NCBI GenBank assembly: GCA_937127165.1
Contig: CAKZLR010000018.1
Location: 1-34,346, forward strand
Length of the DNA stretch: 34,346 bases
From: an uncultured Candidatus Peregrinibacteria bacterium
GTDB lineage: Bacteria; Patescibacteriota; JACMRA01
Reading direction: 5' to 3'
Below the pieces are notes generated by a model. That model ran no database searches. It had not been told where the DNA came from and worked only from the letters and a program-made list of their open reading frames with translations. The translations under genes were made by a program, and so were the position numbers. This document shows positions 1 through 34,346 of this stretch, piece after piece. How positions within the stretch are numbered: position 1 is the stretch's first letter; every line of letters begins with the position of its first letter.

Positions 1-83
1 CTTTTTCCATTTGACTTAAAATCAGTAATAAAATTTGTTTTGTTAGCAACAGTATTTTAAAATACGATAGTGGTAAATAATCT

Positions 84-92
84 TGTTATAAT
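84..92 (+). promoter_or_regulatory. Extended -10 promoter of the prephenate dehydratase gene
   Basis: TGTTATAAT is a perfect extended -10 element (TGn plus TATAAT). The predicted start of transcription is near 99, leaving a leader of about 30 bases. A second TATAAT lies at 103-108 and could serve as an alternative. I see no clear -35 box, which extended -10 promoters often do without. Confidence 0.5.
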
Positions 93-130
93 TTAAAAAA
101 TGTATAATTCTTGGTTGTGCAGGTGGGCTT

Positions 131-991
131 ATGCAAAAAGTTGCTTTTTTAGGTCAAAACGGATCTTTTAGTAGTCTTGTTGCTAAAAAATATTTTAAAG
201 ATAACTTTGTGCCAACTAGTTGCAGTCAAGCTAGAGATTTGTTTGAAGCGATTGTTCGAGGAAGTGCAGACATTGCTATAATTCCTATCGAAAATACTGT
301 CGGCAGTTCGGTTTTAGAACATTATGATTTGTTTTATGATTATGAAGATAAAGTAGAAATTTTTAGAGAAGTTTATTTGGCTATCGAACATCAATTAATC
401 GGGTTAGATACTAGTAGTCTAGAAGTTATAGATACAGTTTATGCCCATCCTCAAGCCTTTTTGCAGTGTAGTTATTTTTTGCAAAATTATTCCCACTGGA
501 ATCTTAAAGAGATGGCTAATACTTCTCAAGCGATGCAACAAGTGCTCGAACAAAACTTAGCAAATATAGCTCTGATAGGCAGTAAAAAAATTATTAATGG
601 ATCAAACAACCTTAAAATTTTGGCATCTAACATACATAACCATAAAAATAACTATACTAGATTTTTGTTAATCTGCAAAAAGTGTCAGACTCAAACTTCT
701 TCTAGAGTTGATAAGTGTAGTATTTGTTTTAAACTAAAGCACCAACCAAAAAGCCTACTTTCAGCTCTCCAAATTATTAGTCAGGATTATATTAACCTGA
801 CCAAGATTGAATCTAGACCAATACCGGGAACGATTTTTGAGTATATTTTTTATGTTGATTTTGAATTTGAGCCACAAAGGCTTCGGCAAGTTAAACTAAT
901 TTTGCAGGAGTTAAGAAACAATACTATTGAACTCAAAAATTTTGGTTTTTATAAGAAGGGTAGACAAAATAATTATAAATTGGAAAATTAA
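131..991 (+). CDS. pheA: Prephenate dehydratase with C-terminal ACT domain
   Basis: This enzyme converts prephenate to phenylpyruvate in cytoplasmic phenylalanine synthesis. The 286-residue length fits monofunctional family members with no chorismate mutase part. The N-terminal catalytic domain shows the PIENTVGSS segment (residues 52-60) and the conserved TRF motif (176-178). The C-terminal ACT domain has ESRP (227-230) followed by FEYIFYVDFEF, the usual phenylalanine-sensing site, so feedback inhibition is likely. An AGGTGGG sequence sits 4 bases before the ATG and supports the start. Odd points: two CxxC pairs (Cys182/185 and Cys196/199) flank the linker between the domains and could form a zinc knuckle. 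No other aromatic pathway gene is present, and amino acid synthesis is patchy in this type of bacterium. The family call is firm; the physiological role is less so. Confidence 0.9.
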   Translation: MQKVAFLGQNGSFSSLVAKKYFKDNFVPTSCSQARDLFEAIVRGSADIAIIPIENTVGSSVLEHYDLFYDYEDKVEIFREVYLAIEHQLIGLDTSSLEVIDTVYAHPQAFLQCSYFLQNYSHWNLKEMANTSQAMQQVLEQNLANIALIGSKKIINGSNNLKILASNIHNHKNNYTRFLLICKKCQTQTSSRVDKCSICFKLKHQPKSLLSALQIISQDYINLTKIESRPIPGTIFEYIFYVDFEFEPQRLRQVKLILQELRNNTIELKNFGFYKKGRQNNYKLEN

Positions 992-1052
992 AATTCTCAA
1001 CTAAAATAGCTCCTATGTACATTTTTGGAAGAGATTTTTAGATCAAGTAAAT

Positions 1053-1973
1053 TCAATTTATTTTTTGTAAAATTCTAAGCATAGCACTACGACTGCGGAT
1101 ATTTTCTTTTATTTCTTGTGGAGTTGGTTTGATTGGTTTTTTGGTTAATAACTTAAAATTTTGGATTTTATTACCAAAATTGTCGATTTCAACCGGCTTG
1201 GAAATCTGTCTCATAAATTTGGTTACAAGTTTATCTTCTAGACTATTAAAACTAACTATCATTATCAAGCCACCTACTTTAATTTTATTTGGAGCAACTT
1301 TTAAGAATCTTTCTAGAGAGTCAAATTCGTCATTAGTCCATACTCTCAAAGCTTGCCAAACTCGGCTTAAAATAGAATTAGTTTGGTGAAAAAATTTCTG
1401 GGGGATGATTTCTAGAATAGATTCTACAATTTCACCTACAATTACAGAATCTCTTTTTTTAGCTAAATTAAATAAATTTTGAGCAATTTTCTTACTTAAA
1501 CGTTCACCTGAATAAGTATAAATTATTTTTTGTAGTTCAAAAGGTGTTTTCAAACCTCGAATTTTTTGCCACACACTTTGACCTTGAGTCTGATCATATC
1601 TAAGATCAAATATATCTTTGTGGCTGAGGTAGCTAAAACCTCGTTGGCTAGTAGCTAGCTGATTGCTAGAAAAGCCTAAATCTAAAACTATCACATCAAA
1701 GAAACCATCGTCAAAAGTTTCAATATAATCAGCAAAATTGGAGTGTTGGAGCGTTAAGTTTTGTAAAGCATTTAGGTTGCACTTTTCGATAACTGATAAG
1801 TCTAAATCGCAGGCAAAAACCATCCACTTGTTTCGTAAAAAAACTTGAGAATAACCACCTCCTCCAAAAGTTCCATCAAAAATAATTAGTTTTTTCGTAA
1901 AATCTAATTTTTCCCTTATTATCTTAACTATTTCAGTAATGAGTACAGGTATGTGTTGATTTTGAATATACAT
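1053..1973 (-). CDS. rsmH: 16S rRNA (cytosine-1402 N4)-methyltransferase RsmH (MraW)
   Basis: RsmH methylates N4 of C1402 in the decoding centre of 16S rRNA using S-adenosylmethionine. The 306-residue protein starts with the family signature HIPVLITEIV. It has the SAM-binding glycine loop (DGTFGGGGYS), the DLGFSSNQL motif, the RGFSYL and FDLRYD segments of the family-specific insert, and the C-terminal RSRSAMLRILQKI. Length and motif order are normal. The ATG lies 12 bases after the 3' end of tRNA-Arg on the same strand, with AGGAT just before it, so the gene is probably transcribed from the tRNA promoter and released by tRNA processing. In many bacteria mraW heads the division and cell-wall cluster; here it stands alone. 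An open frame on the other strand (1129-1389) is a shadow. Confidence 0.95.
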   Translation of the reverse strand: MYIQNQHIPVLITEIVKIIREKLDFTKKLIIFDGTFGGGGYSQVFLRNKWMVFACDLDLSVIEKCNLNALQNLTLQHSNFADYIETFDDGFFDVIVLDLGFSSNQLATSQRGFSYLSHKDIFDLRYDQTQGQSVWQKIRGLKTPFELQKIIYTYSGERLSKKIAQNLFNLAKKRDSVIVGEIVESILEIIPQKFFHQTNSILSRVWQALRVWTNDEFDSLERFLKVAPNKIKVGGLIMIVSFNSLEDKLVTKFMRQISKPVEIDNFGNKIQNFKLLTKKPIKPTPQEIKENIRSRSAMLRILQKIN

Positions 1974-1985
1974 TTTATCCTACAA

Positions 1986-2062
1986 TGGTGCAGCCGATTG
2001 GATTCGAACCAACGACCCACAGCTTAGAAGGCTGTTGCTCTATCCAACTGAGCTACGGCTGC
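1986..2062 (-). tRNA. tRNA-Arg (anticodon UCU)
   Basis: On the minus strand a full cloverleaf folds: acceptor GCAGCCG pairs with CGGCTGC, the D arm has AGCTCAGTTGG, and the anticodon stem ACAGC/GCTGT encloses the loop CTTCTAA with anticodon TCT. The T arm has GGTTCGAATCC. The discriminator is A and CCA is encoded (1986-1988). A TTGACA hexamer lies about 41 bases upstream (plus-strand 2104-2109), at a plausible -35 distance, but no convincing -10 box stands at the standard spacing. rsmH follows after 12 bases. Confidence 0.97.
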
Positions 2063-2160
2063 ATTTTGCATGCAAAAAACTTAATTTTATAAATTACAGA
2101 TCTTGTCAAATGTTCTGTAGCAATTTGACAATGGTTTTAATTTTTACCATTTTGGTTGTC

Positions 2161-2844
2161 ATGACTTTCGCACAACTTCTAGAGATCTTTAAAAAAAGAT
2201 GGTGGCTACCTTTGGTTACGACTGTTTTGTTCACATCTATCGGTTTAGGTTTTTTCTCGCCGCAAATTAAATACCAAGTTAATATCAGCTTTAATATAAC
2301 CACTAAAAATGATAAGGAGATTGTACAAGAAGCGATCTGTCCAGATATTAATAAGGCTTTAGTAGAAATAGATCCGGAAGTGTGGGGCAAAGTGGAAAAA
2401 AGCATGATTAACAAAGAGCATGTCTATTTTAAAGTGTTAAGAACTATAAAAAGTTATTTTATGAACCGTTTTAATTCGGTAGATATACAAGCTCAAATTG
2501 CCAACCAAATTGGGTATAGTACCGACAATCTAAGAAGGCAATCTCCATTTTACAGTATCGTGGATTATGATTTAGGCGGGCTTGGTTTTGAATTTGTTTC
2601 AACTGATAGAAATCAGGTAGAAAAGTTTGATGAAGCTGTTTCAGTAGTTTTTGAAAATATAGTTCAGGAATGGAACCAAGAAAAGGATGTTTTTGCGGTG
2701 AGATTGTTGTCGGACTATACTCAAGCATCTGTTATTTTGGTTCGTCCAAACCTACAACAATATGCTTTACCGATTGTGGCTGGTTTCGTTTTTGGATTAG
2801 CTCTTGCTTTTTTGTTACCCAAATCTAAAAATAAATTTTTATGA
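2161..2844 (+). CDS. Wzz-like two-helix membrane protein
   Basis: A protein of about 228 residues with the layout of chain-length determinant (Wzz/YveK-like) proteins. It has a short cytoplasmic start (MTFAQLLEIFKKRWW), one transmembrane helix, a long extracytoplasmic domain of roughly 160 residues, and a second helix (YALPIVAGFVFGLALAFLL) followed by a basic tail. Such proteins control polysaccharide length or partner with export kinases at the membrane. The frame is open back to 2035, but that would run through the opposite-strand tRNA-Arg. Of the inner starts (2110, 2131, 2161), 2161 gives the family-typical N-terminus; none has a clear ribosome-binding site. The stop overlaps the next start by 4 bases (ATGA), so the two genes are translationally coupled. 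No glycosyltransferase is nearby, so the role in surface polysaccharide is inferred from architecture alone. Confidence 0.55.
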   Translation: MTFAQLLEIFKKRWWLPLVTTVLFTSIGLGFFSPQIKYQVNISFNITTKNDKEIVQEAICPDINKALVEIDPEVWGKVEKSMINKEHVYFKVLRTIKSYFMNRFNSVDIQAQIANQIGYSTDNLRRQSPFYSIVDYDLGGLGFEFVSTDRNQVEKFDEAVSVVFENIVQEWNQEKDVFAVRLLSDYTQASVILVRPNLQQYALPIVAGFVFGLALAFLLPKSKNKFL

Positions 2845-3398
2845 TACCGCTAATTTTGATAGTTATTAATGTAATAATTTTTATTATTCCTTATTTTGTC
2901 ACTTTTAGAGGCCCCTTTGACAATTTTACCAACTTTTTAATGTTGGGATGGAAGGAGAATGCTGCTATTAGAGATGGTGAGTTTTATAGATTGTTTACTT
3001 CAAATTTTTTACATGGCGATATTACCCACCTATTTGTCAATATGTTTTCGCTTTACAATGTTGGACCTATTGTTAACAGTGTTTTTGGGAATTTAGGATT
3101 TTCTTTAATTTTCTTTTTGTCCGGTATTGGTAGTTCTCTAACATCTTTTTGGTTTAACCCAAACCCTAGTGTAGGGGCTAGTGGGGCAATTTTTGGCCTG
3201 GTGGGGGCTTTGTCTGCTCTAGCCATTGCTACTAATAATATTTCCTTATTGTTCAATATTCTGGTAGTGATTGCTATCAATGTTTTGATTGGATTTCTAA
3301 ATTCTACAATAGATAATTGGGGACATCTTGGTGGTTTTATGTTCGGTTTAGTTATTGGGTTTATCTTAATTTATAGTGGGCAAGTTAATAGAATTTAG
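2841..3398 (+). CDS. Rhomboid-family intramembrane serine protease
   Basis: A 185-residue protein made almost entirely of transmembrane helices, with the full rhomboid signature: HGDITHLFVN (His63, Asn67), the catalytic Ser114 in GASGAIFG, and the partner His162 in NWGHLGGFMFG. Rhomboids cut transmembrane helices of other proteins inside the membrane. Length and motif spacing match the small six-helix bacterial core type with no extra cytoplasmic domain. It overlaps the upstream Wzz-like gene by 4 bases (ATGA), indicating one transcript and coupled translation. The membrane-anchored partner is an obvious candidate substrate, but nothing in the sequence proves this. Confidence 0.93.
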   Translation: MIPLILIVINVIIFIIPYFVTFRGPFDNFTNFLMLGWKENAAIRDGEFYRLFTSNFLHGDITHLFVNMFSLYNVGPIVNSVFGNLGFSLIFFLSGIGSSLTSFWFNPNPSVGASGAIFGLVGALSALAIATNNISLLFNILVVIAINVLIGFLNSTIDNWGHLGGFMFGLVIGFILIYSGQVNRI

Positions 3399-3894
3399 TG
3401 TTAACTTGATCTCTATACTAAGCTATGATGAAAATTTTAAGGTATTTTAATTATTTAGGTCAATTTTTGTCTACTACAATGGTATCGTGATTAGCCTGTA
3501 AAACAGGTTGGCAATTTGGATTCTTTCACTAAAACTTTAATAGTTCGTAAATTTGAGTGTATCTTTTTTGAAAGAAATGTGTGATACACTTAAAACTAAG
3601 TTTTAGATTTTTGTATATTTTTTGGTTGATTGTAATAGTTTTTTGTCAAATAACCTATTTAAACAATTTTTACTTAGTCTTAAATTTAAATAAGTTATCC
3701 TGAAATTTGTTCAATATTTTATTCGTTAAATTTCCAAATCCCCTCTTTCTGTTTATTTTCGTTTATTTTCCAAGTAAGAGTTTCCAGTCTTTTAAACCGT
3801 AGGTATTAGCGAAAAAGTAAAGTATTAAAAAACTATTAGTTTAACTTGCACAAAAATCAAAAATTATTTCTTAATCTTAATTAAGATATTTTTT
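3399..3894. other. AT-rich intergenic region before thrS
   Basis: No credible open frame. It holds a tRNA-like but imperfect fold at 3464-3534, an inverted repeat AGTGTATC / GATACACT (3556-3563 and 3583-3590, loop of 19), a 10-base tandem repeat GTTTATTTTC (3751-3770), and a perfect palindrome ATCTTAATTAAGAT (3874-3887) ending 7 bases before the thrS start. The last could be an operator or a short leader hairpin. Confidence 0.6.
3464..3534 (+). pseudogene. tRNA-like sequence, possibly a decayed tRNA
   Basis: The ends TTTTTGT and ACTAAAA pair at six of seven positions. AGCCT/AGGTT forms a 5-base-pair stem around a 7-base loop GTAAAAC with T at position 33, which would read anticodon AAA. The D-loop-like part contains GG. 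The T stem is broken and its loop (TTGGATT) lacks the conserved C56. There is no CCA. This is either a degraded tRNA or chance in AT-rich DNA. Confidence 0.2.
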
Positions 3895-5784
3895 ATGTCT
3901 CAACAACCACAAAACTCAAATCCAGAACTTAATATCAAAAGACACTCTTTTGCACATGTTATGGCGGCTGCTGTCAAAGACATGTTCCCTGAAGCTCGGT
4001 TTGGAGTTGGCCCAGTTATCGAAAATGGGTGCTACTACGATTTTATTTTGCCTCGAACTTTAATTCCAGAGGATTTACCGCTTTTAGAAGAAAAAATTGT
4101 AGCTTTGCTAAAAAGAAATCTTATTTTTAAAGTCCAAGAAGTTACTTTTGAAAGAGCCATCGAAATTTTTACTGAACTAAAACAACCTCTAAAATTAGAA
4201 TTATTGAACGATTTAGCTACACGTGGAACTACTAGTATGAGTCAAGAAGAGGCTGAAACGATCGGTATTGACTTGTTAAATTTAAAGATCACCATTTACA
4301 GGCTAGAAGATGAAGATACTGGCGAAGATTTGTTTGTGGATTTGTGTCGTGGCCCGCACATTAAAAGTGTTCAAGAGTTAGGTAAGTTAGGTTTTAAATT
4401 AGATAAATTTAGTGGTAGTTACTGGCGAGGTGATCAAAAAAGAAATATTAAGATGCAACGAATTTATGCTCTAGTATTTAATACTCAAAGCGACCTTAAT
4501 AACTTTTTGTACCAAAGAGAAGAAGCTCAAAAGCGAGATCACAGATTGCTTGGTCAGCAATTGGAAATATTTACAATACACGAAGAAGTAGGAGCAGGAT
4601 TGCCTTTATATTTACCGAAAGGTGGTTTGATTCGCCGTACTCTAGAAAGCTATTGTTGGCAAGAAGCTAAAAAAGCTGGTTATCAATATGTTTACACGCC
4701 CCATATTGGTAAAAGCGATTTGTTTGCTCGTAGTGGACATTTGGATCATTATCGTGACGGAATGTATGCACCTATTGAAATGATCAATCTTAAAGGAGAA
4801 GGTAAAGATGAAACCGGCAAGGGCGAGGTGTTTTACCTCAAACCGATGAACTGTCCCATGCACCACTATATTTATTTATATAAACCGAGGTCTTATCGTG
4901 ATTTACCATACAGATTATACGAATATGGTACAGTGTATAGATATGAGGAAAGTGGAGTTTTGACAGGTTTAATCAGAGTTCGTGGTTTCACTCAAAACGA
5001 TGCCCATGTTTATTGCACCCCAGAACAATTAACCGAAGTGATTGGTGAGGCGATCAATCGTTTTACCAGAGCTTATAAAGATATTGGAATTACCGACTAC
5101 AAAATTCGTTTTAGTTTACCAGATTTTGAGAATGACAAAGAAAAATACGGTGAAGAGACCCAAGAGTGGCGAGATTCTATAAGAGATATGCGAAAGGCTT
5201 TAGATGCTCTGGGTGTAGATTATTATGATGCTATAGGTGAAGCGGCATTCTATGGTCCCAAAATCGATTTTCAAGTTAAGAATGTTAACGGTAAAGAGGA
5301 CACCTTAAGTACAATTCAGGTAGATTACTCTATTGCTCCCAAATTTAATATAACCTACAAGGATAAAGATGGAAAGGACAAAGTCCCAGTAATTATTCAT
5401 ATGGCTTTAATGGGCAGTATCGATCGTTTTATGGCTTTTATGCTGGAGATGACTGGGGGTAGGTTACCATTTTGGCTTGCTCCTGAACAAGTTCGTATTC
5501 TCACAATCAACGATCAAGTTGAAGATTACGTAAGGCAAATCAAATCAGTACTAGATAGTATTGTGTTGATGAAGCCATTAAAATATAACGAGCTTCGTTA
5601 CACAATAGATAATAACAACGAAAGTTTGAGTAAAAAAATACGAGAGGCTGAGTTACAAAAGATTCCGGTAATTCTAATTGTCGGACCAAAAGATATTGAA
5701 GCTCATGAAATTAGTGTCAGAATGCAAAACAAGGAAGAAAAGGTGAAGTTAGAGGACTTAAAAAACTGGTTAGAAAGTATTTAA
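3895..5784 (+). CDS. thrS: Threonyl-tRNA synthetase lacking the N-terminal TGS domain
   Basis: This enzyme charges tRNA-Thr in the cytoplasm. The 629 residues begin directly in the editing (SAD) domain; the usual N-terminal TGS domain of about 60 residues is absent. Editing residues are present: H17xxxH21 (RHSFAH) and C151xxxH155 (CRGPH), so clearing of Ser-tRNA-Thr should work. The class II catalytic core follows with zinc ligands Cys320 (KPMNCPMH), His371 (NDAHVYC) and His502 (IIHMALMGS). Motif 2 is in the YRYEESGVL...VRGFTQNDAH region and motif 3 in SIDRFMAFMLEMTGG. The C-terminal anticodon-binding domain starts near PEQVRILTIND. The ATG has no clear ribosome-binding site; a 14-base palindrome sits 7 bases upstream. 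Loss of TGS is also seen in other small genomes. The identification is firm. Confidence 0.97.
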   Translation: MSQQPQNSNPELNIKRHSFAHVMAAAVKDMFPEARFGVGPVIENGCYYDFILPRTLIPEDLPLLEEKIVALLKRNLIFKVQEVTFERAIEIFTELKQPLKLELLNDLATRGTTSMSQEEAETIGIDLLNLKITIYRLEDEDTGEDLFVDLCRGPHIKSVQELGKLGFKLDKFSGSYWRGDQKRNIKMQRIYALVFNTQSDLNNFLYQREEAQKRDHRLLGQQLEIFTIHEEVGAGLPLYLPKGGLIRRTLESYCWQEAKKAGYQYVYTPHIGKSDLFARSGHLDHYRDGMYAPIEMINLKGEGKDETGKGEVFYLKPMNCPMHHYIYLYKPRSYRDLPYRLYEYGTVYRYEESGVLTGLIRVRGFTQNDAHVYCTPEQLTEVIGEAINRFTRAYKDIGITDYKIRFSLPDFENDKEKYGEETQEWRDSIRDMRKALDALGVDYYDAIGEAAFYGPKIDFQVKNVNGKEDTLSTIQVDYSIAPKFNITYKDKDGKDKVPVIIHMALMGSIDRFMAFMLEMTGGRLPFWLAPEQVRILTINDQVEDYVRQIKSVLDSIVLMKPLKYNELRYTIDNNNESLSKKIREAELQKIPVILIVGPKDIEAHEISVRMQNKEEKVKLEDLKNWLESI

Positions 5785-6570
5785 CCATATTAGAACTGAA
5801 CTACTTGTGTTTATTTTAACTTTAAGTACTAAGAAAAAACTTAGGAAAAAATTTACTAGAAGTACTATCAGTGGAGAATATAGTTTACATTTTTTAATTT
5901 TGACAAAGTTACTTAGTGACTGTAGTTAGTTTATTAAAGGTAGCTTATTTTGTCTTTTTTTATCAAAAAAAATTACAAGAATAATCATACGTTAATTTAT
6001 ACTTTTTTATCTTAATAAAATTACTTTTGTAAGAATTAGTTGAATTACATTTTCAAAGATAATAACAACATTTATGTAAGCAACTAAGTCTAGTATAAGG
6101 TATCGTAAATTTTCGAAAATATTAGATTAAAAGTTGTTGAAGATGAAGAACTTAAATTTGGAGACAAAATTTTGGAGATTCTCATCTTTCACTTATAGGG
6201 TTGAAACTAGAAAAAAATTGTAGAAATTGCTCAGATACTTACTGGGAAGTTAATAAGTGGAAATATGAAGCAAAAATCATTGAAATATTAATGAGTGAAG
6301 CAAGTGATTATGAAAACGAGTTGTACGATAGAGGGTAGAGAGTAAAATGTGGAAATTCTACAAAGTATAGAAAATAACTTTATACTCAAAATAAAAAATA
6401 AGGCTGGAGAAGTCAGAAGTCTTTACAAAGATTTTTATTAAATTTTAGTAATTAAATTTACTTTTTTATTCAACTTTTTAGTTCAATTTTACATATCATT
6501 AGAAATTTTAGAAGAGTTTAACCTAATCAGTTTAGGTCATAAATTATAAAAATTTTAACTTTTGGGTTTT
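5785..6570. other. Long AT-rich gap holding remnants of a decayed gene
   Basis: No intact gene between thrS and the amidotransferase. Around 6124-6441 there are short frames that look coding but are broken (see the pseudogene entry). The rest is A/T-rich with short homopolymer runs, and I see no clear terminator for thrS. Confidence 0.6.
6124..6441 (+). pseudogene. Probable decayed gene of unknown function
   Basis: Successive fragments read like protein but lie in different frames: one reading VVEDEELKFGDKILE, then a shift into GLKLEKNCRNCSDTYWEV and KWKYEAKIIEILMSEASDY up to a TAG at 6336-6338, then a shift into VEILQSIENNFILKIKN ending at TAA 6439-6441. The acidic and lysine-rich composition and the run of coding-like codons contrast with the flanking A/T tracts. 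A CxxC pair is visible. I do not recognise the family. Chance open frames in AT-rich DNA are the alternative. Confidence 0.3.
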
Positions 6571-7206
6571 ATGTGTCGTTTTTTATTGTTAAAATCTAAA
6601 GATGTTGTAGAGATTAATGTTTTTTTACATAAATTTGCGATTATGTGCTACCATAGTAAATGTCTTGACGGTGACGACCAGGGCGATGGTTGGGGGTTTT
6701 CTTATTTAGATCAAAATAAAAGATGGCAGACTTATCTTTCTTTAGAGCCAGTATGGGAAGATGTGCCTAAGTTGAAGAAAAAAATCTTAACTACTCATTT
6801 AGTGGCGCACGCTAGAAGTGCTAGTTTTGAAAACCAAAAAGGTATAATAGAATACAATCAACCATTTGTTTTTGAGAACTTTGTATTTGTTTTTAACGGT
6901 TTACTAAAGGGTGTAAGATTACCTGAGATAGTTCCAGGTAGAATAGGGTCTCAAAAAATTTTTAACCTTTTTATAAAATACATACGAAGCGGTGCTACTG
7001 CTCAAACAGCTCTAAAAGAAACCGTGGATTTACTAAAAAACCACTGCACTTTTGTACAAGCTCTCAATATTGGAATATGTGACGGGCAAAACTTGTACTA
7101 TCATAACGAGTATGATCCTAATACTGGGGAATATTACCAATTACAATTTTACGAAAATGAGCAGTTACAAATAATTTGTTCAGAAAAATTAGAAGGTTTT
7201 GGCTAG
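6571..7206 (+). CDS. Class II glutamine amidotransferase-like protein (YafJ type)
   Basis: The protein starts MCRFLLL, so after Met removal Cys2 becomes the N-terminal nucleophile typical of Ntn-type glutamine amidotransferases. I therefore start at ATG 6571 and not at the TTG at 6562. Other family marks are DGDDQGDGWGFSYLD, THLVAHARSAS (equivalent to the HTRWAT region) and FVFVFNGLLKG (equivalent to the HNG region). At 211 residues it is a single amidotransferase domain, with no synthase domain attached, as in the YafJ family. It presumably hydrolyses glutamine or a gamma-glutamyl amide; the acceptor is unknown. It stands alone between a decayed region and a tRNA, so context gives no help. 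Confidence 0.8.
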   Translation: MCRFLLLKSKDVVEINVFLHKFAIMCYHSKCLDGDDQGDGWGFSYLDQNKRWQTYLSLEPVWEDVPKLKKKILTTHLVAHARSASFENQKGIIEYNQPFVFENFVFVFNGLLKGVRLPEIVPGRIGSQKIFNLFIKYIRSGATAQTALKETVDLLKNHCTFVQALNIGICDGQNLYYHNEYDPNTGEYYQLQFYENEQLQIICSEKLEGFG

Positions 7207-7407
7207 AACAGTTTAAATTTAAAAGTTATTTTTAAGTTATCTTAAAACTCCATAAATAAACTAACCTGAAGTAATCTAAACGGGCATTAGTGGGGAAATA
7301 TAGATAAGATTAATCTAAGTATAAATTTTTTTGATTTAAAATTGAAGTTAGGTTGAAAGAGAATTACCTAAAAACCTAAAAAAGTATTTGTTTGAACAAG
7401 AGTTTAA

Positions 7408-7788
7408 TTATCGTTTTTTTAAAAAACTATCGTATTTCTGTTTTTGTGGGTCTTTGTTAAGAAAGTAAGGAAATCTTCGAGTTCGTATATTTTGAGAAAA
7501 GATTCCTTTTTGTCTTTGAAACTGCTTATTTCTCTTTAAGAAGAGTGTTAATCCAAACAGACTAGCAAATAGAGAAAACAAAACTCCGAAGATAGCAAAA
7601 GGAAAAGGTAGTACTGGCGATTTAGGTGGTGATATTGGAGGCGAATTGTTTACTTTTGATCGGTTGAGAATGTTTGCAGTTCTAAGTTTAAATTGATTTG
7701 TGGGAATTTTGTCTTTTTTGAAGGTAGCATAAATAAAACCAAACATTCCAAGCAAAGAAGTAATAACTAAGATAATTATATAAGCCAT
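7408..7788 (-). CDS. Small two-helix membrane protein, unknown function
   Basis: A 126-residue protein with an N-terminal transmembrane helix (AYIIILVITSLLGMFGFIYA), a basic then proline-rich linker (SPPISPPKSP), a second helix (FPFAIFGVLFSLFASLFGLTLFL), and a strongly basic C-terminal tail of about 40 residues. I recognise no family. It lies downstream of tRNA-Lys on the same strand, with an 82-base gap containing a 20-base tandem repeat. The basic ends suggest a hairpin with both termini in the cytoplasm. Composition and the long open frame support a real gene. Confidence 0.5.
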   Translation of the reverse strand: MAYIIILVITSLLGMFGFIYATFKKDKIPTNQFKLRTANILNRSKVNNSPPISPPKSPVLPFPFAIFGVLFSLFASLFGLTLFLKRNKQFQRQKGIFSQNIRTRRFPYFLNKDPQKQKYDSFLKKR

Positions 7789-7800
7789 GTATATTATGAT

Positions 7801-7840
7801 AATCTAGTTTTTCTTATTTCAATCTAGTTTTTCTTATTTA
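7801..7840. repeat. 20-base tandem repeat, two copies
   Basis: AATCTAGTTTTTCTTATTT followed by C (7801-7820), then the same 19 bases followed by A (7821-7840). It lies between the tRNA-Lys 3' end and the start of the small membrane protein, so it falls in that gene's leader. It is either replication slippage or a duplicated site. Confidence 0.8.
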
Positions 7841-7870
7841 TCTATCTAATGCTTGTGTTTGGTTATTAGA

Positions 7871-7946
7871 TGGTGGATCCGGTGGGGATCGAACCCACGA
7901 CCAATGGCTTAAAAGGCCACTGCTCTACCGACTGAGCTACAGATCC
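7871..7946 (-). tRNA. tRNA-Lys (anticodon UUU)
   Basis: On the minus strand the acceptor GGATCTG pairs with CGGATCC (one G-T pair). The D arm is AGCTCAGTCGGTAGAGC, the anticodon stem GTGGC/GCCAT encloses CTTTTAA with anticodon TTT, and the T arm has GGTTCGATCCC. The discriminator is A and CCA is encoded (7871-7873). A TTGACA hexamer lies 37 bases upstream (plus-strand 7984-7989), matching its position before tRNA-Arg, again without a clear -10 at standard spacing. Confidence 0.97.
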
Positions 7947-8285
7947 TAAAACACTCAGGTGTGGTTAACTAAAAATAGACAATTGTCAAGTGTTGGTTGA
8001 AGAAGTATGTTTTTTGTTTCACTTCATGTTACCAACATTGATTGTATTAAGTATTAAAATAACTATAAGAAAGTTTAGTTTATATAGATAGTATACATTA
8101 TATTTTTGTTTTTGTATTAGTATTAAAGTTCACCAAATATCCATTTTTGATAATTTATGAGTCAGTTTCATAAGGTTTTAATCGCAAAATAGTCAACATT
8201 AAGTTGTTGTAAAATACTTTTTACTTATGATACAAGTTCTATTTTTAGTTAACACCAACATATACTTACTATAAAGAATTTTTGT
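7947..8285. other. Intergenic region upstream of tRNA-Lys
   Basis: Holds the likely tRNA-Lys promoter hexamer (7984-7989). The remaining roughly 290 bases are AT-rich with no open frame, repeat or hairpin that I can support. Confidence 0.5.
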
Positions 8286-8639
8286 TTATTTTACCGCAAA
8301 TTTAATTTCTAAATTATGTTTTGGATTTTTTTCTGGGGGGTTTAGGACTTTTTGAAATTCGTTTTCTAAGTCTTGGAAGTTAATTTTAAGAATTGATAGA
8401 ATAGTAGGATCGGTGCTAGTTATTTTAATAGTGATAGTTTTGGAGCTGCTTTTAACAAAAATATTAGCACTTGATTCAGATAATTGAAGATTGGTTTTAG
8501 CAAAATCCCAAAAAACAGCATTAACCAGCTTAAAAATATAAGCCTCGTGCCACAATCTATATTTTTTGGTACGCATTAAAGTTTGTCTTAGATTTCCGAA
8601 CATTTTGACAAAAAACTTTTTTATAGTAAAAAAACCCAA
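8286..8639 (-). CDS. Hypothetical protein, possibly DUF721/DciA-like
   Basis: A 117-residue protein divergent from def with 9 bases between the starts, so the two share a promoter region. The central part (WHEAYIFKLVNAVFWDFAK, then a strand-rich NIFVKSSSKTITIKITS, then a helix ILKINFQDLENEFQKVL) has the helix-strand-helix order and spacing of DUF721/DciA-type domains, in which a segment like VLTVRVSSPALAQEL precedes a helix with INE. DciA helps load the replicative helicase in many bacteria. Conservation visible by eye is weak, so the family is a suggestion only. The start with no upstream leader fits this genome's short leaders. Confidence 0.55.
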   Translation of the reverse strand: MGFFTIKKFFVKMFGNLRQTLMRTKKYRLWHEAYIFKLVNAVFWDFAKTNLQLSESSANIFVKSSSKTITIKITSTDPTILSILKINFQDLENEFQKVLNPPEKNPKHNLEIKFAVK

Positions 8640-8648
8640 TTAGATTAT

Positions 8649-9119
8649 ATGCTGCAAATAGTCAAATATCCTGACCCTATTTTAGAATCTGAATGTCAAG
8701 AAGTTGCTTTTCCTTTGAGCGAGGAAGATAAAGAGCTTATTGCAGATATGATTGCCACCATGGACTCTGTCCAGGGTGCTGGACTAGCGGCCAACCAAGT
8801 AGGGGTAAGTAAAAAAATTTGTGTTATCAAAATGATCAAAAAACACAAAAGGGTAAAAACCGAAAATTTAGTCTTAATCAATCCAAAAATAATTATGGAG
8901 AGTGCTGTCAGGTGTCTTTTTCCTGAAGGATGTTTGAGTTTGCCCGGTAAGTATTATTACGTAGAAAGGCCTTGTAATATTATTGTTCAGTATCAAGACG
9001 AAAATGGCAAAATTAGAAAACTACAAGCTAACAAATTTTTATCTAGTCAGATTCAACACGAAGTTGATCATTTGTATGGAATTTTTTACACTTCTAAAGC
9101 TAGAGAAGAGATTAAATAG
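8649..9119 (+). CDS. def: Peptide deformylase
   Basis: Removes the formyl group from the first methionine of new proteins at the ribosome. All three motifs of the family are intact: GAGLAANQVG (residues 43-52), EGCLSLPG with metal ligand Cys95, and QHEVDHL with metal ligands His137 and His141 and catalytic Glu138. The length of 156 residues is normal. A divergent gene starts 9 bases away on the other strand. No methionyl-tRNA formyltransferase gene is in the window. Confidence 0.97.
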   Translation: MLQIVKYPDPILESECQEVAFPLSEEDKELIADMIATMDSVQGAGLAANQVGVSKKICVIKMIKKHKRVKTENLVLINPKIIMESAVRCLFPEGCLSLPGKYYYVERPCNIIVQYQDENGKIRKLQANKFLSSQIQHEVDHLYGIFYTSKAREEIK

Positions 9120-9230
9120 GATGAACTAACCGAGACTAACTCTTGATTTTTAGGGTTTTGTCTTTTGAGTCGTTTTTTGTATTTTTTCTAAAATTTAGTT
9201 TTTTGAAATTGGTTTGCGGTGCTTCATTTT

Positions 9231-10481
9231 TTAATCTAAATCGTTATTTGAGTTTTTTGATGGAATAAATTTGGTTGCTAAAAGAGTGGTAATAGGTACA
9301 GCCAACAATAGACCCACGCTACCTCCCATAGTTCTAACTACTTCTTCTATAATCATTTCATTGTTAAGAATAATCCACAGTGGGTTACCGGTGCCAATGG
9401 TTAGCAATAACATCAAAGGTAAAGCTCCGCCAGCATACACCAAGGCCAAAGTGTTGACCATTGAGACTACATGTTCTTTACCTACATTCATAGCTCTCCA
9501 AAAAAGCTCTAAACCACTAAGTTTTGGATTAGCTTTGTGAATTTCTTCAACAATAGCAGCTTGGGTCGTGGCTACATCGTCCAAAATTCCGATGGTACCA
9601 ATGATTATTCCAGCTAGCAAAATACCTTGTATATTTAAGTAATTGTTTAGTTTGTTTGAAATTAAATAGAAAGCTTCGTCACTGCCAATTCCTGACAGTC
9701 TAGTCAGGCCAACAGCCCAAATAGAGAATAAGGTTACGACCAAAATAGTTATCATGATGGAGACTATGGAAATAGTAGATTTTTTGTTGAAACCGTGTGA
9801 AAGATAGGTAGAAACTAAAACAATTATTAAGCTACTGACAAAGGTTATCCAGTATATATTAGCTCCTCCTATTACTTGGGGTAAGAAAAACAGCACCAAT
9901 ACGATAATACTAAAAGTCAATCCTAAAAAAGAGCTTAAACCTTTGAAACCAGATAAAAGTACAACTAAAAGAATAAAGATAAATATTAAATATATGACAA
10001 AATCGATTCTATAAAAATCAGCAAAACTATAAGTTGGTTCCCTTTGACTATCTCCAAAATCTAATTCCCTGACTATAATAGCCGAACCAACTTTAAGTGG
10101 TTCAAGGGTGCTATAAGTAAACACTTCAATATTCACTACTTTACCTTTCTTTGGCCCCTCAACCAGTTCTACTTCAACATTTTGTTGGGTCATATTTATC
10201 CCTAATGGACTCGGTTGAGACTCTCTGGTAATCTCGCTTTTGACTATACCTTTATAAAAATTAATACTGGGCAAGTTTTGACCTTCAAATACAACTTGTT
10301 GCTGAGTGACTCGTCTTTCTTGATCTTTTTGGAGAGTGTTTTGAGCGATGGGGCTAAGAATAGCAAAACTCGTAAGTACGATAAGCAAAGCTAGCAACAA
10401 AGTTAGCAAATTTTTGATTAGTCTAGCTTTTGGAGAATCTGTATTTTGATTTGTCAAAAAGTTTACAAATTTAGACATCAT
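9231..10481 (-). CDS. YibE/F family multipass membrane protein
   Basis: A 416-residue protein with one N-terminal helix (about 22-42), an extracytoplasmic beta-rich region (about 60-155), and then about seven transmembrane helices. The family signature GTIGILDDVATTQAA (Asp301, Asp302) is present, as are the GKEHVVSMVNTLALVYAG and ALPLMLLL segments. YibE/F proteins are widespread in Firmicutes and CPR bacteria; transport has been suggested but the function is unproven. The gene stands alone on the minus strand. Start: two ATGs in a row (10481 and 10478). The family call is firm, the role unknown. Confidence 0.9.
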   Translation of the reverse strand: MMSKFVNFLTNQNTDSPKARLIKNLLTLLLALLIVLTSFAILSPIAQNTLQKDQERRVTQQQVVFEGQNLPSINFYKGIVKSEITRESQPSPLGINMTQQNVEVELVEGPKKGKVVNIEVFTYSTLEPLKVGSAIIVRELDFGDSQREPTYSFADFYRIDFVIYLIFIFILLVVLLSGFKGLSSFLGLTFSIIVLVLFFLPQVIGGANIYWITFVSSLIIVLVSTYLSHGFNKKSTISIVSIMITILVVTLFSIWAVGLTRLSGIGSDEAFYLISNKLNNYLNIQGILLAGIIIGTIGILDDVATTQAAIVEEIHKANPKLSGLELFWRAMNVGKEHVVSMVNTLALVYAGGALPLMLLLTIGTGNPLWIILNNEMIIEEVVRTMGGSVGLLLAVPITTLLATKFIPSKNSNNDLD

Positions 10482-10845
10482 CTTCTATGAAGAATTAGTG
10501 TTATGTAACAATTTTTGTAAAGAGATTTTGAAGTTGAAGCAAGTTTTTTATATTATATTTTAGAGATACTATCCTTTTACAATTTTTATTTTTACAATTT
10601 AATTATTTAATTTTAAAGTTTAGATAAAATTAACTTATAAGACTAAATGGTTCACAACCAAATTAAAAAACCTCTTAAAATTCTTCTCTTAAGGAGTGTT
10701 AACTGTGTTGTTTGGGTTAGTTTGTTAGAATTTGAAGTAGATTTAACATTTTTTACTACAAAAAGTGAGTTATAAACATAAAAACTTGACTAAAAGCCAG
10801 TCCTTGTTTACTAGTTCTACTTAGACAAGAAACTAAGTTAAAACT
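10482..10845. other. Divergent intergenic region between the YibE/F and TPR-like genes
   Basis: Contains the promoter at 10786-10814 for the rightward genes. The rest is AT-rich with no open frame. A short imperfect inverted repeat, CTTAAAATTCTTCTCTTAAG, lies near 10675-10694. Confidence 0.5.
10786..10814 (+). promoter_or_regulatory. Promoter of the TPR-like protein-ruvA operon
   Basis: TTGACT (10786-10791), exactly 17 bases, then TACTAG (10809-10814). Transcription should start near 10821, about 25 bases before the ATG. The spacer resembles the spacer of the pilB promoter. Confidence 0.5.
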
Positions 10846-11769
10846 ATGTTATTCGTTTTTTTCAGCTTTTTAGCTACTTTGCTGTTTGGTTTTAGCTTGT
10901 TATTGCTTGTAAATTATGCTCTTGTTGATTGGGAAAAAAATCGGGTTGAGGACTTAGCAAGACAAATCAGACAGCAAGATAGTGTGTCTAATACAAATAA
11001 TATCCTAAGTAAGACTGTTTCTAGTCATAGATTTACTAATGTGGATCTGAAAGACAATTTAAGATCAAGAATTACCCGTCAATCTATTAGTGAGACTGCC
11101 AGTCAAATTTATACAAAAACTATAACTACTATAAAAAATCAAGACTATGCAGGCTGGTGGCAAAAAATAGTTCAAGAGTTTAATAGACTAAAGCAGGATT
11201 GGTTAGGAACTGTTAAAAGTTGGTTAAAATTTTTGATTAGTTTAGCCAGATCCGTAGACGAGAATGAAAAAACAGCAAATCAGATAGACACAGAAAAAGA
11301 AAAAAATCAAATTGCTCACGTAGTTGAGAAAGTTAAAGGGAATAGCCAAATTTATGACCAGTCGAAACCTAGTTTGAATTATATTATTAACGATGCTGCC
11401 AGTACTTTTGAACTGGTAGGCGGGTCTTCTCAGACTCAAACACCCTCTCAATCTACATTTCAAACACCTTCTGTTTTAGAAGATAAGCCCAAAGAACGAC
11501 AACAAGATCCTGCTACTATTGCTCTTGGAGCAGCTTTTGATAAACCTAAAACGGACAAAGATATGACTCAGTTTGAAAAAATAGAAAGAAAGATATTAGA
11601 TAGGCTTCAAGAATCTGGACTAAAAGATTATGATATTTGGTTACAACTTGGTGATTTTTACTTAAAATACGACGAGAAAGAAAAAGCTAAAGAAATATAT
11701 GCTTTGGTGCTAAAGCAAGCTGATGGAGAACAGAAAGAAATAGCTCGCAACCGTTTAATTAGTTTCTAA
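10846..11769 (+). CDS. Membrane-anchored protein with C-terminal TPR-like repeat
   Basis: A 307-residue protein. Residues 1-26 form a transmembrane anchor (LFVFFSFLATLLFGFSLLLLVNYAL). A long charged, helix-rich middle follows, then a Ser/Gln/Thr-rich linker (SSQTQTPSQSTFQTPS), and a final helical hairpin (YDIWLQLGDFYLKYDEKEKAKEIYALVL) typical of one tetratricopeptide repeat. This suggests a cytoplasmic protein-binding tail on a membrane anchor. The stop codon is one base from the ruvA start, so the two are co-transcribed. The pairing with ruvA need not be functional. I recognise no named family. Confidence 0.6.
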   Translation: MLFVFFSFLATLLFGFSLLLLVNYALVDWEKNRVEDLARQIRQQDSVSNTNNILSKTVSSHRFTNVDLKDNLRSRITRQSISETASQIYTKTITTIKNQDYAGWWQKIVQEFNRLKQDWLGTVKSWLKFLISLARSVDENEKTANQIDTEKEKNQIAHVVEKVKGNSQIYDQSKPSLNYIINDAASTFELVGGSSQTQTPSQSTFQTPSVLEDKPKERQQDPATIALGAAFDKPKTDKDMTQFEKIERKILDRLQESGLKDYDIWLQLGDFYLKYDEKEKAKEIYALVLKQADGEQKEIARNRLISF

Positions 11770-11770
11770 T

Positions 11771-12367
11771 ATGATAGCTTATTTAAGTGGTAAAGTTGTT
11801 GCTTCGTTCATTGGTCAAATTATTCTCAAACTTCCTTCAGGTGTGGGTTATCTTGTTCAGGTTCCGCCAACTCGTACTTTTATGGTTAATGAAAGCGTAG
11901 ATCTGTTTATTTTGGAAGTCCAGAGGGAAAACAGATCAGACCTTTTTGGTTTCACTGAATTAAAAGACAGGGAATGGGTAGAAAAGCTACTTAAGGTAGA
12001 TGGTGTTGGTCCTAAAACCGCTGCTCAAGTAATTTATGTCTTAGGCTACGAGGGGGTTTCTAGTGCAATCAAAAATAACGATGTAAAAACACTTTCCGCA
12101 ATAAAAGGTTTAGGCCAAAAAACCGCTAAAAAAATTATTTTAGAGATCAAATCTAAAGAAATTGAGATGGAAGACCTGGATCAACAAGATAAGACTACTT
12201 GGCAGGGTGGTGTGGCTACTTCCTTTGCTGAAACTCTATCAAATTTAGGTTATAAAAGGGATGAAATAGTAAGAGTTATAAGTCGTCTAAAGGCAGAAGA
12301 TTTATGGAATGAGAAAGACCTCTCAGGTATGATTAAACAGAGTTTAAAATATTTAGCTAAGAAATAA
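11771..12367 (+). CDS. ruvA: Holliday junction DNA helicase subunit RuvA
   Basis: RuvA binds four-way DNA junctions as a tetramer and loads RuvB for branch migration. The protein starts MIAYLSGKVV, the normal beginning of the OB-fold domain. It has two helix-hairpin-helix motifs, LLKVDGVGPKTAAQVI (about 73-88) and LSAIKGLGQKTAKKIILEIK (about 108-127), and a C-terminal domain (SNLGYKRDEIVRVISRL) that contacts RuvB. The length of 198 residues is normal. It follows the TPR-like gene by one base. ruvB and ruvC are not in the window, so the usual ruvCAB cluster is broken up. Confidence 0.96.
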   Translation: MIAYLSGKVVASFIGQIILKLPSGVGYLVQVPPTRTFMVNESVDLFILEVQRENRSDLFGFTELKDREWVEKLLKVDGVGPKTAAQVIYVLGYEGVSSAIKNNDVKTLSAIKGLGQKTAKKIILEIKSKEIEMEDLDQQDKTTWQGGVATSFAETLSNLGYKRDEIVRVISRLKAEDLWNEKDLSGMIKQSLKYLAKK

Positions 12368-12455
12368 TCTTTATAAAAATCAGAAAATAATTTGTTAAAA
12401 ACTTAATTATACTAATTAAATTATATTATAAATTATGTTAATAATAAAATATACC

Positions 12456-12535
12456 AAGGATTAGGTTGAATTTCAAAATTCCAACTAGAATTCCAACCAG
12501 AACTAATTTTGAAGATACTAGATAAACCTATCCTT
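12456..12535 (+). other. Nested hairpin downstream of ruvA, candidate structured RNA
   Basis: AAGGATTAGG (12456-12465) pairs with CCTATCCTT (12527-12535) with one bulged T. Inside it CAAAATT (12474-12480) pairs with AATTTTG (12505-12511). The central loop carries a near-direct repeat (AATTCCAAC twice). No U-run follows, so it does not look like a simple terminator. Confidence 0.3.
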
Positions 12536-12646
12536 ACGACCTCAGCGAACCAATATTACGAACTAACACAATCACTTTTCGGAAAGTAGATATTCCATTT
12601 TTAGTCTAGAAACGGGCTGTGTACCTTCTCTGAAATTTGCTTAAAA

Positions 12647-13192
12647 TTATTCTCTTCTATCTCTAAATGGATTGAAAAACTTAATTTGGTTGTTCTCTTC
12701 TGTTGGTATCTCGGGTTGAACTTGGGCAGCTTGATTTTGCTCCGGAGTTGTAGTTTGGTTTTGGTATGCTTCTTTTGGTTTTGAGACTCCTTCAGATTTT
12801 GGAGCATTATCGAACTTTTGTTGAATATTTTTTTGGGTTTCTGGGAACAATTCTTGCAAAATCTCAGTGTTGATTTGGTTGACACTTTCTGGGGCATCCT
12901 GAAGAGCTTTAGCTACAATTTCCAGTAAATCATCTAAAGGCAAATTTTTATAACCTTGAGGTTTAGCTTGTATTTGCTCAGCAATTTCTTTTGGTTTTAT
13001 TTTTTTAAGAAGAGCGAAATTAATTAAATCAAGAAAAGTATCTAAATTCTGTTTAAGATTCGGCTCGATTGCGCCACCATAAACAGACACGATTTTTGGA
13101 CCTTCAGGATCATAAATAAGACTAACTAGTAGGTTACCAAAATTGGCAGTTTGCACGACTTGTTCTAATCTTAGACTATACTTGTTTGGCAT
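12647..13192 (-). CDS. Stand-alone TSCPD-like protein, paralogue of the neighbour's C-terminus
   Basis: A 181-residue protein. Residues 1-115 align well with the last 130 residues of the gene just upstream: LEQVVQTANFGNLLVSLIYD here against LEKLEQLLKTTDYGDMLLTITYD-type sequence there, then GPKIVSV against GPRIVSL, FLDLINFALLKKIKPKEIAEQI against FLELINFILINNIEPRFLSEKL, and NLPLDDLLEIV against NLPIKAILQFI. The pattern matches the TSCPD domain found at the C-terminus of B12-dependent ribonucleotide reductases (a GNLYVTV strand, an ISLALRSGVDPEEIIEQL helix, a SLPDAIA helix), but the characteristic cysteines are missing. Residues 120-181 are low-complexity, rich in Gln, Pro and Glu. The start lies 11 bases downstream of the larger gene's stop, so the two form an operon. 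Confidence 0.7.
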   Translation of the reverse strand: MPNKYSLRLEQVVQTANFGNLLVSLIYDPEGPKIVSVYGGAIEPNLKQNLDTFLDLINFALLKKIKPKEIAEQIQAKPQGYKNLPLDDLLEIVAKALQDAPESVNQINTEILQELFPETQKNIQQKFDNAPKSEGVSKPKEAYQNQTTTPEQNQAAQVQPEIPTEENNQIKFFNPFRDRRE

Positions 13193-13203
13193 AAAAAAAT
13201 AGT

Positions 13204-15156
13204 TTATTTTGAAACTGAATTAAGTATAATATGGTTTTCTATTTTGTTCAAGTTATTTTCGTCAATTTGTTCAACTATTTCTGGTCTTATTTCTTGCACA
13301 CAACTTGGTGCGGCTCTCAAAGAGCCACTAATAAATTGCAGAATCGCTTTGATAGGTAAGTTGATGTGCTCATATTTAGCATACTCTAGTTTTTCTGATA
13401 AAAATCTAGGTTCAATATTGTTGATTAAGATAAAGTTAATCAGCTCTAAGAACAGATCTAAAGTGTTTTGTAAATCTGGTGGTAAATCTCTACCTTTAAG
13501 AGATACAATCCTAGGACCCCTTGCATCATATGTAATCGTGAGCAACATATCCCCATAATCAGTAGTTTTAAGTAGCTGTTCTAATTTTAGCACATACTTA
13601 GATAAAGAACCTAAGTTAGTTGCCAAAATTTCAGGTTTGTATTGGTGATGAGTGGTGTTTGGGGTTATTTGATAGTTTTCTGGTGGAAGTTTAGATTCTA
13701 ATTCCTGTTGTTTTTTAATAGCTTGCTTAAGAGTATTTTGTAATTCTAAAATGATAGAGCGTTGAGAACTGGCCTTTTGAATCAAAATTTGTATATATTG
13801 AGGCAATTCTTTTGAATCTAAATCGACCCATTCAAGCTTATTACTATTTGCAAAATATTTAGAGTCTATTAAAAACCCTAAGTGTAAAGTGGATTCTTTT
13901 GTTTCTTTAATTTCTGTTGTAGAAACCAAACTAGAAGTAACAGTGCCATAGAAATCAAAATATTCGTTCAGAAAGCTTTGTAAAACCTCTTCAGATTCTT
14001 TATTTTCTTTAAAATTGGTTGATGGAAGCTTAATCACACCTTCAGACCGTTTGTCAATAGCTATCAAATTCTTATTAAAATTTATTATCAGAGCATTCAA
14101 AACTATTTGTGATTTTGGCTCTATTGTTGATTTTTCTCGTTGGTTGATTGTAGCTAAAAGATCTGACAATTCGACAACTGACAACTCATTTTCGTTCCAT
14201 AATTTTTCTTCAGTTTCTTTATTTCCGTCAGTTAATCTATAAAGAGTTTGATTTTTTTCTGGTTGGACATCAATATCAACCACTTGTAAAATTTTAGATT
14301 GACCATCAATTGTTACTCTAACAAGTTCACCAATTTGAAACATCGGTTCATCTATCTTAGGTAGATCGGTTTTGGTAATTACAGGGTGATTATCGTCTTG
14401 TGAAGAAGTAAATTGTGTAGTATCAATAGTGGTTGGGGGTGAGTATTGATCTCTATCACTCCAAACTTGCCAAGGTTGACTTTGAGGGAAAAGTAAAATA
14501 CTACTATTCCTTCTAGGAATTAATTCGAAGGGGCTTTGTAGGATTGTATTTTGGTCAAAAATCTTATAGAGATCTGTACCATTTTTAATTTCTCCTGTGT
14601 TTTTGTTATACCAAAACTCGAAAGATTTTGGTCTAAGGTGTTTTTTAATTTTTTCCCAGGCCAAGCAAGGACCTTTTTCTTCGGCTAACGATTCACTGGC
14701 TCGATAGGCTTTATTACTAATGAAGTTACCAATATAATTAATTATATCTAACTCGTTGATATGTTTGTTTTGTTCTAGAAAATCATCAAAATCAGCTATT
14801 CCAATAGCAATTTTTCGATATTGAGCGACTACAGCCAAAGCCTCAGGACTAAATTGAATTTTATCAAGTAAGGCATCCAAAAATCTAACAGCTGTCTCGA
14901 TTGTATCTTGTAAGAGACTTTCATCCAAAGCTTTTTGATTATCTAAATATTTACACAGTAGGATATCTCCATATGTGGTAGCAGGTTTAGTTTGGGTTTT
15001 GTCCTGATATAAAAGCTCTAATGTCTTGTTGCTAACAACAAAAAGTCTTCTGGCGTGTAATACTTCTGTATATTTCTTCTCCCAAAATTTTCTCAATTCC
15101 GGAGTACTCTCAGTTTCCGCTGCCAACTTAAGCAGTCTTTCCAAGACAGATGACAT
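13204..15156 (-). CDS. Chimeric RNR-derived protein: RNR-like, SH3-like, Nudix-like and TSCPD-like regions
   Basis: A 650-residue protein. Residues 25-50 (WEKKYTEVLHARRLFVVSN) resemble the N-terminal PNSPTLMNAG region of ribonucleotide reductase large subunits. Residues 63-170 resemble a C-terminal RNR segment: AVRFLDALLD (89-98), YRKIAIGIADFDDFL (113-127), AYRASESLAEEKGP (150-163), compare AVRFLDNVID, NRKIGLGVMGFADLL and AYxxSxELAxEKGPF. The central barrel with the catalytic NxCxE motif is absent. Residues 272-330 look SH3/KOW-like. Residues 350-450 look like a Nudix fold without its catalytic box (IKLPSTNFKENKESEEVL). A coiled coil spans 455-490, and 520-612 is TSCPD-like without cysteines. 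Reductase activity is therefore not expected; a regulatory or nucleotide-sensing role is inference. A strong promoter ends about 8 bases before the ATG. Confidence 0.7.
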   Translation of the reverse strand: MSSVLERLLKLAAETESTPELRKFWEKKYTEVLHARRLFVVSNKTLELLYQDKTQTKPATTYGDILLCKYLDNQKALDESLLQDTIETAVRFLDALLDKIQFSPEALAVVAQYRKIAIGIADFDDFLEQNKHINELDIINYIGNFISNKAYRASESLAEEKGPCLAWEKIKKHLRPKSFEFWYNKNTGEIKNGTDLYKIFDQNTILQSPFELIPRRNSSILLFPQSQPWQVWSDRDQYSPPTTIDTTQFTSSQDDNHPVITKTDLPKIDEPMFQIGELVRVTIDGQSKILQVVDIDVQPEKNQTLYRLTDGNKETEEKLWNENELSVVELSDLLATINQREKSTIEPKSQIVLNALIINFNKNLIAIDKRSEGVIKLPSTNFKENKESEEVLQSFLNEYFDFYGTVTSSLVSTTEIKETKESTLHLGFLIDSKYFANSNKLEWVDLDSKELPQYIQILIQKASSQRSIILELQNTLKQAIKKQQELESKLPPENYQITPNTTHHQYKPEILATNLGSLSKYVLKLEQLLKTTDYGDMLLTITYDARGPRIVSLKGRDLPPDLQNTLDLFLELINFILINNIEPRFLSEKLEYAKYEHINLPIKAILQFISGSLRAAPSCVQEIRPEIVEQIDENNLNKIENHIILNSVSK

Positions 15157-15164
15157 ATAGAGTT

Positions 15165-15193
15165 ATTATAGCAAATTTCTTTTTGATTGGCAA
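15165..15193 (-). promoter_or_regulatory. Leaderless promoter of the RNR-like operon
   Basis: On the minus strand: TTGCCA, 17 bases, then TGC directly before a perfect TATAAT (extended -10). Only 8 bases separate the -10 box from the ATG at 15156, so transcription should begin at or within a base or two of the start codon. Confidence 0.7.
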
Positions 15194-15623
15194 GGGTGTA
15201 GATGTCTCATTTATGTTTTTACAGCATAGTAGGAATATTGAAATTAAGCTAAATAATATCTATTTTATCTACTCTATATTGTGGTAAAGTCTATAAAGAC
15301 AGCTTTATGGCGTCTCGGGTTAGATACACCATTTTTACAAAGATTTTTCAGAAAGGATGAATACTACAAAGTTACTACAAAAAATATAAAAAATTTTTAA
15401 ATCATTATCTTTTTTGGCTCAACACTATACCTCAATCTAACAAACCAGTAAAATATGGTTATTTGGTTATTAAAAGTACTTTTACTTAAAGCAAGCGAAG
15501 CATGTTTATGATAACGGACTACGACCTATAAGCAACTCAAAAATTCTTTGCTCGAAAAATTAAACCAAAGACAAACTACAAAAACCCTAAATCTCTAATG
15601 ACTTTTTAAGTCTTTTACTAAAC
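15194..15623. other. Intergenic region between the RDD gene and the RNR-like operon
   Basis: About 430 bases without a gene. A small hairpin ATAAAG-ACAG-CTTTAT lies near 15293-15308, and GACTTTTTAAGTC near 15600-15612 could be part of a weak terminator for the RDD gene. I see no B12-riboswitch element. Confidence 0.45.
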
Positions 15624-16349
15624 CTATTTTTTCACTACCACACAGCTGGCAATCATATCATGTAAAGTCTGTCTTTTTTCTGTAAACAATACCATCAAAT
15701 GACCAATTCCGAAAGTGAACCCAGTGATTATTTTAGCAAAATTTCTACCAGTAGCTCTGGCAAAACTGATTTTGTTGCCATTCAAATCTGTTACTTTTAG
15801 CCCTAGAACTAGCTTGCCTACGGTTCCTTGATATTCTGAAGATTCCATAATAGAATAATATAACCAAGTAAATACAAGTGATGTTATGTGGACCATGATA
15901 AGTAGAAAAATTATTGATCTAAAAAAACTAAAAAAAGCTTCTTGTGCAATTTTCTCCTCTTCTGGAGTTAAATTCAGTTCTTTTCCACTAACAGTTATCG
16001 TATTGGATGAAGGTCTGTTGTTTATCAAATTGTTATTACTATTTCTTCTATCTGAAGATTTTTCTAACCTTTCTAGAGTTGTTTCTAATTCAGAAAAAGA
16101 ATTAATCATAGAAGGTAAAAACGGTATTGCAACAACAAACGATAATATAGAACTTATTACAGATATAACTAAAAAATCTACAAAGTAGCCACCAATTCTT
16201 TCCCAAAAACTAGCATAAACAAGATTGTTCTGGTAGTTTAAGTTAGAATTATTTCCAGGTTGAGGTCGGTAATATTGATTGGTGGGTGTTGTTTGAACAA
16301 ATCCTGCTTCATCTTGAGAAAAGCCTTGTTGTGGAGTAGTTGGTTGCAT
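15624..16349 (-). CDS. RDD family membrane protein
   Basis: A 241-residue membrane protein. Residues 1-45 are a Gln/Asn/Pro-rich cytoplasmic tail. The RDD signature follows: FWERIGGYFVDFLV with Arg51 and Asp58. A helix, a polar loop of about 80 residues with an Asn/Ser-rich patch (RRNSNNNLINN), and further helices come next. The C-terminal half shows GTVGKLVLGLKVTDLNGNKISFARATGRNFAKI and the final RQTLHDMIASCVVV, both typical of the family. RDD proteins are small membrane proteins of mostly unknown function; some are linked to ion exchange. The gene starts 11 bases after the ValRS-like gene on the same strand, so the two are probably co-transcribed. Confidence 0.88.
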   Translation of the reverse strand: MQPTTPQQGFSQDEAGFVQTTPTNQYYRPQPGNNSNLNYQNNLVYASFWERIGGYFVDFLVISVISSILSFVVAIPFLPSMINSFSELETTLERLEKSSDRRNSNNNLINNRPSSNTITVSGKELNLTPEEEKIAQEAFFSFFRSIIFLLIMVHITSLVFTWLYYSIMESSEYQGTVGKLVLGLKVTDLNGNKISFARATGRNFAKIITGFTFGIGHLMVLFTEKRQTLHDMIASCVVVKK

Positions 16350-16360
16350 AATACTAAAAA

Positions 16361-19300
16361 TTAGTTATTTAAAAAATTAATTTTGGATTGTTGTTGATCT
16401 AACTCTTGTTTTCTTTGCAAAAGTTGTTGTCGTTTTTCAGTCACCACCTCAGGGTCGGCATTTTGTACAAAATTGGGATTTTGTAATTGGTTTTGTAAAA
16501 ACTCAATTTGAGTTTCCAAGTCTTTTATAATTTTGTTAGTTCTGTTAACTTCAGTTTGCTTGTTTGGGATATAAGCTAGAATATCCAAAGAGTATTCATA
16601 ACCCTCTTTTTGAACACTATACAATCCCTGCTTTTGTTCTGGTACTATCTCGCTTCTGGTTGTTATCTGGATAAACTTACTGTATTTATTAAGCAATACT
16701 GATTGGGAATATACTTGAATTGATTTGGCAGGATCAATAGCAAACAAACCTCGAGTGGAACGGAGATCTTGAATAAATCTAATAATTGCAGCAAACTCTT
16801 CAGCTTGAACCTGACTATTAGGGTTTTTTGACCACAACTGGCGGTACTGCTCATTTCTCTCGAGAGCAAAAGCTAAAAGGCTTGTTTGGCCAAAAAATTC
16901 CGACCACAAAACTTCTGTTTCAAAAGGTATAAACGGTGAAACTGTGATGATAAATTGCTGAAATAGACTTTTTGCAAAAGCAACCTGTGTTTCGTCTGTT
17001 TTTAGATACTCAATATACCAATCAGCAAAATTGTCCCACAAAAAGCCATACAAAACATCAACCGAGTGAGCTAGTTCGTAGTTTTGTAGATTATGCTCTA
17101 AGTTATCTTGTAAATCTAAATATTTTTGCAAAATCCACCACGAAGCGGAGGCTAGTGATTCTGGTGATAAAAATATTTCGTTTGATACTGGGTTTGTTTT
17201 TAAGAAGGTAGATTTAGGTTTTTCTAGAGCTGTTGTAACTTTTTCTTGCCAATTTCCACTTTTGAATTCTAAAAAACGAGCAACATTCCAAATTTTATTA
17301 CCAAAGTTCCGGTATTTCTCCATTAAACGATCGGCTAAATTACCACCAAATCGCATATTTCTTCCCGGAATCATACCACTCAGCATTGATAGTCTAAGGG
17401 AGTCACTAGAAAATTTAGCGATAGCTTCTCCGGGCTCTAAACCATTTTTCAAAGACTTACTCATTTTACGACCTTTTTCATCCAAAATAGTAGGAGTAAT
17501 TACTAGATTTTCAAAGGGAACACGATTAGTAAAATATTTACCCAAAGTGATCATTCTAACTATCCATAAATAAAAAATCTCTTTGGCCGTAACCATGGTT
17601 TGGGTTGGGTAAAATTCTTCAAAATCAACTTTTTTAGCCAAATTTTGTTCCATTAGTTGGTTGTTAAACTCAGTTCTAAAATTAGTAGAAAATTTGTTTA
17701 GCACAAACTCAATACTTTCTTCAAATCCATTAATTATTTTGCCTTTAACATCTTTTAAATCGACCCACTTAGTAGTTTGATAATCCGCGCAAACACCCTC
17801 TTTTTCGGACTCAGTTTCTACATAGAAAAGATTAGATTCAAGTCGAATGTTTTGCAATTCGTTATTTTTGTAAAAATTGAATCCAAGAAAAATTTTACCT
17901 ACAAAATCCAACTTAGTTATTTCGTTCCTACTTATACCGGTTTCTTCTTCAAATTCTCTTAAAAGGGTTTTTTGAGCAGTTTCACCAAGCTCTAACTTAC
18001 CACCAACTAAATGATATTCAGCTTTTTCTTCACTCACATTTCTGAGTATATCCCAGTTTATTTTGGGAAATAGTAGTTTTTTGGTTTTAGGATTATAAAT
18101 AATTGCATGAGCCCCAAACCGGTTTTGGAAATGCTGGTCCAAACTAATATATTTGGAAAAAGTATAAAAGTAGTTACTATATAAAATATAGTCTTCAATT
18201 TCGGGAAAATGTGGGATATTGAAATGAGCTCGATTATCAAAAATAAACCGCTTGCTGGTTGGCAACCGAGATATTATTTGATTAAATTGCTCAAACGGAA
18301 CAATCTGATCGTCGGTGGAGTGATAGACAAAAATTTGCTCACAGTTTTCTTTGATTAAATCAAGTTCGGTTTGAATCTCAAAAGTATAAGCATCAGTGCA
18401 AGCTGCCACCAAATGAAGTTGCTTCACTTTGAGAGAGTTTTCGGATAGATATTTGAGTAAAAAGTTACCACCAAGACTGTGACCAACTAAAAATAGTTCA
18501 TTTTCTGGATCAATTTGAGCAATATATTTTTCAAACCAAATCTTCCAAGCTTCATAATTGGCATTTTGTTTGTTTGGCATTTGTGGGTAAAACACTTCTA
18601 TTCCAGCACTGGAGAGTTTGGTAAACAAGTTGATTTTCCAGTCGATTTTTTGCTGGCGAATGTCTATCTCTCTTTGCTTCAGCTCCTCCAGCATTTCTTG
18701 GTCAGTTTTAAAAGCATCTCCACCACCAACTATTACTACAGTTTTTTGAGGTTTAACTGTTTCCACGAAATCCAAAGTAGATAGCGGCCAAAGCGAGGAT
18801 GAAAACCAAGTATCTAAAATTTTGCTTTCTTGTACCCAGTTTCCAGGTAAATCAGGCTTATTTGGACTAACTTGGAATTTGTGCCTAATTTCAGGATTTT
18901 TCAACCACTCTTGATAACTAAAAAATTTTTTTTCTGGATTGGTGTCTAAATTATACCACACAGGAATTTTATGACCCCAGGTAAGATCTCGAGAAATACA
19001 CCAATCAAGAACATTTTGGATAAAATTTTGACCTCTTTGTCTAAATTCACTAGGATAAAAATTAACCTCATCTAAACCTTTAAGGGTTAGTTTTTGTAAG
19101 TTGGTTTTTTTGCTAAACAACTTGTGAATATCCTCAAACTTGTCCAGAATTTGACTTTCTGGTAGTATTTCAAGTAATTTATCTTTACCTGCCCAGCCCC
19201 AGCTGCAACCAATAATTTTGGTTTTGTCCATAAAGTTCTGTAATTCAATCACATCATCTTTAGTGTCAGTAAAATAGTAAACTTGTGTGGGAGATATACC

Positions 19301-19924
19301 CCAATCTTTACAAACTTGAGTGATTTTTTCCTCCTTGGAGTGGTTATCCTCTCTACCTAAAATGTGAGTGAAGTTTAACTTACAATTTCTGATTTTCGGT
19401 AAAATTAACAACTCTTTTGAAGAACTAGAAACAATTGCAAGTCTTGTGTTTGAGATTTTAGCAATTTCGTTAACGAACCCTTCAAATAGACAAAACTCTT
19501 TATTAGCCATGTACCTTATAAAATTCCAACTGGCAACAGCCTGCTGTTCAAACTCTTCTTGGCTCAGTCCATGATTTTTATGATGTCTGGGTTTATCAAA
19601 ATATTCATCTCTCATTTCCTTAGCTTTTTTGTAGTCACCACCGGCTCTCAGCTCAGCCCAACAAGCTAAATTAGCTTCGTCGGAATCGGCTAGTACTCCG
19701 TCATAATCAAAAATTAAATACTTAGTTTCTGCACACGAAGAATGATCAAACTCTTTGTGGTAGCTGAGAAAAAATTCATCACTAATCAACGGTTCAATAA
19801 CTGTTTTGGATCTTTCACAAATAGACACATTATGTTCATAGTTCCAGTCCACTTGGAATTGTGTAAACCGTTCTTTTAATTCAGAAACCCTTTTTTGATA
19901 GTCTGCCTCGCTAAAGTTATTCAT
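16361..19924 (-). CDS. Valyl-tRNA synthetase C-terminal part with inserted HAD, alpha/beta-hydrolase and Nudix domains
   Basis: A 1187-residue protein. ValRS pieces are residues 29-60 (HNVSICERSKTVIEPLIS, end of the editing domain), 284-386 (LDWCISRDLTWGHKIPVWY, ILDTWFSSSLWPLSTL), 755-890 (FYPTQTMVTAKEIFYLWIVR, KMSKS at 820-824), the helical anticodon-binding domain to about 1040, and a C-terminal coiled coil (about 1125-1180). Inserted between them: a HAD phosphatase at 67-270 (FDYDGVLADSD with Asp73 and Asp75; Asp220 and Asp224 in TDTKDD); an RBBP9/YdeN-like alpha/beta-hydrolase at 393-595 (GHSLGG with Ser483; Asp538 or Asp539; His567); and a Nudix domain at about 603-745 with a perfect box (Gly642, Glu648, Arg656-Glu657, Glu660-Glu661, Gly663). 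The N-terminal half with the HIGH motif is missing; an in-frame TAA lies about 30 bases upstream of the ATG. It may pair with a separate N-terminal subunit encoded elsewhere. The inserts' activities are inferred from motifs. Confidence 0.88.
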   Translation of the reverse strand: MNNFSEADYQKRVSELKERFTQFQVDWNYEHNVSICERSKTVIEPLISDEFFLSYHKEFDHSSCAETKYLIFDYDGVLADSDEANLACWAELRAGGDYKKAKEMRDEYFDKPRHHKNHGLSQEEFEQQAVASWNFIRYMANKEFCLFEGFVNEIAKISNTRLAIVSSSSKELLILPKIRNCKLNFTHILGREDNHSKEEKITQVCKDWGISPTQVYYFTDTKDDVIELQNFMDKTKIIGCSWGWAGKDKLLEILPESQILDKFEDIHKLFSKKTNLQKLTLKGLDEVNFYPSEFRQRGQNFIQNVLDWCISRDLTWGHKIPVWYNLDTNPEKKFFSYQEWLKNPEIRHKFQVSPNKPDLPGNWVQESKILDTWFSSSLWPLSTLDFVETVKPQKTVVIVGGGDAFKTDQEMLEELKQREIDIRQQKIDWKINLFTKLSSAGIEVFYPQMPNKQNANYEAWKIWFEKYIAQIDPENELFLVGHSLGGNFLLKYLSENSLKVKQLHLVAACTDAYTFEIQTELDLIKENCEQIFVYHSTDDQIVPFEQFNQIISRLPTSKRFIFDNRAHFNIPHFPEIEDYILYSNYFYTFSKYISLDQHFQNRFGAHAIIYNPKTKKLLFPKINWDILRNVSEEKAEYHLVGGKLELGETAQKTLLREFEEETGISRNEITKLDFVGKIFLGFNFYKNNELQNIRLESNLFYVETESEKEGVCADYQTTKWVDLKDVKGKIINGFEESIEFVLNKFSTNFRTEFNNQLMEQNLAKKVDFEEFYPTQTMVTAKEIFYLWIVRMITLGKYFTNRVPFENLVITPTILDEKGRKMSKSLKNGLEPGEAIAKFSSDSLRLSMLSGMIPGRNMRFGGNLADRLMEKYRNFGNKIWNVARFLEFKSGNWQEKVTTALEKPKSTFLKTNPVSNEIFLSPESLASASWWILQKYLDLQDNLEHNLQNYELAHSVDVLYGFLWDNFADWYIEYLKTDETQVAFAKSLFQQFIITVSPFIPFETEVLWSEFFGQTSLLAFALERNEQYRQLWSKNPNSQVQAEEFAAIIRFIQDLRSTRGLFAIDPAKSIQVYSQSVLLNKYSKFIQITTRSEIVPEQKQGLYSVQKEGYEYSLDILAYIPNKQTEVNRTNKIIKDLETQIEFLQNQLQNPNFVQNADPEVVTEKRQQLLQRKQELDQQQSKINFLNN

Positions 19925-20133
19925 AGTAATGAAATTACTAATAATAGTTTCTGCTTAAACCAAATAGTTTTGTCAAACGTTAAGTTACAATCGACTATCT
20001 GAATAATTAAAATGACTTGAAAAGGATTGCAAACTGAGATATCTTATGGTGGAGTATTTATTTATAATTAATTTTCTTAGAACTTTCTTTTTCTATGTTT
20101 TATAGAAAATTTATAATTTATAAAATTATAAAA

Positions 20134-20634
20134 TTAAGCAAAGACAACCTCGTTTTTAGTTTGGAAAAAATTATGAAAATACTCTTCTGTCCAATCCAAA
20201 ATATCTAAATAAAAACTTAAATACGGATCAAATTCATAAATTTTGTAGTAATGATTCTTAATCATCCATTGGATGACCCGGTAATCGTACTGAGACAGTA
20301 CATTTTGACTAAATTCTTTACTATATATTTCTAATTTCTTCTCTCTGAATTTTAGTGTTAGAAAGGCTTTCTTTTGTTCCCAACTAGCGAATTTTTCTTC
20401 TGGGTTTGCAGGGTCAAATTTTTCTCGTTCATAAACAAATTGAGGATCCATTTTTTGGTTGAAAAAATAAAGTGGGTGGAGTAATCTATGCAAAGTTCTA
20501 CCAAAAAAATAGGAATACCCCTTATAATCTTTATTTCTTTTTTTAGCTTCTTCGTATTGTATCCAAGTAATCGTTGATATATACTCATACATGTCAATAT
20601 ATTGCTCTTTCAAGGATAAAAAATGTTTTGACAT
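20134..20634 (-). CDS. Hypothetical protein rich in aromatic residues
   Basis: A 166-residue protein that I do not recognise. It is strikingly rich in Tyr, Phe and Trp together with Lys and Glu (YKGYSYFFGRTLHRLLHPLYFF, WMIKNHYYKIYEFDPYLSFYLDILDW). It looks largely helical and soluble: there is no long hydrophobic stretch and no signal peptide. It lies 68 bases downstream of grpE on the same strand and may share its transcript. The composition fits a helical binding protein but gives no function. The long open frame with ordered amphipathic segments supports a real gene. Confidence 0.5.
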   Translation of the reverse strand: MSKHFLSLKEQYIDMYEYISTITWIQYEEAKKRNKDYKGYSYFFGRTLHRLLHPLYFFNQKMDPQFVYEREKFDPANPEEKFASWEQKKAFLTLKFREKKLEIYSKEFSQNVLSQYDYRVIQWMIKNHYYKIYEFDPYLSFYLDILDWTEEYFHNFFQTKNEVVFA

Positions 20635-20702
20635 AAATTCTGCCTAAAACTGGATTTTAGTCGAGATACGTAATTATCAAATTTTTTTATTTTTGACAAC
20701 TA

Positions 20703-21353
20703 CTAAAAAGTAATTACTGCTGGCTTGATTACTTGACCGTCTACTTTTACTCCGGCGCTTACTACTCCTTTAACTGTTGGAATAGAGGTGTCACCAGACA
20801 GTTCGTTGACGGCATTCATGAACTCTGGATTAAAGGTATCTCCTGGATTTGGAATGATAATTTCAATATTAAATTTTTGCAGAACTTTAAGACTTGTATC
20901 TAAACTATTTTTTAACCTATCAACAAAATCTTTGACCGCCGTTTCACTAGCTTCAGGAGCATAACTGAAAGCTAAGTTCATATGACTAACAAAATCAGCT
21001 AAACTTAAAGCAATTTCTTTTTTAACCGACTTTTTTGCTCTATCTACGTCCATCTCGTTTTGTTTCATCACATTTTGCATATCAGCTAGAAGCCGTAAAT
21101 TTTTAGCTTTAAGCTCTTCTATTTCCTTTTTTAAGGTATCTTGCTCTGCAGATAATTTCTGAACTATATCATCTTGAGTTTGGGCTTGAATTTGGCTATC
21201 ATTAGAGGCAGAATCATTATCTGAGACTTTAGTAGGAACTGACGAAGGAACTGACGAGTTAGTTTCTTCTTTTTGAGTATCATCTAATTTTGAAAGGTTT
21301 TTATTTTTAAAATCTTGAATTTTTTGGTCAGCATTTTGCTTTTTTTTAGGCAT
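20703..21353 (-). CDS. grpE: GrpE nucleotide exchange factor
   Basis: GrpE releases ADP from the chaperone DnaK. The 216-residue protein has a disordered charged N-terminus (1-65), a long coiled-coil helix (about 66-115, with LRLLADMQNVMKQNEMDVDRAKK matching the family's LAEFENYRKR segment), a four-helix dimer region, and the C-terminal beta wing (NPGDTFNPEFMNAVNEL, then GVVSAGVKVDGQVIKPAVITF). It is well diverged, but the order and key positions (PGDTF, the Gly before the last strands, IKPA) fit. dnaK and dnaJ are not next to it. The start is 97 bases downstream of the helicase stop, and a TTGACA hexamer (plus-strand 21421-21426) suggests its own promoter. Confidence 0.88.
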   Translation of the reverse strand: MPKKKQNADQKIQDFKNKNLSKLDDTQKEETNSSVPSSVPTKVSDNDSASNDSQIQAQTQDDIVQKLSAEQDTLKKEIEELKAKNLRLLADMQNVMKQNEMDVDRAKKSVKKEIALSLADFVSHMNLAFSYAPEASETAVKDFVDRLKNSLDTSLKVLQKFNIEIIIPNPGDTFNPEFMNAVNELSGDTSIPTVKGVVSAGVKVDGQVIKPAVITF

Positions 21354-21450
21354 AGATTTAATCTAAAAATTGATGAACTTAATTTCAAATTAAGAATGAT
21401 TTTCTTAAATAGATGATTTTTGTCAACCTAAAATTTTGTTTGCTAAAATT

Positions 21451-22770
21451 TTAAGATTCGACTTGGCTAATCAAAATTTTATTGATTTCAGGGAAGTCGG
21501 CAAGTCTTTGTTCACAGTTATTTATAAAGTGACTGGCAAAGTCGAGAATAGTTTGTTTTGAACGATAATTTTTGGTCAGGGTAATAATTTGGCATGTTGG
21601 ATATTTTTTTCTGAAATCTAAAATATTTTTTAAATAAGCTCCTTGAAATTTAAAAATTGACTGGTCATCATCTCCGACTACCATCAAGTTCGGTCTATTA
21701 TTAGTTAGTTTTGTGTCAACTAACATGTCAATAAGTTTAGTCTGCACACCACTAGTGTCTTGAAATTCGTCAACCAAAATATATAAAAACTGTTCTTGAT
21801 AATTGTATCTAAGCTCTTTGTAAGTTTCAAAAGCTTTTAACACTTCAAAAAGCATATCCTCAAAATCAAATAATTTAGACTGGTGCAAACCTTCTTGATA
21901 CTTTTTATAAATTCTAGCTAAAGAGCGGTATTTTTTATGGTTAAGGTCGGCTTTTAACCTATATTTTTTGTCTTCATCAACTTTACAAAAACTGTTTCTC
22001 CATGAAGTTAATTTAGTTGTTGAAGGATTTTGTTGAGCTTCAATTTCGTCCACAGTCTTTTGCAAACTCTCTATTACTAGTTTTTTAAGGCTATAATTTG
22101 GCTGTTTTTCGTCAAAGTTAATCTGTCTCAGGGGTTCAATCAAGTCTTGGCGAGCTTTTGATAGTAAAACTTTATTTATTTTCCCAACAAAAAAGTCTTT
22201 GATAATATTTCTAGCCTGAGAAATAAAAGTTTCGTTGTCGTCCAAAATTTGTTCAAAATCTTCGGGGGTTATACCTTCTTTTTTTAGATCCCTAATTCTA
22301 GATCTGATAGAGTCTAAATAAGTCCAACCTTCTTTAGAATTGTGTTGGTTGAGAGGATCATCATGGTCAAAAGTATTAAAAATACTTTGCAAAATTTCAA
22401 TTGAAGCTAAGTCATCAGCCGGCATATACTTAGCTCCGGAAAAAAAATATTCGGGGTTATGACTAATCACTTCGGTTCCAAAACTATGAAAAGTGTGAAT
22501 ATACACTTTGCTAGCCTGTGATCCAATAATCTTGATTAATCTTTCTCTCATATTTACAGCCGCTGAGTCTGTGAAAGTAAGACAAAGAATAGACTCTGGC
22601 AAAGTATCTGTTTCCCTGAGAATGTTGGCTACTCTCATGCTAAGTAATTCTGTTTTACCTGTCCCCGGACCAGCTACGACCATCACTGGACCATCGATTG
22701 TGTCAACGGCTTGTCTTTGTTCCGAGTTAAGCCGTTGATATTTTTGCCAGAAAATTCGGTTAAAATTCAT
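21451..22770 (-). CDS. UvrD/Rep-type helicase, N-terminal half only
   Basis: A superfamily 1A DNA helicase fragment of 439 residues. Motifs in order: Q motif (LNSEQRQAV), Walker A AGPGTGKT (33-40), motif Ia (LTFTDSAA), motif Ib (VYIHTFHSFG), motif II LVDEFQD (Asp334, Glu335), motif III GDDDQSIFKFQGA, and motif IV (LTKNYRSKQTIL). The protein ends about 35 residues later with a TAA, so motifs V and VI and the rest of domain 2A/2B are absent. Full-length relatives have about 650-1000 residues. The missing part does not follow in any frame: only 97 bases separate the stop from grpE. ATP hydrolysis and unwinding would need the missing arginine finger, so this is either a split helicase with its partner elsewhere, a regulatory fragment, or a relic with its frame intact. 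Confidence 0.88.
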   Translation of the reverse strand: MNFNRIFWQKYQRLNSEQRQAVDTIDGPVMVVAGPGTGKTELLSMRVANILRETDTLPESILCLTFTDSAAVNMRERLIKIIGSQASKVYIHTFHSFGTEVISHNPEYFFSGAKYMPADDLASIEILQSIFNTFDHDDPLNQHNSKEGWTYLDSIRSRIRDLKKEGITPEDFEQILDDNETFISQARNIIKDFFVGKINKVLLSKARQDLIEPLRQINFDEKQPNYSLKKLVIESLQKTVDEIEAQQNPSTTKLTSWRNSFCKVDEDKKYRLKADLNHKKYRSLARIYKKYQEGLHQSKLFDFEDMLFEVLKAFETYKELRYNYQEQFLYILVDEFQDTSGVQTKLIDMLVDTKLTNNRPNLMVVGDDDQSIFKFQGAYLKNILDFRKKYPTCQIITLTKNYRSKQTILDFASHFINNCEQRLADFPEINKILISQVES

Positions 22771-22788
22771 ACTTTAATTTATATGACT

Positions 22789-22817
22789 ATGCTACAAATA
22801 GTAAATCAGTCAGTCAA
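22789..22817 (-). promoter_or_regulatory. Promoter of the truncated helicase gene
   Basis: On the minus strand TTGACT, 17 bases, then TAGCAT, ending 18 bases before the ATG. A second TTGACT begins 11 bases further upstream. A perfect palindrome (22844-22865) lies just upstream and may be an activator or repressor site. Confidence 0.4.
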
Positions 22818-23248
22818 GACAAAGTCAAACACTATCCATTAAGATCAAATCAAGATTGATTTGATATTTGGTCTGGTTATGTACTAATTTGATTTCTAAA
22901 GAAAAACTGGTGTAATAAACTTGTTTATTCAAAATTTATTTAATTTTTACAAGTTTTACTTGTTACTTACAAGTTTTATTTAAAACTACAACAATAACAA
23001 TTGTTACCAATTTAATCAAAAAAAATTTTCTAATTTAATTCTTGTCAATTTTTAAAAAAATACTAGGTCCGGGTCTTACTTACTATTCTCACTATTTTTT
23101 GTGAGAACTTAATAAAAGACGATTTTTAAATTTTAAAATATATAATTATATAATATGAAAACTCTTCAGAGTTGTATTTGAAATTATAAAAACATTTATT
23201 CCTATTTACAACTAACATAACTCATAGACACTCTGTTAGATCGTGTAA
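22818..23248. other. AT-rich gap with two perfect inverted repeats
   Basis: No gene. The palindrome at 22844-22865 has arms ATCAAATCAA and TTGATTTGAT separated by GA. A second hairpin, TTCTCAC / GTGAGAA (23086-23092 and 23101-23107, loop TATTTTTT), may end transcription or fold in RNA. The rest is A/T tracts. Confidence 0.6.
22844..22865. repeat. Perfect 10-base inverted repeat, operator candidate
   Basis: Arms ATCAAATCAA and TTGATTTGAT are exact reverse complements with a 2-base centre (GA). It sits about 27 bases upstream of the helicase gene's -35 hexamer. The small centre fits a site for a dimeric DNA-binding protein better than an RNA hairpin. Confidence 0.55.
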
Positions 23249-23874
23249 TCATAAAAAAATGATTTCAGCAATATCCTTAGGATGCATAAACTTTGAAGTA
23301 TCAATTTTTGTTTGATTATCTAGGTTTTTAAATAAATTTGTATTTGTAGTTGCAGGATAAAAACCCATTACACGAATATTGATTCTTTTTTCCAACCTTC
23401 CCTGAAACCAGATATTCCGTATTTATTACTCATATAAACAGACTCTCTTGGCTTACCATCATATGGTGTTCTACCGGCTGAAGATACATTAAGGATTGTA
23501 CCATAATTTTGTTCTTTGAAAGTTGGCAAAAATACTTGTGTCGTGTATATAGTACCCATTAGATTTATTCTAATCATTTTTTCTATATGATCAGGATTTT
23601 GTTTGTCTAGATCACCAGTGTAATACACACCCGCATTATTTATCAAAACATCAACATTACCAATTTCCTTACGAGCACTTTCTAATATCGGATAGAGGCG
23701 ATCAGCTTCATATTCTAAATTGTATTCTATATTTTTAAGATTTGGATGTGTTATATTAACAGTATTTCTGCTAAGATTAAAGACTAGCCACTGCCTTTTT
23801 AAACACTTTTTTACAACTTCTAGTCCAATTCCAGAACTACCCCCAGTGATAACAATTCTTTTAAAGAAGAAATT
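23249..23874 (-). pseudogene. Short-chain dehydrogenase/reductase pseudogene
   Basis: Read leftward, one frame gives KRIVITGGSSGIGLEVVKK (the TGxxxGIG cofactor motif), DVLINNAGVYYTGDLD (NNAG), ILNVSSAG (catalytic Ser) and YMSNKYGISGF (YxxxK with an extra residue, so the catalytic Tyr-Lys spacing should be checked). After FREGWKKES the frame ends at a stop. A shift at the A-run near 23388 restores INIRVMGFYPATTNTNLF and KFMHPKDIAEIIFL, ending at TGA 23249-23251. No ATG stands where the protein should begin: the codon before KRIVITGG is TTT and no in-frame ATG lies nearby. So both the start and the reading frame are damaged, and the C-terminus is short. The substrate is unknown. The remaining similarity is high, so inactivation looks recent. 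Confidence 0.8.
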
Positions 23875-24389
23875 TACTAAAAATAGTGCAAAAGCACATG
23901 CATGAAGAATAAAAATAAAATGGTCAAATAAATCATTCTGAGTTGTAATAACAATTTAAAATATATTATAACTTTCACAAATATTATTTCATTTATTAAG
24001 TATTGTTTATTATATAATCCTGTTAATAACAGGAAATTTTAAATATGAAAAAATTTTAAATATGAAAAATATATATTTTTGTCTTTTAATTACATTATTA
24101 TACTAGTTACCTTTAGATTTATTTCTCCTGCTTTTGTTACGTTACAAATGATTCCCCTAAAAGACTAAAACTTTGACTAAGAAGATTTATTTTTACAGAT
24201 GCTCTTTTATAATTTGTTCATCATACAAACCTCGAAGAAATTAGTGCTATTTGTCATAATAAATACAATTTGATTCAATATTTTATACATCTAACAGAAA
24301 AATGTTAAACTAACAAAGTTGAACAATAGATCTGAAAGACCTCTTTTGCAAGATTAAAATAAAAAGTATTATTTTAGATATATAAACAT
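23875..24389. other. Intergenic region with palindrome and tandem repeat before pilB
   Basis: No gene. It contains the palindrome CCTGTTA-A-TAACAGG (24019-24033) immediately followed by two exact 17-base copies of AAATTTTAAATATGAAA (24034-24050 and 24051-24067). The rest is AT-rich. Confidence 0.6.
24019..24067. repeat. Palindrome fused to a 17-base tandem repeat
   Basis: CCTGTTA and TAACAGG form an exact 7-base inverted repeat around a single A. The two adjoining 17-base units are identical. GC-containing palindromes stand out in this AT-rich sequence. It could be a regulator site, a hairpin, or a scar of an insertion. Confidence 0.6.
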
Positions 24390-24418
24390 TTGACCTAAAA
24401 GCAGTCTTTTAGTAAAAT
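24390..24418 (+). promoter_or_regulatory. Promoter of pilB
   Basis: TTGACC, exactly 17 bases, then TAAAAT (24413-24418). The ATG is 10 bases after the -10 box, so the message should have a leader of only a few bases or none. The spacer contains a perfect inverted repeat TAAAAG-CAGT-CTTTTA. Confidence 0.6.
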
Positions 24419-24428
24419 GTAATGTTGT

Positions 24429-26132
24429 ATGTCAGTAGTTCAATTAGATCCTAATTCTATAGGTCGCCCATCAGTAGTAAAACTGCAAACTGTAGATAAT
24501 GAAAAATTAAACAAGTTAAAATCTCTTAGAAGTGAGCTAGATAGACACTATCAGGAGCGAAATACTGAAATAGAGGCAAGAAGGCTAGGCATGTTATATA
24601 TTAATCTTTATGGATACCCAATTAATATTAGTCATTTGACCAGAATTCCTAAAGAAAAAGCCATGTCTGCCAAAATTGGAGTGATCGGGATTAAAGACGG
24701 CTTTATTTATTTAGCAACACCAAAACCTGGTCATTTCGGCCAAGATGAAATTATTAAAATGTTTGAAAAAGAGGATAGACAAGTAGTTGTTTACTATTGC
24801 AGTGAATTTAGTTTTAATATACTTTTAGAGAAGTATAAATATGCAGTTAGCTACTCTGATTTTATCGAGAACATAAACATAACAGAAGAAAAAATGCGGG
24901 ATTCAACCTTATCTAACCCTAAGTCTTTAACTCAAAAATGGAGACAACTTTCCATCACTGAAATTGTTGAAGCTATATTGATTGCGGCCATTAAAAACGA
25001 TGCTTCAGACATTCACTTTGAGCCAGAAAAAGATGTGTATAATATAAGACTTAGAATTGATGGTGTTTTGCACACTTTTTTACAATTACCTGTCGATTTA
25101 ATTGATAAAATTGAAAATCGTATTAAGGTGATGTCTAAGTTAAAAATTAATATAGATAATCAACCTCAAGATGGTCGTTTTACTTTCTTTGCTGGTTCTA
25201 AAGAAATTGATATGAGAGTCTCTCTGCTACCTTCCAACTACGGCTACTCAATAGTTATGAGACTTTTAGGTACAGGTAGTGTTAATCTGACATTAGATGA
25301 TTTAGGGTTTATCGGTAATGCTAACATTAGGGCTCGGGAAGCTCTTTTTAAAACTACTGGGATGATACTGGCAACAGGTCCTACAGGAAGTGGTAAAACC
25401 ACCAGTTTATATACTTTTTTAAAATCTCTAAATGATGGTCAAAACAAGATTATCACTTTAGAAGATCCGATTGAATACAAATTACCCGGAATTTCTCAAA
25501 CCCAAATTGATTATAGTGCTGGTTATAATTTCTCTGATGGTTTAAGGTCAATTTTGAGACAAGATCCCGATGTGGTTATGGTAGGAGAAATTCGCGATAA
25601 AGAAACTGCTGATGTAGCAGTGCAAGCTTCTCTCACAGGACACAAAGTATTATCTACAATTCATACCAACGATGCTGCGGGTGCTGTGCCAAGGTTAATG
25701 GAAATGGGAATTAAGGGGTTTTTATTGGCCGATGCTTTAAACATGGTGGTAGGTCAGAGATTAGTTCGTAAACTTTGTCCTCATTGTAGGCGAGAGGCTA
25801 TTTTAGACGACCGAGAAAAGGCTTTTGTAGACAATGTTTTATCCAATATACCCCAAAATCACGGAGTTGAATTACCAGGCGAAATCAAATTTTATACTTC
25901 CGATGGTTGTGACAAGTGTGCAGGTTTAGGTTATAAAGGTAGAATAGGAGTTTATGAAGTTCTAACTATGACTGACGGTATCCGGGATTTACTTGTTCGG
26001 GAAACTGTCTCTTTTTTAGATGTTAGGCGAGTAGCAGCCACCGAAGGAATGCTGACGATGCAGCAAGATGCTGTACTAAAAGCTATTTTGGGGATAACTG
26101 ACATTAAGGAAGTGATGAGAGTTGTGGGGTAA
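24429..26132 (+). CDS. pilB: Type IV pilus assembly ATPase PilB (GspE family)
   Basis: The cytoplasmic motor that drives pilus extension. The 567-residue protein has an N-terminal domain (about 1-180), then the conserved core: DASDIHFEPEKD, Walker A GPTGSGKTT (317-325), the Asp-box region TLEDPIEY, Walker B with VGEIRD (385-390), and the His box TGHKVLSTIHTND. A zinc-binding pair follows: Cys450/Cys453 (CPHC) and Cys494/Cys497 (CDKC). These mark extension ATPases and not the retraction ATPase PilT. The length fits PilB. The other pilus genes (pilT, pilC, pilM-O and the major pilin) are not adjacent; a different, TrbC-like pilin gene lies about 1.7 kb away. Natural transformation or surface attachment to a host cell is the likely use in CPR-type cells, by analogy. 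Confidence 0.95.
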   Translation: MSVVQLDPNSIGRPSVVKLQTVDNEKLNKLKSLRSELDRHYQERNTEIEARRLGMLYINLYGYPINISHLTRIPKEKAMSAKIGVIGIKDGFIYLATPKPGHFGQDEIIKMFEKEDRQVVVYYCSEFSFNILLEKYKYAVSYSDFIENINITEEKMRDSTLSNPKSLTQKWRQLSITEIVEAILIAAIKNDASDIHFEPEKDVYNIRLRIDGVLHTFLQLPVDLIDKIENRIKVMSKLKINIDNQPQDGRFTFFAGSKEIDMRVSLLPSNYGYSIVMRLLGTGSVNLTLDDLGFIGNANIRAREALFKTTGMILATGPTGSGKTTSLYTFLKSLNDGQNKIITLEDPIEYKLPGISQTQIDYSAGYNFSDGLRSILRQDPDVVMVGEIRDKETADVAVQASLTGHKVLSTIHTNDAAGAVPRLMEMGIKGFLLADALNMVVGQRLVRKLCPHCRREAILDDREKAFVDNVLSNIPQNHGVELPGEIKFYTSDGCDKCAGLGYKGRIGVYEVLTMTDGIRDLLVRETVSFLDVRRVAATEGMLTMQQDAVLKAILGITDIKEVMRVVG

Positions 26133-26400
26133 AAGAGTACTTGATTAGTTTTTAACTTTAAGATTTTAACTCTTTGAGAATCTATAATTGCAGAAGCAGT
26201 AATTGTTTTATAACATATAACCTCTTCTGTAGTTACAAAATTATCTATAGTTTTTCTTGATTTTTGATTCAAAGAAAATAATTTTTACAGAAACAAAAAC
26301 ATAAAATTTAATTTGTGAATGGGGAATTTAACAAAAAAGTTTTTCTAAAAAAAGATTAGGAACGAACAACTTTGTTCTAAATATTAAGGTTTAGCTTGAT

Positions 26401-27603
26401 TTAGCTCAAAATTACTTCTAATGTCTGACAGACTTTGTCTACATGTTCTTTTTGGATAATCAAGGGTGGTAAAAATCTGATAGTATCTTTACTACAAGGC
26501 AAAGCAATAATCTTACGCTGTTGTAATTTTTTGAGAATATCCATAGGGTCTATGGTTTCTAATAATTGTACTCCAATCATAAAACCTTCTCCCCTTATAT
26601 CAACGATTTTATCATTTAGCTTTGTTTGTAAATTTCTTAGCTGTTCAAAAAAATATTTACTGATAACTCGGCTTTTGTCTATAATCTGTGATTTTTCTAA
26701 TTCATCTAAAAAAGCTACTACTCCAGTCATACTTAAAGGATTTCCTCCTGTGGTAGAAGTGTGCACACCTTTAGGGATTTTGGCATTTAACTCTTCTTTA
26801 ATAACTACAGCCGATACTGGCAAACCACCACCAAGACCCTTGCCAAACAAAATCATATCACAATCAAAACCTCCTGGTACATATTTTTGAACATTCAGAA
26901 ACCGACCGTTGCGACCTAAACCAGTTTGAATTTCGTCAATAATTAACAACACCCCATATTCTTTGCACAATTCACTTACTTGCACTAGGTAATCTTCTGG
27001 TGGAAGGATAATTCCACCTTCTGCTTGAATTGGTTCGATAATAAGAGCAGCATGTTGGTTGGAAATAGTTTTTTTTAGTGATTCAATGTTGCCAAACTCA
27101 AAATAATCTGTAGAGAGTAGAAATTTTTGAAAGGGTTTTTGATATTTGCCTTCGTTGCTACTAGTTACAGAAAGCACTGCCAAAGTTTTGCCATGATAGT
27201 CATTTCTAGGAGACAAAAGACGGTTGCGACCGGTAGCAATTAAAGCAAACTTAATAGCGGCATCTACTGCCTCTGCTCCATAATTTGCCCAAAGTATACG
27301 ATTAAAGCCAGTCAATCCGACTTTTTCAACTTGTTCTAAAAGTTTTTTAGTTGCTTGACTTCGCTGAGGGTTGCCAAAAGAACCATGGCAGTTAATTAGA
27401 ATATCAACCTGTTTTTTGATACCTTCTGTAACTGGACTTGGACCATAACCTAGAAGGTTAACACCAAAATTAGAACCCATATCTAGGTATTCTTCACCTT
27501 TTTCATCATAAAGATAAACCCCATTACCACTAGCCAAAGACAAACCACGATTAGGAAAGGTGGAGACAACATTTTTGGACTGGATTATATCCGTAATAGT
27601 CAT
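26401..27603 (-). CDS. Class III PLP-dependent aminotransferase (ArgD/ornithine aminotransferase type)
   Basis: A 400-residue fold-type I aminotransferase. Features: GVYLYDEKGEEYLDMGSNFGVNLLGY at the N-terminus, the phosphate-binding region WANYGAEAVDAAIKFA, YHGKTLAVLSVT, IIEPIQAEGG, the cofactor Asp223 in IIDEIQTGLGRNG, and the pyridoxal Lys255 in FGKGLGGGLPVSAVV. C-terminal IRFLPPLI carries the substrate-carboxylate Arg. The subgroup includes acetylornithine, ornithine and LysW-gamma-aminoadipate semialdehyde aminotransferases. No other arginine, lysine or proline synthesis gene is nearby, so the substrate cannot be chosen. In a cell with little amino acid synthesis, an ornithine or omega-amino acid role is as likely as arginine synthesis. 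Confidence 0.85.
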   Translation of the reverse strand: MTITDIIQSKNVVSTFPNRGLSLASGNGVYLYDEKGEEYLDMGSNFGVNLLGYGPSPVTEGIKKQVDILINCHGSFGNPQRSQATKKLLEQVEKVGLTGFNRILWANYGAEAVDAAIKFALIATGRNRLLSPRNDYHGKTLAVLSVTSSNEGKYQKPFQKFLLSTDYFEFGNIESLKKTISNQHAALIIEPIQAEGGIILPPEDYLVQVSELCKEYGVLLIIDEIQTGLGRNGRFLNVQKYVPGGFDCDMILFGKGLGGGLPVSAVVIKEELNAKIPKGVHTSTTGGNPLSMTGVVAFLDELEKSQIIDKSRVISKYFFEQLRNLQTKLNDKIVDIRGEGFMIGVQLLETIDPMDILKKLQQRKIIALPCSKDTIRFLPPLIIQKEHVDKVCQTLEVILS

Positions 27604-27815
27604 TAAATTTTTTTAGTATCTTTTAATTAGTACTTTTAGTAATTTATAACCAACGTTAATTTTCGTTACTTGTGCTCAAATGCAAACTAAACAAATAAAA
27701 AACAAAATCTACCTTTCCTAATTGTATTAACAATTCTTCACTTTTATCTAAAAAACAACATTGAACAACTGATTTACTCACACTTAAAACCTCTTTAAAT
27801 TTGTTGAATCTAACA

Positions 27816-28208
27816 TTAACTTAAATTAAACAAAGTTCCGTCGTAAATTCTTTCTATCAGACCGCTAAGCAAGGCAACAATCAAGAAGGAAAGAGCCGCA
27901 ATAGTCAGGCCAATTAGTGCATTTTTGATTATTTTCCAACCATTATCTGAATCCCCAGTAGCTAGTTTAAATGCCCCCCAGATAATAAATAAAAGAGTAA
28001 TACCAGGTATAATAAAAACTGCTAATTGAGCGATAGACACTAAAAATTCGTACATGTTTTCTCTAGTGAGATTTAACGTAATCCCTCCCCCGGGAAGTTC
28101 TGGTGCAGTTATTTGAGCATTAATTGATATAGGTAGTAAAATCAAGGCAAAAGAAAATATGCTTGTTGCATATAGGTAGAACTTTTTGGATCTAATAAGT
28201 TTGAGCAT
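27816..28208 (-). CDS. TrbC/VirB2-like pilin protein
   Basis: A 130-residue protein with an N-terminal signal sequence (basic MLKLIRSKK, then a hydrophobic stretch ending near SINAQ), a short polar segment with PELPGGGITLNL, and two transmembrane helices (VSIAQLAVFIIPGITLLFIIWGAF and IIKNALIGLTIAALSFLIVALLSGLI) separated by a short loop (LATGDSDNGWK). This layout matches the VirB2/TrbC type IV secretion pilins, which are common in CPR genomes. No VirB4, VirD4 or other secretion genes are present, so it may be an orphan membrane protein and not part of a conjugation system. Confidence 0.7.
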   Translation of the reverse strand: MLKLIRSKKFYLYATSIFSFALILLPISINAQITAPELPGGGITLNLTRENMYEFLVSIAQLAVFIIPGITLLFIIWGAFKLATGDSDNGWKIIKNALIGLTIAALSFLIVALLSGLIERIYDGTLFNLS

Positions 28209-28538
28209 AAAACAACAGGATTGGTAATAAAATTAATTAGTTAAATCGAGGTTGAATTAACATATTTTTCGTAAAATAGCAAGTGAGTTTTTTATTGTAA
28301 ACAAAACAAATCGGTTCCATCCAGCTAAGTAACTTAGTGAATAAACTTAATATTTATTAAGCTAAATTCATAATTAAAACTTGTCAAATGTCCATTTTGG
28401 ATGTCTTTACTAGGACTTAATATGAAATTATAGATTGCCGTAATTAGACAGTAAAGAAAAGAATATTGTTTTGTTTAATCACTAAATTAGGAATAAAACT
28501 GTTCTTTATATATAATCTTAACCAACCAACAAAAAAAT
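28209..28538. other. Intergenic region between the M16 peptidase and pilin-like genes
   Basis: About 330 AT-rich bases. I see no open frame, strong hairpin or clear promoter that I can support. Confidence 0.5.
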
Positions 28539-29804
28539 TTACACAAAAATTTCTAAATTTTGAATTTTTTTGTCTTTACTAACAACTAAGACTTTTCTGG
28601 ATTGCAAGCCTTGCTTAATGTGATTGTAGAGATTTTTTATTGATTCTTGGTCTACACTTTCTAGCCTTTGGCTGTAGTCTTCATATTGCTCAACTAAACC
28701 GAAATTGAGCATTCTGTTTTCAGCAAAATCTACAAAAAATTTTGGGTTATCTGTAGATATATCTTTTTGTTTTCTAATTTTATTTTTCATCTGCTCAAAT
28801 TTTTCTGGTTTGAAGTTTTTTTCAAAATCGCCAAAAGTTTTGTATATTTCTTCTAAAATTTGTTTAATATGTCTTATCTCACAAGCTAATTCAATTTCTA
28901 AAGATTGGATAGTCTGCCTAAACCTTCCCGAAATGCCATATACTAAACCCAACTCATCTCTTAAACGGTCATACAAAATACCTCCATATTTTAGATATAA
29001 TTGCTCAAAAACTGCTTGAGATGGTCTATTTTTAAAATTTACCGAACAGGGAATAAACACTGTTACTTCGGCATGCTCATGTCCTAGTGGGTGAGTGTAA
29101 GGCAAATTAGTAAACTCTTTGAAGGTGTCATTTGGTAAAAAACCTAATTTTTGGAAAGGTTCGGTAGGTAAATTTGCTGTTTGTTTTATTTTTTGAGAAA
29201 CTTTAGCCACCACAGTATCCACCTCAAAACCACCACCACTAAATTTGAGAATTAAGTGACTATTATTTAAAATTTGGTTATGAAGTCTATAAAAATCCTC
29301 CAAAGTGGTGCTACTTACATCTTCCACCAACCCTATTACTTGATTATTGATTAAGGAGTCTTCTGTAAAAATCTGTTTTAAAGTATCGTAATATAAAATA
29401 TAGTTAGGGTCTCCTGTTCTTTCGCTGATTTCTCTTAAAACTATTTCTTTTTCCCTATCCAGGTCTTCTCGACGAAAGGAAGGATTGAAAAAAAATTCAG
29501 CTAATAAGTCAAAAATTTTATCAAAGTCATCTTTGTGACCACTAGCGACAAGGGACATTGTTAGATTGCTGGTGTAAGCGTTCAAGTCTATTTCGTTAGC
29601 AAAACAGTAGTCTTTGACTTCTGCAAAGTTCATTGTTTGAGTGCTAGAAACTAAGCAGTGTTCAAGCAGATGTCGCTTTCCTTTATCTCCTGTTTGCTCA
29701 AACCAACTACCGCCACTAGAGTAGGTAAATTCTAAATCAATTCTATTGCGATCGGCTGGTTGTAACAACAAATGAACACCTTTTGTGAGTTGAATGTATT
29801 GCAT
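28539..29804 (-). CDS. M16 family zinc metallopeptidase
   Basis: A 421-residue protein with the inverted zinc motif HLLEH (His45, Glu48, His49) and the third ligand Glu125 in EIVLREISE, about 76 residues on, as the family requires. The second half (about 215-400) has the inactive partner-domain fold, including the Arg-Tyr-like stretch YGGILYDRLRDELGLVYGISG. Family members such as processing peptidases and PqqF/YmxG-like enzymes degrade or trim peptides inside their clamshell. The usual bacterial arrangement of two adjacent M16 genes is absent. There is no signal peptide, so it is probably cytoplasmic. Substrate unknown. Confidence 0.92.
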   Translation of the reverse strand: MQYIQLTKGVHLLLQPADRNRIDLEFTYSSGGSWFEQTGDKGKRHLLEHCLVSSTQTMNFAEVKDYCFANEIDLNAYTSNLTMSLVASGHKDDFDKIFDLLAEFFFNPSFRREDLDREKEIVLREISERTGDPNYILYYDTLKQIFTEDSLINNQVIGLVEDVSSTTLEDFYRLHNQILNNSHLILKFSGGGFEVDTVVAKVSQKIKQTANLPTEPFQKLGFLPNDTFKEFTNLPYTHPLGHEHAEVTVFIPCSVNFKNRPSQAVFEQLYLKYGGILYDRLRDELGLVYGISGRFRQTIQSLEIELACEIRHIKQILEEIYKTFGDFEKNFKPEKFEQMKNKIRKQKDISTDNPKFFVDFAENRMLNFGLVEQYEDYSQRLESVDQESIKNLYNHIKQGLQSRKVLVVSKDKKIQNLEIFV

Positions 29805-29863
29805 ACTGTTTGGAACAAGAACACCAAAATTGAAAATTTTCTTATTTAGCTAGCGTTTATTGC

Positions 29864-29893
29864 TATATAATCAGCTATACAATCACAAGTCAA
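29864..29893 (-). promoter_or_regulatory. Promoter of the M16 peptidase gene
   Basis: On the minus strand TTGACT, 18 bases, then TATATA (or TTATAT with 17). The start of transcription would be near 29857, giving a leader of about 50 bases. Confidence 0.45.
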
Positions 29894-30002
29894 TCTAATC
29901 TTCAAAAATCGTTTACAATTGCTAATGTCAAAGCGGTAATTACTTTTCAACTCTAATCAAAACACATCCACAATTTTCAATTTTCCGATAAAAAACCAAA
30001 GA

Positions 30003-30230
30003 CTAAGCCAGATAAAGAGAGATTATTCTGACTATCACAAACACCACGATAAAGAACACAGTCAAGCCAACTACCCATCTTTCAATTCCCCTTCTAGTAA
30101 TGTAAATTTGGTCGCTACCGCCAAAAGTTCCAGACAGACCAGCGCCCCTATTTTGTATCAAAATCAAAATTGATGCTAGCACCAAACAAACTACTTCAAT
30201 AGTAATTAATATATTTTCCAAATTATTCAT
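30003..30230 (-). CDS. secG: Preprotein translocase subunit SecG
   Basis: The small two-helix subunit of the SecYEG protein-export channel. The 75 residues show helix 1 (LITIEVVCLVLASILILIQ), the conserved loop NRGAGLSGTFGGSDQIYITRRG (compare RGGGLGGxFGG), and helix 2 (VVGLTVFFIVVFVIVRIISLYL). The length is normal. It follows the pyrophosphatase gene by 9 bases on the same strand, so they form an operon. secY and secE are not in the window. Confidence 0.92.
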   Translation of the reverse strand: MNNLENILITIEVVCLVLASILILIQNRGAGLSGTFGGSDQIYITRRGIERWVVGLTVFFIVVFVIVRIISLYLA

Positions 30231-30239
30231 AAAACTTTT

Positions 30240-30764
30240 TTATCTGGTATAATTGTTTAAATAAGTTTCGACCTCTTTTTCGGCTTCTTCTTTACCAAAG
30301 ACACCCTGAATCTGGACAACCTTGTTTTGAAGTCTTTTGTAATTTTGGAAAAAGTCCAGAATCTCGTCAATTCGATGTTTTGGAAGTTGAGAAATATCGA
30401 TTACATCCTTAAACCTTGGATCACCGGTAGGAACAGCCAAAATCACATTATCTTGGTCACCTGAATCAATTTTTTTTACTATACCGATCGCTCTAGCTTT
30501 GAGAACTGTCATCGGAGGAACAGGATTAGTTAATAATACTGCTACATCTAAAGCATCTCCATCTTCAGTTTTAGTCGACGGAATAAAGCCGTAGCTAAAC
30601 GGATAAAACTCGGCAGAAAACAAAACTCTATCAAGCATCAAAGCTCCAGTTTCTGGATCTAATTCGTATTTGTTTTGACTACCATATGGAATTTCTATGA
30701 CTACATTAAACTCTTGCACTTCTCCAGAAGGCAAAAAGTATAAATTTTGAGCAGATACAGACAT
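30240..30764 (-). CDS. ppa: Inorganic pyrophosphatase (soluble, family I)
   Basis: Splits pyrophosphate to phosphate, pulling biosynthetic reactions such as tRNA charging and nucleic acid synthesis forward. The 174-residue protein has the family I core: VVIEIPYGSQNKYELDPETG, the YPFSYGFIPST segment, and the signature DGDALDVAVLL with three metal-binding aspartates, then VPTGDPRF and the KNYKxL-type FQNYKRLQNKVVQIQG. I start at ATG 30764; in-frame TTG and GTG codons just upstream (30770, 30767) are possible but less likely. A TTGACA hexamer at plus-strand 30834-30839 may belong to its promoter. It leads a two-gene operon with secG. Confidence 0.95.
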   Translation of the reverse strand: MSVSAQNLYFLPSGEVQEFNVVIEIPYGSQNKYELDPETGALMLDRVLFSAEFYPFSYGFIPSTKTEDGDALDVAVLLTNPVPPMTVLKARAIGIVKKIDSGDQDNVILAVPTGDPRFKDVIDISQLPKHRIDEILDFFQNYKRLQNKVVQIQGVFGKEEAEKEVETYLNNYTR

Positions 30765-30982
30765 CACCAAAACAATTTAGTTGTTAACTACTAAAAAGTA
30801 AACTGCTGAAAACTAGACTAATGTGTTGAATTCTGTCAAGCGAATGGTGTTTTTGTATACCACCTCTTAGAAAAATTTCCAGTTTTCTAAATTGAAACCA
30901 AAGCAACTAAAATCAATCAAACAAGAAAATACCAAAACTACTACTGTTTTTGCGTGACGTCTGATGAGTAATTTATTAGAAC

Positions 30983-31225
30983 TTAAAGTTTAATAATAGG
31001 TTCTTCAGGTTTCTTTTTATTAAGAGGTATAGGAAAAGTACGAGATGTTGATTTTGTACCTGGGATTTGAGTAGGTGTTGATTTTTCAAGAGCTGTTTAC
31101 GTGTTTAGAGTTAAGTAGAAGTTATTTCTGTACCTATCTGTCAGTTTCATCATTCAATGGAAAAGGTAGTTTGAAAAGTTCATTACCACTTTTAGTTTTT
31201 TCAATTTTTCTGGTATAGACACAAA
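30983..31225 (-). pseudogene. Decayed gene fragment encoding a Lys/Pro-rich protein
   Basis: On the minus strand SIPEKLKKTKSGNELFKL runs into PFPLNDETDR and a TAG. After a frame change comes ALEKSTPTQIPGTKSTSR, TFPIPLNKKKPEEPIIKL and TAA at 30983-30985. PFPLN and PIPLN recur in both pieces. This looks like the broken tail of a linker-type or low-complexity protein. I recognise no family, and chance open frames remain possible. Confidence 0.3.
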
Positions 31226-31424
31226 ATTTTAAATTTACAAAAACTAGATGAAAGTACGACAAAATACGACAAAAAAAGAATAGTTAAATCATTTTGGCTA
31301 ATAATCTTGACAAGAGAAAATTTTGGTGGTGAGATACGCTAGGTTGTCGCTAGTTTAGTTATATATTTATACATTTTGTAACTACAGTAACTACAGTATC
31401 TAACTATAAGTAATTTGATAAAAG

Positions 31425-31600
31425 ATAAAACAAGATAAAATAAAAAAAATAAATAATAAATAATAAAATAATAATAAAACATAAATAATAAAACATAAAT
31501 AATAACAAACATAATAAACAAATTAATAATTAATGGTAATAATTAATTAATGATTAAGTTAATAATTAATAATTTGATTTTATAATTGTTATAACTTTTA
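31425..31600. repeat. Low-complexity A/T repeat tract
   Basis: Repeated AAATAATAAAACAT units and TTAATAATTAAT inverted motifs with almost no G or C. A small open frame on the minus strand through this tract (31339-31521) encodes only Tyr/Phe/Ile/Leu runs and is not a gene. The tract could ease strand opening or act as a long leuS leader. Confidence 0.6.
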
Positions 31601-31620
31601 ACTTTTAATTTCTGTTGCAT

Positions 31621-34346
31621 ATGAACCAAGACTCAAACCAAAATAATCAAGTTGACAATATTGAGACTCAATCTACCCATCCTTATAAGGATATCGAGAC
31701 TTATTGGCAGAAACTTTGGTTTGAAAATAACCTTTACCGGGCCGTTGATTTTGATGATCGTCCTAAAAAATATATTTTAACCGAATTTCCTTACCCATCG
31801 GGTGTTAGTTTGCATATTGGTCATGTTTTTCGTTATACAGTACCGGATGTATACGCTAGGTTTTTAAGAATGAATGGTTATAACGTGCTTTTTCCGATGG
31901 GTTGGGATGCTTTTGGTTTACCCACTGAGGAGCGAGCTAGGAAGGAAGGCAAGAATCCCAAGATCATCACTAAAGAAAACATTGCTAACTTTAAGCAACA
32001 AGTTCTGCGAATGGGTTATGGTTTTGACTGGGACAGAGAGTTTTCTACAACTGATGAAAATTATTACAAGTGGACTCAGTGGATTTTTGGCGAGTTTTAT
32101 AAAGCTGGTTTAGCCGAACAAAAAGAAACTGAAGTGTGGTGGTGTCCTGAAATGGGGACTGTGTTGTCTAACGAAGAGGTGTTAGATGGTCCAAATGGAA
32201 CCAAAATTAGTGAACGAGGTGAGTATCCGGTTTATCGCAAAAAGATGAAGCAGTGGGTTTTGAGGATGCCAGAATATGCCGAAAAATTACTTAGCGGTCT
32301 AGAAGAAACTCATTTTCCAGAACATGTTAAGGAGATGCAACGAAATTGGATTGGTAAAAGCGAAGGTTGCACGGTCAGATGGGAAGTAGAAACAACTACA
32401 AAAAGCAGAAAGCAGAAAGCAAAAATTGTAATTTTACACGGTTTTCGAGGTAGTTCCCAGAGTATTTATATTCCTTGGCTTAAATCTAGGTTAGAAGACT
32501 TTGGTTGTGAAGTAGTGGCTTTGGATTTGCCTAATTTTACAGATCCAGACGAACAAGAATGTGTTGATTTCGTTTTAAACTCAGTTAAATTTGGCAACAA
32601 CACAATCATTTTAGGTCATAGTCTTGGTTCTGTACTAGCCCTCAAAGTTTTAGAAAAACTAGATCAGCCGATTTTAGGTTTGGTTACCACTGGCGGCTTT
32701 GTGTCTCCAGACTTTTTGGACAAAAACATCAATGTGCGGCCGTTTACCCATAAGTGGAATTGGAATTTTGACTTTGCAAAAATCAAGGCGAATACCACTT
32801 TTGTTAAGTGTTTGCAATCTTCTTCTGATCCAGTTATTTCTACCGCTCAAGCTCAGGCTTTGGTGCAAGCTGTGGAAGGCGAGCTGATAATTGTGGAAGC
32901 TAAAGGACATTTTAGTGATCAGATTGAACCTAGTGTTTGGAGTGTCTTTGAGCAAGTTTTACGAAAGGAAGCACTCCACCTTACAAGCATCTCTCAAGAG
33001 GAAAGTTTGATAGTTGAAACCTTTACTACCCGAGTTGATACCATCTTTGCGGTTACTTTTTTGGTGTTGTCTCCCGAGCATCCTTTGGTTTTACAACTAA
33101 CTATCGAGGAAAACTTACCAAAGGTACGAGTTTATTTGCAAGAAGTGCAAAACAAAAGTGACCGAGAAAGACAAATTGGGGCTGAAAAAACTGGAGTCTT
33201 TACCGGGAGTTATGCTATTAATCCAATTACAAAAGATAAAGTGCCAATTTGGATTAGTGATTATGTACTTGGCAGTTACGGTACTGGAGCGATTATGGCG
33301 GTTCCGGGGCACGATGAGCGAGATTTTGAGTTTGCCCAAAAGTTTGGGCTGAAAATTTTAGAAAACGTAAAACCCATAAGTGGAGAAAAAACTAGCAAAG
33401 TTTTTACTGATTACGGCGTTTTATTTAACTCAGGAGAGTATTCCGGTTTAACCAGTGAGGAGGCTAAAGAAAAATTAATCCAAAAATTGGAAGCTGAAGG
33501 CAGAGGTAAGCGAGAAATCAATTATAAATTCCGTGATTGGGTCTTTAGCCGTCAGCGATATTGGGGTGAGCCATTTCCGTTTGAGTATATTAAGATTAAA
33601 GATGGTTTAGTAGATTTTGAGAAACTAGACGAACAACTAAAAAACTCAGGTCGGATTGGTGTCGTTAACTGTGTTGTTGTTAATTCCCAAGGTCAAATTT
33701 TGCTTCAAAGGAGATCGGCGACTTTTGACTTGATTGGCGGGCATATAGGGGAAGGTGAAACTATTTCGCAGGCGATGCAACGAAAGATTAAAGAAGAGAT
33801 TGGTTGTGATCTAGGTCAAGTTTTGTATTATTTAGGCTTTACTGAAATGAATCTTAGTGAGGATAATAAAAAACTGAATTTTGTTTTTATAGTTACAGTT
33901 AAACATGAGCCAAAGATTCAAAAACCAGAAAAAGTTAGTGAGATGATGTGGGTCAAGGCTGACCAGATTTTAAATTTTGTTGTTCCTCAGTCTCAATATA
34001 CAGTTTATTTTCCTAGCTGGCAACAAAAAGATTTTGTGAAAGAATTTATAGCACAAAATAGAGATTCTTATATTGTTGATGTTTTGTCACAGGCTTTTGA
34101 TTGGATAAACAAAAATTTTTCGGGGTTATCTTTGACCGAAATTGACGGCGAGCTCCATAAGATCAGACTTCTTGATACTACTGAACTACCTTTAATTTTG
34201 CCGGATGTAGAAGACTATTTGCCGTCACCAGAAGGCCGATCTCCTCTTGGCAAGGTAGATTGGATAAACATTCGAGATGAGCAGGGTAGGGTGATTGGTC
34301 GACGAGAACCAGACACCATGCCTAACTGGGCTGGAAGTAGTTGGTA
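31621..34346 (+). CDS. leuS: Leucyl-tRNA synthetase with inserted alpha/beta-hydrolase and Nudix domains (3' end outside window)
   Basis: At least 908 residues, still open at the right edge. The LeuRS catalytic start is complete: YILTEFPYPSGVSLHIGHVFRY with HIGH at 65-68, and MGWDAFGLPTEERA. The editing domain has ETFTTRVDTIFAVTFLVLSPEHP (about 466-487) and YGTGAIMAVPGHDERDFEFA with the universal editing Asp565. Between TVRWEVE and this threonine-rich region lies an alpha/beta-hydrolase of the RBBP9/YdeN type, residues 266-450: VILHGFRGSS, GHSLGS (Ser334), Asp403, His430. After FRDWVFSRQRYWGEPFPFEY, where LeuRS normally has a small insertion, often zinc-binding, lies a Nudix domain (about 677-785) whose box is complete except that the Glu after Arg721 is Lys722. 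LeuRS then resumes (LPDVEDYLPSPEGRSPL, DTMPNWAGSSW). KMSKS and the anticodon domain lie beyond the window. ATG 31621 is the first start in this frame with a normal LeuRS N-terminus. Confidence 0.95.
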   Translation, partial: MNQDSNQNNQVDNIETQSTHPYKDIETYWQKLWFENNLYRAVDFDDRPKKYILTEFPYPSGVSLHIGHVFRYTVPDVYARFLRMNGYNVLFPMGWDAFGLPTEERARKEGKNPKIITKENIANFKQQVLRMGYGFDWDREFSTTDENYYKWTQWIFGEFYKAGLAEQKETEVWWCPEMGTVLSNEEVLDGPNGTKISERGEYPVYRKKMKQWVLRMPEYAEKLLSGLEETHFPEHVKEMQRNWIGKSEGCTVRWEVETTTKSRKQKAKIVILHGFRGSSQSIYIPWLKSRLEDFGCEVVALDLPNFTDPDEQECVDFVLNSVKFGNNTIILGHSLGSVLALKVLEKLDQPILGLVTTGGFVSPDFLDKNINVRPFTHKWNWNFDFAKIKANTTFVKCLQSSSDPVISTAQAQALVQAVEGELIIVEAKGHFSDQIEPSVWSVFEQVLRKEALHLTSISQEESLIVETFTTRVDTIFAVTFLVLSPEHPLVLQLTIEENLPKVRVYLQEVQNKSDRERQIGAEKTGVFTGSYAINPITKDKVPIWISDYVLGSYGTGAIMAVPGHDERDFEFAQKFGLKILENVKPISGEKTSKVFTDYGVLFNSGEYSGLTSEEAKEKLIQKLEAEGRGKREINYKFRDWVFSRQRYWGEPFPFEYIKIKDGLVDFEKLDEQLKNSGRIGVVNCVVVNSQGQILLQRRSATFDLIGGHIGEGETISQAMQRKIKEEIGCDLGQVLYYLGFTEMNLSEDNKKLNFVFIVTVKHEPKIQKPEKVSEMMWVKADQILNFVVPQSQYTVYFPSWQQKDFVKEFIAQNRDSYIVDVLSQAFDWINKNFSGLSLTEIDGELHKIRLLDTTELPLILPDVEDYLPSPEGRSPLGKVDWINIRDEQGRVIGRREPDTMPNWAGSSW

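What the first reader, a model, noticed from the sequence alone, without database searches (positions are those of the whole stretch)
19900..20000. ValRS lacks its entire N-terminal half: possible split valS
The protein begins within the last part of the editing domain (HNVSICERSKTVIEPL). The HIGH-containing Rossmann half and the editing core are absent, an in-frame TAA lies about 30 bases upstream of the ATG, and no ValRS sequence follows in the upstream 200 bases. Yet the remaining 1187 codons are undamaged. The simplest reading is a two-gene ValRS with the break inside the editing domain.
Basis: partly seen in the sequence, partly recalled or inferred. Interest (0 to 1): 0.75.

Follow-up and report, generated by a model that had tools for sequence, protein, structure and literature searches.

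The report
Valyl-tRNA synthetase split into two genes
In this uncultivated bacterium the essential enzyme that loads valine onto its tRNA is encoded by two separate, distant genes whose products must reassemble, the second half carries three extra enzyme domains inserted in it, and sister lineages have cut this and other essential genes in other places.

Summary
Confirmed and extended. The 1187-aa ORF at 19924..16361(-) is the C-terminal half of valyl-tRNA synthetase (ValRS). The missing half, with the HIGH motif and the editing domain, is a 387-aa ORF inside another contig of the same genome (G000:C28), at least about 18 kb away. The halves are complementary without overlap. The break lies in a class-specific linker at the C-terminal edge of the editing domain, not in its core. 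No complete valS was found. Each half is 58% identical to the intact valS of a sister genus and has a short branch, so neither is decaying. The contigs share no word of 18 bases or more, so a repeat-driven chimera is unlikely. The split is not isolated: of six genera in the class, two cut valS elsewhere, five cut alaS and three cut pcrA, at shared sites. In a 77-genome phylum control alaS is intact outside the class, contig ends aside. Most likely this is genuine gene fission with non-covalent reassembly, as in Aquifex LeuRS. I found no published split ValRS. Complex formation and activity are inferred.

The parts
16361..19924 (-). valS C-terminal half (1187 aa): end of CP1, KMSKS half of catalytic domain, anticodon-binding domain, C-terminal coiled coil, with three inserted enzyme domains
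19955..19957 (-). in-frame TAA stop 30 bases upstream of the start codon
19835..19924 (-). aa 1-30: remainder of the class-specific linker in which the gene is broken
   Evidence: alignment of joined halves with intact sister ValRSs
19745..19834 (-). aa 31-60: ValRS return segment after the editing domain (HNVSICERSKTVIEPLISDEFF)
19160..19717 (-). aa 70-255: inserted HAD_2 phosphatase-like domain, motif FDYDGVLAD intact
   Evidence: (E 1.8e-10)
18752..19144 (-). aa 261-391: ValRS catalytic segment containing DTWFSSSLWP
18185..18748 (-). aa 393-580: inserted RBBP9-like alpha/beta serine hydrolase, GHSLGG nucleophile motif intact
   Evidence: high-pLDDT segment of the model
17747..18118 (-). aa 603-726: inserted NUDIX domain, complete Nudix box at 17936-18004
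   Evidence: (E 1.9e-10)
17246..17635 (-). aa 764-893: second half of the catalytic domain, KMSKS at 17453-17467
16712..17137 (-). aa 930-1071: anticodon-binding domain (Anticodon_1); encoded by a separate gene in two sister genera
16394..16555 (-). aa 1124-1177: Val_tRNA-synt_C tRNA-binding arm
21451..22770 (-). N-terminal half (439 aa) of a second split gene: UvrD/AddA-like helicase, continuous (1124-1150 aa) in G001, G003 and G005, also cut in G004; probable C-half on G000:C58

Best explanation
valS in this genome has undergone gene fission. One gene (G000:C28, 387 aa) makes the HIGH half of the Rossmann domain plus the complete CP1 editing domain. The window gene makes the KMSKS half, the anticodon-binding domain and the coiled coil. 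Shown: the two complementary ORFs, their constraint, and the absence of an intact copy in the held assembly. Inferred: the products associate without covalent linkage into a working valine-charging and editing enzyme, because the cut lies in a linker at a domain edge. The class to which it belongs repeatedly breaks long essential genes. Independently, enzyme modules have been inserted into permissive loops of its class I synthetases. In this ValRS these are a HAD phosphatase-like domain, an RBBP9-like hydrolase and a NUDIX hydrolase, probably active passengers tethered to ValRS.
For: The N-half is found at G000:C28 by HMM and BLAST; the other matches in the genome are to related class I synthetases. 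The N-half covers G003 ValRS 1-408 and the C-half 432-985, with no overlap and no loss outside the class-specific linker. HIGH, the TVRPET editing motif and KMSKS are all present. Identity to intact G003 ValRS is 58% for each half, and the branches are short (0.28 and 0.34, the shortest of the class in both trees). The contigs share no word of 18 bases or more. The N-half ends close to where the crystallised isolated editing domain ends. Sister genera have their own fissions at shared sites: valS before the anticodon domain in G001 and G002 (both ORFs start M[TN]EL.PASQWIL); pcrA in G000, G004 and G005; alaS in G001-G005. The breakpoints are inside contigs.
Against: Only one genome of the genus is held, so this exact valS break is seen once. 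The assembly is 84% complete in 68 contigs and no reads were available. There are no expression or complex data. The AlphaFold model of the C-half was poor outside the hydrolase (mean pLDDT 54.9).
Confidence: 0.87

Rival explanations
1. Assembly or binning artefact: the gene is continuous in the cell and two chimeric contigs, or contigs of two organisms, make it look split.
For: Fragmented MAG, 68 contigs, 84% complete; no reads to inspect; C28 has slightly higher GC than C18 (35.6% against 32.4%).
Against: Both breaks are mid-contig with clean start and stop codons and complementary content. No shared word of 18 bases or more. Both halves belong to the same class with equal identity to relatives. 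Sister genera show the same kind of fission, several at identical sites in independent genomes. Estimated contamination 0.
Confidence: 0.06
2. Decaying valS: an inversion or translocation recently broke the gene, and a second complete valS, native or acquired, does the work.
For: Natural rearrangement is the likely way the break arose; 16% of the genome is not in the assembly.
Against: Both ORFs are fully open with all motifs, are conserved as well as intact relatives and have the shortest class branches. No other ValRS found.
Confidence: 0.04
3. Protein trans-splicing by a split intein, or RNA trans-splicing, rejoins the halves covalently.
For: Such joining is known from cyanobacterial DnaE (own knowledge).
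Against: The N-half has only about 6 residues beyond the aligned editing domain, and the first 30 residues of the C-half align to the linker of single-chain relatives; there is no room for intein halves. No shared word of 18 bases or more between the contigs.
Confidence: 0.02

Closest known systems
Aquifex aeolicus leucyl-tRNA synthetase, alpha/beta
   Same: A class I synthetase encoded by two genes whose products assemble (Xu 2002 and Ma 2006, as cited in PMC3436685 and PMC4975002).
   Different: A different synthetase. [quoted passage not shown] here the cut follows the editing domain, and the C-half carries three inserted enzymes.
Nanoarchaeota split genes, including alanyl-tRNA synthetase NEQ211/NEQ547
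   Same: Reduced genome with several split essential genes, some at shared and some at lineage-specific sites (PMC3655853, Table 1).
   Different: Those are archaea. No valS split is listed there.
Altiarchaeales split pheT
   Same: Synthetase subunit cut into two ORFs at non-adjacent loci, halves in mid-contig, shared by relatives (PMC4975002).
   Different: Class II synthetase, archaeal; no inserted enzymes were mentioned in the passages read.
Engineered split PheT of Mycoplasma pneumoniae
   Same: Experimental proof that a synthetase subunit cut in a loop can support growth (PMC12494982).
   Different: Engineered, not natural.
IleRS with GNAT domain (NCBIfam NF040702, ileS_w_GNAT)
   Same: A class I synthetase carrying an additional enzyme domain.
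   Different: Different synthetase and domain; met here only as a weak match to the shared catalytic part.

Membership tests
Valyl-tRNA synthetase (TIGR00422, PRK05729) | HIGH-type motif and first Rossmann half | tested here: met
   HAGH in the N-half at C28; TIGR00422 3-331, E 4.1e-83
Valyl-tRNA synthetase (TIGR00422, PRK05729) | CP1 editing domain | tested here: met
   TVRPET and FGTGALKITP in the N-half; matches isolated Tth editing domain 1wk9/1wka
Valyl-tRNA synthetase (TIGR00422, PRK05729) | KMSKS and second Rossmann half | tested here: met
   aa 820-824 of the window ORF
Valyl-tRNA synthetase (TIGR00422, PRK05729) | Anticodon_1 domain and Val-type C-terminal coiled coil | tested here: met
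   PF08264 E 3.1e-16, PF10458 E 9e-08
Valyl-tRNA synthetase (TIGR00422, PRK05729) | score over the curated cut-off as one chain | tested here: not met
   Neither half passes 612.1 bits; the intact sister genes do not pass either, so the cut-off is too strict for this class
Split aminoacyl-tRNA synthetase | two unlinked complementary ORFs, no intact copy in the genome | tested here: met
   assembly 84% complete
Split aminoacyl-tRNA synthetase | both halves under continued constraint | tested here: met
   identity and branch lengths
Split aminoacyl-tRNA synthetase | same split shared by close relatives | tested here: inconclusive
   no other genome of the genus is held; two other genera have a different valS break site
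Split aminoacyl-tRNA synthetase | halves form an active complex | not testable with these tools
   needs expression and assay
Split-intein gene | intein halves at the break | tested here: not met
   no extra sequence at the termini

The most novel reading that the evidence does not exclude
A class-level bacterial lineage in which fission of long essential genes is recurrent, a bacterial counterpart of the Nanoarchaeota. valS is cut at two different sites, alaS at two, pcrA and an AddA-like helicase at one each, and possibly dnaE, with the products working as obligate multi-chain enzymes. The same synthetases serve as scaffolds into which several other enzymes are inserted.
Probability: 0.75. 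Interest if true: 0.8.

Novelty: new variant of a known kind. Interest (0 to 1): 0.72.

Why it matters
Split synthetases are few, and I found no report of a split ValRS. A natural cut just after the editing domain would show that the two halves of a class I active site can be supplied by different polypeptides. Six genera that are cut at different sites allow the order of linker growth, cut and separation to be traced. Annotation and completeness tools will call such genes truncated or missing. The three inserted enzymes raise a testable question: do they act on nucleotides or aminoacyl-tRNA beside ValRS, or are they merely passengers?

Tried and rejected
Contig-edge explanation: rejected; the N-half is at least 3.5 kb and the C-half over 14 kb from contig ends. 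Repeat-mediated chimera: no shared words of 18 bases or more. Remnants of the other half beside each half: none. Split intein: no room. Other genomes of the phylum sample with partial ValRS: G108, G015, G018, G124 and G095 all proved to stop at contig ends. AlphaFold of the C-half: poor outside the hydrolase because the allowed alignment was shallow. Naming the organism: the genome-contig scan returned mostly distant members of the candidate phyla radiation. Literature searches for a split ValRS gave nothing. PDB relatives of the HAD insert: none at E 0.01.

Full report
Check of the observation. The window is a whole contig (G000:C18, 34,346 bases) of a 938-kb, 68-contig assembly of 84% estimated completeness and 0 contamination. 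The ORF 19924..16361(-) encodes 1187 aa. An in-frame TAA lies 30 bases upstream of its ATG, and the 710 bases upstream hold no ValRS sequence. The protein matches TIGR00422 (863 positions) at 320-367, 365-470 and 470-861.

Roughly half of the protein is not ValRS. Between ValRS segments lie a HAD_2 domain (aa 70-255), an alpha/beta hydrolase (393-580) whose closest solved relative by sequence is RBBP9, and a NUDIX domain (603-726). Their catalytic motifs are intact: DYDGVLAD, GHSLGG and a full Nudix box. The hydrolase's relatives found in the genome collection are standalone proteins of about 200 aa, mostly in candidate-phyla-radiation genomes. In one of them, L060, the hydrolase gene is followed directly by a NUDIX-like gene, the same order as in the insert.

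The missing half. G000:C28:3875-5038(-), a 387-aa ORF in the middle of an 8.6-kb contig, matches TIGR00422 3-331 (E 4.1e-83), has HAGH and TVRPET, ends with TAA and has no KMSKS. HMM and BLAST searches of the genome find no other ValRS. Even if C18 and C28 were adjacent, the halves would be about 18 kb apart (sequence arithmetic). Joined in silico, the halves align to the single-chain ValRS of sister genus G003 without overlap: 1-408 and 432-985. The break falls in a linker that all members of this class examined have and outgroup ValRSs lack. In Thermus numbering the last aligned residue of the N-half is 331. The isolated editing domain crystallised as 1wk9/1wka ends at about residue 338 by the same offset. 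So the N-half is the first catalytic half plus essentially the whole editing domain, and 'inside the editing domain' should read 'at its C-terminal edge'.

Not a pseudogene, probably not an artefact. Each half is 58% identical to G003 over gap-filtered columns, and G000 has the shortest branch of its class in both trees (0.28 and 0.34). The contigs share no word of 18 bases or more, and neither locus holds remnants of the other half. Read-level evidence was not available.

The wider pattern. The held class has six genomes, each its own genus. In G001 and G002 the anticodon-binding plus coiled-coil part of ValRS is a separate ORF beginning M[TN]EL.PASQWIL; in G001 it lies 3 kb away behind genes on both strands. 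alaS is cut at the same place in G001-G005, and again in G004, giving 308+120+226 aa. G000 alone has a single-chain AlaRS. pcrA is cut at the same place in G000, G004 and G005 and intact in G001-G003. A second UvrD/AddA-like helicase is cut in G000 (window 22770..21451) and G004 and is one long frame in G001, G003 and G005. For dnaE, weak separate matches to the C-terminal 140 positions occur in all six genomes; I did not verify them. rpoC is intact in the five genomes where it was found. Control: of 77 phylum genomes, 71 have alaS over the curated cut-off in one frame; of the other six, two are split members of this class and four (G009, G033, G037, G082) have matches starting at base 2-4 of a contig. 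In 145 phylum genomes 119 have valS over the cut-off; the partial cases I opened were contig ends, and a few genomes show no ValRS at all (not followed). The gene families were not chosen at random, so no genome-wide rate is claimed.

Inserted enzymes are also a wider habit. G004 ValRS has a GNAT domain where G000 has HAD. The window's LeuRS (31621..34344, cut by the contig end) has an RBBP9-like hydrolase and a NUDIX domain; G003 LeuRS has NUDIX and Ham1. Two more distant genomes have a histidine-phosphatase domain in ValRS.

Mechanism. Shown: complementary, constrained, unlinked ORFs. Inferred: the two polypeptides fold together through the Rossmann core and the CP1 stalk, restoring aminoacylation and editing. 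The cut at a domain edge in an already enlarged linker suggests the order linker expansion, then rearrangement, then fixation. Nothing here supports a role of the inserted enzymes in valylation; tethered passengers are the simplest reading.

Comparison. Split synthetases are known: Aquifex LeuRS and Nanoarchaeum AlaRS (PMC3655853, PMC4975002) and Altiarchaeales PheT (PMC4975002). An engineered split PheT supports growth of Mycoplasma pneumoniae (PMC12494982). No split ValRS turned up in the held open-access library, which lacks most subscription papers. I therefore file it as a new variant of a known kind.

Noticed in passing
window 31621-34344 (+): LeuRS cut by the contig end, with an RBBP9-like serine hydrolase (aa 269-438) and a NUDIX domain (681-786) inserted.
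   Followed up: partly
window 21451-22770 (-): Second split gene: N-half of a UvrD/AddA-like helicase, one long frame in G001, G003 and G005 and cut similarly in G004.
   Followed up: partly
window 23240-23870 (-): Short-chain dehydrogenase (TGGSSGIG) broken by a frameshift near its C-terminus.
   Followed up: no
window 13204-15156 (-): 650-aa protein with only a weak piece of the ribonucleotide reductase barrel; a similar weak match occurs in all six genomes of the class, most of them also holding a fuller RNR match; function unclear.
   Followed up: no
G005:C49 (L044:1977-4913): valS of G005 has a single in-frame TAG replacing the conserved E of SKTxxEPL, close to the G000 break; sequencing error, mutation or another fission in progress.
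   Followed up: partly
G000:C27 (L159:198-2087): G000 alone has a single-chain AlaRS, and its sequence looks unlike that of the class; possible replacement by horizontal transfer.
   Followed up: no
all six genomes, e.g. G000:C25:13351-13779: dnaE C-terminal 140 positions match a separate ORF (E about 1e-9 to 1e-11): dnaE may also be split across the class.
   Followed up: no
G032, G094, G085, G006, G022: Near-complete genomes of the phylum without a detectable ValRS at TIGR00422; loss, masking or divergence.
   Followed up: no
L060:3256-4362: Standalone RBBP9-like hydrolase and NUDIX-like genes are adjacent within a mur gene cluster, the same order as in the ValRS insert.
   Followed up: partly
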